DNA of 64,000 bases, taken from positions 1 through 64,000 of the forward strand of contig JADGRA010000038.1 of assembly GCA_017881265.1 (NCBI GenBank), given 5' to 3'. The DNA is from Myxococcaceae bacterium (GTDB lineage: Bacteria > Myxococcota > Myxococcia > Myxococcales > Myxococcaceae). This document shows positions 1 to 64,000 of the stretch, piece after piece (positions within the stretch are counted from its first letter, which is position 1; every line of letters starts with the position of its first letter). The notes beneath the pieces were generated by a model. That model did no database searches. It saw only the letters and a list, made by a program, of their open reading frames with translations, and had not been told where the DNA came from. The position numbers and the translations under genes are program-made.

Positions 1-22
1 CGCATCGAGACTCATAAACAAA

Positions 23-268
23 CTACGAATAACCAGGCCAGCGATTGCCTTCCGAAGTGCGCCAAAGCGGGGCGTCCGCGGCTTCGGGGCTGTTTTCCGG
101 GCCTACCAGCCGGAGGCTAGGTTTCCCCTGGGCCGGCTGGGCAAGCTGCTTAGCCCCGTGCTCCAACGCCTGTACGAGGTGCCCACTCGCCTGGCCGACT
201 GCTGTGTTCACGCCCTTCCCGGCCCGATTTGCAACGAGTTGGACCGGGTGCCGACCCGCCTTGACCAT
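23..268 (-). CDS. Small hypothetical protein (81 aa)
   Basis: This is an 81-residue open frame starting at ATG 266-268. The N-terminal half could form an amphipathic helix and the C-terminal half is rich in Pro, Glu and Trp. I recognise no family. It overlaps the end of the next upstream minus-strand gene (208-453) by about 60 bases. Either the two are translationally coupled or one of the starts is wrong. Third-position composition is compatible with coding but less extreme than in the housekeeping genes further on. A spurious frame remains possible. Confidence 0.35.
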   Translation of the reverse strand: MVKAGRHPVQLVANRAGKGVNTAVGQASGHLVQALEHGAKQLAQPAQGKPSLRLVGPENSPEAADAPLWRTSEGNRWPGYS

Positions 269-453
269 ACGCTCGGCGGATCGCTCGCCGGAAAGGACTC
301 TTCGGAGGACTCGTCGACGGGGATCCTGCGCAGGGGACGCAGGCGGGTGACGCCTTCGTCCACGGCTGAACCGGGCCCGTCAGCGCCCGAGACCCTGGGC
401 GAGATAGAGGTTGTCGAGGAAGCGCCCGTAGGTGAAGGCGACCTCGCTCCCAT
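208..453 (-). CDS. Small protein with ESFPASDPPS motif (81 aa)
   Basis: An 81-residue frame starts at ATG 451-453. Its second half carries the segment PVDESSEESFPASDPPS. A very similar acidic Ser/Pro motif recurs in many short uncharacterised proteins of proteobacteria and myxobacteria, where it usually lies near the end of a roughly 50-90 residue protein. I know of no assigned function. The motif is what separates this frame from the competing frames on both strands. The N-terminal 40 residues are low-complexity and the true start could lie further downstream. Confidence 0.5.
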   Translation of the reverse strand: MGARSPSPTGASSTTSISPRVSGADGPGSAVDEGVTRLRPLRRIPVDESSEESFPASDPPSVWSRRVGTRSNSLQIGPGRA

Positions 454-513
454 CCGGGGACTGCCCCAAGAGGTCGTTGATGGGATCGAAAGGCCCCACT
501 CTTACGAAGCGTA

Positions 514-550
514 GGCAAACAAAAAGCCCCGGTCGACTGCCGCGGGGCTT
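514..550 (-). terminator. Intrinsic terminator for minus-strand transcription
   Basis: A perfect 8-bp stem (524-531 with 543-550, AAGCCCCG/CGGGGCTT) has an 11-nt loop. Read on the minus strand it is followed at once by TTTTTGTTT, a good U-tract. It begins about 25 bases after the stop codon of the short minus-strand frame ending at 576. That placement supports the frame being a real transcribed gene. Confidence 0.75.
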
Positions 551-575
551 CACCGTCCGTGTTCGCGGACCTAGG

Positions 576-719
576 TCAGTTCCACTCCCCGCACTTGTCG
601 TCGTCTTCCCACGTGTCTTCCAAGTGTCGGTCGCGCCGGTAGAGGCCGTCCTGACCGACAGAAGCCGAGGGCCGGTAGTGATCGCGATATTGAGGGCACC
701 GGAATAGGCTCAACTCCAT
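576..719 (-). CDS. Very small hypothetical protein (47 aa)
   Basis: From ATG 717-719 this frame encodes 47 residues rich in Arg, Asp and Tyr, ending CGEWN. The frame stays open to an alternative start at 803 (75 aa), but that start would lie inside the divergent plus-strand gene. With the shorter start, the two divergent ATGs overlap in the sequence CCATG at 716-720. The main evidence that this is a gene is the intrinsic terminator just beyond its stop. No family is recognised. Confidence 0.45.
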   Translation of the reverse strand: MELSLFRCPQYRDHYRPSASVGQDGLYRRDRHLEDTWEDDDKCGEWN

Positions 720-1092
720 GATCTGCTTCGAGGTGACCCGAAACGGGAAGCGGTTGGCGACCGCAGCCAGCCCCGAGAGTCCCGGCGTGCTCAGTTTCGA
801 CATGGCCAGGGTAACGGGTTCTCAGCGGGTCCCGCCTGATAGCAACACGTTCACCCTCTGGGCCGTGGACTGGCGCAGTGCACCCAACGAGATTCGCAAG
901 TGGTGCGAAGGCGACCTCTCTGTCGGCGACGAGCTGGTAGTTAGGGTAGTCGAGAGCGCCAACCCCGATCCGCCGACCGTAATTGAACACGGCCCTCCGG
1001 AGCCTGCCGACCTCATTGAACGGGAGCGGCTGAACCTCGAAGCGCTTGAAGGTCAGGTGCGACTACTGCGAAGGAAACTCGGTTTGGTCTAG
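718..1092 (+). CDS. Small cytosolic protein of unknown function (124 aa)
   Basis: This 124-residue protein begins MICFEVTRNGKRLATA. It has a central hydrophobic/beta section with GDELVVRVVES and ends in a Leu/Arg-rich helix that looks like a short coiled coil (about residues 98-124). The layout (N-terminal F-E-V-x-x-N-G-K, middle VGDEL/V-x-V, then a proline-containing linker and a charged C-terminal helix) resembles a scattered family of small uncharacterised bacterial proteins. I cannot name a function. It lies next to other orphan genes, which suggests accessory content. Confidence 0.7.
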   Translation: MICFEVTRNGKRLATAASPESPGVLSFDMARVTGSQRVPPDSNTFTLWAVDWRSAPNEIRKWCEGDLSVGDELVVRVVESANPDPPTVIEHGPPEPADLIERERLNLEALEGQVRLLRRKLGLV

Positions 1093-1133
1093 GTGGGCGC
1101 CTTCGCCGCGCTCGGCCACCTGAGCGGTTTCCC

Positions 1134-1466
1134 ATGAGAGGCTTCATCAGAGCCCGCTTGCGTTTGCTCTCGACCGAGGACGGCGGAAGGCAAGGCCCCA
1201 TACTGCGGAGGCTTCGTCCCGACTGGAATCTCGGGAGGATGTGGAAAGGGTTTCCGGCTTTGTGCGGAGGAAGCATTTGGCTCGAGGGCGTCGACTCGCT
1301 GGCTCCAGGCCACGAGGGGCTTGTACTGATTCAGCCCCTCCTGCCAGAGCATTGGGTGCACGTCCGGATCGGGTCCGTCCTGCCGATGCACGAGGGCGCG
1401 CGCGTGATTGGTCATGCGACCGTGCTCGACCTGGACCTCGACGTGGATCGTGAGAAGCTGGCCTGA
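1134..1466 (+). CDS. Stand-alone EF-Tu domain 3-like protein (110 aa)
   Basis: This 110-residue protein can be aligned by eye to the C-terminal beta-barrel (domain 3) of elongation factor Tu. Its LLSTEDGGRQGPI followed by RP (residues 12-29) matches the EF-Tu pattern ILSKDEGGRHTPF...YRP. Near the end, HEGARVIGHATV matches the EF-Tu segment REGGRTVGAGVV. No GTPase domain or domain 2 is present here or next to it. In EF-Tu, domain 3 contacts tRNA and EF-Ts. The role of a lone copy is unknown; possibilities are an EF-Tu mimic, a decoy or an unrelated barrel use. The start at ATG 1134 puts the first beta-strand where expected. Confidence 0.75.
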   Translation: MRGFIRARLRLLSTEDGGRQGPILRRLRPDWNLGRMWKGFPALCGGSIWLEGVDSLAPGHEGLVLIQPLLPEHWVHVRIGSVLPMHEGARVIGHATVLDLDLDVDREKLA

Positions 1467-1941
1467 ACCACTACATGGAAGGTCCAAGACGCCGGTCCCG
1501 CTGGAAGACGCTAACCCTCCGACGTAGCGCCTCCCGTTGGTACTACGCCGTGTGCCAAGACACCCCCTGGCCGCCAGTGTTCAGAGGGGAGGGGACTGTC
1601 TCACGCTTTCTTGAGGGGGTGGCGCCGCGGAACGGGGTTGGATTCCAGCCCGGGCCGGTCTGAACCGCGGCCCGACGACTGCCTGACTGCCAGTAGAGAG
1701 CAGGTCACCGCCTCCCTCTGTAGCGCACGCCTCTGCAAGGTCATGGAGCACGTCCCTCCTGCTCCGCGCGGAACGTCAGGGCGTGCCAGGTCCGCGCCCG
1801 TGCTTGGCACTGGGCGGGCCTTGGCCGGCCGCACCGCAGCCTCGGACGTGGCGTCCGTCACCAGGGCGTGGGCGTGCTCAATGCCGGAGGGGAGCCCAAT
1901 GAGGCTTTCTCAGGTGCCGATTTCGGACCCCTCCTGAAGCG
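1467..1941. other. 475-bp stretch with no convincing gene
   Basis: No open frame here has recognisable protein character. The longest frames (1611-1937 on plus, 1601-1861 on minus) are Arg/Ser/Pro-rich, typical of chance frames in GC-rich DNA. I found no RNA gene, long repeat or clear promoter. It may be decayed accessory DNA between the EF-Tu-like gene and the tRNA-proximal orphan gene. Confidence 0.5.
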
Positions 1942-2391
1942 TCACCCTCTGAAACCGGTCGGGTTCTCGGCTGTCCAATTGCTGGAGATGAAGCCCTTTC
2001 GCTTGATGAGTCCCCAGAGCCATTCGCGGTCGTAGACCGTCAGGAAGCGCCAAACGCCCACCCGAGGCTCATCTGGCGCGATGGCTACCAGGGGAAGCGT
2101 CAGGGTCTGCCCGGGGAAGACTTGAAAGGGAGGCATCACATTCGCGTCGAGCTTTGCTCGGGTCGTCTCGGTCTTGCTCTTTCGTTCAAGGATGAGACCC
2201 GGGTACCCAACGGTCTTGGGCCCCGGATTGAAAATCGAAAGTACAAGCGTGTCTCGGTCAGGACGGCGAATGGCAAGGATGGAAGGTTGGGGCTTCGTCG
2301 GGAACGCCCCCCTGAGTGAGAACTTCGAGAGAACCGCGCTCACCGCGCCCTTGGCGACAGACTCGATTCCATCCTTCGCGTCCTCATCCAT
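1942..2391 (-). CDS. Orphan hypothetical protein next to tRNA-Val (149 aa)
   Basis: The protein starts at ATG 2389-2391, preceded by AGGGG four bases upstream as a ribosome-binding site. A longer reading would run back through the tRNA gene and is rejected. The first 30 residues are acidic/helical. The rest is beta-rich with conserved-looking hydrophobic patches (SILAIRRPDRDTLVLSIFNP, then FPGQTLTLPLVAIAP). It has no signal peptide or membrane segment. I do not recognise the family; the beta pattern is reminiscent of an Ig-like or C2-like sandwich, which is only an impression. It begins 13 bases beyond the large hairpin. Confidence 0.65.
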   Translation of the reverse strand: MDEDAKDGIESVAKGAVSAVLSKFSLRGAFPTKPQPSILAIRRPDRDTLVLSIFNPGPKTVGYPGLILERKSKTETTRAKLDANVMPPFQVFPGQTLTLPLVAIAPDEPRVGVWRFLTVYDREWLWGLIKRKGFISSNWTAENPTGFRG

Positions 2392-2403
2392 TGGACCCCT
2401 GCT

Positions 2404-2451
2404 GTCCAGGGCGCAGCCGAGGGCGCTTGCACCCTGGGCTGCACCCTGGAC
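2404..2451 (-). repeat. Long near-perfect inverted repeat (23-bp arms) beside tRNA-Val
   Basis: Positions 2404-2426 pair with 2429-2451 around a 2-nt loop. Of 23 positions, 20 are Watson-Crick. In minus-strand RNA two of the other three are G-U and only one is a true mismatch. It starts 2 nt beyond the tRNA-Val 3' end and ends 12 bases before the ATG of the next gene. No U-tract follows, so it is not a typical intrinsic terminator. It could be an RNA-processing element, an attachment-site-like structure or a mobile palindromic repeat. Confidence 0.85.
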
Positions 2452-2453
2452 TG

Positions 2454-2525
2454 TGGGCGCACCAGGTTTCGAACCTGGGACCCCTGCCGTGTGAAGGCAG
2501 TGCTCTACCGCTGAGCTATGCGCCC
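2454..2525 (-). tRNA. tRNA-Val (anticodon CAC)
   Basis: The minus strand folds as a complete cloverleaf. The acceptor arms are GGGCGCA (5' end at 2525) and TGCGCCC. The D-arm is GCTC/GAGC. The anticodon stem CTGCC/GGCAG encloses loop TTCACAC, giving anticodon CAC. The T-arm is CCAGG TTCGAAA CCTGG. The discriminator base is A, and the CCA end is not encoded. It reads GUG codons. The gene lies alone between protein genes on the same strand. Confidence 0.95.
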
Positions 2526-2550
2526 CAGCTGCATGCTTCATGGGGCCGGC

Positions 2551-2580
2551 ATGAGTGCCAAACCCCTCTCCCCGTGTCAA
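2551..2580 (-). promoter_or_regulatory. Candidate promoter of tRNA-Val
   Basis: On the minus strand a perfect -35 hexamer TTGACA (2575-2580) is followed after 18 bases by a weak -10 (ACTCAT, 2551-2556), about 26 bases before the mature tRNA 5' end. The -35 overlaps the TGA stop codon of the upstream gene. The -10 match is poor. Confidence 0.4.
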
Positions 2581-2861
2581 TCCCGTTTCGGCATGGCGGC
2601 CGAGAGACGCTCGTCAAGCTCGCGTGCCCGGCGCTTGAGTCCCGAGAGGGCTTTTCCGAGGGTCTTGAAGTCGCCCTTGGACGCGACCTGCAAGGCATGC
2701 ATCACCTCTTCCTGGCTCCGGTCGAGCGCGCGTTTGCCCCGCTGCACCGTCCCGAGCGCCTCGGCAACCGCTTGGGCGCGCTTCTCGTCAGCCTGGAGAA
2801 ACTCCATCGTCCGACGAGACAAGTCGAAAGCCTGTCTCTGAAGTTTCTTTCCAATCCCCAT
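2577..2861 (-). CDS. Small helical hypothetical protein (94 aa)
   Basis: A 94-residue, strongly charged, almost wholly helical protein starts at ATG 2859-2861. It is rich in Lys, Arg, Gln, Glu and Leu with heptad-like spacing over about residues 10-85, so a coiled coil or helical bundle is likely. It has no signal peptide, membrane segment or Cys pair. It lies on the same strand as the SCP2-like gene, 113 bases downstream of it. That gap holds a 14-bp perfect palindrome. The function is unknown. Confidence 0.75.
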   Translation of the reverse strand: MGIGKKLQRQAFDLSRRTMEFLQADEKRAQAVAEALGTVQRGKRALDRSQEEVMHALQVASKGDFKTLGKALSGLKRRARELDERLSAAMPKRD

Positions 2862-2926
2862 GGGCTAGGTCCCTCGGACGGGCTTTGTACCCCATCCAAC
2901 TGCCCGCCGTGCAGTAGCGCCTGTGA

Positions 2927-2940
2927 GCGAGAGCTCTCGC
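2927..2940. repeat. 14-bp perfect palindrome
   Basis: The sequence GCGAGAGCTCTCGC is fully self-complementary. It lies in the 113-bp gap between the SCP2-like gene and the helical-protein gene, upstream of the latter. It could be an operator. Short GC-rich palindromes also arise by chance in this base composition. Confidence 0.35.
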
Positions 2941-2974
2941 AAGGAGACTTCAGGCGGGCCAGGTTGGCGGGAGC

Positions 2975-3400
2975 CTAGGCCTCGTCGACGAATCGCGTGT
3001 CGATGCGTTCGAGCACACGCTCGGCGAGCCCCTTGTGCTGCATCCGCTCCACCAGCGGCTGGAGCTCTCCTTCGACCTGTACCCGCCGCCTCAGCACCGC
3101 TTCGATGGGGTCTATCGTCCCGAGCAAGAAGCCCTTCCAGACGCTGTAGGGGGCCTGAATGCGGTAGGCCGGGTCGAACTCGTCCAGGTCATCCGGGTCG
3201 ACCAGCACCTTCCAGGTCTCGATTCTTCCATCCACCGGTTGGAGGTAGACGACGAAGGGCCGCTCCAGCTTTCCTGGCTCGGCCTGCACCACCACGCCAA
3301 TGTCCGCGGTCCAGCCCACGCCGGCGCGGACCGTCTCCGGGTCCGCTGCCAGCAGCCGGAGGGCCTCCTCACACCACGCGCGGGACGGAAAGTCAGGCAT
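2975..3400 (-). CDS. SCP2 sterol-binding-domain-like protein (141 aa)
   Basis: This 141-residue protein fits the SCP2 (sterol carrier protein 2) fold. Residues 25-60 form beta-strands (IGVVVQAEPGKLERPFVVYLQPVDG), followed by the strand-helix region with ETWKVLVDP. The C-terminal part has the typical G-(T/K)-IDP-(I/V)-x-A-(V/L)-LRRRVQVEGELQPLVE pattern that binds a hydrophobic ligand in family members. There is no signal peptide, so it is cytosolic. The ligand cannot be told from sequence. It ends close to and on the same strand as the Hsp70 gene upstream (18 bases between), so the two may be co-transcribed. Confidence 0.7.
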   Translation of the reverse strand: MPDFPSRAWCEEALRLLAADPETVRAGVGWTADIGVVVQAEPGKLERPFVVYLQPVDGRIETWKVLVDPDDLDEFDPAYRIQAPYSVWKGFLLGTIDPIEAVLRRRVQVEGELQPLVERMQHKGLAERVLERIDTRFVDEA

Positions 3401-3418
3401 GCCGGCAGGGAAGCGCGT

Positions 3419-5029
3419 TCAGTTCCGCCCGAAAATCCGCCGCAGCCCGGACATCAAGCCCGCCCGGGGCTCTTCGGCGGCCGCCGCAGCGACCGTCATG
3501 CGTCGTTGACGCTCATCGGCGAGGGCCCGTTTCAGCGTGTCCGGCGTGTCCCGTGTGGCCAGGGCCACGTGGCGTGGGCCGGCGTCCAAGTCTACCACCA
3601 CCTCCAGGAGACACTCCTCATTGAGGCGGAAGTCGATGCGTCGACCTGCTGCCGACGCCGGCACCTTCACCGTCCCCAGGTACTCATCGTCGACGATGAA
3701 TTCGCTGTCCCCCTGGAAGATGTCCAGCTCGATGGTGGGCGAGTGTTCCTTCGGGCCTGGCAGACGAAAGCTTGTGGTCAGAGGAATGATGGAATTCTTG
3801 TCGATGATCTTGCGAAAACGTCCGTTGGGCAGCGCAAAGCCGATGGGCATCGAGAGGGCGTCGAGCAGCGTGACCGCGTCGATGGTGCCCAGTGAGTCGC
3901 CGAGCAGCGCGGCGCCCAGCGCCACGCACTCGTCGGGATGGACCCCCTTGCGGGCCGGTTTTCCGAAGTGGCGACCAATCTCCTGCTGGACGAGCGGCAT
4001 CCGACTCTGCCCGCCGACCAGGATGACCTCGTCGATGGTCGACCGCTCGATGCCCTTTTCCTCGAGAACGCGGTCGCAGATGGCAAACGTTCGGTCCACC
4101 AGGTCCCGTGTCAGCTCGTTGAGCTGCTCCCGGGAAAGCGGAACACGCAAGTCCACCGGCTTCCCTTTCCGCTCTTCGATGAAGGGAAGCTCGATGACGA
4201 CGTTGGGGATGAGGGTCAGGTCAATCTTCGCTGCCTCTGCCGCATTCTTCAGCCGCTGCATGGCGATGGGGCTCTGGCTGAGGTCGACCTTGGTTTCGCG
4301 CTGAAAGGCGGCCAGGACGTAGTCGATGATGCGGTTGTCGAAGTCGACGCCACCGAGGAAGGTGTCGCCTCCGGTGGCCAGGACCTCGAAGACGTTGCCG
4401 GTGACCTGAAGGACGGAGACGTCGAACGTGCCACCACCCAGGTCGTAGACGAGGATGTTCTGGTCGAGGCCCCGGTTGAACCCGTAGGCGAGCGCGGCTG
4501 CAGTGGGCTCGTTGACGATGCGCTTGACGTCGAAGCCAGCGAGTAGCCCGGCCTCCTTCACGGCCTGCCGCTGGTGATCGTTGTAATAGGCCGGCACCGA
4601 GATGACGGCCTGCTCGACGGCCCCACCGAGGAACTGCTCGGCAATACGCTTGGCATGGGCCAGGACGAAGCTACTGACTTGCGGCAGTGGGTAGGTCGAG
4701 CCGCCGAGGTTGACCGCCGCGTCGCCCTTGGGCCCCTCCACAATCTCGTAGGTGAAGTAACCCTTAATTTCCTGGACGATGCGCGAGTTGTACTGCCGCC
4801 CGATGAGGCGCTTGGCGCCGTAGATGGTGTTGGTGGGGTTGACCACCATCTGGTCCTTCGCGACGTTCCCCACGAGGAGGTCGCCCTTGGCAGAGAGCGC
4901 GACCACCGATGGCAAGATGAGGTTCCCCCTGTCGGTGGGGACGACCTTGGGGATGCGGTTCCGCACCGACGCCACGCAGGTATTCGTGGTGCCCAGGTCG
5001 ATGCCGACGATGCGCGGTTTCTCGGCCAT
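3419..5029 (-). CDS. Hsp70 (DnaK-like) chaperone lacking the C-terminal lid
   Basis: This 536-residue protein has a complete Hsp70 ATPase domain: phosphate-1 loop GIDLGTTNTC (residues 9-18), phosphate-2 loop YDLGGGTFDVS and the adenosine motif VGGQSRMPLVQ. A beta-type substrate-binding domain follows. The helical lid and the acidic C-terminal tail of classical DnaK (about 640 residues) are missing; the protein ends in a short Ala/Arg-rich tail. It therefore looks like a specialised Hsp70 paralogue rather than the housekeeping DnaK. Myxobacteria are known to carry several such paralogues, some tied to motility or development. No dnaJ or grpE is adjacent. Confidence 0.9.
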   Translation of the reverse strand: MAEKPRIVGIDLGTTNTCVASVRNRIPKVVPTDRGNLILPSVVALSAKGDLLVGNVAKDQMVVNPTNTIYGAKRLIGRQYNSRIVQEIKGYFTYEIVEGPKGDAAVNLGGSTYPLPQVSSFVLAHAKRIAEQFLGGAVEQAVISVPAYYNDHQRQAVKEAGLLAGFDVKRIVNEPTAAALAYGFNRGLDQNILVYDLGGGTFDVSVLQVTGNVFEVLATGGDTFLGGVDFDNRIIDYVLAAFQRETKVDLSQSPIAMQRLKNAAEAAKIDLTLIPNVVIELPFIEERKGKPVDLRVPLSREQLNELTRDLVDRTFAICDRVLEEKGIERSTIDEVILVGGQSRMPLVQQEIGRHFGKPARKGVHPDECVALGAALLGDSLGTIDAVTLLDALSMPIGFALPNGRFRKIIDKNSIIPLTTSFRLPGPKEHSPTIELDIFQGDSEFIVDDEYLGTVKVPASAAGRRIDFRLNEECLLEVVVDLDAGPRHVALATRDTPDTLKRALADERQRRMTVAAAAAEEPRAGLMSGLRRIFGRN

Positions 5030-5133
5030 GAAGCGTCTGGCCAGTCTAAGCCCGGGGCGCGTCCCCCACCACTGGCAAGGCGCTCGAGATTTTGACCCGC
5101 GACCCGGCTGGCTCGACCATGGGCCCGGTCCCG

Positions 5134-5847
5134 ATGCGCCGCCTGCCCTTTCCCGTGTTCCTGCTGGTCACCGCATGGGGTTGTGCCACCGCACCGGTAC
5201 GCGAGCCACCTACCCCAACAGCCCCGCTCGCGACCGAAGGTACCGCCACACCCGACGCCCGGCAGCAAGCCGTGGCCCTCGCCCGACGGCTGCTTGGCAA
5301 GCGGAGTGTCAGCTGGCCCGGGCAGAACTTTCCAGATGATTGTTCCGGACTGGTGGAGGGCATCTACGCCTCGGTGGGCATGCCGCTGCAGGGCGCCGCG
5401 CACCACGGAGACAACGGCGTGACGGGCCTGTACCGGTACGCCCAGGCGCGCGGGCGGATTTACTCGTCCGGGGCCCCAGCTCCGGGCGACCTCGTCTTCT
5501 TCAGGGATACCTACGACCAAAACCGAGACGGCGTGCTCGACGATGGGCTTACCCATGTCGCATTGGTGGAGTCCGTGTCGGAGGATGGCACCGTTGCCAT
5601 CATTCACCGGGTCCGTCGCGGGGTGATGCGTTACCGAATGAATCTCGGCCATCCGCAGGTGCACACCGACCCGCGCAGCGGCTCCGTCCTCAACGACTAC
5701 CTCCGGGGTTCCACCGGCACCAACCGGCCTGTTCTCACCGCGCAACTCTTCGTCGCCTTCGCATCGCTGCTGCCGGCGGACGTCCCGCAAGGCCCGCGTC
5801 CCGCGCTGCCGGTGCTTGCACCGCAGCCAGCGGGCGGCTCCATCTGA
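5134..5847 (+). CDS. NlpC/P60-type cell-wall peptidase, probable lipoprotein
   Basis: The 237-residue protein starts with Arg-Arg and a hydrophobic segment ending WGC, a weak lipobox that suggests export and possible lipid anchoring. The catalytic core fits a papain-like NlpC/P60 domain: nucleophile Cys in DDCSGLV, His in THVALVES and a further polar position in IIHR. Between them lies PGDLVFFRDTYDQNRDG, with the G-D-L typical of the family and an Asp-rich insert. Such enzymes cut gamma-D-Glu-diaminopimelate or related peptidoglycan peptide bonds. Starts at 5092 or 5119 are also possible; 5134 gives the best signal sequence. It converges on the zinc-ribbon gene. Confidence 0.75.
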   Translation: MRRLPFPVFLLVTAWGCATAPVREPPTPTAPLATEGTATPDARQQAVALARRLLGKRSVSWPGQNFPDDCSGLVEGIYASVGMPLQGAAHHGDNGVTGLYRYAQARGRIYSSGAPAPGDLVFFRDTYDQNRDGVLDDGLTHVALVESVSEDGTVAIIHRVRRGVMRYRMNLGHPQVHTDPRSGSVLNDYLRGSTGTNRPVLTAQLFVAFASLLPADVPQGPRPALPVLAPQPAGGSI

Positions 5848-5854
5848 AGGCGCG

Positions 5855-8104
5855 TCAGTGGGGCCCGGCCGCCCGGGCATCCTCGGCCAGGGCCTGCGCC
5901 AGCACGTGGTTCGGGTTCAGGGCGAGTGTCGCCTCGAATTGCGCCGCTGCCAAGTCGAGCCGCTTGGTCTGAAGGGCAAGCCGCCCGCCCAGCACATATG
6001 CGCGCAGGAAGGTGGTGTCGCGCTTCTGTAGCGCGCGCATCGCATCGAGCGCCTGGGCGGCGGTTTCGGGCGTGACACGCGTGTTGAGCGCGTATTCGGC
6101 ATTGGCGACGTCGGCCCAGCCGTCCTGTCCGCCCATCTGACGGTACCGTTCGGCCAGCGCGATGGCCTGGTCGCGGCCGTCGATGGCGTTGAAGAGCGCC
6201 TCGGTGCGAGTCCGCGCCAGTTGCTCCGCGGGCTTGACGGCGTCCAGCTTGATGAGAGCGGAATAGGCGGCATTGGCCTGGGCCTGAACGCCCTTCGCGT
6301 CCTCGACGAGTGGGTCGGTCTTCACCTTCAGGGCAACAATCTTGTCCACCAGCCGGTTGGCCAGGACACGCCAGTCGAGGCCGGGGCGCTCAGCCTCCAG
6401 ACGCGCCTTCTGGATGGTGAGCGCGTCGGCCTCGTGCGTGTAGCGTTGAATGGCCGCCCGGCGGTCATCGAGGTCGAGGAGAAGGGCCAGCGCCAGCGCG
6501 GCGTGGGCCTCGACGTAGCGCGGCTGCGAAGACACCAGCGCCTTGAGCCGGGCCTCGGCTTGCGCGCGTGAGGTCGGGTCGTCCTTCCTCAGCTGCGCGA
6601 AGGCTGCCTCCTCCTCCACCACCGCGGCAACGGGCGCGCTCTGCCAGTTGGGGAGGAAGACGCGTACAAAGGCCACGCCGCCGACGGCGATCGCCGCCAG
6701 AAACACCAGCCACAGCGCGATGCGGTTGCGACGCTCATAGCTGCGCCGCATGGCCAGCTCGATCGAATCCGTCCGGGTGACGCTCGAGTTCTCGAGCCCG
6801 GGAAGCAGCGGTGCTGCGTGGTCCGGCTCCTCCGGCGGGAGCATGAGGCCGCCACTTCGGGCGCCAACCGGCGCCGCCGGCCCGCCAAAGAGCACGGTGC
6901 CCGGGTGCGCACCAGCGGCCCCCTGGGTAGAAGCAGCCGGCGAGGCGGCAGACGTGGTTTCGAGGCCCTCAGCCCGACTGGCCGTCCTTCCATGAATGAC
7001 GGTCGCATCTGACCCTCCGGCAATGTCGACCTGAGGGTCCATCGGACCAGCTGAACCGAGGAGCGGCGTCTGCTGGAGACCAGCTGGCAGGTGAGCGGAA
7101 CTGCCGGCAACCGAAGTCTGGGGCGAGGACCGCCCTGCCGTCGGGGACGGGGGCGACGCCGCGGGCGCCGGAGGTTTCTCCCGTGACAAGGGGCCAGTGC
7201 CGACTGCTGCACCGAAGACTTGCGTCCGTTCCGGCGCTGCGGGACCGGGGGGCGCCGGTGCGGGCGCCCCGCCAAACACCTGCGTCTGGCCGGCGCCGAC
7301 GGGCGGAGGTGTGACCGGCTGGCTGGGAGCCGCGCCACCGAAGACCTGCGTCCGGCCAGCCTCCGGAGGCGCTGGGACGGCAGGGGGCGGAGCGGCAGCG
7401 CCCCCGAAGACTTGCGTTCGGCCAGACTCCGGCGGCACTGGGACGGCGGGATGCGGAGCCGCGGCACCCCCGAAAACCTGCGTCCGGCCGGCCCCCGGAG
7501 GGGCTGGGACGGCGGGATGTGGCGCGCCGACGCCCCCGAAGACTTGCGTCCGCCCAGCCGCCGGAGGCGTCGGGACGGCCGAATGTGGAGCGGCAGCGCC
7601 CCCGAAGACTTGCGGCCGCCCGGCTCCAGCGTGCGCTGGCGCGGCCCCTGGCGGCGCAGGCGTTCCCCCGAAGACTTGGGTCCGGGCGCCGCCAGGCGGG
7701 GCGGGCACTGCCGGTGGCGGCGCCGCCACTCCACCGAAGACTTGTGTCCGGCTGCCTTCCGGGACGGGCGGCGTCGCGACCGCGTCCGGACTAATGCCCC
7801 CGAAGACTTGCGTCTGGTTGACGACGCTGGGGCTTGGGGGGCCGTGGGAGGTTCCAAAGGCCGGTGTAGGCGAGACGGCCGGCGGGGGACGCCCCTGCGG
7901 CGTTCCCCCGAAGACTTGAGTCCGAGGAGCGGGGGTGCCTGCCGGCGCACCCTTGGGCGGACTGTCGGGCGCCGGCCCATCCCCCGGCCGGTAGGCGATG
8001 AAGACGTGGCCACAGCGGGTGCACTGGACCGGAGCTCCACCCGGGGGCACCAGCCGGTCATCGAGTGCGTAGTGCGTCTGGCACTGGGGGCAGCCGATTT
8101 GCAC
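5855..8104 (-). CDS. Zinc-ribbon / TQVFG-repeat / TPR membrane protein (749 aa)
   Basis: The N-terminus is a MJ0042-type zinc ribbon (CPQC ... CTRCGHVF, residues 4-34). A long Pro/Ala/Gly-rich region (about residues 60-440) follows, with eleven copies of TQVFG(G/A) spaced about 20-28 residues apart (one reads PQVFGG). The looser relatives ATVIHG and GTVLFGG come next. One membrane helix (ALWLVFLAAIAVGGVAFVRVF, about residue 475) leads into a C-terminal helical repeat/TPR region of about 250 residues. The ribbon and repeats should be cytoplasmic and the TPR part periplasmic. The start GTG 8102-8104 is preferred because ribbons of this family begin next to the first CxxC; GTG at 8122 is the alternative. 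Function is unknown. The plan resembles cytoplasm-to-periplasm linker proteins of myxobacterial motility machines. Confidence 0.85.
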   Translation of the reverse strand: MQIGCPQCQTHYALDDRLVPPGGAPVQCTRCGHVFIAYRPGDGPAPDSPPKGAPAGTPAPRTQVFGGTPQGRPPPAVSPTPAFGTSHGPPSPSVVNQTQVFGGISPDAVATPPVPEGSRTQVFGGVAAPPPAVPAPPGGARTQVFGGTPAPPGAAPAHAGAGRPQVFGGAAAPHSAVPTPPAAGRTQVFGGVGAPHPAVPAPPGAGRTQVFGGAAAPHPAVPVPPESGRTQVFGGAAAPPPAVPAPPEAGRTQVFGGAAPSQPVTPPPVGAGQTQVFGGAPAPAPPGPAAPERTQVFGAAVGTGPLSREKPPAPAASPPSPTAGRSSPQTSVAGSSAHLPAGLQQTPLLGSAGPMDPQVDIAGGSDATVIHGRTASRAEGLETTSAASPAASTQGAAGAHPGTVLFGGPAAPVGARSGGLMLPPEEPDHAAPLLPGLENSSVTRTDSIELAMRRSYERRNRIALWLVFLAAIAVGGVAFVRVFLPNWQSAPVAAVVEEEAAFAQLRKDDPTSRAQAEARLKALVSSQPRYVEAHAALALALLLDLDDRRAAIQRYTHEADALTIQKARLEAERPGLDWRVLANRLVDKIVALKVKTDPLVEDAKGVQAQANAAYSALIKLDAVKPAEQLARTRTEALFNAIDGRDQAIALAERYRQMGGQDGWADVANAEYALNTRVTPETAAQALDAMRALQKRDTTFLRAYVLGGRLALQTKRLDLAAAQFEATLALNPNHVLAQALAEDARAAGPH
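7205..7925 (-). repeat. Coding repeat array: eleven TQVFG units
   Basis: Within the zinc-ribbon gene, the DNA encoding R-T-Q-V-F-G-G plus a Pro/Ala linker recurs eleven times with a unit of about 60-85 bases. The core DNA (on plus, CCGAAGACTTGCGTCCG) is nearly invariant while the linkers vary in length. This points to expansion by duplication with selection on the TQVFG core. Confidence 0.9.
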
Positions 8105-8220
8105 GACCCTGGGCCATATCACGCTTGAGCGACGGGACAGCGCTGCCCACGCAGCAAGCCGGAGGGGGTGCACCCACACCCCGAGGCGAAAGCGTCAGCC
8201 GGCGCGGCGGTGGGCCCCCC

Positions 8221-9459
8221 TCACCCGCGGATGCCCTCGCTGGCCGCCGCATCCAGCCCAAACTCGGTGTGCAGGCTGCGGACGGCGAGTTCTGTGTACT
8301 TCTCGTCGACGACGCAACTCACCTTGATTTCCGACGTCGAAATCATCTGGATGTTGATGCCCTCCGCGGCGAGCACGCGGAACATCCGCGCTGCGACGCC
8401 GGCATGGTTCCGCATGCCCACGCCGACGATGGACACCTTGGCGATTTGGCCATCGCTCTCGACCGAGGTAATCCCGAGTTCCCCCACCAGGCTGGCCATC
8501 ACCTCGCGTGCCGCCGCGAGGTCTGGCTTGTTCACGGTGAAGCTCAGGTCGGCGCGGCCCTCCCGGGCAGCCGTCTGGACGATGATGTCCACCTCGATGT
8601 GGCGGTCGCTGAGCGCTCCGAAGATGCGAGAGGCGACGCCCGGGTTGTCGGGGACGTCGCGCAGCGTGATGCGTGCTTGGTTCCGGTCGTGGGCAATGCC
8701 ACTCACGACGACTTGCTCCATGGCCGCATCCTCCGCGCAAACCAGAGTGCCCGGGTCCTCGCTGAAGGACGACTTCACCCACAGCGGGACACGGTACTTC
8801 ATGGCGAACTCCACCGAACGAATCTGCAGCACCTTGGCGCCTAGACTCGCCAGCTCCAGCATCTCCTCGTAGGAGATTCGAGAGAGTTTCCGTGCCGAGG
8901 GGCAGATATTGGGGTCGGCGGTGTAGACGCCAAGGACGTCGGTGTAGATTTCGCACGCCTCGGCGCCGAGGGCAGCGGCCAGAGCCACGGCCGTCGTGTC
9001 GGAGCCGCCCCGCCCGAGGGTGGTGATGTTTCCTTCGTCATCGGTTCCCTGGAACCCGGCAACCACTGCCACCCGCCCGGCGCGAAGCGTCTGAGCGAGG
9101 GCGCCTGCGTCGATGTGCTGGATGCGAGCCTTGCCGTGGACGGCATCGGTGACAATCCTCACCTGGTGGGCAAGAAAACTAGTGGCCTCGCCGCCTTCCG
9201 CCTGGATGGCGAGCGCAACCAGACCGACTGCCACCTGCTCACCCGTGGCCACCACCACATCCTGCTCACGTTCATTGGGCGTCGGCGTGACGGCCCGCAC
9301 CAGTCCGAGCAGGCGGTTGGTTTCCCCGGCCATGGCCGAGACCACCAGCACCACGTCATGGCCGGCAGCCCGCGCCTTGAGCGCACGTCGGGCGACGTTG
9401 CGAATGCGCTCGACATCCCCGACCGAGGTTCCGCCGTATTTCTGGACCAGGCAGCCCAT
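8221..9459 (-). CDS. lysC: Aspartate kinase
   Basis: This 412-residue protein catalyses ATP-dependent phosphorylation of L-aspartate, the first step toward lysine, threonine, methionine and diaminopimelate. The amino-acid kinase domain opens with [10 protein letters not shown] (residues 5-14). The Asp-binding [13 protein letters not shown] segment lies mid-domain. Two ACT regulatory domains follow from about residue 265 and include [22 protein letters not shown]. The length equals class I monofunctional enzymes that contain both the alpha and the overlapping beta subunit. The ATG at 9457-9459 directly precedes the conserved start of the domain. It is divergent from hutH. Confidence 0.95.
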
Positions 9460-9559
9460 GAGATAGCTCGTGCACCGAGCGACGGTCTCGTTTAGACGGG
9501 AGCCGACTGGTGCGCTACGGTGCCCGACCCTCCCCTCGGACGGCCGGCTTCTGACGCAG

Positions 9560-11089
9560 ATGGCGACAACACGCAAGATCTTGCTGGACGGCGACTCCCT
9601 GAGCCTGGAGGCCATCGCCGAGGTCGCCCATCGAAGGGCGGAGGTCGAGCTGTCCTCCGAGGCGCGTCGTCGCGTCGAGCGAGCGCGTGCCCTGGTCGAC
9701 CGGCTGGCGGAGGGCGACGCGCCCGTCTACGGCATCAACACCGGCTTCGGCACCCTGGCCGAGGTTCGCATCGAGAGGAAGGACCTTCGCACCCTGCAGC
9801 GCAACCTGCTGCTGTCGCATGCGGCCGGAGTTGGCGAACCCCTGTCCCTGCCCCAGGCCCGCGCCCTCTTGCTGCTGCGGTGCAACGTGTTGGCCAAGGG
9901 CTATTCGGGAATCCGCCCGCGCACCCTGGACTTGGCGCTGGGGATGCTGGCCCGCGACGTCGTTCCGGTGGTTCCCGCGCGTGGCAGCGTCGGCGCCTCG
10001 GGGGACCTCGCGCCCTTGGCCCACCTGGCCCTCGTCCTCATCGGCGAGGGGGAGGCTTTTTTCCGGGGAGAGCGCCTGCCGGGAGGCGAGGCGCTGAAGC
10101 GGGCTGGCCTGGAGCCAGTGGTGCTCGAGGCGAAGGAAGGCCTGGCGCTGGTCAACGGGACCCAGGCGATGAGCGCGGTGGGTAGCCTGGCGCTGCTGCG
10201 GGCCGAGGCGCTGAGCGAGATTTCGGACCTGGCGGGAGCGATGACGCTGGAGGGGCTCCTCGGAAGCCACCGTCCGTTCCTGGCGCTCATCCATCACGTT
10301 CGACCGCACCCGGGCCAGGAGGCCTGCGCCGCCCATTTGCGCGCGCTGCTGGTCGACAGCGAGATTGTCGAGAGCCATCGGGACTGCGCGAAGGTTCAGG
10401 ACCCCTATTCGCTGCGCTGCATGCCGCAGGTCCACGGGGCGGCACGCGAGGGACTGCGTTTCTGCCGCGGGATTCTGTCCGTGGAGGTCAACAGTGCCAC
10501 CGACAACCCCCTCGTCTTTGCCGATGAGGAGCTCATCATCAGCGGTGGCAACTTCCACGGGCAGCCCGTCTCGCTCGCGCTCGACGTCCTGGCGATGGCA
10601 CTGACACAGCTGTCGGCCGTCAGCGAGCGGCGCGTCGAGCAGCTGGTCAACCCGTCGCTGAGCGGCCTCCCCCCCTTCCTGGCACGGGACTCCGGGCTGA
10701 ACTCCGGCTTCATGATTGCGCAGGTCACTGCGGCGGCGCTCGTCGCCGAATCGCGCATCCTCTGCCACCCGGCGTCGGTCGACTCCATCCCCTCCTCCGC
10801 CGGGCGCGAGGACCATGTGAGCATGGGGATGACGGCAGCGCTGAAGGCCACCCAGGTGGCCGAGTTCACGCGCAGTTGCCTGGCCATAGAGATTCTCGTC
10901 GCGGCGCAAGCCCTTGACCTCCGGGCCCCGCTGCGCCCGGGACAGGGCGTGCACGCTGCACACCAGCTGGTGCGCCAGCACGTGCCGACGCTGGACCACG
11001 ACCGGGAGGTCCATCGAGATGTGGCGAGGGTGAGTGCTCTCATCGACTCCGGAGAACTGGCCGCGGCAGTGCGCGCCGCCACAGCCTGA
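9560..11089 (+). CDS. hutH: Histidine ammonia-lyase
   Basis: This 509-residue enzyme deaminates L-histidine to urocanate. The autocatalytic MIO cofactor triad Ala-Ser-Gly is at residues 146-148 in [15 protein letters not shown]. Other family signatures are YGINTGFG (57-64) and the QDPYSLR-like [16 protein letters not shown]. Length matches the family (about 500-510). ATG 9560 is preferred because it immediately precedes the conserved N-terminus. No other hut gene (hutU, hutI, hutG) is next to it; the downstream gene is a TPR protein 24 bases away. Related aminomutases and tyrosine ammonia-lyases share the fold, so the substrate call rests on overall similarity. Confidence 0.92.
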
Positions 11090-11113
11090 GTGACTGGCCT
11101 TAGGCCAAGCATC

Positions 11114-14100
11114 ATGAGCGAAGACGTGCAGCCTCGCGGCCCTGACGAGACCCCGGGTGGGGCGGGGAACCCACTCGACGAAGCCCGCGCACGCATCGCC
11201 TCACTCGAGCGGGAGGCCCGAGCCCTGGGGGACGGGCCCGAGGCCGCGCTGCTGTTTCACGAGATGGGCCTCCTCTGGGAGGACCCGCTGCACAACCCTC
11301 GCAACGCGGCGGCAGCCTTCCAGACCGCCTTCCGGCTTGCTCCACGCTTCGTCGAAAACCTCCGCGCCGCGCGCCGCATCTTCTCTGAGGTCGGCAACTG
11401 GCTGCTGGTTCTTCAGCTGCTCGACGCCGAGTTGGAGGCCACCCCCAAGGGCAAGTCCCGGGCGGGCCTTCTCTTCGAACGGGCGCTCGTGCTCGACGAG
11501 CGACTGGAGAGGCACGAGGAGGCCGCCGCCGCGTTCCGCCAGGTGGTCGCTGCGCAGCCGGCGGACGTGGGGCTGCTCTGGCAGCTGTCCTCCATCTGGG
11601 CGGCCCGGGGGGACGCCCGCGCCCTGGCCGACACCCTTCAGCTCCTGGCGCGGGCGGTGGAGGACCCGCGCGTGGCCGCCGAGGCATTGCTGTCGGCCGG
11701 CCTTCTGCTGGAGGAGCGGCTGCGAGACGGGCGGGGAGCAGCGGAGGCCTACCGCGAGGCCTTCACCCTGGACCGCAACGACCCGGTGCTCCTCGCTGCC
11801 TTGGCCCGGGTGGCGGCGCGCGACCAGCGCGATGACGAGCTGTTGCGGGTGCTGGCCGCAGAGGCGGAAAACGTCGGCCCGCAGGGCGGTGCGGCCCTTC
11901 TCGAGCTGGCAACGGTCTACGAGCGGCTCGGCCGACCCGAGGACGCCCTGGCGGCCCTCCAGGCAGGCCGCCGGCTGCAGCCCCGAGACCCCCTGGTGCT
12001 GTCAGCCATGGCCGCCCTCCTCGACGAGCAACGGCGGTCCGAGGAGCTCGCCGAGGTCCTCGGCGCCTGGGCGGCCACCGTCCACGACGAAGCCGAGGCG
12101 GTGGCCCTCTACCTGCGCCTCGCGTCCCTCTACGAGGAGGCGCTTCACCGCGACGAGCAGGCCATCCAGAGCTACCGCGCCATCCTGTCGCGCGTCCCCG
12201 GGAACGCCTCGGCCCTGGCTGGACTGGGACGCCTGCACGCCCGCCGCAGGGACTGGCCCGGTCTGCTGGAGGTCTACGACGCGGAACTCGCCGTCACCTC
12301 GGAGACCGCTGGCAAGGCCACCATCCACTACCGTGCCGGAGAAATCAGCGAGACCCGTCTCCGCGACCCCGACTCGGCCGTCACCCGTTACCAGCAGGCC
12401 CTGCTGCTTTCGCCGGGCTACCTGCCCGCGCAGCAGGCCCTGGAGCGCCTCTTCGAGAAACTCGGCCGCTGGGTGGACCTGGCGGCGATGCTCGAGCAGG
12501 ACGTGCTGCAGGCCGAAGGCCCGGCGGATGCCGTGGCTCGACTCGGCACGCTGGCCACGCTGTATGAAACACGCATTGGGGACGCGGAGCGCGCACTCGA
12601 GTGCCTGCATCGAGCGCTGGACTTGTCGCCCGAGCACCTGCCTTCGCTAAGGCACGCCCAGCGGCTGGCGGAGAAGCTGGGCCGTTGGCGAGACCTCGTC
12701 GGCCTGCTGGAGCACGAGGCGGCGCAGGTGAGTGACCTGAAACAGATTGTGGCACTGCGGCACCGCGCGGCCGAGGTCCTGGACGAGCGCCTTTCCGACG
12801 CCTCCGCGGCTGTGGTTGCGTACGAGAAGCTGCTCGCGGTCTCCCCGGCCTATTTGCCTGCCCTCACTGCCCTGGGACGGCTGTACGCCGACAGCGGACG
12901 GTGGGCAGACCTGGCGTCTCTGCACCGCACCGAGGCTGCGGTGGCCCCCCCGGAACGCGCAGCTCAGCTCCTTCTCAAGGTGGGAGAGATTCAGGAACGG
13001 CGCCTGGGCGACGTCGACGGCGCGCTGGCCACCTATGGGCAAGTCCTGGAACGGACGCCGCGGGACCTCCAGGCGCTGGGTGCCTTGGGCCGTCTGCACC
13101 GAAGCCGCCGGGCCTGGGCATCACTGGTGACGGTCCTTCTCCGCGAGGCCGCCCTGCGGACCGACCCGCGTGACCGCGCCAACGTGCTTTTCGGGGCTGC
13201 CGCGCTGCGCGAATACCAGCTCCGAGACGTCGCGGCGGCCACGGAGACGTACGAGGAGGTGCTCCGCCTCTCTCCGGCCCACGCCGGCGCCTTGCGGGCG
13301 CTGGAGCGCCTGGCCTCGGCGCGAGGCGACAACCAGGCCCTGCTGGCCGCCGTGGAACGGACGGCGCAGACGGCACAGGCGCCCGAAGCGCGCGTGGCGG
13401 CCTACCTCAAGCTGACACGGCTCTACCTGGACCGCATGGACGAGCCGGCACGGGCCGCTCAGCTGGCAGAGGAGGCCCTCGCCATTGACCCCCGGAACCT
13501 GCACGCCCTGCTGGTGCTGGACCGCGTGCGGTCCGCGGACCCTGGTCGTCGGGGCGAGGTGAGAGCGCGGCTGGCCGAGCGTGTGACGGACGCGGGCCTA
13601 GCGTCCGCGCTGCGCCTGGTGGCATCGCGCGACCGGGAGGAGGCAGACCTGGACGCTCGCGCCCGCGAGCTCGGCTCGGCCTTCCTGGTCGACCCGGACG
13701 ACCTCCAGGTGACGTTTGCGCTCGACCGGGCGCTGCGGCTGACCGGCAACCCGACAGCGCGCCTCGGCTTCTATGCACGGCGCTTGCAGCAGGCGCAGGA
13801 GGAGACGGAGCGACTCTCCTTAAAATTGCGCCTGGCCGAGGCAGCCGAGGCGGGCGGCGCGGACCTCGCGAGGGCACGCGACGCCTACCGGGAAGCACTG
13901 CTGTTGCACCCGGGCTTCCTGCCCGCACTGCAGGGGTTGCGCCGGGTGACCGAGCGTCTCGGCGACTGGCCCGCAGCCCTCGCCGCCCGGGAGGCAGAAG
14001 CGGAGGCCTCGCATGACCTCCGGGGCGCCGTGGACGCCTGGACGGCGGCCGGACGGCTCGCCAAGGACAAGCTGGCCGACCCGGGAAGCGCCCTGCGGTG

Positions 14101-16096
14101 CTTCCAGCGCGCGCTGGAGCGAGATGCGCTCCACCGCGACGCCTTTGCCGAGACCGCGGCCCTCCTCGCCAAGGCCGGGAACCCCGCCGACGTCGCCCGC
14201 CTCCACGAGCGTCAGGGCGAGGCGCGGCTGGCTGCCGGAGACCGCCTCGGCGCTGCTGCCTCGTTTCATCAGGCCGCGGTGACTTGGCGGTCCACGGCCG
14301 GTGACCCCGCGCGGGCGCTGGCCACCCTCGAGCGCGTGCTGGACGCGGACCCCGGGCATGCCGGCGCCCTGCTGGACAAGGCGGAGCTGGCCGTGGAACA
14401 GGGGCGCTGGGCGGATGCTGCTGAGGCCTTCACGGCGCGGGTGCGCCTGGGAGGGGAGCCCGAAGTCCTCTCCTCGCTTCACCTGCGACTCGGCACGCTC
14501 TTTCAGGAGAGGCTGGGCGACCCCACCCGGGCGGTGGCGCACTTCCAGGCCGCCCTCGCCGGACACCCCGGCTCGCCCGAGGCGCTCGAGCGGCTGGTGA
14601 CGCTGTACGTCGCCTCGGAGAATTGGACGGGGGCCTCGGATTCGCTCAAACGGCTGCTGGAGCTGGACAGCGAACCGGCCGTCCGGGGCCGCTACCTGCT
14701 GCAGCTGGCGCGCATCGTGGACACGGGCTTCGGCGACACCCTCCGGGCGAGTGAGTTCTACCGCGGGGCCCTGGAGCTCTCGGCCGAGGACGCCACGGCC
14801 GTCGACCGATTGGCGGAGCTGTCCGAGCGCGACGGGGAGGTGGCCAGCTTCCTCCAGCTGCTGGAGGCCCAAGCGCTCGTCTCGAAACCGCCACGCGCCG
14901 CGCGGCTTCTCTTCAAGCTCGGCGAGCTGTGTGCCAACGTCATCGGCGACGAGACGCGCGCCATCCTCACCTTCCGCCGCGCCACCGAGCTGCAGCCCGG
15001 CTTTCTCGAGGCCCATGCCGCCCTCGCCAGGCTGCTGGAGAAGGACCCCGGGTCCCTGGAACAGGCCGCCCAGGCCTACCGGGCCGTCATCGGCATCGAC
15101 CCCACGCACGCCGACAGTCTGCACGCGCTGTTCCGGCTTTGGGAGCAAGCCCGCTTGCTGGACCGCGCCTTCTGCGCCGCAGCGGTGCTCGTTTTTCTGC
15201 AGAGCGGCAACGACCGTGAGACGAATTTCCATTTCGACTGGCGCGGACGCCTGCCGGCCGACGGCCGGGACCAGCTTTCCGCGGACGAGCTCGCCCTGTT
15301 GCAGGGTCCCGTGGCGAGCGCCCCGCTGGTGGACGTCCTGCGTGCCGCCGGAGACGAGATGGGGCAGCAACTCACGCCGGCCTTCGACAGCCTGGGGGTA
15401 GACCCGCGCCTGGACCGGCTGCGCCCCGACCACCCCGTCCACCGAGCCGTCCGACTGGTGGCGGAGACACTGGGGCTGGATGAATTCGAAGTCTACCAGG
15501 CTCGCCGTGGCCTGGTGGTACCGGAGCCCAGCCAGCCGCAAGCGCTGTGCGTCGGCCAGGATGTGGTGAAGCGTTTCAACGCCCGGGAACAGAAGTTCCT
15601 CTTCGGCCGTGCGGTGCTGGGGTTGCTCAACAAGGCGGCCGTGCTATCCGGGTTGACCATGGACGAGACGGCCCGCTTCTTCGGGGCGGCCATCCGGGTG
15701 GTGGTCCCGGGCTTTTCCGGCGTGGGTCCCCCAGACGAGGAGCTGGTCCGTGCGCTTCGCCGGACCTTGTCCCGGCGCAAGCTTCGGCAGCTCACCCTGG
15801 CGGCTCGCGCGGTCGTCGCCTCCTCGCGCATCGACCTCTCGACCACCCTCCGGGCGCTGTCCGCGGCGGCCAACCGCGCCGGTATGCTGATGGCCGGTGA
15901 CCCGTCCGTGGCCCTGCAGATGGTGCTGCGCGAAGACCCCACGGTCCTGGCCCCCCGCCCCGAGGCCCCCGGGCCTGTCCTGCATGCTGTGCGGGAGCGC
16001 ACGGACTTGCGTTCGCTCATCGTCTTCGCGCTGTCGGATGCCTTCTTCCACCTGCGGCAAAAGGTGGGCCTGGCCCTATCCGAGAAAGGCCCGTGA
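11114..16096 (+). CDS. Giant TPR-repeat protein (1660 aa)
   Basis: From about residue 15 to 1380 the protein is a continuous alpha-helical TPR-like solenoid, with units of about 34-39 residues built on patterns such as AL-x-x-L-x-R-L and D-P-x-x-A-x-x-x-x-x-x-A-L. The last 280 residues are a different, mixed alpha/beta domain with a Phe/Tyr-rich section (DEFEVYQARRGLVVPEP, then QKFLFGRAVLGLLNKAAVL). I recognise no signal peptide or membrane helix, so it is probably cytoplasmic. TPR solenoids bind other proteins. The partner and the role of the C-terminal domain are unknown. It follows hutH after 24 bases and may share its transcript, without obvious functional link. Confidence 0.85.
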   Translation: MSEDVQPRGPDETPGGAGNPLDEARARIASLEREARALGDGPEAALLFHEMGLLWEDPLHNPRNAAAAFQTAFRLAPRFVENLRAARRIFSEVGNWLLVLQLLDAELEATPKGKSRAGLLFERALVLDERLERHEEAAAAFRQVVAAQPADVGLLWQLSSIWAARGDARALADTLQLLARAVEDPRVAAEALLSAGLLLEERLRDGRGAAEAYREAFTLDRNDPVLLAALARVAARDQRDDELLRVLAAEAENVGPQGGAALLELATVYERLGRPEDALAALQAGRRLQPRDPLVLSAMAALLDEQRRSEELAEVLGAWAATVHDEAEAVALYLRLASLYEEALHRDEQAIQSYRAILSRVPGNASALAGLGRLHARRRDWPGLLEVYDAELAVTSETAGKATIHYRAGEISETRLRDPDSAVTRYQQALLLSPGYLPAQQALERLFEKLGRWVDLAAMLEQDVLQAEGPADAVARLGTLATLYETRIGDAERALECLHRALDLSPEHLPSLRHAQRLAEKLGRWRDLVGLLEHEAAQVSDLKQIVALRHRAAEVLDERLSDASAAVVAYEKLLAVSPAYLPALTALGRLYADSGRWADLASLHRTEAAVAPPERAAQLLLKVGEIQERRLGDVDGALATYGQVLERTPRDLQALGALGRLHRSRRAWASLVTVLLREAALRTDPRDRANVLFGAAALREYQLRDVAAATETYEEVLRLSPAHAGALRALERLASARGDNQALLAAVERTAQTAQAPEARVAAYLKLTRLYLDRMDEPARAAQLAEEALAIDPRNLHALLVLDRVRSADPGRRGEVRARLAERVTDAGLASALRLVASRDREEADLDARARELGSAFLVDPDDLQVTFALDRALRLTGNPTARLGFYARRLQQAQEETERLSLKLRLAEAAEAGGADLARARDAYREALLLHPGFLPALQGLRRVTERLGDWPAALAAREAEAEASHDLRGAVDAWTAAGRLAKDKLADPGSALRCFQRALERDALHRDAFAETAALLAKAGNPADVARLHERQGEARLAAGDRLGAAASFHQAAVTWRSTAGDPARALATLERVLDADPGHAGALLDKAELAVEQGRWADAAEAFTARVRLGGEPEVLSSLHLRLGTLFQERLGDPTRAVAHFQAALAGHPGSPEALERLVTLYVASENWTGASDSLKRLLELDSEPAVRGRYLLQLARIVDTGFGDTLRASEFYRGALELSAEDATAVDRLAELSERDGEVASFLQLLEAQALVSKPPRAARLLFKLGELCANVIGDETRAILTFRRATELQPGFLEAHAALARLLEKDPGSLEQAAQAYRAVIGIDPTHADSLHALFRLWEQARLLDRAFCAAAVLVFLQSGNDRETNFHFDWRGRLPADGRDQLSADELALLQGPVASAPLVDVLRAAGDEMGQQLTPAFDSLGVDPRLDRLRPDHPVHRAVRLVAETLGLDEFEVYQARRGLVVPEPSQPQALCVGQDVVKRFNAREQKFLFGRAVLGLLNKAAVLSGLTMDETARFFGAAIRVVVPGFSGVGPPDEELVRALRRTLSRRKLRQLTLAARAVVASSRIDLSTTLRALSAAANRAGMLMAGDPSVALQMVLREDPTVLAPRPEAPGPVLHAVRERTDLRSLIVFALSDAFFHLRQKVGLALSEKGP

Positions 16097-16102
16097 GGCG
16101 CG

Positions 16103-16837
16103 TCACTCCACGCGGAGGACGGCCCCCGCGGGGAGCTCCCGCTGCAGTCGCGCCACGGCTGCGTCGACAGGCCCCTGCTCGAGGCCCTCGACGGTGACGC
16201 GCACCCGGTGGTCTGCTCCCGCTGCGTACTGGGGGTAGCTCCCAATGCCTACGCCTGGCATCTGCAGGGCCACCCGGTCCAGCGCGCCGGCAATCTCCGC
16301 CTCGCCCCGCCCGAGGTAGAGGGCCCGCTGGAAGACGGCGCGGCTGGGCAGCGTCCGGAGCACTGTCTCCAGCTGCCGGCGAAAAAGCGGGGGGATGCCG
16401 GGCAAGAGAAAGATGCCGTCGCACGCCAGCACCGGGTACCAGGAGCCCTCCTGGCGCAGAAGCTGCGTGCCCTCCGGTGCCTCGGTCAGACGCAGGGCTT
16501 CCTTGGTGTGGACGTCCGGGTAGTGCGCCTCCAGGAGAGCAAGCATTTCCGGCAGCCGGACCACCCGCCGCCCGAGCGCAAGGGCCACCGCCCGGACGGT
16601 GACGTCGTCGTGCGTCGGCCCAATGCCTCCGCTGGTGAAGACCCACTGAGCGCGCCGGCGCGCGCGGACCACGGCATCGACGATGGCCTCCACCTCGTCA
16701 GGCACGACGCAAAGCGAACGCAAGGCGATTCCACGCTCCCGCAGGCGTTGGATGAGGTGGCTGCCGTTCTCGTCGGCGACCTGGGCATTGAGCACCTCGT
16801 TGCCAATCACCACCGCTGCAGCGACGCTCGTTTGCAT
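16103..16837 (-). CDS. CinA-type molybdopterin-binding-domain protein
   Basis: This 244-residue protein contains the MoaB/MogA-like domain found at the N-terminus of CinA. Key segments are VVIGNEVLNAQVADENG near the start and TSGGIGPTHDDVT in the middle, the latter being the anion/nucleotide-binding loop. The C-terminal deamidase domain of full CinA (about 400 residues) is absent. In single-domain relatives, COG1058-type pyrophosphatase activity on ADP-ribose or NAD repair has been described for the family; the activity here is inferred. ATG 16837 follows AAGGG at 4 bases. It is the last gene of the minus-strand run, 32 bases after tmk. Confidence 0.85.
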   Translation of the reverse strand: MQTSVAAAVVIGNEVLNAQVADENGSHLIQRLRERGIALRSLCVVPDEVEAIVDAVVRARRRAQWVFTSGGIGPTHDDVTVRAVALALGRRVVRLPEMLALLEAHYPDVHTKEALRLTEAPEGTQLLRQEGSWYPVLACDGIFLLPGIPPLFRRQLETVLRTLPSRAVFQRALYLGRGEAEIAGALDRVALQMPGVGIGSYPQYAAGADHRVRVTVEGLEQGPVDAAVARLQRELPAGAVLRVE

Positions 16838-16869
16838 GGAGCCCTTCGGCAAAGCCAACGCGCCGTAGC

Positions 16870-17529
16870 CTAGCGCACCCGCCGCGCTGGCCGGGCAAGC
16901 CCACGGACCAGGTGCGCCTGCACCGCCGCGTGCACGTGGCTCGCCACGTCCTCGACGCCCAGTTCCCCGTCCAGGCGCTTGATGTGGTGCGCCCGGGCAT
17001 GCCGCGACACCACGGCCTTATATGCGCGGGCCACCGCCCGCTGCGTGCGCGCGTCGTCGAAGCGCTCGGCCGGCCCCCCCCGGAGGTGGCGCCGGACGGC
17101 TGCCACCTTGGGGCGGACTTCCAGGAAGAGTGTCAAATCCGGCGCCGGGGCCTGGGAGTTGAGCGCCTCCACCCAGGCGCGCTCCAGCACGCGGCCCTGG
17201 TAGGCGAAGGAACTCAGCACGTACCGGTCCGAGATGACGACGGCGCCCGCGGCCAGCCCCGGCTCCACCGTGGAGGCGACATGGTCGAGTCGGTCGGCGG
17301 CGAACAGCAGCGCCAGCGTTGCATCGGACAGCGTCGCATTGCCCCCCTGACGCCCCCGGCTGCTCAACGCCTGGCGCAGCAGGACGCCGACGGGGCCGGC
17401 GGACGGCTCCCGGGTGAGTACCACCCGGTGGCCCCCGCGCCGCAGCGCCCGTGCCAGACGCGCCGCCTGGGTGGTGGTCCCCGCGCCGTCCAGCCCCTCC
17501 AGGACGACGAAGCGCCCGCGACGCTTCAT
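16870..17529 (-). CDS. tmk: Thymidylate kinase (dTMP kinase)
   Basis: This 219-residue enzyme phosphorylates dTMP to dTDP. The P-loop region is LEGLDGAGTTTQ (residues 10-21), in which the usual Walker A lysine is replaced by threonine. The TREPSAGPVG segment and the DRYVLSSFAYQG motif (DRx and dTMP-contacting residues) are intact, and the LID region is Arg-rich. Length and order fit the family, so the gene appears functional despite the substitution. Its ATG overlaps the stop codon of the upstream membrane-protein gene (ATGA), implying translational coupling. Confidence 0.9.
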   Translation of the reverse strand: MKRRGRFVVLEGLDGAGTTTQAARLARALRRGGHRVVLTREPSAGPVGVLLRQALSSRGRQGGNATLSDATLALLFAADRLDHVASTVEPGLAAGAVVISDRYVLSSFAYQGRVLERAWVEALNSQAPAPDLTLFLEVRPKVAAVRRHLRGGPAERFDDARTQRAVARAYKAVVSRHARAHHIKRLDGELGVEDVASHVHAAVQAHLVRGLARPARRVR

Positions 17530-17891
17530 CTGGGAAGCAGCGACGCCGGGTCGTCCAGGCGCAGCGAGTGCCGCACCCCCTTCAACGACTCGAAGAGGGC
17601 CAACTCGCGGGCCAGCGCCCGCCTGCCACGGCGGTAGTTTACGGCGGCATAGACGACCAGGCCGAGGGCCACCAGCAGGGCGAGAAGGCCCCAGCGCGGA
17701 AAGCGGATGGAGTCCCAGAACAGCTTGGCTGCCGCGCCGGTGAAGATGAAGGCCACCACCAGCGAGACGCCGGTGCGGGCGAAGTGGACAGTGCTTTGCC
17801 GCGACGCAAGCTGCGCACGCAGGCTCTCGAGCCGGAGACGGTCGGCGTCTCCCTCCTCGGCGGCAGGCGATGGGGAGTCAGGATGGAGCAC
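17526..17891 (-). CDS. Small two-helix membrane protein (121 aa)
   Basis: A 121-residue protein has a charged N-terminal 40 residues with a helix that may coil (ADRLRLESLRAQLASRQS). Two adjacent membrane helices follow (SLVVAFIFTGAAAKLFW and WGLLALLVALGLVVYAAVNY), then a cytoplasmic Arg-rich tail. Both ends are predicted inside. No family is recognised. Its stop codon overlaps the tmk start by 4 bases, so it is part of the same operon. Confidence 0.8.
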   Translation of the reverse strand: MLHPDSPSPAAEEGDADRLRLESLRAQLASRQSTVHFARTGVSLVVAFIFTGAAAKLFWDSIRFPRWGLLALLVALGLVVYAAVNYRRGRRALARELALFESLKGVRHSLRLDDPASLLPR

Positions 17892-17948
17892 GGCGGGGGC
17901 CGTACCCTATGCCAGGGCCAGGGGACGCAGACAAGTCCCTCGGGGGCC

Positions 17949-18491
17949 TCAGGCTTCGGTGGCCAGGGCCGCGCCGCAGCCGGTGCACCGCTGGCGCGGG
18001 AGGGTGCGCTGTCCGCACTGCTGGCAGCGCACCAGCGTCTCCGCTTCGACACGGGAGGCGACGGCCTCTCTTGGACTCCGTGGCAACCGAAGCCCGCAGC
18101 GCTCGCACAACACGCCAGATGCCTGGACGTTGCGGCAGTACCGGCAGGTCACCGGGCCGACGCTGGGCGGCGTGCGTTCCAGCGATGGCGCCTCCCGGCC
18201 ACTGTCCAGGTCGGCCAGTCCACCCGCAGCCACGTCGGGCACCCCGGCCACCTGACTTCGTTCCCACTCCACCTCCGACCAGTCTTCGGACACCGTGGCG
18301 GCGGCAAAGCGCGTCGGCTCGAGGTCAGGGAGGGGTACGACAGGGGGGCGCCCTTCCTGGGGGATGGCCAACTCGAGGTCCACCAGCGGCGACACCGGCA
18401 GCTCCGGGCTACTTGCCTCCGGGAACGCGTGGCCGCACACCTCGCACACGCGGGCCACCACCGGGGTCTCGCACAGGGGGCAGAGTTGCAT
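17949..18491 (-). CDS. Double zinc-ribbon protein (180 aa)
   Basis: Zinc-ribbon half-sites occur at both ends. The N-terminal one is CPLC ... CEVCGHAF (residues 4-24). A C-terminal pair of ribbons is CRYC ... CERCGL and CQQCGQ ... CTGCGAAL (about residues 115-175). The middle (residues 25-110) is an acidic, Pro-rich linker with SEDWSEVEWERSQ and is probably disordered. It has no membrane segment. Zinc-ribbon proteins of this kind are often protein- or nucleic-acid-binding adaptors; no specific role can be given. It lies between pcm and the membrane-protein gene on the same strand. Confidence 0.8.
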   Translation of the reverse strand: MQLCPLCETPVVARVCEVCGHAFPEASSPELPVSPLVDLELAIPQEGRPPVVPLPDLEPTRFAAATVSEDWSEVEWERSQVAGVPDVAAGGLADLDSGREAPSLERTPPSVGPVTCRYCRNVQASGVLCERCGLRLPRSPREAVASRVEAETLVRCQQCGQRTLPRQRCTGCGAALATEA

Positions 18492-18506
18492 CGTCGTCCC
18501 GGTAGC

Positions 18507-19142
18507 CTACCAGCCGGGGCCCGCCTCGCCCCGCGTCATCGGTACGAAGCGGACGGCAAACAGCTTCTCGGTGTCGAAGGCCTCCTCGCCATGTCGGATG
18601 ATGCGCACCAGTTCCTGCGCTCCGTGCGCCGGTCCCACCGGCCCAACCAGCCGCCCACCCAGGCGAAGCTGCTGGAGGAGAGTCCTGGGAACCTCGGCCG
18701 GAGCGGCGGTGAGGAGGATGGAGTCGAAGGGCGCAGCCTCGGGCCACCCCAGCCAGCCATCGCCCACCCGGGTGTGGAGGTGCTCGCCGAAACGCTCAGT
18801 CAACCGGGCGCGCGCTCTCTCGGCCAGCGTCGGACGCACCTCCACCGTGTAGACCTCGGCGCCGAGGGCCAGCAGCACGGCGGCTTGGTAGCCAGAGCCG
18901 GTGCCCACCTCCAGGACGCGCTCTGCAGGGCGAATGTCCAGCGCCTCCGTCATCCTCGCCACCACGTACGGCTGGCTGATGGTCTGCCCCTCGCCGATGG
19001 GCAGGGCCTCGTCGCGCCAGGCGCGTGCGCGCTGGCCGGCGTCGATGAAGTCCGCGCGACGAAGTCCCGCCATGGCGCCGAGGACGCGCTCGTCCCGGAT
19101 TCCCTCGGCACGCAACGCCTCGATGAGCCGCGGGTCTTCCAT
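18507..19142 (-). CDS. pcm: Protein-L-isoaspartate O-methyltransferase
   Basis: This 211-residue enzyme uses S-adenosylmethionine to methylate isoaspartyl residues in damaged proteins, starting their repair. The family segment GEGQTISQPYVVARMTEAL (about residues 52-70) precedes the SAM-binding motif I VLEVGTGSGYQAAVLL (about 79-94). Post-I residues (YTVEVRPTLAERAR) and the LTAAPAEVP section follow. Length matches the usual 205-215. It is followed by the zinc-ribbon gene 15 bases downstream. Confidence 0.95.
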   Translation of the reverse strand: MEDPRLIEALRAEGIRDERVLGAMAGLRRADFIDAGQRARAWRDEALPIGEGQTISQPYVVARMTEALDIRPAERVLEVGTGSGYQAAVLLALGAEVYTVEVRPTLAERARARLTERFGEHLHTRVGDGWLGWPEAAPFDSILLTAAPAEVPRTLLQQLRLGGRLVGPVGPAHGAQELVRIIRHGEEAFDTEKLFAVRFVPMTRGEAGPGW

Positions 19143-19173
19143 GAAGGGACGTCCCCGGTAAACAGCCTAGCAG

Positions 19174-21723
19174 CTAGCCCACACTGGCCAGGGCCAGGCG
19201 ACCCTCCCAGCGCTCCTCGAGCGCCCGGACCAGTGGTGCGTGCTCCGGCCAGGCCAATGTCGGGTCCGCCTCGGCGATGGACCGCGCTTCCTCCGCGGCG
19301 ACGGCCGAAAGCGCCTGGTCACGCCCGAGGTTGGCCACGGCAAGCTCCGGAACCCCGCTCTGGCGGGTCCCGAGAAACTCGCCCTGGCCGCGAATCTCGA
19401 GGTCCCGCTGCGCGACGACAAACCCATCCCCCGTCTCCTCCAGGATGCGCAGCCGAGCCAGGGCGTCCAACCCCCCGGTGAAGCCCGACACCAGGAAGCA
19501 CTGTCCGGGCGCCGTGCCCCGCCCGACCCGCCCGCGCAGCTGGTGCAGCTGCGACAGGCCGAAGCGCTCCGCGGACTCCACCACCATGACGGTCGCATTC
19601 GCCACGTCCACCCCCACCTCCACCACGGTGGTGCACACCAGAATCTGCACCTCTCCGCGCCGGAAGGCCTCCATCGTCTCGTCTTTCTCGGCGGGCCCCA
19701 TCTGGCCATGGAGAAGCTGCACGCGGGCCTTCGGGAAGGCTGCCTGCAGCTCTGTGGCACCACGGGTGGCGTCCAGCAGGTCGACCTTCTCCGAGGCCTC
19801 CACCAGCGGGTAAAGGACGTACCCCTGGTGCCCCCGGGCCAGCTCTGCGGCGAGTGCTGACCAGACGCGAGGGCGGTCTTTGGCAGCCAGGACGCGGGTG
19901 GTGATGGGCGTGCGTCCCGGCGGCAACTCGTCCAGCACGCTCAGGTCCAGGTCGCCGTACAGCGTCATCGCCAACGTGCGTGGAATGGGCGTCGCGGTCA
20001 TCACCAGCACGTCCGGCCGGGGTCCCTTGCCGGCGAGGGCTTGGCGCTGGAGGACGCCGAAGCGGTGCTGCTCGTCGATGAGGACCAGGCCGAGGCGGTG
20101 AAAGCTGGCCCCCTCCTGAATGAGGGCCTGCGTCCCGATGGCCACCGCTGCCTTGCCCGACGCGACATGCGCCCGGGCACGGCGGCGCTCGGCGGCGGGC
20201 CCGGCGCCAGTGACGAGCGCCACCTCGATGCCCAGCGGCTTGAGAAGTCGACCCAGGGTGACGGAGTGCTGCGACGCGAGGATTTCCGTCGGTGCCATCA
20301 ACGCCACCTGCCAGCCGTCCTGCACCGCCAGCGCGGCGGCCATTGCCGCGACCGCCGTCTTGCCCGAGCCGACGTCCCCTTGCAGCAACCGGTACATGGG
20401 CTGGGGCCGGCCCATGTCCCGGGCAATTTCAGCAAAGGCGCGCTCCTGGGCGCGCGTGGGCCGGAAGGGAAGCAGGCCCCGGGCGCGCGACAGCCGCTCC
20501 TCGTCCACCCGGAAGGCGACGCCCGGGCTCGTCTTCACGCCCTGTCGCCGCAGCGCCAGTCCCAGGTGAAGGAAGAAGAGCTCGTCGAAGGCCAGACGCC
20601 GGTGGGCCGGTCCCTGGTGCGCATCGAGTGCGGCCAAGTCATCGTCGTCGAGCGGGCTGTGCAGACGCGCCAGGGCTTCGGGCAGCGACAGCAGGCCGAG
20701 GCGCCGGAGGACGGGAGCTGGCACCGGGTCGGTCACGGCCGCGCTCGCGTCCCGGGCAATGCCGTGGGCGAGGGCCCGAATCTGCCGTTGCTCGTGCCTC
20801 TCAAATCCCGGGTAGAGCGGCACAATCCGGCCGAAGTGCACGCCCGGAGTTTGCGCCTCCTCGGCCGGCTCCACCTCCGGGTGCACCATCTCCCGCCCTG
20901 CCGGCGAGACGCGCAGTTCCCCGGAGACAATCAACCGCTGTCCCAGGGGGAAGCGCCCCTTCATCCACGGCCCCGTCTGGAAGTAGGTGAGCGCGATGCT
21001 TCCCGTGAAGTCCGAAAGGACGGCCCGGAACACCCGGCGACCGGGGCGCAGGCTCACCTCGCCGGCGGCGCGCACCGTCCCCACCGTCACCCCGCGGACG
21101 CCCGGCACCAGCTCCCGAAGGGTGGAGAGCCGGCGTCGGTCCTCGTAGCCCCGCGGCAAGAGGAAAAGGATGTCTCCCACCCGCGTCAGCCCCTTCTTCT
21201 CCAGCGCCACCAGGAGGCGTGGATTGATGCGCACGCCCGAGCGCCGCAGCGGCACCGCCAGCGGCCCGGCGCGTGGTGCAATGCTGAGGGTGCGCGGCTC
21301 GGGCGCCGCTTCTGCCTCGGGGATGGGGGCCTTGCTATTGCGCGCCTTCTTCGGCCGGGCTGCCCGCGGCGCGGCGGGCACGGCGACTGCCTTGTGGCGG
21401 GCCAGCGGCCGCGGGAGGGGCTCCGCCACCACCACCGGCGTCGGGGCCGGCGCTGCCGGGCGACTGGCCGCGGCTTCGGCCTGGACGCGCTCGGCCAGCC
21501 GGCGCAGCGCCGTCGTCTGCGCCTGCAGCGAGGCGCCCCGGGTGGCCTCCAGGGCGTCGGCCAGAAGCCGCACGTCCCCGACGGGAGCGCCGGCAGCCCG
21601 CGCTTCCTGCAAGGAGGCCTCGAGCAGGCCCGTCAGCCCGCGTACCCGCCCCAGGGCGCGGAAGTCACGCTGGGCAAGAAAGCGCAGCGGTGCGGCAAGA
21701 CGGGTGAGGTGGGAGCGCAGCAT
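19174..21723 (-). CDS. recG: ATP-dependent DNA helicase RecG with N-terminal extension
   Basis: The 849-residue protein rescues stalled replication forks and branch-migrates Holliday junctions. The wedge/OB domain is around residues 180-330. Helicase motif I GDVGSGKT is near residue 446, the Walker B DEQH box near 548 and motif VI QLRGRVGRG near 728, followed by the TRG-type C-terminal region. It is about 150 residues longer than the E. coli enzyme (693). The extra length is an Ala/Pro/Arg-rich N-terminal segment of helices plus a basic linker. ATG 21721-21723 is the first sensible start; 21765 is an alternative. It sits in the minus-strand run between greA and pcm. Confidence 0.95.
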   Translation of the reverse strand: MLRSHLTRLAAPLRFLAQRDFRALGRVRGLTGLLEASLQEARAAGAPVGDVRLLADALEATRGASLQAQTTALRRLAERVQAEAAASRPAAPAPTPVVVAEPLPRPLARHKAVAVPAAPRAARPKKARNSKAPIPEAEAAPEPRTLSIAPRAGPLAVPLRRSGVRINPRLLVALEKKGLTRVGDILFLLPRGYEDRRRLSTLRELVPGVRGVTVGTVRAAGEVSLRPGRRVFRAVLSDFTGSIALTYFQTGPWMKGRFPLGQRLIVSGELRVSPAGREMVHPEVEPAEEAQTPGVHFGRIVPLYPGFERHEQRQIRALAHGIARDASAAVTDPVPAPVLRRLGLLSLPEALARLHSPLDDDDLAALDAHQGPAHRRLAFDELFFLHLGLALRRQGVKTSPGVAFRVDEERLSRARGLLPFRPTRAQERAFAEIARDMGRPQPMYRLLQGDVGSGKTAVAAMAAALAVQDGWQVALMAPTEILASQHSVTLGRLLKPLGIEVALVTGAGPAAERRRARAHVASGKAAVAIGTQALIQEGASFHRLGLVLIDEQHRFGVLQRQALAGKGPRPDVLVMTATPIPRTLAMTLYGDLDLSVLDELPPGRTPITTRVLAAKDRPRVWSALAAELARGHQGYVLYPLVEASEKVDLLDATRGATELQAAFPKARVQLLHGQMGPAEKDETMEAFRRGEVQILVCTTVVEVGVDVANATVMVVESAERFGLSQLHQLRGRVGRGTAPGQCFLVSGFTGGLDALARLRILEETGDGFVVAQRDLEIRGQGEFLGTRQSGVPELAVANLGRDQALSAVAAEEARSIAEADPTLAWPEHAPLVRALEERWEGRLALASVG

Positions 21724-21782
21724 CGGGCTTCGGCCGCACTCTACTGGAGGCGTCCCACCAGCCACCCCTGGGGACGGCTGGC

Positions 21783-22292
21783 TTACCCGGCGGTGTCTTC
21801 GTCGTCGGCGACTTCGTCGAAGGCAACCGCGGCGATTTCCACCTCGCGCGCGCCGCCGGGGCTTTGCACGGAGGCGGAATCTCCCACTTGCTTCCCGATG
21901 AGGGCCCGGGCCAGCGGCGACGTCACCGAGATGTGGCGCTTTTTGATGTCTGCTTCAATCTCACCAACAATCCGGTAGCTGACCGACTTCTCCGTCTCCG
22001 AGTCCACCACCGTCACCGTGGCGCCGAAGATGACCCGGTCCCCGCCGAGCTTGCGGACGTCGATGACCTCGGCGCGTGCAATCCAGTCGTTGAGGTCGAG
22101 GATGCGCCCCTCGATGTGCGACTGCTTCTCCTTCGCCGCGTGGTACTCGGAATTCTCTCGCAGGTCGCCATGCGCGCGGGCCACCTCAATCTCACGCGAG
22201 ATGCGCGGCCGCTCGACCGTCTGCAGCTGCTTCAACTCGGCCTTGAGACGCCGCAGCCCTGCCGCGGTGACGGGGATGGAGCTGATGCTCAT
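21783..22292 (-). CDS. greA: Transcription elongation factor GreA
   Basis: This 169-residue protein stimulates transcript cleavage by backtracked RNA polymerase. The N-terminal coiled-coil finger (residues 1-80) has the tip acidic residues within AHGDLRENSEYHAAKEKQ, the signature of GreA. The C-terminal FKBP-like domain includes ATVTVVDSETEKSVSYRIVG and ISVTSPLARALIGKQVGD. A short acidic tail makes it slightly longer than the usual 158. It precedes recG by 59 bases and follows carB by 114. Confidence 0.97.
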   Translation of the reverse strand: MSISSIPVTAAGLRRLKAELKQLQTVERPRISREIEVARAHGDLRENSEYHAAKEKQSHIEGRILDLNDWIARAEVIDVRKLGGDRVIFGATVTVVDSETEKSVSYRIVGEIEADIKKRHISVTSPLARALIGKQVGDSASVQSPGGAREVEIAAVAFDEVADDEDTAG

Positions 22293-22406
22293 GTGCGTTG
22301 AATTCCCAAGGGCGGCGAGCCGCTTAGACTAAGAGAGGAAGCTTCCCTCCGGCAATTTCCCAACGGCCCCGGCGTGGCCACGCGACCAGCACGGGCCGGG
22401 CCCTCC

Positions 22407-25631
<3,225 letters not shown>

Positions 25632-25728
25632 CGGGCCGGGGCGTGTACCACGAAGAGGCGACGGGCGGCCAAGCAGACCCCGCCCCCGCCGCTGGGAGGG
25701 GCCGGGTGCCCCTTGGGGGGGGCCAGCG

Positions 25729-26928
25729 TCAGCCGGTGAGGCCGCCGACGAAGTCGCGGAGCCGGGCCAGCCCCTTCTCGATGGTGGCCCGGGAGGCGGC
25801 GAAGCTGAGGCGCAGGTAGCCTTCCCCCCCGAAGGGCTCTCCGGGCACGGCCGCCAGCCGGTAGTCGTCCAGCAGCACCTGGGAGATGTGCACCGAGCCC
25901 TGCAGCGCCTTGCCCCGGTGGCGCCTGCCCAACAGGCCCTGGACATTCGGGAAGACGTAGAACGCGCCCTCCGGCGGCCGGACGCGCACCCCAGGCAGCG
26001 CCTGCAACCCCGCGACGAAGAGGTCCCGGCGGGCGAGGAACTCGCGGGCCATGAGGTCCACCGTGTCCATCGGCCCGCGCAGGGCGGCCACCGCCGCTCG
26101 CTGGCCGATGCTGGAGGCGTTCGAGGTGGACTGGTCCTGAATCATGTTCATCGCGGCGATGAGGGGCTTGGGACCGGCCGCATAGCCGAGCCGCCAGCCC
26201 GTCATGGCAAAGGCCTTGCTCAGCCCATTCACCACCAGCGTCCGGTCGGCCAGGTGCGGGGCGATGTTGAGCACTTGGACGAAGGGCCGGCCGGTGTAGA
26301 GCAGCTTCTCATAGATGTCGTCCGTCACGACCAGGAGGACCGGGTGGCGCTCCAGCACACGCACCAGGGCACCCAGCGCCTCGGCCGACAGCACGCCGCC
26401 GGTGGGGTTGCTGGGGCTGTTGAACACCACTGCCCGGGTGCGAGGGGTGATGGCCCGCTCGAAGCGCCCGGGGTCCGGCACCCAGCCATCCTCCTCGCGC
26501 GTCGGCACCAGCACCGGCCGGCCGGCGGCCAGCGCCACCATGTCCGGGTAGCTCACCCATGCGGGGTTGAAAATGATGACCTCGTCGCCCTCGTCGAGCA
26601 CCGCCTGGAAGAAGTTGTAGAGGCACTGCTTGGCGCCGTTGCTCACCACCACCTGTTCCGGCGCGTAAGTCAGCCCGTTGTCCTTCTTGAGCTTGTCGCA
26701 GATGGCGGCGCGCAGCTCCGGGGTGCCCGCGGTGGCGGTGTACTTGGTAAAGCCCTCCGCGAGCGCCTGGATTGCCGCCTGCTTGATGTGGTCCGGCGTG
26801 TCGAAATCCGGCTCCCCGGCGGCGAACCCGACGACGTCCTCCCCTGCGGCGGCGAGCGCCTTGGCTTTGGCATTCAGGGCAAGCGTCGGAGAGGGCTTGA
26901 TGGAGTCGAGGCGGCGGGCGAGCTTCAT
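25729..26928 (-). CDS. Aspartate (class I) aminotransferase
   Basis: This 399-residue PLP enzyme belongs to fold type I, subgroup Igamma, to which thermostable aspartate aminotransferases and bifunctional aspartate/prephenate aminotransferases belong. Features are [16 protein letters not shown] near the N-terminus, [10 protein letters not shown] (substrate/PLP), DDIYEKLLY, and the PLP lysine at residue 238 in [20 protein letters not shown]. Aspartate-oxaloacetate exchange is the most likely reaction; aromatic or prephenate use cannot be excluded. It lies 97 bases upstream of carB and about 105 downstream of coaD on the same strand. Confidence 0.92.
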
Positions 26929-27032
26929 GGCGTGCTGGGGGCTATACAAGGGCACACCGACGCCGGACAAGCGCCCCGGGCCCAGCCTCCCCTTCCGGCG
27001 TCGACCCGCCAAACGGCGGCCCGGGCCGAGGC

Positions 27033-27512
27033 TTACTTCCGCGGGAAGCGCTCGCGAAGCTTGCGAAAGACGGTGGGCGGGACCAATCCCTCCACGTCGC
27101 CCCCGAGCGAGGCCACCTCCCGCACCAGCTGCGAGGAGATGTAGAAGCTGTCCTGTCCGGTCATCATGAAGACGGACTCGAACTCCGGGTCGAGCTTCCT
27201 GTTCATGTTCGCCAGCTGAAACTCGTACTCGAAATCCGACGCCGCCCGCAGCCCCCGCAGCACCAGGTGCACGCCCTTGCGTCGGGTGTAGTGGACCAAA
27301 AGCCCCTGGAAATCGTCCACCTCCACTCGCGGGTCCGGACAAGTCTCCCGGATGAGCGCCCGGCGCTCCTCCACGGAGAACATCGGGGTCTTCTTGGGGT
27401 TGTTCAGCACCGCCACCACCAGGCGGTCGAACACCTTCAGGCCGCGCTGGATGATGCTGAGGTGCCCGTTGGTCAACGGGTCGAAGGAGCCGGGGTAGAT
27501 GGCGACGGCCAT
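27033..27512 (-). CDS. coaD: Phosphopantetheine adenylyltransferase
   Basis: This 159-residue enzyme transfers AMP from ATP to 4'-phosphopantetheine, the penultimate step of coenzyme A synthesis. The nucleotidyltransferase T/HxGH-type motif is [16 protein letters not shown] (residues 6-21). [22 protein letters not shown] carries the catalytic/pantetheine-contacting Arg, and a later [16 protein letters not shown] helix completes the family pattern. Length is exact for the family. ATG 27510-27512 is chosen. It follows rsmD by 38 bases; the rsmD-coaD pairing is common in bacteria. Confidence 0.97.
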
Positions 27513-27550
27513 GGAATTCCTGACAGTGTTTGTGGGCCGGGTGTCGACCG

Positions 27551-28108
27551 TCAAGGGTTGGGCGGCACGGACCGGTAGAGACTGAGCACGGTATCCCCGA
27601 AGCGGCGCTCATCCACGCGGAAAAGCGCCCCAGCCGTCTTCGGAAGCACCTCCCGACGGTCGTGCTCCACCACCAGCGTGCCCCCCTCGGCCAAGAGGGG
27701 CCCGACGGCCCGCACCACCCAGTCCCCGGCGCGCGCCGCATAGGGGGGGTCGGCGAAGGCCAGGCTGAAGCGACGGCCCTCCCGGAAAAGGCGTTCCACC
27801 GCCTTCTCGGCGCGCAGCCGCAGCACGCTCACCTGCCCTTCCAAGCCGAGGGCTTCCGCATTCCTGCGGCAGAGGTCGGCCGCCTCCGCGGCCGCATCCA
27901 CCAGGACGGCCCGCTCCGCGCCCCGCGACAGGGCCTCCAGGCCGAGCGCGCCCGTCCCCGCATACAAGTCGAGGACGTCGCCGCCGCCCAGCTGTTGGCC
28001 GAGGACGTTGAACAGCGTCTCCCGGACGCGGTCGGCCGTCGGGCGCGTCGCCGAGGACCGCGGCGGCAAGAGCCGCCGGCCCCGCCGGGTACCGCCGACG
28101 ATGCGCAT
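27551..28108 (-). CDS. rsmD: 16S rRNA (guanine966-N2)-methyltransferase
   Basis: This 185-residue SAM-dependent enzyme methylates N2 of G966 in 16S rRNA during 30S assembly. It starts [16 protein letters not shown], typical of RsmD. SAM motif I is [20 protein letters not shown] and the catalytic motif IV is DPPY ([10 protein letters not shown]). The start at ATG 28106-28108 is supported by a strong GGGGGAGG ribosome site 6 bases upstream and by the family N-terminus. A longer frame to 28198 would overlap the upstream metal-exporter gene. Confidence 0.95.
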
Positions 28109-28136
28109 CCTCCCCCTCCCCTGCCCCCTCGCGCCG

Positions 28137-29099
28137 TCAGTGGACTTCGCCGGCGTGGGCGTACGTCTCGCTCTCGATTTGGATGGTGGTGTGGTCAATC
28201 CCGTAGCGCCCGAGGAGCTCGTGCTTCACCGCCGAGAGAATCTGGTCGTTGTTGCACACCATCGGGTCAAGCACGACGAGGTGCGCCGAGAGCGCGTACA
28301 GCCCGCTGGACAGCGTCCAGACATGCAGGTCGTGCACCGCGACCACGCCCTCCGCGCCCTCCAGGAGGACCCGGACGGCGTCCATGTCGACGTGGGACGG
28401 CACCGCCTCCAGCAGCACGTCCACCGCATCCCGAAGCAGGCGCCAGCTTCCCACCACGATGACGACGGAGATGGCCAGGGAGAGCGCCGGGTCGACCCAG
28501 CGCCAGCCGGTCATTGCCATCACGCCCGCGCCCAGTAGCACCCCCATGCTGGACAGCGTGTCGCCGAGGACGTGGAGGAAGGCGGCCCGCGCATTCAGGG
28601 TGTGGCTTCGGTGAAGGAAGCTGAGCGCCCCGAGGTTGGCGACGAGGGCGATGGCGGCCAGGATTGCCATCGGCAGCAGACGCACCTCGGGCGGGTCGCG
28701 CAACCGAAGAATGGCCTCGACGACGATGAGGAGGGTGATACCCAACAGCAGCACCCCGTTGAGCAGTGCGCTGAGAATCTCCAGACGCGCGTACCCGTAC
28801 GTCCGCCGCGGGTCCGCCGGCCGCCCGGCGAACCACAGTGCCAACAGCGCAAGGAGAAGCGCCGAGACGTCCGTCAGCATGTGGCCGGCATCGCTCAGCA
28901 GGGCGAGGGAGTGCGTCAGCCATCCGCCGACGCCCTCCAGGACGGCGATGCCGACGGTGAGGACGAGGGCCCCCACCATCCGGCGCCGGTCATCCTGCCG
29001 GTGGGCGGCCACCGTCCCCGCGGTCCCGCCGGTGGCCGCCGTTGGCCCGTGACTCGGACGAGGCCTCGCGTGGTCGTGGCTGTGGCGTGTGGACGACAG
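28137..29099 (-). CDS. CDF-family metal cation exporter (CzcD-like), CTG start proposed
   Basis: The protein is about 320 residues with six membrane helices. The metal-binding pairs in helices II and V are visible as HSLALLSDAGHMLTDV and FLHVLGDTLSSM (HxxxD-type sites). A cytoplasmic C-terminal domain follows. Family members exchange Zn, Co, Cd or related divalent ions for protons. The His-rich N-terminus (HSHDH) fits the family. No ATG or GTG lies where it is needed. A CTG at 29097-29099 is preceded by AAGGGAG at 8 bases and would give MSSTRHSHDH, so I propose it as start; GTG at 29210 is the alternative. It heads the long minus-strand run. Confidence 0.88.
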   Translation of the reverse strand: MSSTRHSHDHARPRPSHGPTAATGGTAGTVAAHRQDDRRRMVGALVLTVGIAVLEGVGGWLTHSLALLSDAGHMLTDVSALLLALLALWFAGRPADPRRTYGYARLEILSALLNGVLLLGITLLIVVEAILRLRDPPEVRLLPMAILAAIALVANLGALSFLHRSHTLNARAAFLHVLGDTLSSMGVLLGAGVMAMTGWRWVDPALSLAISVVIVVGSWRLLRDAVDVLLEAVPSHVDMDAVRVLLEGAEGVVAVHDLHVWTLSSGLYALSAHLVVLDPMVCNNDQILSAVKHELLGRYGIDHTTIQIESETYAHAGEVH

Positions 29100-29153
29100 G
29101 TGGTGGACTCCCTTAGGAGAGCAACTCCCCCCGGGCGCGGCCGGCGGACTATA

Positions 29154-29170
29154 GCCAGCGGACGGCTGGC
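29154..29170. repeat. Inverted repeat in the divergent promoter region
   Basis: Perfect 6-bp arms GCCAGC and GCTGGC flank a 5-bp spacer, in the 170-bp gap between the metal-exporter gene and the divergent hydrolase gene. On the minus strand, TATAGT adjoins it on the gene-proximal side and could serve as a -10 for the exporter. The repeat could be a repressor site. Confidence 0.35.
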
Positions 29171-29269
29171 GTTGCGAGACAAGTGACGCCTCGCCCCAGG
29201 GGGCCCCCACACGCGCCCCAACGGGTGGGCGCGCACGGGCGCACTCGGCTAAACAACCCGTCACCGCCC

Positions 29270-30178
29270 GTGTCTCAGCCCCTCCTCGACCGCCCACCGG
29301 CCAAGCCCCGCGCCCGTAAGGGCGCGCGCCTCTTCTGGACGGCCGAGGGCGAGGGGACTCCGCATGTCCTCTTGTGCGACGGCCTCGGCTGCGACGGCTT
29401 CATCTGGCGCTACCTTCTGCCAGCCCTGGCCCGGCAGCACCGGGTGGTGCACTGGCATTACCCGGGGCATGGCCAATCGCCCCCCCCGCAGACGCCACGC
29501 GGGTACAGCCTGTCCAGCCTGGCGGATGACGCGGTGACGGTGCTCGAGACGGCCGGCGCCTCGCGCGCCGTTGTCATCGGCCACTCGATGGGCGTCCAGG
29601 TGGCGCTCGAAATGCACCGCCGCCACCCGGCCCAGGTGGCGGCGCTGGTCCTGGTCTGTGGCAGCCCAGGGCATCCGCTCGACACCTTCCACGACACCAG
29701 CGTCCTGCGGACGCTGCTCCCGGTATTTCGCAGGACGGCGGAGGCAGCGCCGCAGGGTGTCTCCGCGCTGACACGGGTGCTCGTCCGCTCCGGCATCGCG
29801 CTCGAACTGGCCCTCCTCTTCGAGGTCAACCCGGAGCTCGTCCACCGCGAGGACCTTCAGCCCTACTTCAACCACTTCCTCTCGATGGACCCGCGCGTCT
29901 TCCTGCGCGCCATGCAGGCTGCTTCCGAGCACTCCGCGCAAGACCACCTCATCGCCGTGGACGTCCCCACGCTCATCATTGCGGGCGACCGGGACCGCTT
30001 CACCCCCGGCTGGCTCTCGCGACGGATGGCCCTGGAGATTTCCGGGGCGGAGTTGATGATGGTGCCCGGCGGGAGCCACACCACGCCCCTGGAAGCCCCG
30101 GCCCGGGTCGAGCAGGCGGTGGCGGACTTTCTGCGCAGGCGTGTGCCTGGCTGCCACATCCAGTCGCCGTTGGCTTGA
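29270..30178 (+). CDS. Alpha/beta-hydrolase
   Basis: This protein of about 302 residues has the alpha/beta-hydrolase fold: oxyanion-side segment LLCDGLGCDGFIWRYLLPAL, nucleophile elbow GHSMGVQ with the catalytic Ser, late acid in IIAGDRDRFTP and catalytic His in PGGSHTTPLEAP. There is no signal peptide. The substrate is unknown; the cap region is short. The frame extends upstream to 29183. GTG 29270 (VSQPLLDRPP) is the most plausible start but lacks a clear ribosome site, so the start is uncertain. It is divergent from the CDF exporter and 81 bases upstream of the hybrid kinase. Confidence 0.88.
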   Translation: MSQPLLDRPPAKPRARKGARLFWTAEGEGTPHVLLCDGLGCDGFIWRYLLPALARQHRVVHWHYPGHGQSPPPQTPRGYSLSSLADDAVTVLETAGASRAVVIGHSMGVQVALEMHRRHPAQVAALVLVCGSPGHPLDTFHDTSVLRTLLPVFRRTAEAAPQGVSALTRVLVRSGIALELALLFEVNPELVHREDLQPYFNHFLSMDPRVFLRAMQAASEHSAQDHLIAVDVPTLIIAGDRDRFTPGWLSRRMALEISGAELMMVPGGSHTTPLEAPARVEQAVADFLRRRVPGCHIQSPLA

Positions 30179-30259
30179 CCGACGCCTGGGGCCGGAGGAC
30201 CATTCTTTCCTCTCTGGCGGAACGCGAACGCCGCGCCTGAGCTTCATTTTCCTGGACGG

Positions 30260-32515
<2,256 letters not shown>

Positions 32516-32569
32516 GCGGCCCCCCGCTTGCTTCGCGGGTGTCCGGACGCTACAAGCCGCGCGGCTTTC

Positions 32570-34408
32570 ATGTTTCCTCGCGCACAAATCCGCAACGTGG
32601 CCATCGTCGCCCACGTCGACCACGGCAAGACGACGCTGGTCGACCACATGCTCCGTCAGGCCGGGGTGTTCCGCGCCAATGAGGCGCTGGTCGAGCGTGT
32701 GATGGACTCCAATGCCCTGGAGCGAGAGAAGGGCATCACCATCCTCGCCAAGAACACCGCGGTCGAGTACCGCGGCCACCACATCAACATCGTCGACACG
32801 CCCGGCCACGCCGACTTTGGCGGCGAGGTCGAGCGCGCGCTGCGCCTGGTGGACGGCGTCCTGCTCCTCGTCGATGCCGCCGAAGGCCCGCTTCCCCAGA
32901 CGCGTTTCGTCCTCACCAAGGCGCTGGCCATGGGCCTGCGCACGGTGCTGGTCGTCAACAAGATCGACCGTCAGGACGCCCGCCCCCGCGAGGTGCTCGA
33001 CCAGGTGTACTCGCTGTACATCGACCTCGGAGCCAATGACGAGCAACTCGACTTCCCGGTGCTGTATGCCGTCGCCCGGCAAGGGCAGGCCTCGCGCTCG
33101 CTGGCCGAGCCAGGGAAGAACCTGGAGCCCCTCTTCGACTCCATCCTCTCGCACATCCAGCCGCCTCCGGCCGGTGAGGGCGACCACCTGCAGTTGCTGG
33201 TCGCAAACCTGGACTACGACGACTACGTCGGCCGCCTGGCCGTCGGCCGGGTGCACGCAGGCAAAATCTCCTCCGGACAGCCCCTGGCCGTCGTCCGTGA
33301 CGGCGGCCGCATCGAGAGCGGCAAGGTGGTCAAGCTGTACGGCTTTCAGGGCCTGAAGCGGGTGGAGATTGCCGACGCCGGGCCGGGGGAGCTGGTCAGC
33401 GTGGCCGGCATCGAAGCCGTGTCCATCGGCGACACGCTCGCCGACGCCGAGTCCCCGGTGGCGCTGCCGCGCATCAGCGTCGATGAACCGACCATGATGA
33501 TGGTCTTCCGCGTCAACGACGGGCCGCTGGCCGGGCGCGAGGGCAAGTACGTCACCTCGCGCAACCTCCGCGAGCGCCTGTACCGCGAGGCCTACCGGAA
33601 CGTGTCCATCCGGGTGGAGGACACCGACACTCCCGACGCCTTCCGGGTGGTGGGTCGCGGGGAGTTGCAGCTGGCCGTCATCATCGAGAACATGCGACGC
33701 GAGGGCTATGAGTTGACCGCCAGCAACCCCGAGCCGCTGGTGCGCGAGGTCAACGGCCAGGTGCACGAGCCGATGGAGTTGATGGTGTGCGACGTGCCGG
33801 AGACGGCGGTCGGCGCCGTCACCGAGCGCCTCGGGCCCCGCAAGGGCCGCATGGTGGACATGGGGCAGCTGGGCTCGGGACGGACCCGCCTGCAGTTCCG
33901 CATCCCGGCGCGCGGGCTGGTGGGCTTTCGCAGCGAGTTCCTCACCATCACCCGCGGCGAGGGCATCCTCTCCAGCCAGTTCGACGGCTACGAGCCGTGG
34001 TTCGGCCACATCCCCAAGCGCAGCAACGGCGCCATCGTCTCCGACCGCTCCGGCGACACGGTTCCCTACGCCCTCTTCTCCATTCAGGAGCGCGGAGCGC
34101 TCTTCGTCGGCCCAGGCGTCCCGGTGTACGAGGGGATGATTATCGGCGAGCACGCCCACCCCTCGGACCTCAACGTCAACGCCTGCCGCGAGAAGAAGCT
34201 GACCAACGTGCGCGCCGCCGGACGCGACGACAACGTCATCCTCACCCCGCCCCGGGAAATGACGCTCGAGCGTTCACTCGAGTGGATTGGGCCGGATGAG
34301 TTGGTCGAGGTGACACCGAAGTCGGTGCGCCTGCGCAAGCGCCAGCTCACCTCCGGCGACCGCTACCGGGCCGAGCGCGAGCGCAAGCGCGACATCGCCT
34401 CCGCCTAA
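32570..34408 (+). CDS. typA: Translational GTPase TypA/BipA
   Basis: This 612-residue ribosome-binding GTPase is involved in stress and low-temperature ribosome assembly. The G1 motif AHVDHGKTT is at residues 14-22, G3 is [14 protein letters not shown] and G4 is [13 protein letters not shown]-like domains III and V follow, then the TypA-specific C-terminal domain ([33 protein letters not shown]). Length is typical (about 610). The start at ATG 32570 precedes [16 protein letters not shown]. It converges on the L3 gene. Confidence 0.97.
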
Positions 34409-34466
34409 GCGAACCCCAAAGGGGGAGACGGCGCCTTCGGGCGGCACCTTCACCTACAGGGCGCGA

Positions 34467-35141
34467 CTACTTCCCCGTGCGCGACCGGACGTGGGCGGCG
34501 CGCAGCGCCACCTTCACTGCCGGGTGCACGAAGACCAGGCCGTCGCCATGGCCCGGCACGGCGCCCTTCACCAGGAGCAGCCCCTTCTCCACGTCGACAT
34601 CCACCACAGTGAGATTCTGGGTGGTGACCTGCTCGACGCCGTAGTGTCCCGGCATCTTCTTGTTGGGGTACACGCGGCCCGGCGTCTTGCGCTGTCCGAT
34701 GGCGCCCGGGTGACGTCGGTACTCGTGGGTGCCGTGCGTCTGGCCATACCCGCGGAAGTTCCACCGCTTCATGACGCCCTGGAAGCCCCGGCCCTTGGTG
34801 ATGCCGGTGACGTCCACCAAGTCGCCCTTGGTGAAGAGGTCGACCTTCACCGGCTCGCCCACGGTGAAGGCGGCGGCCTCCTCCGGGGAGAGGCGGAATT
34901 CCTTCAAGTGCCGGCGCGGCGCGGTGCCCGCCTTCTTGAAGGTGCCGAGCTCGGCCCGGCTAAGCCGCTTCTCCTTCACCTCGCCGAAGCCCAGCGTCAC
35001 TGCCGAGTAGCGGTCCTTTTCCGGAGTCCGCTTTCCGACCACGGTGCACGAGGACGCGTCGATGACCGTCACCGGGACGAGCGAGCCGTCCTCGGTGAAC
35101 ACCTGGGTCATTCCCACCTTCTTGCCGATGAGTCCCTTCAC
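34467..35141 (-). CDS. rplC: Ribosomal protein L3 (isolated gene)
   Basis: This protein of about 224 residues is a full-length bacterial L3: KGLIGKKVGMTQVF at the N-terminus, TGITKGRGFQGVMKRWNF in the middle, and the loop HPGAIGQRKTPGRVYPNKKMPGHYG that reaches the peptidyl-transferase region. GTG 35139-35141 is preferred. GAGGG lies 9 bases upstream, and most L3 proteins start M-K-G; an ATG at 35150 adds three residues but has GAGGG directly abutting it. L3 normally sits in the S10 operon after rpsJ. Here it is alone between typA and a moxR operon, so it is either a relocated or a second copy. Confidence 0.93.
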   Translation of the reverse strand: MKGLIGKKVGMTQVFTEDGSLVPVTVIDASSCTVVGKRTPEKDRYSAVTLGFGEVKEKRLSRAELGTFKKAGTAPRRHLKEFRLSPEEAAAFTVGEPVKVDLFTKGDLVDVTGITKGRGFQGVMKRWNFRGYGQTHGTHEYRRHPGAIGQRKTPGRVYPNKKMPGHYGVEQVTTQNLTVVDVDVEKGLLLVKGAVPGHGDGLVFVHPAVKVALRAAHVRSRTGK

Positions 35142-35220
35142 GTCCGTCATCCCTCGTCTCTGAATTTGGCCTGCAGCCGCTGGGCGCCACCCCCCTGGGG
35201 GGGCCCGCGGGAAGCGGCGC

Positions 35221-35248
35221 AATATGACAGGGGAGGTCCATAAATCAA
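35221..35248 (-). promoter_or_regulatory. Candidate sigma-70 promoter for the isolated L3 gene
   Basis: On the minus strand a -35 box TTGATT (35243-35248) and a -10 box CATATT (35221-35226) are separated by 16 bases. Each box matches 4 of 6 consensus positions. The AT-rich boxes stand out in very GC-rich DNA and would give a leader of roughly 70 nt before the L3 start. Confidence 0.5.
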
Positions 35249-35395
35249 GGCCCTGGCCTGCCCAGGCAGACCCGGCAGGGGCTTGCTGGGCCACGGCGCC
35301 GCCGGGGGCACCTTTCCGGACCCGCCCCGGGCCGAAAAGACACCAGTCGGCCTGCGCAGACGGCCAGCAGAACGTTGTTATTGTACGGCCGATCC

Positions 35396-36376
35396 GTGAA
35401 CTCCCCCGTCGTCCCGCTTGCTCCGCCGCTCGCCGCCACTGCGGCCCAATCCGCCTTGGCGCGCGTGGCCGACGCGCTCTCGGAGGTGGTGGCCGGGAAG
35501 CGGCAGCAGATTGAATTGGCCCTCACCTGCGTGGTGGCCGGCGGCCACCTCCTTCTGGAGGACATCCCGGGCGTCGGAAAGACGACGCTGGCCGACGCGC
35601 TCGCCCGCGCGCTGGGCCTCAGCTTCGCCCGCATCCAATTCACGGCGGACCTCATGCCCGCCGACGTCACCGGCGTGCAGGTCTTCTCGGCTGCCAGCAC
35701 CGCTTTCCAGTTCCGGCCTGGTCCCCTCTTTCGCTCGCTCGTCCTCGCCGATGAGCTCAACCGCGCCCCCCCCCGCACCCAGTCGGCGCTGCTCGAGGCG
35801 ATGGGACACGGACACGTCACCGTCGACGGCGTCACCCACCCCCTGCCCCGCCCCTTCCTGGTGGTGGCGACACAGAATCCCCTGGACCTTTCCGGCACCT
35901 ACCCCTTGCCGGACGCGCAGCTGGACCGCTTCCTTCTCCGCCTCACCCTCGGCCACCCCCCGGCCGAGGTGGAGGCAGCGCTGCTCGCCTCGCGCGGTTT
36001 GCGCCATCCCCTGGAGTCGCTGCACGCGGTCCTCGACACCGAGCACGTGCTGCGGCTGCAGGCCCGCGCCTCGGAAGTCCACGTGGACGCAGCGGTGGCG
36101 CGCTACGCGGTGGCGGTGGCCAGTGCCACCCGCCAGCACCCGCAGCTGGAGCGCGGGGCCTCCACCCGCGCCGCGCTGTCCTTGATGGCGGCGGCCAAGG
36201 CCCATGCCCTGTGGGAGGGCCGCGACTTCGTCACCCCCGGCGACGTCACCGCCCTGGTGGTGCCGGCCTTGGCGCACCGGGTGGCACTGCGCAGCGGCGC
36301 GCAGGGAGCGGCGGCCCGCGAGGAGGCGGCGGAGCTGCTCGCCGACATCGTCCGGCGCACGCCCGCGCCGCGATGA
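35396..36376 (+). CDS. MoxR-family AAA+ ATPase
   Basis: This 326-residue protein has Walker A GIPGVGKTTLADAL-type sequence (here DIPGVGKTTLADA), the MoxR signature FARIQFTADLMPADVTGV, Walker B VLADELNRAPPRTQSALLEAM and sensor/arginine-finger segments (ATQNPLDLSGTYPLPDAQLDRF). MoxR ATPases act as chaperone-like assembly factors, usually together with the DUF58 protein encoded next. The start is uncertain: GTG 35396 is preferred over TTG 35375. Its stop overlaps the next ATG (ATGA). Confidence 0.93.
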   Translation: MNSPVVPLAPPLAATAAQSALARVADALSEVVAGKRQQIELALTCVVAGGHLLLEDIPGVGKTTLADALARALGLSFARIQFTADLMPADVTGVQVFSAASTAFQFRPGPLFRSLVLADELNRAPPRTQSALLEAMGHGHVTVDGVTHPLPRPFLVVATQNPLDLSGTYPLPDAQLDRFLLRLTLGHPPAEVEAALLASRGLRHPLESLHAVLDTEHVLRLQARASEVHVDAAVARYAVAVASATRQHPQLERGASTRAALSLMAAAKAHALWEGRDFVTPGDVTALVVPALAHRVALRSGAQGAAAREEAAELLADIVRRTPAPR

Positions 36377-37323
36377 GGCTGGCCGACGTGCTGGCCCAGG
36401 TGCGGCGGTGGCTGCGGCCCCCACGCACGCTGCGGGTCACGCGTGCCGGGCGCACCTACATCGTTCTCACCATGGGAATTGGGCTCGGCGCCCTCAACAC
36501 CGGCAACAACCTCCTGTACCTGGTGCTGGGCGTGCAGCTCGCCACCATCGTCGCCTCGGGCCTCCTCAGCGAAGCCAGCCTGCGGGGCCTGCAGGTGCGC
36601 CGCCTGGGTGCCGACGCCGCCTTTGCCGGCGAGCCCTTCGTCTACCGGTGGGCCGTCTCCCGCCGGCGCGGGACCGCCTTCGTCCTCACCCTGGCCGAGA
36701 CGCACCCGCAATTGGAGGGCTCCGCCACCCTGGCGCTGCTGCGCCCGGGCGAGGAGGTGGTGGTGCGCGGCCGGCTGCTGGCACCCCACCGTGGCCCCTA
36801 CGCCCTGCGGGGCATCCGGGTGACCACTACCTTCCCCTTGGGCCTCTTCAGCAAGGGCCGGGTGCTGGAGGTGCCGGGAGAGCTGCTGGTGTACCCCCGC
36901 CGCATCCCCGCGCCGCGGGATGTCTTGCCTTCGGACGGGGGCCGGGGGGAGCAGACGGCGCGCCGCTTTCGCGCCGAGGGGGACGGCGACACGGCTGGCC
37001 TGCGCGCGCTGCGCGACGGCGAGGATGCGCGACGCGTCCACTGGCTGAAGAGCGCGCTCGGGGGGAAGCTGCTCCGGGTCGAGCGCGACGTCGAGGAGAC
37101 ACGCTCGGTGGTGCTCACACTCGACGTCGGGGCGCACGGGCCGGCACTCGAGCGCAGCTGCGAGGAGGTGGCGGCGCGGGCACGGGCGCTGCTCGCTGGT
37201 GGGGCCGCCGTTGGGCTGGAGGCCGGGCCGGACCGGCTGCGACCTGACCAGGGGCCGCGGCATGAACGGTTGCTCCTCGGTGCCCTGGCCCGGGCCGGCC
37301 TGCAGGAGGGCGCCCCGAGATGA
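36373..37323 (+). CDS. DUF58-domain membrane protein
   Basis: This 316-residue protein carries two close membrane helices near residues 30-65 (IVLTMGIGLGALNTGNNLLYLVLGVQLATIVASGLL). A beta-rich section follows, then a DUF58 region with RRIPAPRD and the core DGEDARRVHWLKSALGGKLLRVERDVEE (R-x-I-H/V-W-x-x-S-A pattern), followed by a VWA-like strand (SVVLTLDV). DUF58 proteins pair with MoxR ATPases and transglutaminase-like proteins; the molecular role is not known. Start and stop overlap both neighbours by 4 bases, indicating tight translational coupling. Confidence 0.9.
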   Translation: MRLADVLAQVRRWLRPPRTLRVTRAGRTYIVLTMGIGLGALNTGNNLLYLVLGVQLATIVASGLLSEASLRGLQVRRLGADAAFAGEPFVYRWAVSRRRGTAFVLTLAETHPQLEGSATLALLRPGEEVVVRGRLLAPHRGPYALRGIRVTTTFPLGLFSKGRVLEVPGELLVYPRRIPAPRDVLPSDGGRGEQTARRFRAEGDGDTAGLRALRDGEDARRVHWLKSALGGKLLRVERDVEETRSVVLTLDVGAHGPALERSCEEVAARARALLAGGAAVGLEAGPDRLRPDQGPRHERLLLGALARAGLQEGAPR

Positions 37324-39281
37324 CGGGGCGCGGCGCATATCGGCTGCGCCTGGCCCTGCGGGACCTGGGCGCGGCGTCGGCCTTCCTGGCCATGAGCCTG
37401 TCGGGCCAGGTGCCTTCCTGGACGGCCGCCCTCTTCGTCGCCACGCTGGGACTCGCCCTCCTCGACGTCCGTCCCTTTGCCCGGCACGTGCGCGAGAGCG
37501 CCCTGGCGCTGCTCGGCAGCGTGCTGGTGCTGTGGGCCATGGTGGCGAGCGGCCACATGGACTTGGTGGTGGCCGCCTGCGCCTGTGCCGCCCTTCTGAC
37601 TGCACAGCGCATGCTGTCCGGCCACGGCGCGGCCGTCGACCAGCAGGTGGCCCTGGCCGGGCTGCTCATGCTTTCCGGCGGCGCGGCCCTGTCGGCCGAC
37701 CTCGGCTTTCTCCCCTGTCTCTGCGCCTACACCCTCTGCACCAGCCTCTCCCTGGCGCTCGGCGAGGTGGAGCGGGCGGCGCCAGCCGGCGCCGCCCCCC
37801 CAGCCGCCCCGTCCCTGCGGGCCGCCGCCGCCTTGACGGGGGTAGCCCTCGTCGGAGGGGTACTCTTCTTCGTCGCCTTCCCGCGCCTGTCGTGGAACCT
37901 CGCCGCTCGGCGCGGCGGCAATTCCTTCGCCGGCGCGGTGGTGGGCCTCGGGGACCGCGTGCGCTTGGGCGGCAGCGGGGAGCTCAAATCCAACCCGCGC
38001 ATCGTGCTGCGTGCCCAGCTGGACCCGGACCCTGGGGTGGACACGCTCGGGGCCTACTGGGTGGCCTACCGCTTCGACGCCTTCGACGGGCTCGAGTGGC
38101 GCGGGCAGGCCCGTCCCGGGCGCCCGCTCCAGCGCCTCACCCTGGCCCGGGGCAGCCCGGGCGCCCTCTCCCAGCACATTGAGTTGCTGCCGGCCTACGG
38201 CAGCCGCACCGTGGTGGCCATCGACCATCCGGTGCAGTTCTCCATGGCGACCGCCCAGCTGCCCTCCTACAGCGTGCGCACCGCGCTGGTCCCGGTGGGT
38301 GACGAGTCGGTGCGCCTCGACGGCGCGGCCAGCGGCTTCAGCTACTACGCCTCCAGCGTCCTGCGGGGTGAGCCGGCGTCGGACGACGCCGCGACGCGCG
38401 CGCGTCGGCTGGCGCTCCCGCCGCGCCTCGACCCGCGAGTCCCCGCCCTGGCGCGCGAGCTCGCCGGGAACGCCACCGACCCGGCGCAAATTGCCCGCCG
38501 ACTCGAGCAGCGGCTCCAGCAGCGCTACCGCTACACCCTGGAGCTGCCGGGCCCAGTGGAGGACCCGCTGGCCGACTTCCTCTTCCAGCGCCGGGCCGGA
38601 CACTGCGAAGACTTCGCCACCGCGCTGGCCATTCTGCTTCGCACGCTGGGCATCCCCACCCGGGTGGTGACCGGTTTCTACGGGGGCGAGCGGGCGGCCA
38701 GCGAGTACGTGCTGCGCGCCGGAGATGCGCACGCCTGGGTGGAGGCGGACGTCCCGGGCGGCGTGCTGCGGCTGGACGCCACGCCCGCCGAAAACCGCTC
38801 CGCCGCCAGCGCCACGCTGCTGGGCTGGCTGCTTCGGGCGTACGAGGCACTGGAAGTCCGCTGGGTGCATGGCGTCGTCGACTACTCCTTTGCAGACCAG
38901 GTCACCTTCCTCCGGGGCGTGGGCAGCAACCCGGCGCGGAAGCAACTGCCGGCCGCGGGCCTGCCATGGGCCTGGGCGGGCACCGCCGCCACGTTGGGGC
39001 TATTGGGCGTCCTGTTGTTTCTGCTGCTGCGGCCTGGACCCGACGAGGCCCAGAAGCTGGGGGACGAGTTGCACCGGCTGGCCGCGCGCGTCGGCCTTCT
39101 GGCGAAGGACCGCTGGCTGGAGGAGTTGCCCAGCACGTCGCCTGCCGTCCCCCAGCAGCTGCGCCGGGCGGTGAGCCGCTACCTGGAAGCCCGCTTCGGC
39201 ACGCGTCCCCTGGCGCGAGGGGAGCGTCGGGCACTCCTGTCGGCGGTGCGCGACGCCCTGCGTGCGCCCCGCCCCGTGTAG
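37320..39281 (+). CDS. TgpA-type transmembrane transglutaminase-like protein
   Basis: This 653-residue protein has about six N-terminal membrane helices (residues 10-195), a large extracytoplasmic region with a transglutaminase-like core, one further helix (WAGTAATLGLLGVLLFLLL, about 550) and a helical cytoplasmic tail. The Cys-His-Asp triad is visible: Cys429 in RRAGHCEDFA, His471 in GDAHAWVE and Asp486 in LDATP. The MoxR-DUF58-TgpA trio is a conserved bacterial operon. The substrate is unknown but acts at the cell envelope. It overlaps DUF58 by ATGA. Confidence 0.92.
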   Translation: MTGRGAYRLRLALRDLGAASAFLAMSLSGQVPSWTAALFVATLGLALLDVRPFARHVRESALALLGSVLVLWAMVASGHMDLVVAACACAALLTAQRMLSGHGAAVDQQVALAGLLMLSGGAALSADLGFLPCLCAYTLCTSLSLALGEVERAAPAGAAPPAAPSLRAAAALTGVALVGGVLFFVAFPRLSWNLAARRGGNSFAGAVVGLGDRVRLGGSGELKSNPRIVLRAQLDPDPGVDTLGAYWVAYRFDAFDGLEWRGQARPGRPLQRLTLARGSPGALSQHIELLPAYGSRTVVAIDHPVQFSMATAQLPSYSVRTALVPVGDESVRLDGAASGFSYYASSVLRGEPASDDAATRARRLALPPRLDPRVPALARELAGNATDPAQIARRLEQRLQQRYRYTLELPGPVEDPLADFLFQRRAGHCEDFATALAILLRTLGIPTRVVTGFYGGERAASEYVLRAGDAHAWVEADVPGGVLRLDATPAENRSAASATLLGWLLRAYEALEVRWVHGVVDYSFADQVTFLRGVGSNPARKQLPAAGLPWAWAGTAATLGLLGVLLFLLLRPGPDEAQKLGDELHRLAARVGLLAKDRWLEELPSTSPAVPQQLRRAVSRYLEARFGTRPLARGERRALLSAVRDALRAPRPV

Positions 39282-39384
39282 TGCCCAGTGGGTGGCGAAC
39301 ACCCCCTCCCGGACGGGCACGGGGGCTTCCTTGGGCGCGCCAGTTTGGGAGGCTGCGCCTTACCGACTAGAGTGGGCCCTCTCG

Positions 39385-41166
39385 ATGTCCGAAGCGACCC
39401 AAGCCGAGGCGCGGCCAGCCGAGCCCGCGGCGCCGCCGGTGGACCCCCTCGCCGACGAGGGGAACCGTCAGCGACTGGAGGTGGCCAAGGCCTTCGCCTT
39501 CCATCTGCTGAAGGGCATCAAGCAGATTGGCATGTACCGCCACAACGAGGCCAAGTACGGCGAGTACCTGCAGAAGTCGCACGAGGCCGTCCGCGCCTAC
39601 ACCGACTCTTACGGTCCACTGACCTTCAAGGTGGAGCAGCAGAACTTCCTTCTGTTTGACCAGGAACTGTTCCCCGAGGAAACCAACCTTCCCTTCAAGT
39701 TTTGGCGGGACGGCATCCGCCAGTTCATCTTCCGGCAGGGGCTGCGCCTCGACGAGTTGGTCACCTTCACCCTGGTCGCCCTGTCCGACGTCGACAAGCA
39801 GGGCGAGGACACCGTCGCGCAGCTGTGGCGCGCCCCGCTCGACCACCTCGAGTACGTGGTGGTGGAAGGCTTCCACGTCGAGGGCTTCGACGACGAGACG
39901 GTCAAGGTGGAAGTCGACAAAATCATCAACTTCCTCTACCAGCGGCTGCGCAGCCACTCCGACGACTTCATGCGCTTTGCCCGGGTCAGCGCCTCGGACC
40001 TGGAAATCAAGATGGAGGGGGTGGAGCAGGTGCGCGGGGCGGTCATCACCGGCGAGACCGCCACCGACGACCTCAAGGCAAAGATGCAGCGGGAAATCGC
40101 CGAGGAGGAGAACAGCCGCCTTTTCCCGAAGCTGGTGGCGGGCATCTTCCAGGTGGCCGAAACCGGGGTCGATGACCCGGGGCTCCTCGAGGAGATGTTC
40201 CTGCAGCTGCTCGACGCCCTGCTGCTGCAGGAGGATTTCGCCACCATCAATCAGATTGTCCTCAAGTTCGCGGCCATGGAGGACCGGCCGAACATGCGGG
40301 CGATGCGGGAGCTGAAGCAGACGTTCCTGTCCAAGATGGCCGAGGAGCAGCGGGTGACCCGCATCGGCGATGTGCTGCGCGCCGGCCGGCTGCGCTCGCC
40401 CCAGGACGTCAGCCGCTACCTGCTCGCCCTCAATCCCTCGGTGGTGCCGAGCCTGCTCAACGTGCTGGAGACGGTAGAGCATCCCGAGCACCGAGTACTG
40501 CTGTGCGACGTGATTGCCGAGTTCGCCCGTAGCCGTCCTGCCGACGTGGTCGATAAGCTCTCCTCCGAGCGCCCGCAGACGGTGCGGGACATGGTGTACA
40601 TCCTCGAGCGGGCCCAGGTGCCGGACCGGCTGAAGCTGTTCGCCCGGGTGCTCCGCCACAAGAACCTGGCGGTCCGTCTGGAAGTGATGAGCATCATCGC
40701 CCGGGGGCGGAGCAACGAGTCCCGGAAGCTTATCGCCCAGGCGCTCAAGGACGAGAACGTCCAGGTGCGGATGCTCGCCGCGCGGCTGCTGCCGGAGTAC
40801 GACCGCGACCAGGCCTACCTCGAGCTCCTCTTTCACATCCGCCAGCGCGACTTCCGCAAGCGCTCGAGCGACGAGCGGGCGTCCTTCTACACCGCGCTCG
40901 GCAGCACCGGCATTCCGGCCGCGGTCTCGCTGATGCAGCAGATGCTGGCAGCGCCGGCGCGCCTGTGGAACCGGCGTCGGGTGCTGGACGAGAAGCTGCT
41001 CGCGGTGCACGGGCTGGCCGGCGTCATGTCCATCCAGTCCTACAAGGCGCTCCAGCAGGTGGTCGACGACCCGTCGCAACCCCCAGAAGTGCACTCCGCG
41101 GCAAGACGCGCCGTGGCCGAGACGCGCCGAGCGCTCTTCGGCGATGCGCCCATGAAGACGGGCTAG
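39385..41166 (+). CDS. HEAT-repeat protein sharing an N-terminal module with its neighbour
   Basis: In this 593-residue soluble protein, residues 30-130 form an alpha/beta module (LLKGIKQIGMYRHNEAKYGEYL ... GPLTFKVEQQNFLLFDQELFPEE). It resembles the N-terminal part of the next gene product and of other HD-GYP proteins. Residues 330-590 are HEAT-type helical pairs (RLKLFARVLRHKNLAVRLEVMSIIARG, QALKDENVQVRMLAARLLPEYD). HEAT solenoids mediate protein interaction. ATG 39385 is the first start in the frame after the preceding gene. Seven bases separate it from the HD-domain gene, so the two form an operon. Confidence 0.85.
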   Translation: MSEATQAEARPAEPAAPPVDPLADEGNRQRLEVAKAFAFHLLKGIKQIGMYRHNEAKYGEYLQKSHEAVRAYTDSYGPLTFKVEQQNFLLFDQELFPEETNLPFKFWRDGIRQFIFRQGLRLDELVTFTLVALSDVDKQGEDTVAQLWRAPLDHLEYVVVEGFHVEGFDDETVKVEVDKIINFLYQRLRSHSDDFMRFARVSASDLEIKMEGVEQVRGAVITGETATDDLKAKMQREIAEEENSRLFPKLVAGIFQVAETGVDDPGLLEEMFLQLLDALLLQEDFATINQIVLKFAAMEDRPNMRAMRELKQTFLSKMAEEQRVTRIGDVLRAGRLRSPQDVSRYLLALNPSVVPSLLNVLETVEHPEHRVLLCDVIAEFARSRPADVVDKLSSERPQTVRDMVYILERAQVPDRLKLFARVLRHKNLAVRLEVMSIIARGRSNESRKLIAQALKDENVQVRMLAARLLPEYDRDQAYLELLFHIRQRDFRKRSSDERASFYTALGSTGIPAAVSLMQQMLAAPARLWNRRRVLDEKLLAVHGLAGVMSIQSYKALQQVVDDPSQPPEVHSAARRAVAETRRALFGDAPMKTG

Positions 41167-41173
41167 GACAACC

Positions 41174-42484
41174 GTGGCCGAGAATCTCAAAATCACCAAT
41201 GCCCAGACCGACAACCTGGTCGACTTCGGGCGGGAGCACTCGGAGAAGCTGCAGAGCCTCTCGCGCTCGGTCCTGTCCACCCTCTACATGCTGGTGCGCA
41301 GCGCGAAGATGTACGACCCGGACAACGCGGTCTTCGACCGGCCGCTGATGACGCTCCAGGACTCCATCAACGCCATCATCCAGCGCGAAAACCGCTTCGA
41401 GCTGATGGGCATCAAGAATTCCTTCTACATCAACAACATGCTGGTGAAGGTCGAGTTCAACGCCGTCGACAACATGCGCTACCTGCTCGATGAATTGCGG
41501 AGCAAGGACGTCGGCGGGTTCGAGTTGGTGAAGCCGGCGCAGGTGCCGGAGCTCAAGAACTTCATCTGGATTTTCGCCCAGGACTCGGCCGACCCCATCG
41601 ACGAGCAGGGGCTCCAGGACCGGAAGCTCTTTGCCATCCGCATCGCGCGCTGGTCCAAGCTGAAGGAGAAGCTGGACAAGGAGAAGCTCGAGGACGACCA
41701 GAAGGTCGACCGCAAGAAGTACGCCATCACCGTCTATGCCCGCGCCGTCTTCTTCATCGGCAAGTACATGGACGCGGTGCGAAAAGGCCAGCCGCTCGCC
41801 ACTCGAATTGCGGTGCGGTTGGTGCAGGACTTCGTCGACATCTGCTACGACCAGTCGGTCCACTTCCTCGGCCTCACCACCATGCGCCGGGAGGACGACT
41901 ACCTGGTGTACCACCAGGTCAACACCTGCCTGCTGGCCATCATCTTCGGAGCCGAGCTGGGTCTCACCAAGTCGCAACTGCGCGACCTCGGCTTCATCGC
42001 CCTCTTCCATGACGCGGGCATGGCCACCATCCCCGAGGGTCTGTCGGAGAAGAAGGGCGGCCTCAACGCCGAGGAACGAGCGCTGGTGAACAAGGCCCCG
42101 CTGGTGAGCGTCCGGATGATTCTTATGGAGAAGGGCTTCTCCCGCACCACGCTGCACCGGGTGGTGACGACGCTCGAGTACAAGACCGACTTCGGGACGG
42201 CTGTCCGCGATGCACGGGGCCACATCCAGATGATTATTCCCAAGTCCTCCCTGGGGTTGTACGCGAAGGTCATCGCCATCTGCGCCAGCTACGATGCGCT
42301 CACCAGCAAGCGCCCCTTCCGCGAGGCCTACGGACCCGAGGTCGCCCTCATGCTGATGTGGTCCGAGCTCCGCCACAAGTTCGACCCGGACCTGCTGAAG
42401 GTCTTCATGAAGGTCCTGGCCATCCAGCCCATCAAAATCCTCTCCCGCCGTCAGCAGGGCCCCCTGACGATGGGCGGCGTCTAG
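41174..42484 (+). CDS. HD-GYP-like protein with degenerate active site
   Basis: This 436-residue soluble protein starts with GTG. Residues 25-125 form the same kind of N-terminal module as its neighbour (LYMLVRSAKMYDPDNAVFDRPL ... RFELMGIKNSFYINNMLVK). Residues 215-425 match the HD-GYP fold: YHQVNTCLLA, the HD pair in FIALFHDAGMATIP, and CASYDALTSKRPFREAYGPE. The catalytic GK becomes GM, the HP-x-x-G His is absent (NKAPLVS), and the HHE and GYP motifs are replaced (EYKTDFG). It is unlikely to hydrolyse cyclic-di-GMP and more likely works as a scaffold or sensor. It is co-transcribed with the HEAT-repeat gene. Confidence 0.85.
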   Translation: MAENLKITNAQTDNLVDFGREHSEKLQSLSRSVLSTLYMLVRSAKMYDPDNAVFDRPLMTLQDSINAIIQRENRFELMGIKNSFYINNMLVKVEFNAVDNMRYLLDELRSKDVGGFELVKPAQVPELKNFIWIFAQDSADPIDEQGLQDRKLFAIRIARWSKLKEKLDKEKLEDDQKVDRKKYAITVYARAVFFIGKYMDAVRKGQPLATRIAVRLVQDFVDICYDQSVHFLGLTTMRREDDYLVYHQVNTCLLAIIFGAELGLTKSQLRDLGFIALFHDAGMATIPEGLSEKKGGLNAEERALVNKAPLVSVRMILMEKGFSRTTLHRVVTTLEYKTDFGTAVRDARGHIQMIIPKSSLGLYAKVIAICASYDALTSKRPFREAYGPEVALMLMWSELRHKFDPDLLKVFMKVLAIQPIKILSRRQQGPLTMGGV

Positions 42485-42600
42485 GGTTTCCGTCCGGCAT
42501 CGGAAGCTCGGCCAAGCCCAGGCTCCGCGTCCCTCCGCCCGAACACCACCCGGGTGGAATCCACACGGCCGCGCAGGGCGCTCGAAGACTGCCGGCGGCT

Positions 42601-42628
42601 TTACCTGGCTGAGCGGTAAACGCGTTTC
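42601..42628. repeat. Inverted repeats upstream of the secreted orphan gene
   Basis: TTTACC (42601-42606) and GGTAAA (42616-42621) form perfect 6-bp arms. They run directly into a 10-bp perfect palindrome AAACGCGTTT (42619-42628). These AT-containing symmetric sites stand out in GC-rich DNA about 105-130 bases before the start codon and look like regulator-binding sites. Confidence 0.45.
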
Positions 42629-42671
42629 TGGTGGCGACGCTCCGCCCCGGGCGCTCAGTCTTGGAAGGGCA

Positions 42672-42696
42672 GTGCAGCGCACTTCGGGCGCTGCAC
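42672..42696 (+). promoter_or_regulatory. Strong hairpin in the probable 5' leader of the secreted orphan gene
   Basis: Perfect 9-bp arms GTGCAGCGC (42672-42680) and GCGCTGCAC (42688-42696) enclose a 7-base loop, 36 bases before the start codon. No U-tract follows. It could stabilise the mRNA, act in attenuation, or be a DNA-level operator. Confidence 0.55.
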
Positions 42697-42732
42697 GGCA
42701 ACGGGCAGGTCTTCCGAATCAACAGGGGGGGT

Positions 42733-43290
42733 ATGAGGTTCTCAGCAAAGCTTCTTCTCAGTGTCGCGGTGTTGCTGTCATTCGCCGACCGCGTGCAGCC
42801 GCAGCAGGCGCCCGGCACCAATGGCCGGTTTTCCTGCATCCAGCGGAAAACGAAGCTCGTGCCGCTGACACAGCTGCCTTTCCCGGACGGCACGCCCATC
42901 ACGGACCAACTCCGGAAGGACGGATTGCTGTTCAGCGCAGGCTACATCGCCGTCGGGAACATCTTCCCGTTCACCGACACGAGCATCGTCAACCCGGGGA
43001 ACATCTCCTTCGTCACCGAGGACCCCGGGGTCAGCCTGACGTTCATGGATTTCAATTCGAACCTTCTGCAGCATTTCCTGCAGACCTTCGACCAGAATGG
43101 CCAGCTCGAGGACGAGGACCTGGTCGTCGAGGACGCGAGCAGCAATGCCGGCGCGTACCTGTTCACGCTGACGGTCTCGTCCTGCCAGGGAATTGCCTAC
43201 GTCGTGGCGTCTGAATTCCCTCCCGGCGCAAAGACCGTGCGACGCATCGTCTATTCCACGACCGAACGGGCAAACCCAGCCAGCAACTGA
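42733..43290 (+). CDS. Secreted orphan protein (185 aa)
   Basis: The protein starts at ATG 42733 after an AGGGGGGG ribosome site. A Sec signal peptide (MRFSAKLLLSVAVLLSFADRVQ, cleavage near residue 22-25) leads to a mature domain of about 160 residues. It is rich in Phe, Asn, Asp and Thr and contains two Cys, one near each end (GRFSCIQ and TVSSCQG), that could form a disulfide. I recognise no family. Base composition is lower in GC than its neighbours. It stands alone between the HD-GYP-like operon and the minus-strand rluD gene, with a structured upstream region, which suggests independently regulated, possibly acquired, content. Confidence 0.8.
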   Translation: MRFSAKLLLSVAVLLSFADRVQPQQAPGTNGRFSCIQRKTKLVPLTQLPFPDGTPITDQLRKDGLLFSAGYIAVGNIFPFTDTSIVNPGNISFVTEDPGVSLTFMDFNSNLLQHFLQTFDQNGQLEDEDLVVEDASSNAGAYLFTLTVSSCQGIAYVVASEFPPGAKTVRRIVYSTTERANPASN

Positions 43291-43363
43291 ACGTCCTGCC
43301 TTCAGCAGGGCGCGCCGGCACGGCCGCTCCTGCTGGCTTTCTTCCCCCGGCAGTGGCCGCTAG

Positions 43364-44377
43364 CTAGGGGCGGACTGGCCGGAGCGCCTCCAGCGCCGAG
43401 CGCAGGTCTGCCGGCACCTTCGCCTCGAAGGCCCGTCGCGCGCCCGTCCTCGGGTGGGGAAAGGCCAGGCGCCAGGCATGCAGCGCCTGCCGGCCGAGGG
43501 TAGTCTGCACCGCCCGCACCCGCGCATCCCCCTTGCGCGTCCCGCCGTAGAGCACGTCGCCGAGTAGTGGGTGGCCCGCCTCGGCCAGGTGGACGCGAAT
43601 CTGGTGCGTGCGGCCGGTCAAGAGGTCCACCTCGAGGAGCGCCGCGCCGTGCAGTCGCTCGAGGACGCGGAAGGCGGTGCGGGCCGGCTTGCCTTCCGTC
43701 AGCCGGCTGGTGAAGCGCTGGCGGTGTCTCGGGTGTCTCCCGTAGGCCGTCTCGATGTGGCCCTGCTCCGGCGGCTGGCCGTGGACGAGGGCGAGGTACG
43801 TCTTCTGCACCTGCCGCGTCTTGAAGGAGGCCTGCAGCCCCCGAAGGGCGGCGTCGTTCTTCGCCACCACCAGGCAACCCGAGGTGTCCTTGTCGAGACG
43901 GTGCACCAGCCCTGGCCGCAGCGACCCGCCCACGCCCTGGAGGTCCCCCACGTGGTGCAGTAGCGCATTCACCAGCGTGCCCCGCCGGTGGCCGGCGGCC
44001 GGATGGACCACCATGCCCGGTGCCTTGTCCAGCACCAGCAGGTCGCGGTCCTGGAAAAGGACGCTGAGGGGGAGGTCCTCCGGCTCCGGCAGCGCCGGCT
44101 CGGCCGCCGGCAACGTCAGCTGGATGCGCTCCCCGCCGGACATGCGCGCGGAGGCCTTGGCCGTCCGTCCGTCCACCCGGACATGCCCCTGGCGGATGAG
44201 CGCCTGCAGGCGCGCGCGACTCAGCGCCGGGAAGGCCTCCACCAGCGCCTGGTCCAGCCGGCGCCCCCGTGCCGAGGGCCCCAGGGTGACGCCCTCGCTC
44301 TGCGTCCGCGCCGCGGGGGGCCACGCGCCCTTGCCCTTGCCGCGGGCGAGGCGGCGCTGGGGACGGACCGCTACCAA
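43364..44377 (-). CDS. rluD: RluD-type 23S rRNA pseudouridine synthase
   Basis: This 337-residue protein has an N-terminal S4 RNA-binding domain (RRLDQALVEAFPALSRARLQALIRQGHVRVDGR, about 40-75). The catalytic domain has the nucleophilic Asp in HRLDKDTSGCLVVAKND, and the LLTGRTHQIRVHLAEAGHPLLGD motif. Family members isomerise uridines in helix 69 or elsewhere of 23S rRNA; paralogues RluA/RluC share motifs, so the exact target is inferred. The TTG start at 44377 overlaps the stop of the upstream gene; the first 35 residues are basic and could be over-extended. Confidence 0.9.
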   Translation of the reverse strand: MVAVRPQRRLARGKGKGAWPPAARTQSEGVTLGPSARGRRLDQALVEAFPALSRARLQALIRQGHVRVDGRTAKASARMSGGERIQLTLPAAEPALPEPEDLPLSVLFQDRDLLVLDKAPGMVVHPAAGHRRGTLVNALLHHVGDLQGVGGSLRPGLVHRLDKDTSGCLVVAKNDAALRGLQASFKTRQVQKTYLALVHGQPPEQGHIETAYGRHPRHRQRFTSRLTEGKPARTAFRVLERLHGAALLEVDLLTGRTHQIRVHLAEAGHPLLGDVLYGGTRKGDARVRAVQTTLGRQALHAWRLAFPHPRTGARRAFEAKVPADLRSALEALRPVRP

Positions 44378-44634
44378 ATCTTGGACTTCACGTGCGCCTT
44401 GCCGCGCACGATGATGTCCACCACCGCCCGCTCAAAGAAGTTGGTGCCGGTGAACACCTCCTGGCTCACCCGGCTCCGGTAGAGGTCCCGGCCCTCGTCG
44501 AGCTCGCTCTTCAGCACGTCGAAGAGGTTGTCCTGCTCGATGCCCTTCACAATCTTCTGCTCGTTGTAGAGCGAGATGTCGGAGGCGATGGCGCGGGCGA
44601 GCCGCTGGGCCTTGGTGCGCTCTTCGTCGGTCAT
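44371..44634 (-). CDS. Small conserved-looking hypothetical protein (87 aa)
   Basis: An 87-residue, mainly helical protein begins MTDEERTKAQRLARAIASDISLYNE. Acidic and amphipathic stretches follow (NLFDVLKSELDEGRDLYRSRV), and it ends in a basic Lys-rich tail. It has no Cys and no membrane segment. It sits between the DnaJ-like/HTH gene (13 bases upstream) and rluD, which it overlaps by 7 bases, so it is in the operon headed by the MinD-like ATPase. The function is unknown. Confidence 0.85.
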   Translation of the reverse strand: MTDEERTKAQRLARAIASDISLYNEQKIVKGIEQDNLFDVLKSELDEGRDLYRSRVSQEVFTGTNFFERAVVDIIVRGKAHVKSKIW

Positions 44635-44647
44635 GGTTCCTTCTTCC

Positions 44648-45541
44648 CTAGGGTTCTGGCCGCCCGGACCGGGCCGCCAGCAGCAGGTAACTCTTGCTCA
44701 CCCGGGTCGCGTCGAGCTTCAGCTCGCGGGCCAGGTTCATCAGGATGCCTCGAAGGTACACCGAAGGGGGCAAGTCCGCGTAGCGGTCGGCCTCCACCCG
44801 CTCCAGGTGCGAACGCCCGATGCGCGTGCGCTCCGCCAGCTGCTGTAGGGTCAGGCCCCGCGCCTCGCGCACCTGTCGCAGCAGCTCTCCGTTGAATTCC
44901 ACGTCCGGCGGAAGGTCCGGCATGCGCGGACGTTCCTCCGCCGGCGGCGCCGGCGTCTCGTGGACCGCCTCCCGCTCCGGGGGTGCGCGCGGCGGGGCGA
45001 GCGCAGCGGAGGCCCTCTCTTGCGGAAGCCCGGGGGCGGGCGCCGAAAGGCCCGGCGGCCGCTGCAGCTGGGCCCGCCACGGTGCGCGCGCCGGCCAGCG
45101 CGGCGGTGGGGTGTCCAGCCCCAGGGACGCCTGCGCCGTCTGCAGGGGGACGCGTGCCGCCGTGGACTCGAGCTGCGCGGGCTCCGTCCGAGGGTATGGC
45201 CCCGGGGAAACGTCCTCCGCGCGCACCTCGGCCTCCCCCACCGCGTCCTCCTCCTCGTCCTCCTCCCACAGCGCCGCCTCCGCAGCCGCAGGCTCGGCGT
45301 CGAGGCCCAGCATCCGGTCGTAGCCGGCCCGTGCCGCCTGGTCGAGGAGGATTCGCGCCGCCTCGTGCAGCCGCCGGCGCAGCGCCTCCGCCTGCTCGTC
45401 GTCCACCAGGGCGTAAAGTGCCACCGAGTCCGGCGCACAGGCTTCCAGGGCCCGGGCCAGCGCTGCGCGCACCTGCTCGGCGGGCGCGGCGCGCTGGACC
45501 TCCAACAACTCGTAGTACGTCTGCTCGCGGAAGGACTTCAT
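44648..45541 (-). CDS. DnaJ-like / RodZ-type HTH fusion protein (297 aa)
   Basis: Residues 5-75 look like a J domain (YYELLEVQRAAPAEQVRAALARALE ... ARAGYDRMLG), but the HPD tripeptide needed to stimulate Hsp70 is replaced by APD. A long acidic then Pro/Ala-rich linker spans about 80-220. Residues 225-290 are a Cro/C1-type helix-turn-helix of the RodZ/HTH_25 kind ([47 protein letters not shown]). RodZ has a membrane helix after its HTH; none exists here. ATG 45541 overlaps the stop of the MinD-like gene (ATGA). Partner choice between DNA and protein is open. Confidence 0.85.
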   Translation of the reverse strand: MKSFREQTYYELLEVQRAAPAEQVRAALARALEACAPDSVALYALVDDEQAEALRRRLHEAARILLDQAARAGYDRMLGLDAEPAAAEAALWEEDEEEDAVGEAEVRAEDVSPGPYPRTEPAQLESTAARVPLQTAQASLGLDTPPPRWPARAPWRAQLQRPPGLSAPAPGLPQERASAALAPPRAPPEREAVHETPAPPAEERPRMPDLPPDVEFNGELLRQVREARGLTLQQLAERTRIGRSHLERVEADRYADLPPSVYLRGILMNLARELKLDATRVSKSYLLLAARSGRPEP

Positions 45542-46554
45542 GGCGTGCCGGGCCTCGGGTCGAGCGCTGCCAGGCGCGAGGCGACCACGCTGAGCTGGCG
45601 GGCCGCCTCGCAGTCCGGCGTCTCGACAAGAAGCGCACGCCGCTTGCGCACCGCCCGCCAGGCAGCGTCGTCGTAGGGGATGCCCCCGAGGTAGTCCATG
45701 TCCAGTCCGAAGAATTTCTTCCACGCCGAGGCTACCGCCGGGCCGACCGACTCGTCGGCCGGGGCGCGCACCTGGTTGACGACCAGCTTCACCCGGTAGG
45801 CCTGCAGCGCCGCGGCCAGCGCGTCCGCGGCAGCGGCGTCGGCGCTGCGCACGTGCGCCACCACGTCGGCCGGCGTGCGCATGGCGCTGTCCCGACTGCC
45901 CAGGGCGGGCTCGGCCAGCTTCTCCACCCCCAATTCCCGCGCCAGCTGCTGGAGCCGGCGGAAGAGCGAGGCCTTGAGGAAACGGTAGGTGTTCTCGACG
46001 GAGGTGGGCTCGGGAAGCACCACCAGGACGCCGTGGTCAGCCAACAGGAAGAAGTCCAGGGTATGCAGCCCGGTGCCCGCGCCGAGGTCGAGCACGAGGT
46101 AGTCGACGTCCTGGGACTGGAACTCGTCCAGCAGCTTGGCCCGCACCTTGGCCCGGGGATTGGCGGCGTCGAGCGAGTCGAGCGCGCCGGAGACGAGGGT
46201 GAGCCGCTCGATGGGTGTCGGCACGGCCACCTCTGCCAGGGGCACGCCCCGCAGGATGAAGTCGGAGAGGCTGGTGGAGGGCTGGGGCACCCCGAGGCAG
46301 GTGTGCAGGTTGGCCCCGCCGAGGTCCGCGTCGACGAGGAGGACGGTGTTTCCGGCCCGCGCCAGGGCGATGCCGACGTTGGCGGCCACCAGACTCTTGC
46401 CGATGCCGCCCTTGCCCCCTCCAAAGGCGACAATGTGCCTGGCCCGACGCCCTCCAGGCCCCGGGGGTACGGCCCCGGAGACGTCGGCCCCGGCGCCGCC
46501 CCGGGCGCTGCGCCCACGCAAGTCAACGACGTTGTTCAGCCCGAAGCGTTTCAC
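45538..46554 (-). CDS. MinD/FlhG-like ParA-family ATPase
   Basis: This 338-residue protein has a deviant Walker A GGGKGGIGKSLVAANVG (about residues 45-60), switch I VDADLGGANLHTCLG and switch II DYLVLDLGAGTGLHTLDF. The SLSD-x-x-L-R-G-V-P-L segment and overall order resemble FlhG/YlxH-type ATPases more than chromosome-partition ParA. No clear C-terminal amphipathic membrane-binding helix is seen. Such ATPases position cellular machines or polar structures. It heads an operon with the DnaJ-like/HTH protein, which could be its partner. The N-terminal 35 residues are a basic Gly/Arg linker. Confidence 0.9.
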   Translation of the reverse strand: MKRFGLNNVVDLRGRSARGGAGADVSGAVPPGPGGRRARHIVAFGGGKGGIGKSLVAANVGIALARAGNTVLLVDADLGGANLHTCLGVPQPSTSLSDFILRGVPLAEVAVPTPIERLTLVSGALDSLDAANPRAKVRAKLLDEFQSQDVDYLVLDLGAGTGLHTLDFFLLADHGVLVVLPEPTSVENTYRFLKASLFRRLQQLARELGVEKLAEPALGSRDSAMRTPADVVAHVRSADAAAADALAAALQAYRVKLVVNQVRAPADESVGPAVASAWKKFFGLDMDYLGGIPYDDAAWRAVRKRRALLVETPDCEAARQLSVVASRLAALDPRPGTP

Positions 46555-46604
46555 CGGTTTGCAGCGGCGAGTCTAGAGGACGCTGGCCACACCGCGCCAG
46601 GAAG

Positions 46605-47201
46605 TCATCCGTCGCGCAGCTCGACGTTCCAGTAGCTCGCATCGGAGAGCGAGAGGAAGGGCCGCCACTCCCGGTAACTCACCCGGCGCACCGCCCCGCG
46701 GAAAAGCGGCGTCCAGCGCGGCCGGTGCGGCCGGCTGAGCAGCATCAGGCCCGCCTGTTCCGGTGTGTGTCCCCCCTTGCGGAGGTTGCACGGGACGCAG
46801 CTGCAGACGACGTTTTCCCAGGTGGTGCGTCCGCCCTGGGCCCGCGGCACCACGTGGTCGAGGTTGAGCTCGCTGCGAGGCAGTGTCCGGCCACAGTACT
46901 GACAGGTGTCTCGGTCGCGCGCGTAGATGTTCACCCGGCTGAAGCGCACGCGCCCCTTCGGCAGATGGTCATAGGCGGTGAGCACCACCACCCGGGGCAC
47001 CCGCAGCGTGCGCTGGACAGTGGAGACACTGTCGTGGCCAGCCGCGCTGAGCGCCGACCAGTCGACGAAGTCATACAGCTGAAACTGGTCGTCCAGCGCC
47101 TTCGCCACGCCCTGGTACAGAAGCGTGAAGGCGCGCCGCACCGACGTCACGTGGACGGGACGGAAGGAGCGGTTGAGGACGAGCGCGTGCGTGTTGAGCA
47201 T
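46605..47201 (-). CDS. HNH endonuclease-family protein
   Basis: In this 198-residue protein, residues about 95-145 hold the HNH core: CQYCGRTLPRSELNLDHVVPRAQGG, then TTWENVVCSCVPCNLRKGGHTPEQAG. Two CxxC pairs bind structural zinc, and His and Asn form the catalytic betabeta-alpha-Me metal site. The N-terminal MLNTHALVLNRSFRPVHVTSVRRAFTLLYQG is typical of a chromosomal HNH family that is widespread in bacteria and not restricted to phage or intein homing. The natural role is unclear. It starts 6 bases after selA stops, so the two are probably co-transcribed. Confidence 0.9.
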   Translation of the reverse strand: MLNTHALVLNRSFRPVHVTSVRRAFTLLYQGVAKALDDQFQLYDFVDWSALSAAGHDSVSTVQRTLRVPRVVVLTAYDHLPKGRVRFSRVNIYARDRDTCQYCGRTLPRSELNLDHVVPRAQGGRTTWENVVCSCVPCNLRKGGHTPEQAGLMLLSRPHRPRWTPLFRGAVRRVSYREWRPFLSLSDASYWNVELRDG

Positions 47202-47207
47202 GGGGCG

Positions 47208-48596
<1,389 letters not shown>

Positions 48597-48648
48597 GACG
48601 GCAGCGAACTTACGCGGCAGATGCACCCCTCGCCAACCGGTGACGGCC

Positions 48649-51006
48649 TCACTGCGCGCTCGCCGGGGTGGCGCGCGCCTCCACCGCAGTGGCCGGCCGT
48701 TCCTGGGGAAGGCTCGAGAGAAGCGGCTGGCCATTCAGCAGGCGGTAGGTGTTGTAGCTGCGGAGCACGCGCTTGACGTAGCCGCGCGTCTCGGCCAGCG
48801 GAATCTCCTCGACGAAGGCGTCCAGGTCGAGCCCGCTGCGGCTCGCACGCCAGCGGTCGACGGTGGAGGCGCCGGCGTTGTAGCTCGCCAGCGCGTACAC
48901 CGGGTTTCCGGCAAAGCGCGCCAACAGGCGCCCCAGGTAGGCGGCCCCCAGCTGGATGTTGAGGGCCGGGTCGAACAGGCCTTCCGGGGAGGGCTTGGAC
49001 AGCCGCAGCTCGCGTGCCACTGCCTGGGCGGTGGGCAGCATCAGCTGGGTGAGGCCGAGCGCTCCGGCCCAGGACAGCGCGCGCGGGTCGAGGGCGCTCT
49101 CCTCCCGCATCAGCGCCTGCAGGAGGTCCGGGTCCACCCGAGGCGACTTGCAGTAGCGCTCCACCAGGGCGCGGTAGGCCCTCGGGTAGGCGGCGTCCCA
49201 GACGTCTCGCAGCTCGGCCGTCACCGGTCCAACCAGCGCCCAGGCGAGTTCCGTCCGGGCCAGGGCCTGGGCTGCGCGGAGGTCTCCTGTGCGGGCCATT
49301 CCCTGCACCAGCACCCGCGTCACGTCCCTGGGCTGCTCGCTGCGGCGCACGGCCTGCAGTTCCAGGGCGGCCGCCTCTTGCAGGCCCAGGGCGCTCAGCT
49401 GCACGGCGGCGAGGTAGTGCGGGTTCTGCCGTAGGCTGCCGGCGTCCACCAGCGTCGGCTCCGGGCTGGGCGGAGGCGGCACCGAGCGCTGGGCCAGCTC
49501 GAGCGCCGCCGCCGGCTCGCGCTCGGCAAGCCGCGTGCGCGCAAGCAGCCCATAGTAGGTGCCGGGGTGCTCGCCAGCGAGCGCGGTCCACACCGTCACC
49601 GCCCCGCGCCTGTCTCCCTGGGCGTCCAGGACGCGGGCCCGCCAGTAGCGTGCGCGGTCGACGTCGTAGGAGTCCTTGGCCCTGGCGAACAATTCCTCGA
49701 TGCGGTCCAGTGCCAGGAGGCCTGCCCGGTCGTCGTCCAGCCGGTGGTGGAGCCAAAACGTCTTGAAGAGGGCTTCCCCGACGAAGTCACCCTCGGGGTA
49801 GCGGGTGGCGACAGCCTCCAGGCCGGCCAGCGCCCCGGCGAGGTCACCGGCCGCGGCGCGCAGCTCGGCCGCGAGGTACAGCGCATCATCGGCGTAGGGG
49901 TGCTGAGGGTACTGTTGCGCAAGCGTCTCGTAGGTGGCCACCGCCGCGTCCGGGTGGACGACGGCCTGCGAGGCGCCGAGCACGTACAGGGCGCGCACCC
50001 GGACGTCCGGGTCCAGGCACCGGGCCACTACCGGCTGCAGCACGCGTTCCACCTCGCCGTGCCGGCGCTCCTTGCGCAGCGCGCGGCCACGGGCCAGCTG
50101 CACCCGGCAGCCGAGGGCGTCCGGCGGTGCCGCCCGCAGTGCTTCGACCAGCCGCAGCGCCTCGACGTTCCTGTGCACGTCCAAAAGGGCCTCGGCGCGC
50201 TCCACCTGCGCCGAGGCGGGGATGTGGCCCGCCAGCCGCCGCTCCGCCTCCGGAGAGAAGGGAGACCGCGGATGGCGCGTCCACAGCAGCAGCAGCTCGG
50301 TACGCTCGCCGGGCGCGTCCTTCTGGGCCCACGCCAGCTCCGCACGGAGGAGGAGCGCCTCGGCGGGCATGTCCCGTCCGGCGGCCGGCGCTGGGCCGGC
50401 GGCCAGCGGGGCCAGGGCGGCGGCGGCCCCGGGCAGGTCGCCCATTCTCCGCAGCACGCGCGCCGTGCCAAGGCGCGCCTCGCCAAAGGCCAGCGAGTCC
50501 GCCGGAACGCTGGCCAGAAGGCGCCGCGCTCCCGGCAGGTCCCCCAGCTCCTCTCGCGCCAGGGCGGCGTGCAGCGCACAGCGGTCCGCCAGCGCGGGAA
50601 GGCGACTGGCCAGCATCTCCATGGTGGCGGCAAGGGGCAGGGAGGGGGCGAGGCGCAGGCCGGCCAGCGTCCGCAGGTACAGCACCCCCGGCCCCTCGGG
50701 CAGCCCCGAGAGGGCCCGAAGCGCCGCGGCGGGCTGGCCCGCCTCGAGGGCCGCCGCCGCCTCGCGCTGCGGGCCAGCGGGCGGCAACGGCAGCAGCTCG
50801 GCCAACGGGGTGAGGCTGGGCCCAGAAGGCTGAAAAACAGGAAAAGCTGGATTGTCCAGCTCCACCACGTCCGAGGCGAGGGAGGCGTCCAGCGGCGCCG
50901 GGCCAGCCGGGGGGGTCTGCGCTGCCGCGGAGCCCGCGACGAGGAGGGCGAGGACCGAAGCGAGCTGCGCTGGACGAAGGTGCACGGGGTGGCGGACTGG
51001 AAGCAT
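48649..51006 (-). CDS. Soluble lytic murein transglycosylase (Slt-like)
   Basis: The 785-residue protein has a signal peptide (LASVLALLVAGSAAAQ). A long TPR/U-shaped helical region (about residues 60-600) follows, then a C-terminal SLT domain with the catalytic Glu near residue 632 in LMREESALDPRALSWAGALGLTQLMLPTA and LASYNAGASTVDRW. These periplasmic enzymes cleave the MurNAc-GlcNAc bond to form 1,6-anhydro ends. It ends 52 bases before the selA start codon and is divergent from the histidine kinase gene (140 bases). Confidence 0.95.
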   Translation of the reverse strand: MLPVRHPVHLRPAQLASVLALLVAGSAAAQTPPAGPAPLDASLASDVVELDNPAFPVFQPSGPSLTPLAELLPLPPAGPQREAAAALEAGQPAAALRALSGLPEGPGVLYLRTLAGLRLAPSLPLAATMEMLASRLPALADRCALHAALAREELGDLPGARRLLASVPADSLAFGEARLGTARVLRRMGDLPGAAAALAPLAAGPAPAAGRDMPAEALLLRAELAWAQKDAPGERTELLLLWTRHPRSPFSPEAERRLAGHIPASAQVERAEALLDVHRNVEALRLVEALRAAPPDALGCRVQLARGRALRKERRHGEVERVLQPVVARCLDPDVRVRALYVLGASQAVVHPDAAVATYETLAQQYPQHPYADDALYLAAELRAAAGDLAGALAGLEAVATRYPEGDFVGEALFKTFWLHHRLDDDRAGLLALDRIEELFARAKDSYDVDRARYWRARVLDAQGDRRGAVTVWTALAGEHPGTYYGLLARTRLAEREPAAALELAQRSVPPPPSPEPTLVDAGSLRQNPHYLAAVQLSALGLQEAAALELQAVRRSEQPRDVTRVLVQGMARTGDLRAAQALARTELAWALVGPVTAELRDVWDAAYPRAYRALVERYCKSPRVDPDLLQALMREESALDPRALSWAGALGLTQLMLPTAQAVARELRLSKPSPEGLFDPALNIQLGAAYLGRLLARFAGNPVYALASYNAGASTVDRWRASRSGLDLDAFVEEIPLAETRGYVKRVLRSYNTYRLLNGQPLLSSLPQERPATAVEARATPASAQ

Positions 51007-51146
51007 GCAGGAGCCGTCCAGCCTTGTCCAAGTCCACGCGAGGCCGCGGGGGCGCCCTGCCCCCCCCGGCAGGCCCCCGGGGGCGGCAGCAGACGGCGGA
51101 AGGCGGCGCTAGACTTGTTGGCCCGGGGCCCGAGCGGCCCCCGCCC

Positions 51147-53333
51147 ATGGACGTCCGCACCCAGACCGCCCTGCTTGCCTCCATCGTCGCGACGGCGCTG
51201 GGCCTCTCGATGGTGCTGCGGCCGCACCATGCCCGGGTGGTGACGGCCTACTCCCTCTTCGCCTTCAGCGTCGCGGGCTTCTACCTGTTCACCTTCCTCG
51301 AGTCGGTGTGCCTGAGCAACGGGCTTTTGGGCTGGCCGGAGCGCATCAGCCTCGGCGCGCGGCTACTCGCGGGCGTGCTGGTGCCGAGCGCGGCCCTGGG
51401 CTTCTTCCTCGAGTTCCTTGGCGGTGGAAGCGCCGGGCGACGCACCAGCCGCCGGGTGGCCACGGTGAGCGGCATCCTCGGCCTCGGCGTCGCGGCCAGC
51501 CCGCTGGCCCACACCTGGTGGGGCGGGGGCCTGGTGATGGTGTGGGGGGCCGGGGCGCTCATTGGCTGCGTCTCCTTGCTGGTGTGGCGCATTCGCCAGA
51601 GCGACTCGCGCACCGAGCGGGCCCGCTTGGCCTACCTCGCCATCGGGGCGGCGGCTTCCCTCTTCTGCTCCGGTCTCGACCTGCTCTCGGTGCTGGGCAT
51701 CCCGTTCCCCACCCTCGGGCCGGTGGTGACGACGCTGTACCTCTTCTTCCTCGCCCAGACGCTGCTGCGGCTGCGGCTGATGGACCTGCATGAGTTGCTC
51801 GGCAAGGTGGCCAGCCAGAGCGTCCTGGCGGTCATGTTGGCGGCCGTCTTCCTGGTGTTGACGGCCTGGGTGAAGGAGCGCGAGTCGCTCTTCATCTTCA
51901 ACACCGTCCTGGCAGCCTTCGTCATCGGCATTCTCCTCGAGCCGCTCCGTGCCAAGGTGGACCAGCAGGTGGTGCATCTCTTCTTCCGCGAGCGGAGCGA
52001 GCTGCTCGCCAGCCTCTCCACGCTTCGGGCGCGCCTGGCCAACGTCATCGACGTGGCGGAGGGTGCCGCCATGACGCTCGACGCCCTGAACGAGACGCGC
52101 CGGGTCACCCACGCCTCCATCTACCTGCTTGCTGAGGACCGCCCGGGCTACCGTCTGTTGGACCACCGCGGCCCGGCGCCGGTGGCTTTTCTGGATGCAG
52201 CCGGGGCGCGCGGCCTTTTGGCCGCGGCCGGCAGCGGCGAGAAGGCGTTGTTGCTTGAAAACCTCGAACGGCGCATCGAGGAGATGCGCCAGCGCGTCCC
52301 GGAGGGCCGCCGCGGTCGGGAGGAGCTGCGGAGGATGATGGACACCCGGACGGCACTCGGCCTGATGAAGGCCGGCATCAGCGTGCCCCTGTCCGGCAAT
52401 GACCGCGTCATCGGCTTCCTCAACCTCTTCGACGAACGCGTGCCCGAGGCATACGCCTCCGACGAGATTGCCATGGTGCTGGACGTCGCCGAGCGCCTGG
52501 CGACGGTGGTGGAGAACAGCAAGCTGTACGAAAGGATGCGCGAGCGCGACCGCTTGGCCGCGCTGGGCGAGATGGCCGCCGGCCTGGCGCACGAAATCCG
52601 CAACCCCTTGGGTGCCATCAAGGGCGCCGCGCAGTGCCTCAGCCCGAGGGAACACACCGGCGAGGATGCGGAGTTCCTGCAGGTCATCGTCGAGGAGGTG
52701 AATCGCCTCAACGGCGTGGTGAGCGAGTTCCTCGACTACGCGCGGCCGATGAAGCAGAACTTCGGTCCGACCGACATCAACCAGGTCGTCGCCCGGACCA
52801 TCAAGCTTTTGCAGAACGAAGTCCCTCCCCACCTCGCGCTCGACGTCCAGCTCGGCGAGGAGTTGCCGCTGGTGGACGCCGATGCGGAGCAGCTGAAGCA
52901 GGTCCTGCTCAACCTCGTCCAGAATGCCATTCAGGCCATGGGCGAGCGCCCAGGGCGCATCCAGGTGCACACCTCCGGCCCGGAACGCTTCCAGGACTTG
53001 CGGGGCGGTCAGGAATTCGTCGAGGTGGAAGTGGTCGACCAGGGACCCGGCATTCCGAGCGACCAGCAACCGCACATCTTCGTTCCCTTCTACACCACCA
53101 AGCAGACGGGCACCGGGCTGGGCCTAGCCATCTGCCAGCGAATTGTGAAGAGCCACGGGGGCACCATCTCGGTGCAGAGCCGCGCCGGGGAAGGCTCGGC
53201 CTTCCTGGTCCGTCTGCCCGGGCTGTCGCCGGAACGCACGGTGGAGCGGCCGGCCGAGGCCACGCCGGTGCCGGGTGAGGTGCAGCCTCCCCCCGCAGCG
53301 CGCGCCCGGGCGCGCCGGCGGAGCTCTGCCTAG
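51147..53333 (+). CDS. Membrane histidine kinase, NtrB/PrsK-like
   Basis: In this 728-residue protein, residues 5-300 contain about eight to nine hydrophobic helices, a multi-span sensor. A GAF-like domain (about 310-465) follows. The HisKA domain has phospho-acceptor His at residue 482 in GLAHEIRNPLGAIKGAAQCL, and the HATPase domain is NAIQAMGERPG ... DQGPGIPSDQQPHIFVPFYTTKQTGTGLGLAICQ. No receiver is attached. The HisKA/HATPase part is of the NtrB/PilS type that usually partners NtrC-like activators of sigma-54. No regulator gene is adjacent. It lies directly upstream of the pilY1 operon, whose promoter looks like sigma-54. Confidence 0.93.
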   Translation: MDVRTQTALLASIVATALGLSMVLRPHHARVVTAYSLFAFSVAGFYLFTFLESVCLSNGLLGWPERISLGARLLAGVLVPSAALGFFLEFLGGGSAGRRTSRRVATVSGILGLGVAASPLAHTWWGGGLVMVWGAGALIGCVSLLVWRIRQSDSRTERARLAYLAIGAAASLFCSGLDLLSVLGIPFPTLGPVVTTLYLFFLAQTLLRLRLMDLHELLGKVASQSVLAVMLAAVFLVLTAWVKERESLFIFNTVLAAFVIGILLEPLRAKVDQQVVHLFFRERSELLASLSTLRARLANVIDVAEGAAMTLDALNETRRVTHASIYLLAEDRPGYRLLDHRGPAPVAFLDAAGARGLLAAAGSGEKALLLENLERRIEEMRQRVPEGRRGREELRRMMDTRTALGLMKAGISVPLSGNDRVIGFLNLFDERVPEAYASDEIAMVLDVAERLATVVENSKLYERMRERDRLAALGEMAAGLAHEIRNPLGAIKGAAQCLSPREHTGEDAEFLQVIVEEVNRLNGVVSEFLDYARPMKQNFGPTDINQVVARTIKLLQNEVPPHLALDVQLGEELPLVDADAEQLKQVLLNLVQNAIQAMGERPGRIQVHTSGPERFQDLRGGQEFVEVEVVDQGPGIPSDQQPHIFVPFYTTKQTGTGLGLAICQRIVKSHGGTISVQSRAGEGSAFLVRLPGLSPERTVERPAEATPVPGEVQPPPAARARARRRSSA

Positions 53334-53375
53334 CGCCCCCGGGGTCCCGCCGCACCCGAGTCGGGACGTACTTGC

Positions 53376-53396
53376 AAACTTTGCGAGGCAAAGTTT
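53376..53396. repeat. Perfect 9-bp inverted repeat upstream of pilY1
   Basis: AAACTTTGC (53376-53384) and GCAAAGTTT (53388-53396) flank a 3-base GAG spacer. The repeat starts 43 bases after the kinase stop codon and ends about 110 bases before the pilY1 ATG. It is AT-rich and symmetric. It is either an activator/repressor site about 75 bases upstream of the putative -24 element or a weak terminator; a TTTT run follows on the plus strand but is interrupted. Confidence 0.55.
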
Positions 53397-53470
53397 TGCG
53401 TCGCCGGCAGAGTGACCCGCCCGGCACGGCCTAAGCCAATGAAGTTGCTTGGCAATCCACGCGGGCCTGG

Positions 53471-53486
53471 TGGCGTGCCCCTTGCT
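53471..53486 (+). promoter_or_regulatory. Candidate sigma-54 promoter for the pilY1 operon
   Basis: TGGCGTG (53471-53477), four bases, then TTGCT (53482-53486) matches the -24/-12 consensus TGGCACG-N4-TTGC(A/T). The GG and GC dinucleotides are exactly 10 bases apart. The expected transcript start is near 53497, about 10 bases before the pilY1 ATG, leaving a very short leader without a clear ribosome site. Confidence 0.55.
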
Positions 53487-53506
53487 CAAGTGCCTGCTCA
53501 GCCACT

Positions 53507-56500
53507 ATGCGCAACTTCAAAGGCACCCTCGCCGCTTCAGTTCAGCTGCTCCTGGTTTTCGTCCTGGCCGCTGGGCCGGTTCCGCTCGGCATCCCACGGG
53601 CGATGGCGGGCGCGTTGCCCACCGACACGCCGGGCATCAAGTCCTTCTACCCGCCCCGCCTCTTCATCGTCTTCGACACGTCGAAGTCCATGGGCTTCTT
53701 CCCGGGCGACCTGAACGGGTACCCCGGGTACCTGAATCAGGACTGGGACCCGACGACGATGACGGCCATCCCCAGCGACCCGAACTGCCAGAGCAAGTTC
53801 TGCCTGGGCAAGCGCGCGCTGTATGTAGCCTTGCCGCAGTACTCCTCCCGCATCGACATGGGGCTGGCCACCTACAACCAGTACTTCGAGACGGCCGCCA
53901 ACCCACCGAACTTCCGGACCATCTGCACCTACGACGAGATTGCCGTCGGCAGCGGCAACTGGGGCGTCGCCGGCACCTTCTTCACTGCGGACCCAAGCAC
54001 CATTGGAGACCCGGCCCCCAACAGCACCACCGTTCCGGGCAGCGCCTTCACCTGCACGCCCGCCAACGCCGTCCAGCCCCACACCTGCGAGCGCTGGGCC
54101 GTGGGCAACTCCAACGCCTACAGCATCACCACGAACGTGCTGGGAAGCCCCACCCCGTACGGGGCGGGCTCGACCATGGCGTCGGGCGGCCTCACCTACA
54201 CCTTCTGGAAGAAGACCAACGGGGCCGTGAGTGCTGCGGCTAGTTCCTTCATTCCCCCGAACGTCTGCCCCGCCAAGCTGACGGCCTACACCGGTCCCCT
54301 GTTTGGCTGCACGGCGGCCAACCCGTGCGACCTGGACACCGGGACCTCGACAGTCATCGTCACGCCGGTGGGGGCAGTGTATGGCACGAACAAGGGGGCC
54401 AGCGTCACCATCGGCGGCAACCTGTACAGCCTCAACGCGGGCCAGCCCACCACCCAGACCTTCAGCACCACCTGTGGCCTACCGGCCAGCGGGTACACCG
54501 GCACCTACGCCAGTTGCAATGGCGTCTCGGGTGGCTGCAACCTGACGTCTGGCGCACCGGTCACTCTCACCAACAACGGCGCTGCGGTGGCGTACTACAA
54601 CGCCAACAACCCAGGCGCGGGCTGGGTGCAGACCGCCCAGACCGCCGTCCAGTTCCAGTACCAAGTCACCCAGCTCGGCCAGACGTGCCCCGCCGTCGGC
54701 ACGGTCATCACCTCCACCACGGGGCCCGCGGCCTGGCAGAAGATTGCCACCTCCAACCAGGCGGGCGACTCCGCCTGGCAGAGCGACCCTGGCTGTGACA
54801 CCACGCTGCAGCACTCGTGCGTGTGGACGACGGCCCCGGACGTCATCGTGCCCGGCGAGATCTCGAAGCATTACTGCGTCTTTCAGCGGACGCAGACGAC
54901 GTGGGCGCCCACCTACCAGCAGTGCACGTACACGACGAAGCAGTGGAACTACACCTACACCCCGCCGGGCGTACTCACCTGCAGTCTGAAGAAGTACACG
55001 GTGTACTTCTCCCGGCCGAGCTACCAGTACACCTTCAAGCCCAACTCCGGCGACCTGATGGGCGCCGTCAACTTCACCTGGAATGGCAACAACGACGCCG
55101 CCCCGACACCGACCGCGGTCACCTACACCGCTGGCGCATTCTCCAACGGCGACTGCCCCAACCTCATCGCCAACAGCGCGACCTACCCGGCCTGCAGCAA
55201 CGGCATCGAGTGCAAGCTGAGCTGGACGAGCAACACCACCATCGCCGGAACCACCTATGCGCATGGCCGCTGGAGCAGCGCCGGCGCTGGCCCCTTCCCC
55301 TACGTCAGCCCGACCATCATCTATCCGGCGACGGAGCCGGCGGCGACGCTTCAAAGCGCTTCCTTCCCGCCCAACCCCATGCTGTACGGCAGCAACTGGC
55401 TGTACGGCGACGGACACGGGCTGCTGTACAAGACCAACCTGTACGCCTCCGTCTACGACCCGAGCCAGACCAACCCCCCACCCTCGCAGACGCTCTGCAA
55501 CACCTGCACCTTCACCTACTCGTTCCTGCCGCCCCCCTACGTGCTCTCCGGGGACGCCGTCTCCTCCGCCACCATCCCCTGGGTGGATGCGACCACCCTG
55601 GCCGGTAACCCGACGTCCACCGCCATCTCGATGCCGCCGTACCGTACGGTTGGCTGGAGCCGCGAGCCGAACGGGACGCCGGCCGTCACCTGGACTGCCA
55701 TCGCACCGGACAACGCCGCCCCTGGGGCGACCCCGGCCACGGATGCGCCGGTGCTGCGGATGCTCTCCAAGTACGACCCGGTGGCGAACCTGTACGGCCT
55801 GCGTCGCCCGGCATATGGCGACTACACGCCGCTCACCGGCACCATGCAGGACGTCAAAGCGTACATGCAGACGGTGATTGACGCTGACCCCTACGCCGCC
55901 TGCCGCGGCTACTACGTCATGCTCTTGCCGGACGGCGAGGAGCAACCCGCCAACCTCGGCCTCAATCCGGTGGCGCCGGTGCAGGCGATGCGCAGCTCTG
56001 CCAACGGCGGGACGATGACGACGTCGTCCGGCGTCCCGGTGGACATCAAGACTTTCGTCATCGGTTTCGGCCTCAGCTCCGCCCAGCTGGACGCCATGGC
56101 GCAAGCCGGCGGGACCTCGGTGGCACCGAACGGCGTGACGTTCTCCCCCTCGGGCGGCGCCATGTCGGCGGTTGACTACAGCACGCTGCTGGCGTCCCTC
56201 ACCGCCGCGTTCGGCAACATCCTCTCCGGCTACTTCACCCGTTCGGCCCCGGTGGCCAACTCGGTGGGCGATGAGGTCTACATCGGCTACCTGAAGCTGT
56301 TGGCCAACGGCCGCGAATGGCAGGGCTTCCTGGACGCGGTCAACCCGGCGATCCCCGGTGGCACCGGCACGTACCCGAACCCGGCCTCTGCGCTGTTCTG
56401 GCAGTACAGCACGTCCATCAACAGCCAACCCACGCGGACAGTGTACACCGTGCTCGGGAACCCCTCGGTGGCCGGCCCGCTCTCTTACTTCGACACGGGC

Positions 56501-58231
56501 AACTTCTTCACCAACAGCGCCGCCGACCAGACGACGCTCGACAACTTCATCGACCCCACGCCTACCACCGGCGTGGCCAATGCCCAGGCGACCATCAACC
56601 TCCTGCTCAACCCGGGCGTCCCGTCCAACGTCTACCAGTACTTCGTCAACACCACCGTCCCGAAGCTGAGCCGCGCCTCCGACATCTACCACTCGATTCC
56701 GGCCATCGTGGACACCGCGGCGCAGAGCCAGAACTGGCCGGACGCCACGGAGACCACCGCCTACAAGGCCTTCACCACCAACAACAAGTCGCGGGCGCGC
56801 AACATCTTCATTGGCGCCAACGACGGCATGCTGCACGCGCTCACGGATGCTCAGAACTCGAGCGGTGGACAGGAGCGCTGGGCCTATGTCCCCCAGGCGG
56901 TGCTTCCGCAGCTGTCGAGCATGCGGTCCGGACACGCCTTCGGCGTCGACGGAAGCATGGCGGTGGCCGACGTGTGCTTTGGCACGGGCTGCACCGACGC
57001 GACGGGGGCCGGCTGGAACACGCTCCTCATCGGTTCGCTGCGCCAGGGCGGCAACGCGCTCTTCGCGCTGGACGTCACCAACCCGACGACGCCCAAGCAC
57101 CTCTGGCAAAGCGCGACGCCGGCGGACCCCGTCCTGTCCCTTGGGTACCTGCCGCGCCTCGGCCAGACCTGGAGTGCGCCCGTCATCGGACGGACGACGG
57201 TGGCGAGTCTCGGCCGGAAGTGGTCGGTCTTTGTGGGCGGCGGAGTCGGAAGCGGCGCAGACAACCCGACGGACCCCTGGGGGAATGCCTTCTTCGTGCT
57301 GGACGCGCAGACCGGACACGTCCTCAACGACGGCACCACCAATGCCCGGTTCTACGTCCCGGACGACCCGCTCGACCCGGCGAAGAACAACGTGGCCGCG
57401 CGCCCGACTCTTTACCGTCCCAGCGACGGCGCGAGCGTGGACCGCGTCTTCTTCAACGACACCGAAGGTAAAATCTGGCGGATGAAGACGGCCGGGCCCA
57501 CCATCGCCAGCTGGACGCCAGGAGCGACGCCGTTCTTCGACCCGGTGTCCACCTCTCCTGCGTGCCAGCTGAGCTCCCTCGGCGCGGTGACGCCCGTGCT
57601 CAACGCCGTCACGGGGATTCCTGTGACGACAGGCACCACGACGCTGCCGCTGAGCAGGCCACGGCCCACCATCTACAACCGGCCGTCTCTGAGCCTCGAC
57701 TCCTCGGGCAACGTCATCGTCTACGTGGGAACGGGCGACAGCAACAACCCCAACAACACGCCCACCCAGGACTACTTCTACGCGGTGAGCGACCTCGACA
57801 ACGGCAGCTGCGGACAGCCTCTCTTCATCCTCGGCTTCGCCCAGAACGAGAAGGTGCTCTCCACGCCGGCCTTCCTCGGAAACAACGTCATCATCACCAC
57901 CTACGTGCCGCCGGGGAGCGGCCCCAACATCTGCAACGACGCCGGCAAGGGCTTCATCTACTCGTTCGACGCTTTGAGCGGACAGCCGACCGCGACCTTG
58001 CTCGACCCCATCAGCAACCTCTACGTGTCGCGCGTGCTGCTGCAGGTCAAGGACGCGAACGGGAACCTGCAATCCAACCTGGGCATCCCCACCTCGCCCA
58101 TCGTGGTCACCAAGAACGGCGTCCAGTCCATCATCGTCGGCACCGAGGTCAGCGGAGGCAACGTGAACAAGTTCGCCACTAACATCCCTCCGGTGCCCTT
58201 CAAGATGCAGGGCTGGCAGCGGACGCGATGA
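53507..58231 (+). CDS. pilY1: PilY1-type type IV pilus tip adhesin/assembly protein
   Basis: The 1574-residue exported protein starts with a signal peptide (about residues 1-35). Residues 50-70 show a VWA-like strand with the MIDAS start D57-T-S-K-S in FIVFDTSKSM. A long Thr/Asn/Tyr/Cys-rich middle (about 100-780) probably is extracellular and variable. The C-terminal 650 residues match the PilY1 beta-propeller: FIGANDGMLHALTDAQNSSGGQERWAYVP, LLIGSLRQGGNALFALDVTNP and later propeller blades. PilY1 with minor pilins primes pilus assembly and sits at the tip. Myxobacteria such as M. xanthus have several such clusters. The stop overlaps the next ATG. Confidence 0.95.
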   Translation: MRNFKGTLAASVQLLLVFVLAAGPVPLGIPRAMAGALPTDTPGIKSFYPPRLFIVFDTSKSMGFFPGDLNGYPGYLNQDWDPTTMTAIPSDPNCQSKFCLGKRALYVALPQYSSRIDMGLATYNQYFETAANPPNFRTICTYDEIAVGSGNWGVAGTFFTADPSTIGDPAPNSTTVPGSAFTCTPANAVQPHTCERWAVGNSNAYSITTNVLGSPTPYGAGSTMASGGLTYTFWKKTNGAVSAAASSFIPPNVCPAKLTAYTGPLFGCTAANPCDLDTGTSTVIVTPVGAVYGTNKGASVTIGGNLYSLNAGQPTTQTFSTTCGLPASGYTGTYASCNGVSGGCNLTSGAPVTLTNNGAAVAYYNANNPGAGWVQTAQTAVQFQYQVTQLGQTCPAVGTVITSTTGPAAWQKIATSNQAGDSAWQSDPGCDTTLQHSCVWTTAPDVIVPGEISKHYCVFQRTQTTWAPTYQQCTYTTKQWNYTYTPPGVLTCSLKKYTVYFSRPSYQYTFKPNSGDLMGAVNFTWNGNNDAAPTPTAVTYTAGAFSNGDCPNLIANSATYPACSNGIECKLSWTSNTTIAGTTYAHGRWSSAGAGPFPYVSPTIIYPATEPAATLQSASFPPNPMLYGSNWLYGDGHGLLYKTNLYASVYDPSQTNPPPSQTLCNTCTFTYSFLPPPYVLSGDAVSSATIPWVDATTLAGNPTSTAISMPPYRTVGWSREPNGTPAVTWTAIAPDNAAPGATPATDAPVLRMLSKYDPVANLYGLRRPAYGDYTPLTGTMQDVKAYMQTVIDADPYAACRGYYVMLLPDGEEQPANLGLNPVAPVQAMRSSANGGTMTTSSGVPVDIKTFVIGFGLSSAQLDAMAQAGGTSVAPNGVTFSPSGGAMSAVDYSTLLASLTAAFGNILSGYFTRSAPVANSVGDEVYIGYLKLLANGREWQGFLDAVNPAIPGGTGTYPNPASALFWQYSTSINSQPTRTVYTVLGNPSVAGPLSYFDTGNFFTNSAADQTTLDNFIDPTPTTGVANAQATINLLLNPGVPSNVYQYFVNTTVPKLSRASDIYHSIPAIVDTAAQSQNWPDATETTAYKAFTTNNKSRARNIFIGANDGMLHALTDAQNSSGGQERWAYVPQAVLPQLSSMRSGHAFGVDGSMAVADVCFGTGCTDATGAGWNTLLIGSLRQGGNALFALDVTNPTTPKHLWQSATPADPVLSLGYLPRLGQTWSAPVIGRTTVASLGRKWSVFVGGGVGSGADNPTDPWGNAFFVLDAQTGHVLNDGTTNARFYVPDDPLDPAKNNVAARPTLYRPSDGASVDRVFFNDTEGKIWRMKTAGPTIASWTPGATPFFDPVSTSPACQLSSLGAVTPVLNAVTGIPVTTGTTTLPLSRPRPTIYNRPSLSLDSSGNVIVYVGTGDSNNPNNTPTQDYFYAVSDLDNGSCGQPLFILGFAQNEKVLSTPAFLGNNVIITTYVPPGSGPNICNDAGKGFIYSFDALSGQPTATLLDPISNLYVSRVLLQVKDANGNLQSNLGIPTSPIVVTKNGVQSIIVGTEVSGGNVNKFATNIPPVPFKMQGWQRTR

Positions 58232-58848
58232 GCCAGCGTCGGCAGACAGCGGCGGGCTTCACCCTCATCGAGCTGATGGTGGTGGTCGCCATCGTCGGGG
58301 TGCTCGCGGCACTGGCCAGCACCTCGCTGGCCGGGGTGCGGCGGCAGGCCCGGGCCAGCGGCGAGGCCCGCCTCATCGTCTACCGGCTGCAGTCGGCGCG
58401 GACGCTCGCCGTCTCGCAAGGATGGCCGCAGGGCTACTACTTCGGCGGACCGGGAGATGCCAACGCCGCACTGGTGGCCCTAGCCTGGTGCCCGGCGGCC
58501 GGCTGCGGCTTCACGTTCCGCGCAACTTCGCCGACCGCCGCGCCGACCTACGCGGCGGGGCAAGGTCAAGAGCAGTACCCGTTCGACGCGCTCCCCTACG
58601 GCGGCGACGGCGTGAACGGCTTCAAACAAATCCTGTCTGTCCAGGCCAAGGGGGTCGGCCAGCCCTCCTTCACCATCGGCTTCGACCTCAACGGCCTGCC
58701 CCAAATCAACCCCCCGCTCATCCCGCTGGTCTTCCCCCTCTGTCTGTCAGTGCAGGACATCTCCGACCCAGCGACGCTGCGTTGGGTTCTTGTCTTCTCC
58801 GACGGCACTACCCGAATTCAAAAAGTCGATGAAACCTACTGCTCCTGA
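58228..58848 (+). CDS. Minor pilin FimU/FimT-like (GspH family)
   Basis: This 206-residue prepilin-like protein has the type III signal MSQRRQTAAG cut before F11 (FTLIELMVVVAIVGVLAALA), with the conserved Glu at +5. The globular part has four Cys, including CPAAGCGF. It fits the GspH/FimT/FimU family, which sits at the tip complex of type IVa pili. It overlaps pilY1 by 4 bases (ATGA) and the next pilin gene by 20 bases. Confidence 0.9.
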   Translation: MSQRRQTAAGFTLIELMVVVAIVGVLAALASTSLAGVRRQARASGEARLIVYRLQSARTLAVSQGWPQGYYFGGPGDANAALVALAWCPAAGCGFTFRATSPTAAPTYAAGQGQEQYPFDALPYGGDGVNGFKQILSVQAKGVGQPSFTIGFDLNGLPQINPPLIPLVFPLCLSVQDISDPATLRWVLVFSDGTTRIQKVDETYCS

Positions 58849-59326
58849 CCGGTGCGCGCGTGGCTTCACGTTGCTCGAGGCCCTCATCGCCGGGGCCATC
58901 TTCTTCATCGCCCTGGTGGGCACCACCCTGCTCGCCGTCAGTGCCGAGGCCAACGCCGGCCGGAGCATGGCCTTCGCGCAGGGAGCCCGGGTGGCCAACC
59001 AGGAGATGGAGAAGTACTCCATGATGGGCTGGAACGGCCTCGGCGCATATTTCGACGGGGGCGTCACTCCCAGCATCCTCACCTACTCCGTGAACGAGGC
59101 GCCGGACGGGGGCGGGCGCGCCTATACGGTCAACGTGCAGCTCATCAACAGCGCGGGTCAGCCGTCGGGCTTCTTCGACAGCGGCATTCCCATCCCGGCG
59201 CTGGGCAGCGCCGGCGTCAACGTCCCCTCCTTCTTCGTCATGGTTTCCGTCAGCTGGAACCAGCCCAATGGCACCCAGGTTCAGACCATCACCCAAGGCA
59301 CTTATGTCAGCCCACCCAACCAATAG
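58829..59326 (+). CDS. Minor pilin PilV-like
   Basis: The product has 165 residues. The leader MKPTAPDRCARG is followed by F13 TLLEALIAGAIFFIALVGTTLLAVSAEA, with Glu at +5 of the mature protein. The rest is a small beta domain (TYSVNEAPDGGGRAYTVNVQLI, FVMVSVSWNQPNGTQVQTIT). Order after FimU and before PilW matches the usual minor pilin order, so PilV is the best name. The ATG at 58829 lies inside the end of the preceding gene. Confidence 0.87.
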   Translation: MKPTAPDRCARGFTLLEALIAGAIFFIALVGTTLLAVSAEANAGRSMAFAQGARVANQEMEKYSMMGWNGLGAYFDGGVTPSILTYSVNEAPDGGGRAYTVNVQLINSAGQPSGFFDSGIPIPALGSAGVNVPSFFVMVSVSWNQPNGTQVQTITQGTYVSPPNQ

Positions 59327-60491
59327 GCCGCCGAGCGGTTTCACGCTCATCGAGTTGCTGGTGGCGAGTGCGGTGGGTGGCGTCATCCTGCTCGCCGCCC
59401 TGGCCGCATTCGACCTCCAACGTCAGTTCTCGCGCAACACCGAGCAGCTGCTTGGCGCGCAGTCCACGGCCAACCTCGCCCTCACCATGATGCAGCGGGA
59501 CCTGGAGAACGCCGGCTACCGCTTCCACGGGGGCCCCTCGGACGCCGGGGGTTACACCTGGGCGGCGGTGGTGCGGCCCTACGACAACCTCGGGACGAAT
59601 ATTCTCGTGCTGAAGAACGACCCCGCGGGGGCAACCACCATCACTGCCGCCGGTGCGGGCACCGCCGGCTTTCTCCAGCAAACGGACGCCTTCGAGGTGC
59701 TGAGTGGCTCCGTTGCCAATACCCCCAGCCGAATCGGCTCCCAGGTCCAGGGCGTGGCCGGGGTGGGCAGCATCATCACCGTCAACATCTCTCCGGACCC
59801 CTTCAATCCTGCGGAAGTCACTGCCGCGGGGACCGCCGACGGGCCCATCGTGATGTTTTGGACGCCCGGGCGGCATTGCATCGGCCGCGTGACGAGCTAC
59901 ACCTCCCTCTCGTCGAACGTCGCCAGCGTCACGGTGAGCACGCTCGACAAGGACCTGGCCAACGCCACCACGGCCTGGACGCCGGGGTGCCCGCTGCCAG
60001 CGCAGCGCGCAGAAGTCATGGCGATCCGGCGACGCTACCTCGTCTACCAAAACGCGAGTGCCGCCGGGCAGCCGTCGCAGTTTGGCCTGTACGTGCAGAC
60101 CAACAACTGTGACCCCTTCAACTACGACGCTGGCACGTCGTGCTCGGCCACGCTGGGCCAGCCGCGCATGGTGTCGGGCGGCGTCGACGACATGCAGATT
60201 GTCTGGCACGTGCCTGCAGGAATGGCCGATGGCGGAACGTGGGACGGCTGGTGCCAGGTCTCGCTCTCCCTGCCCAGCTGTGGGTTCGACCAGCCCGGCG
60301 TCTCGAACAGCCCCCTGGCCGCGAGCATCTACGGCGCACAGATTTTCCTCGCCTCGGAGGGAAGCGAGCCCTACACCCGCGGCGGGGAGGGGAAGCCCCA
60401 GCTGGGCAACCGGCCTGCCGTCAACGGCGACAACATTGTCCGCACGGTGATGCAGACAATGGTGGAATTCCGCAACGAGGTGACGCCGTGA
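59304..60491 (+). CDS. Minor pilin PilW-like
   Basis: The product has 395 residues. Prepilin leader MSAHPTNRPPSG is cut before F13 in FTLIELLVASAVGGVILLAALAAFDLQ, with Glu at +5. NLALTMMQRDLENAGYRF follows, a segment typical of PilW/GspJ proteins. The large globular domain has several Cys, and the end (DNIVRTVMQTMVEFRNEV) matches the usual PilW C-terminus. Start and stop overlap both neighbours. Confidence 0.9.
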   Translation: MSAHPTNRPPSGFTLIELLVASAVGGVILLAALAAFDLQRQFSRNTEQLLGAQSTANLALTMMQRDLENAGYRFHGGPSDAGGYTWAAVVRPYDNLGTNILVLKNDPAGATTITAAGAGTAGFLQQTDAFEVLSGSVANTPSRIGSQVQGVAGVGSIITVNISPDPFNPAEVTAAGTADGPIVMFWTPGRHCIGRVTSYTSLSSNVASVTVSTLDKDLANATTAWTPGCPLPAQRAEVMAIRRRYLVYQNASAAGQPSQFGLYVQTNNCDPFNYDAGTSCSATLGQPRMVSGGVDDMQIVWHVPAGMADGGTWDGWCQVSLSLPSCGFDQPGVSNSPLAASIYGAQIFLASEGSEPYTRGGEGKPQLGNRPAVNGDNIVRTVMQTMVEFRNEVTP

Positions 60492-61090
60492 GCTCGTCCA
60501 AGCCGAAACGCGGGTACGTCTTGCTGGTCGTGCTTGCCGCCGTCGCGGTGCTGTCGGTCGTCGCGGCCTTCGTGCACAGCCAGACGGAAGGCCAGTTGGT
60601 GCTGACCTCGGCCCTGAAGGGCCAGTCCGTCGCCGCCGCTCGGGCGACGCTCGCCGCGCAGGCGTACCTGGCCCAGTACAAGGCGAACTACCCGTCCAGC
60701 ACCATCAACCTGCTCCCGAGCTTCAGCTCCTACGCGGCCGCCGTGGCTGCAGGGGCCGGCGCGATGCTCCCCGATGCGCTCACCGACTACTCGCCGACGT
60801 TTGGCAATCCGGCACTCAACCTCGACCTGAGCGGTGGCGGCGGCGCCCAGTGGTGCGTCGACATCTGGCGCCTCAACCGCGGCCCCAACGTGGCCCCCTG
60901 GACCGTCATCGAGGCCTTCGGCTACTACGGCTTCCGCCAGAACGGCGCCCTCAGCACCTGCTCCAGCCTGGCCAACAGCGGCGCGGTGGCGGTGTCCCAG
61001 CTCGAAGTCCAGCTGGAGGAAGCCGCGACGGGGGGGGGAAGTGGCTCGAGTTGTCCGGCCTGCGGCTCGGGCGCCTCCGGCGGGTACTGA
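60488..61090 (+). CDS. PilX/GspK-like minor pilin
   Basis: This 200-residue protein starts with GTG in a GTGA overlap with pilW. The leader MSSSKPKRG is followed by Y10 VLLVVLAAVAVLSVVAAFVHSQTEG, a pilin-type helix without the usual Glu at +5. Missing Glu5 is a known trait of GspK and some PilX proteins, which cap the tip complex. The C-terminus ends in a Gly/Ser-rich tail with CPAC. Its place as the last gene fits PilX. Confidence 0.83.
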   Translation: MSSSKPKRGYVLLVVLAAVAVLSVVAAFVHSQTEGQLVLTSALKGQSVAAARATLAAQAYLAQYKANYPSSTINLLPSFSSYAAAVAAGAGAMLPDALTDYSPTFGNPALNLDLSGGGGAQWCVDIWRLNRGPNVAPWTVIEAFGYYGFRQNGALSTCSSLANSGAVAVSQLEVQLEEAATGGGSGSSCPACGSGASGGY

Positions 61091-61126
61091 AACCTCCCCC
61101 CGGGGCGTGCTAGGCGTCGGCAGCCC

Positions 61127-61630
61127 ATGGCCGAGACTCTGCTGGACATTCGCCACCTTCCCAAGGCCGAGGCCTACGCGGCCCTGGACGCCCAGGCGCA
61201 CGCCGTCCTGGAAGGCGTGACGGACGCGGTGACCGCCATGGCCACCTTCAGCGCGCTGTTGCACCACGGGCTGGGCCATCTCTGGACCGGCTTCTACCGC
61301 GTCGTCGAGCCGGGCCGGACCCTCCGCGTCGGCCCCTACCAGGGGACGCTCGGCTGCCTGGACATCGCCTTCGGCCGCGGCGTGTGCGGAACAGCCGCCG
61401 CCTCGGGCCGCACGGTGGTGGTGCCGGACGTGGAAGCGTTTCCAGGGCACATCGCCTGCGACGGCCGCTCGCGCTCGGAGATTGTCGTCCCCGTCTTTGA
61501 CTGGCACCACGCCCTGCTGGGCGTGCTGGACATCGACTCGGCGCGGCTTTCCGCCTTCGACGCCGAGGATGCGCGGGGGCTGGAACGGATGATGGCGTGG
61601 TTCACGGGCGCGGAGCGTCAGCGCGGCTGA
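61127..61630 (+). CDS. msrC: Free methionine-(R)-sulfoxide reductase (GAF domain)
   Basis: This 167-residue single GAF-domain protein is of the fRMsr family, which reduces free L-methionine-(R)-sulfoxide using three Cys. All three are present: Cys77 (GTLGCLDIAF), Cys87 (GRGVCGTAA) and Cys111 (HIACDGRSRSEIV). The distances match the E. coli enzyme pattern. It starts 36 bases after the pilin operon and its 3' end overlaps the convergent cmk gene by 13 bases. Confidence 0.94.
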   Translation: MAETLLDIRHLPKAEAYAALDAQAHAVLEGVTDAVTAMATFSALLHHGLGHLWTGFYRVVEPGRTLRVGPYQGTLGCLDIAFGRGVCGTAAASGRTVVVPDVEAFPGHIACDGRSRSEIVVPVFDWHHALLGVLDIDSARLSAFDAEDARGLERMMAWFTGAERQRG

Positions 61631-62310
61631 GCCATGCGGTCGCGGATGGTGGCCTCGAGGCCACGCACCACGTCGGACAGGGGCAGCGCCGTCGAATCCA
61701 CCCGCAGCGCGTCGTCGGCCGCCTTCAGCGGGGCCACAGCGCGGCTCGCATCATCGTGGTCGCGCTTGGTCTGCTCGGTCAGCACTTCGTCTAGCGTGCT
61801 CTCCGTCCCCCGCTGGAAGAGTTCCTCGAAGCGGCGACGCGCGCGCACCACGGGGGAAGCCTCCAGGAAGAACTTGGCATCGGCGTCCGGAAACACCACC
61901 GTGCCGATGTCCCGGCCCTCCAGGATGGCCCCCTGGGGGGCCTCCAGCGCCAGGCGCCGCTGCAGCTGCAGTAGCCCGTCGCGCACCACTGGGCGGCTGC
62001 TGACGGCCGAGGCGGCCATGGACACCGCGGGCTTGCGAATGTCCTCCGACACGTCCCGCCCGTCGAGGAAGGTGTGGTTCTCGCCCTCCACCATCCGGAA
62101 CACAATGTGGAGACGTCCGAGGAGCGGTCCAAGCCGCGCGTCGTCGTCCAGGGCAACGCCCTCCGCGGTGGCCTGGAGCGCGACGCAGCGGTAGATGGCC
62201 CCAGTGTCCACCAAGGCGAAGCTCAGCCGCCGGGCCAGAAGGCGCGAGACGGTACTTTTCCCGGCGCCCGCAGGCCCGTCGATGGCGACGATGAAGGGCC
62301 GCCCGCTCAC
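61618..62310 (-). CDS. cmk: Cytidylate kinase
   Basis: This 230-residue enzyme phosphorylates CMP/dCMP. The P-loop is AIDGPAGAGKSTVSRLLARRL (residues 9-29), followed by VDTGAIYRCVAL. The CMP-binding domain and GRDIGTVVFPDADAKFFLEAS with the RARRRFEEL lid are intact. GTG 62308-62310 overlaps the stop of hisC (GTGA), so it is translationally coupled. It overlaps msrC convergently. Confidence 0.95.
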   Translation of the reverse strand: MSGRPFIVAIDGPAGAGKSTVSRLLARRLSFALVDTGAIYRCVALQATAEGVALDDDARLGPLLGRLHIVFRMVEGENHTFLDGRDVSEDIRKPAVSMAASAVSSRPVVRDGLLQLQRRLALEAPQGAILEGRDIGTVVFPDADAKFFLEASPVVRARRRFEELFQRGTESTLDEVLTEQTKRDHDDASRAVAPLKAADDALRVDSTALPLSDVVRGLEATIRDRMAQPR

Positions 62311-63401
62311 CCGCGCAGCACCGCGCGCAGGGCATGCAGCATGCGGTCGTTCCAGTCGGGAAGCCCCACCGAGATGCGCAGGGCCTGCGGGAAGCCATAG
62401 CCCGGCACCGGCCGGACAATGACGCCCCGGGACAGAAGGCCCTCCGCCACCGGCGCAGCCGGCCGGCCGAGGTCGACGAAGAGGAAGTTGCCGTGACTCT
62501 CCGGCACGCTGAGGCCGAGCCCGAGCAGCTCTGCCCGGACGCGAGGCAATTCCTTCAGGTTGAGCTCGCGCGTTCTGCGGACGTGCTCCACGTCCTCGAG
62601 CGCGGCCACGCCGGCCGCCTGCGCCAGGCTGCTCACGTTGAAGGGCATGCGGGTGCGGTGCAGGTACCCCACCAGCTCCGGGCGCATGACGCCGTAGCCG
62701 AGGCGCAGCCCGGCCAGGCCGTGGGCCTTGCTGAAGGTGCGCAGCACCACGAGGTTGGGCCAGCGCGGCAGCAGCGCCACGCCGTTGGGGTACTCCGGCC
62801 AGTCGACGAATTCGAAGTACGCCTCATCCAGGACCACCAGGCAGTCCTCGGGCACCCGCGGCAGGAAGGCCTCCAGCGCGGAGCGACCAAAGGCCGTGCC
62901 GGTGGGGTTGTCCGGGTTGGCGAGGAACACCATGCGCGTGCTGGACGAGAGCGCCTCGGCCATCGCCGCCAAGTCGTAGCGGAAGCCCGGCGCCATGGGC
63001 ACCTCGCGGAAGCGCCGGCCGTGGGCCTGCAGCGACACCTTGTACATGAGGAAGCTGCCCTGGCAGAGCAGGGCCTCGTCGTCATGGGCGGTGAAGGTGC
63101 GGATGAGCAATTCGATGACTTCGTTGGAGCCGCTGCCGACGAAGACCTGGCCCGGCTGCACGCCGAGGAAACGGGCGATGGCCCCGGTGAGCTCCCGGCT
63201 ACTTCCTTCCGGGTACAGGTGCGCCTCGGCCGTCGCGCGCCGCATGGCCTCCATCGCCTTCGGGGAGGGGCCGAGGGCGTTTTCGTTGGAGGCCAGCTTC
63301 ACCACGTCCGGAAGGCCCGTCTCCCTGCGGGCGTCGGCCGCGGGCTTGCCCGGGACGTACGGCTTGAGGCTCTCGATGTAGGGCTGGACGAGCGGTCGCA
63401 T
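62307..63401 (-). CDS. hisC: Histidinol-phosphate aminotransferase
   Basis: This 364-residue fold-I PLP enzyme has YVPGKPA near the N-terminus, LASNENALGPSPKAMEAM, GSGSNEVIELLIRTF, NPDNPTGTAF, the DEAYFEFVDWP segment and the PLP lysine at residue 225 in LRTFSKAHGLAGLRLGYG. It transfers the amino group from glutamate to imidazole-acetol phosphate in histidine synthesis. Aromatic-amino-acid paralogues are similar, so the substrate is inferred. No other his gene is nearby; it is coupled to cmk, an order seen in several bacteria. Confidence 0.93.
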   Translation of the reverse strand: MRPLVQPYIESLKPYVPGKPAADARRETGLPDVVKLASNENALGPSPKAMEAMRRATAEAHLYPEGSSRELTGAIARFLGVQPGQVFVGSGSNEVIELLIRTFTAHDDEALLCQGSFLMYKVSLQAHGRRFREVPMAPGFRYDLAAMAEALSSSTRMVFLANPDNPTGTAFGRSALEAFLPRVPEDCLVVLDEAYFEFVDWPEYPNGVALLPRWPNLVVLRTFSKAHGLAGLRLGYGVMRPELVGYLHRTRMPFNVSSLAQAAGVAALEDVEHVRRTRELNLKELPRVRAELLGLGLSVPESHGNFLFVDLGRPAAPVAEGLLSRGVIVRPVPGYGFPQALRISVGLPDWNDRMLHALRAVLRG

Positions 63402-63445
63402 GCGAAGAGAGTCCGTGGGGTGGGAAGGAAGCGGCGCCGGGGGCC

Positions 63446-64000
63446 TCAGCGCCTGCCGAAGACGCCCATGGCGCGGAATTTGGCGTAGCGGTCCTCGACC
63501 AGGGCCTGGGGGGCGAGCGAGCGAAGCGAGGCCAGGTGCTTGCGCAGGACGCGGCCGAGGCTCTCCGCCGTCTCGTCGGGGTTGCGGTGGGCGCCACCCG
63601 GGGGCTCCGGAACCAGCTCATCGACGACTTTCATCTGGTAGAGGTCGCGTGCGGTGAGGCGCAACGCGTCCGCGGCCTTCTCCGCCTTGCTGGTGTCCCG
63701 GTACAGAATGGTGGAGCACGACTCGGGGCTGATGACGCTATAGATGCTGTTCTCCAGCATCAGCACGCGGTTGGCGACGGCGATGGCCAGGGCTCCCCCC
63801 GAACCGCCCTCCCCGATGACGGTGCTGATGACGGGGACGGTGAGACCGGCCATGGCTTCCAGGTTGACGGCGATGGCCTCCGCCTGTCCCCGTTCCTCGG
63901 CACCGATGCCGGGGTAGGCCCCCGGGGTGTCGACGAAGGTGAGGATGGGTTTTCCGAAGCGCTCGGCGAGTCGCATCAGCCTCAGCGCCTTGCGGTAACC
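63446..64000 (-). CDS. accA: Acetyl-CoA carboxylase carboxyltransferase subunit alpha (partial)
   Basis: The frame continues past the window edge; reading in from position 64000 gives [19 protein letters not shown], then [23 protein letters not shown] and [17 protein letters not shown], all AccA signatures. [29 protein letters not shown] follows. About 184 C-terminal residues of a protein normally about 320 long are present. AccA with AccD transfers CO2 from biotin to acetyl-CoA to make malonyl-CoA. It ends 44 bases before the hisC start on the same strand. Confidence 0.96.

Follow-up and report, generated by a model that had tools for sequence, protein, structure and literature searches.

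In nearly all sequenced Myxococcaceae, a membrane protein carries in a disordered tether a short, many-copy motif whose conserved core, as read from the sequences, is T-x-x-[F/Y]-G, and substitution counts show purifying selection on its T, F/Y and G. The array of these motifs looks like a multi-socket docking strip that is, quite possibly, switched on by Thr phosphorylation. The gene was found in the window, i.e. the whole 64,000-nt stretch analysed (positions 1–64,000, forward strand, of contig JADGRA010000038.1, assembly GCA_017881265.1), which stems from the 4.4-Mb genome of a Myxococcaceae bacterium.

Features of the array gene and of the FHA gene in the window
Feature	Positions	Strand	Basis or remark
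Whole gene, 750 aa	5855–8107	-	proposed GTG start 8105–8107
MJ0042-type zinc ribbon (Zn_ribbon_4), aa 4–38	7994–8098	-	profiles PF13717 and TIGR02098, AlphaFold
Disordered Pro/Ala/Gly tether, aa 45–446 (~400 residues)	6770–7975	-	AlphaFold
Array of 11 QVFG cores (ten TQVFG, one PQVFG)	7211–7921	-	
Additional T-x-x-F-G site TPAFG, aa 81	7853–7867	-	between cores 1 and 2
Copy 5, PQVFG (Thr to Pro)	7601–7615	-	
Diverged copies TSVAG, TPLLG, TVIHG, TVLFG, aa 331–408	6884–7117	-	
Transmembrane (TM) helix, aa 463–485	6653–6721	-	preceded by RRSYERRNR
C-terminal TPR-like alpha-solenoid with long two-helix insertion	5858–6637	-	fold of domain alone, structure match
FHA-PAS-PAS-HisKA-HATPase-receiver hybrid histidine kinase	30260–32515	+	Pfam

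The proposed GTG start coincides with the MQIxCPxC at which the orthologues also begin; an N-terminal extension to 8179 is possible, if unsupported. Two CxxC pairs and scores above cut-off with both PF13717 (48.3 bits; cut-off 30.3) and TIGR02098 (35 bits; cut-off 20.9) place the N-terminal ribbon in the MJ0042/Zn_ribbon_4 group, and AlphaFold models it as a beta fold with pLDDT 83–87. The tether is predicted to lack secondary structure (pLDDT about 30–40 over aa 45–443), with helices from aa 447 onwards; the full-length model is of low confidence except for the ribbon, TM segment and helices, and is uninformative on contacts. Folded alone, the C-terminal domain reached pLDDT 91.6 and gave its best structural match to the TRIP8b TPR domain (Z 16.5 over 189 residues, rmsd 3.2), with a resemblance to that of Pex5, so that it has a TPR fold, albeit one that falls below the gathering score of the Pfam TPR profile (TPR_2, 11.5 bits versus a cut-off of 27). 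A Pfam profile search gave no FHA match in the protein. Since a positively charged flank precedes the TM helix (positive-inside rule) and there is no signal sequence, the ribbon and tether would be cytoplasmic and the TPR domain periplasmic. The earlier note on this DNA, which placed the repeats in the Pro/Ala linker of a zinc-ribbon/TPR membrane protein, described the architecture well: a Pro/Ala/Gly linker separates the ribbon from the TM helix and TPR domain. On the opposite strand, a 240-aa open frame with PPKTCVR repeats (7197–7919, +) is a mirror of the array and no gene candidate.

GltJ has an N-terminal MJ0042 ribbon, a long Pro-rich cytoplasmic linker and one TM helix, a layout to which that of the array protein is alike. 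The array protein is nevertheless not GltJ, for profile NF033761 matched it with 19.8 bits, in the ribbon region only, against a cut-off of 450. A separate GltJ-like gene is present in the same genome (L242, on contig C78 of genome G000, near 84330–84434; 417 bits on a fragment), and its product has no array; gliding-motility components may therefore be present in this small member of the family.

The earlier note had counted eleven TQVFG cores with an invariant Thr. We indeed find eleven QVFG cores, spaced by 36 residues, then 22 (eight times) and then 20, and encoded by a 66-bp tandem DNA repeat, but Thr occurs in only ten of them and is replaced by Pro in copy 5, so it is not strictly invariant. 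The diverged copies, given there as T-V-I/L, are TPAFG, TSVAG, TPLLG, TVIHG and TVLFG. Shuffling the linker 2000 times gave at most one TQVFG per shuffle, which argues against a chance origin of the array. Moreover, when the copies are compared with one another, all differences among their QVFG codons are synonymous (0 nonsynonymous pairs) whereas linker codons differ mostly nonsynonymously, indicating that selection acts on the peptide. In the proposed search for TQVFG arrays elsewhere, a six-frame pattern scan of the 4.4-Mb genome retrieved ten exact TQVFG coding sites, all inside the array gene; none of the genome's six other zinc-ribbon proteins has an array, while orthologues in the family do. 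The array protein had no match in the plasmid collection, nor did a close-homologue protein scan of the genome contig collection yield any, and a Thr-independent DNA scan for QVFG pairs contained 2 true orthologues among the matches listed, the others being chance or out-of-frame. Dense GVRWQVFGVRWQVFG-type low-complexity arrays seen in L014, L023, L090 and L114 (Desulfobacteraceae and other bins) are probably DNA repeats read as protein.

Searching proteins with the C-terminal domain as query identified one orthologue each in 84 of 96 family genomes, covering 23 of 26 genera. In the 79 orthologues that were read, ribbon, tether, TM helix and TPR domain are shared, and wherever the N-terminus of an array-bearing species could be read, ribbon and array belong to one protein. 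The usual locus runs hutH/lysC, a helix-hairpin-helix protein, the array gene, a family-2 glycosyltransferase, a TPR lipoprotein, a UvrD-like helicase and HSP70 (Pfam gave the names of HSP70, lysC and CHAP, and inspection of the sequences the others); the window has no glycosyltransferase at this place. No FHA or Ser/Thr kinase gene lies in this conserved neighbourhood. Copy number per protein is usually 8–13 (median 10, range 0–26, including arrays with 2–4 copies), with a median spacing of 21 aa. Within the family, genus g22 has a ribbon-TM-TPR protein whose short tether is free of the motif, and the protein is absent from the genus g23 genomes G084–G086 (2.1–2.7 Mb), which keep 22–28 Pkinase and 16–24 FHA matches. 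Other short conserved segments were observed: [LVI]ELPPE, about 32 aa before the TM helix, in the tethers of 40 of 80 orthologues, and, in L331–L333 and the g4/g26 orthologues L234, L235 and L239, RTQRFAMS, RTQLFAMS or RTALFAMS and ESTVRVD, which lie nearer the membrane than the TxxFG array and are further candidate Thr motifs.

When every FG in 80 tethers was considered, whatever precedes it, the residue three positions before was Thr in 751 of 811 cases and Ser in 7, even though Ser is commoner than Thr in the tethers overall (10.1% versus 8.3%); rare copies have Pro, Lys, Ala or Leu in place of Thr. Position +1 is Q, R or M and +2 is T, A, V, M, I or L, in dialects that follow genus: TQVF in g1, g2, g3, g8 and g21, TRAF in g6, TQTF/TQAF in g19, and TMMF/TMVF in g4, g15, g16 and g25. 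Thus, T and F stay constant while +1 and +2 drift between genera. Substitutions counted at aligned tether sites in 17 disjoint pairs of close species gave the same picture, with nonsynonymous changes at 5/152 motif Thr versus 203/429 other tether Thr (Fisher p 1.8e-27), making the motif Thr about 14 times less variable, and at 8/155 motif F (five of these F/Y) and 1/148 G, compared with 25/158 at +2 and 1074/5371 for the tether overall. The pattern that the earlier note had named as speaking against its proposal, a freely varying Thr amid conserved linkers, is therefore the reverse of what we see. Nor can repeat homogenisation explain the fixed Thr, since position +2 of these repeats varies more freely. 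Multivalent docking is the simplest account of a conserved short motif present in many copies along a disordered tether, and T-x-x-[F/Y]-G is probably a selected multivalent docking site. A literature search with motif strings returned nothing relevant on a TxxFG motif, and this strongly selected sequence appears, as far as the literature searched shows, to be an undescribed bacterial linear motif.

Searching with a TPR-domain profile also turned up relatives outside the family, in further families of the order. In families f7 and f8 there are 9–20 array copies, with Thr before 39 of 44 FG sites. Family f6 (L317–L319) has no array but two or three T-x-M-F sites near the membrane, VTQ[ML]FF and QT[QA]MFMA (e.g. 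VTQMFF and QTQMFM), in which T and the +3 F are kept without Gly. In families f2, f3 and f5 the ribbon-TM-TPR protein has a short tether and the motif is absent. The zinc ribbon is kept in f2, f3, f5 and f6 despite the missing array. Given the array-less ribbon-TM-TPR proteins of f2, f3, f5 and g22, the membrane scaffold is, by these sequence comparisons, separable from the array, which is gained or lost as a unit.

As to what reads the motif, we favour, tentatively and with somewhat less than even confidence, recognition of phosphorylated array Thr by FHA domains. An inner-membrane scaffold whose ribbon and long disordered tether face the cytoplasm and whose TPR domain faces the periplasm would present in each T-x-x-[F/Y]-G copy a possible site for the same cytoplasmic reader, and many readers, or one oligomeric reader, could be gathered by avidity at a place set by the TPR domain. 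Ser/Thr kinases would phosphorylate the motif Thr, FHA-domain proteins would bind it with F/Y sitting in their +3 pocket, and kinase activity would be turned into graded recruitment of FHA proteins. In FHA ligands, +3 occupies the specificity pocket, and +2 and +3 are hydrophobic in GarA, OdhI, DgcB and homologues including M. xanthus FHA-GGDEF proteins (PMC6733907); the GarA peptide ETTSVF contains T-S-V-F (PMC8546545). With its fixed Thr, its unconstrained +1, a +2 that is mostly small or hydrophobic and an aromatic +3, the array matches this rule (PMC6733907), and, as far as conservation can tell, Thr appears required with Ser excluded, and F or Y at +3 behaves as a specificity residue. Family f6, keeping T and +3 F without Gly, is what the pT+3 rule would allow. 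The acidic -2 residue that is frequent but not universal in such ligands, a Glu in DgcB and GarA, is not seen, with D/E at -2 in 3.3% and Thr, Ser, Ala, Arg, Lys or Gly preceding the motif Thr. Likewise, mycobacterial Ser/Thr kinase sites have acidic residues upstream of Thr (PMC7164672) besides a hydrophobic +3; the array has a hydrophobic +3 and lacks the acidic residues, a difference from a mycobacterial consensus that may not be the myxobacterial one. No FHA requirement is known that would account for the near-invariant Gly at +4. The candidate phosphothreonine/FHA array put forward in the earlier note is partly supported: Thr rather than Ser and the aromatic +3 fit it, but there are neither acidic upstream residues nor an FHA or kinase neighbour. 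We also considered whether array presence tracks the FHA and kinase repertoire and rejected this: 37 Pkinase and 20 FHA matches were counted in this genome, but array-less relatives are also rich in both (6–35 FHA matches in g22, g23 and f2–f6 genomes), leaving no co-occurrence signal.

A reader that ignores phosphorylation is nearly as likely as FHA reading of phosphothreonine, and we regard it as a real, if less than even, possibility that a folded cytoplasmic partner (a small GTPase, or a polarity or envelope-machine component) docks on T-x-x-F-G without any modification, its Phe held in a pocket, its Gly making the turn and its Thr contributing a side-chain hydrogen bond. All conservation data fit this equally, a turn better explains the conserved Gly, and both the absence of a kinase or FHA neighbour and the tolerated Pro, Lys and Ala copies agree with it; however, the scarcity of Ser exceeds what would be expected if only the hydroxyl mattered, and family f6 has lost Gly but not T and F. 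It is rather improbable that no dedicated reader exists and that the repeats act as FG-type stickers, whose weak self-association would cluster or condense the membrane protein: repeated FG in a disordered Pro/Ala tether, fairly even spacing and variable copy number, as in sticker-spacer proteins, would suit such a role, but a fixed Thr at -3 is not required for self-association, and some arrays have as few as 2–4 copies.

Intramolecular binding of the motifs by the zinc ribbon, as a self-inhibitory clasp, is very unlikely, for although ribbon and array go together in array-bearing species, the ribbon persists in the array-less f2, f3, f5 and f6 and the six other zinc-ribbon proteins of the genome carry no array. 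Least credible of all is a functionless low-complexity repeat kept by replication slippage. The 66-bp tandem repeat and varying copy number are what slippage would leave, but the purely synonymous differences among QVFG codons, the restrained motif Thr, and arrays across many genera and in f7 and f8 with different +1/+2 residues are not, and as a complete account a neutral repeat is refuted by the Thr frequency at FG sites together with the close-species substitution counts.

The FHA-domain kinase that the earlier note saw in the window does have an FHA domain but is a hybrid histidine kinase, not a Ser/Thr kinase. Since it lies 22 kb from the array gene, and at least one FHA match per 64 kb has a chance of about 0.25 (20 matches in 4.4 Mb), it is no evidence for a link between array and FHA domains and was rejected as support. 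Its domain order resembles that of M. xanthus EspA. Its N-terminus, MSVDPATVVLPP, has a T-V-V-L site just before the FHA domain, a layout similar to the self-ligand tails of DgcB and GarA.

Among known systems, the FHA ligands of GarA/OdhI (peptide SDEVTVETTSVFRADFL) and Bdellovibrio DgcB also have Thr followed by hydrophobic +2 and +3, with only +1 differing between T-S-V-F of GarA and T-Q-V-F of the array. Those ligands, however, are single sites in cis with the FHA domain and preceded by acidic residues, whereas the array offers many sites in trans, in a protein with no FHA domain, without acidic context and with a conserved +4 Gly. In Agrobacterium, the inner-membrane type VI secretion protein TssL recruits Fha through cytoplasmic pThr14, phosphorylated by PpkA (PMC3953482); unlike the array, TssL has one site, and works with a kinase and an FHA partner dedicated to its own secretion system. 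M. tuberculosis Rv1747, with FHA domains and a disordered linker, is phosphorylated by PknF, and phosphorylation promotes its clustering into membrane nanoclusters (PMC9312465). Like the array protein, it is a membrane protein with a disordered cytoplasmic region, an analogy only in how it works, given that Rv1747 is an ABC transporter that has FHA domains itself and lacks both a TxxFG array and a periplasmic TPR domain; with no FHA domain in its polypeptide, the array protein does not qualify as an Rv1747-like FHA scaffold. Phosphothreonine/FHA docking (TssL-Fha; PMC3953482) and phosphorylation-driven clustering (Rv1747; PMC9312465) are already known, but the literature searched gave no description of a membrane TPR scaffold bearing many conserved trans sites in an array.

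In its widest form, the phosphothreonine/FHA reading would make the protein a family-wide scaffold whose array is phosphorylated by one or more Hanks-type kinases and recruits FHA proteins in a number coupled to the periplasmic TPR domain, with copy numbers from 0 to 26 tuning the response between species; this we consider doubtful. Although Ser/Thr kinases and FHA domains are counted by the dozen in myxobacteria (101 Pkinase and 49 FHA matches in a 9.5-Mb relative), few of their substrates have been linked to a reader, and the array provides a conserved, repeated candidate motif, open to testing, in a membrane protein that almost every member of the Myxococcaceae has. Even if phosphorylation plays no part, the search for the reader can draw on natural controls, namely the dialects TQVF, TRAF and TMMF and the array-less relatives.
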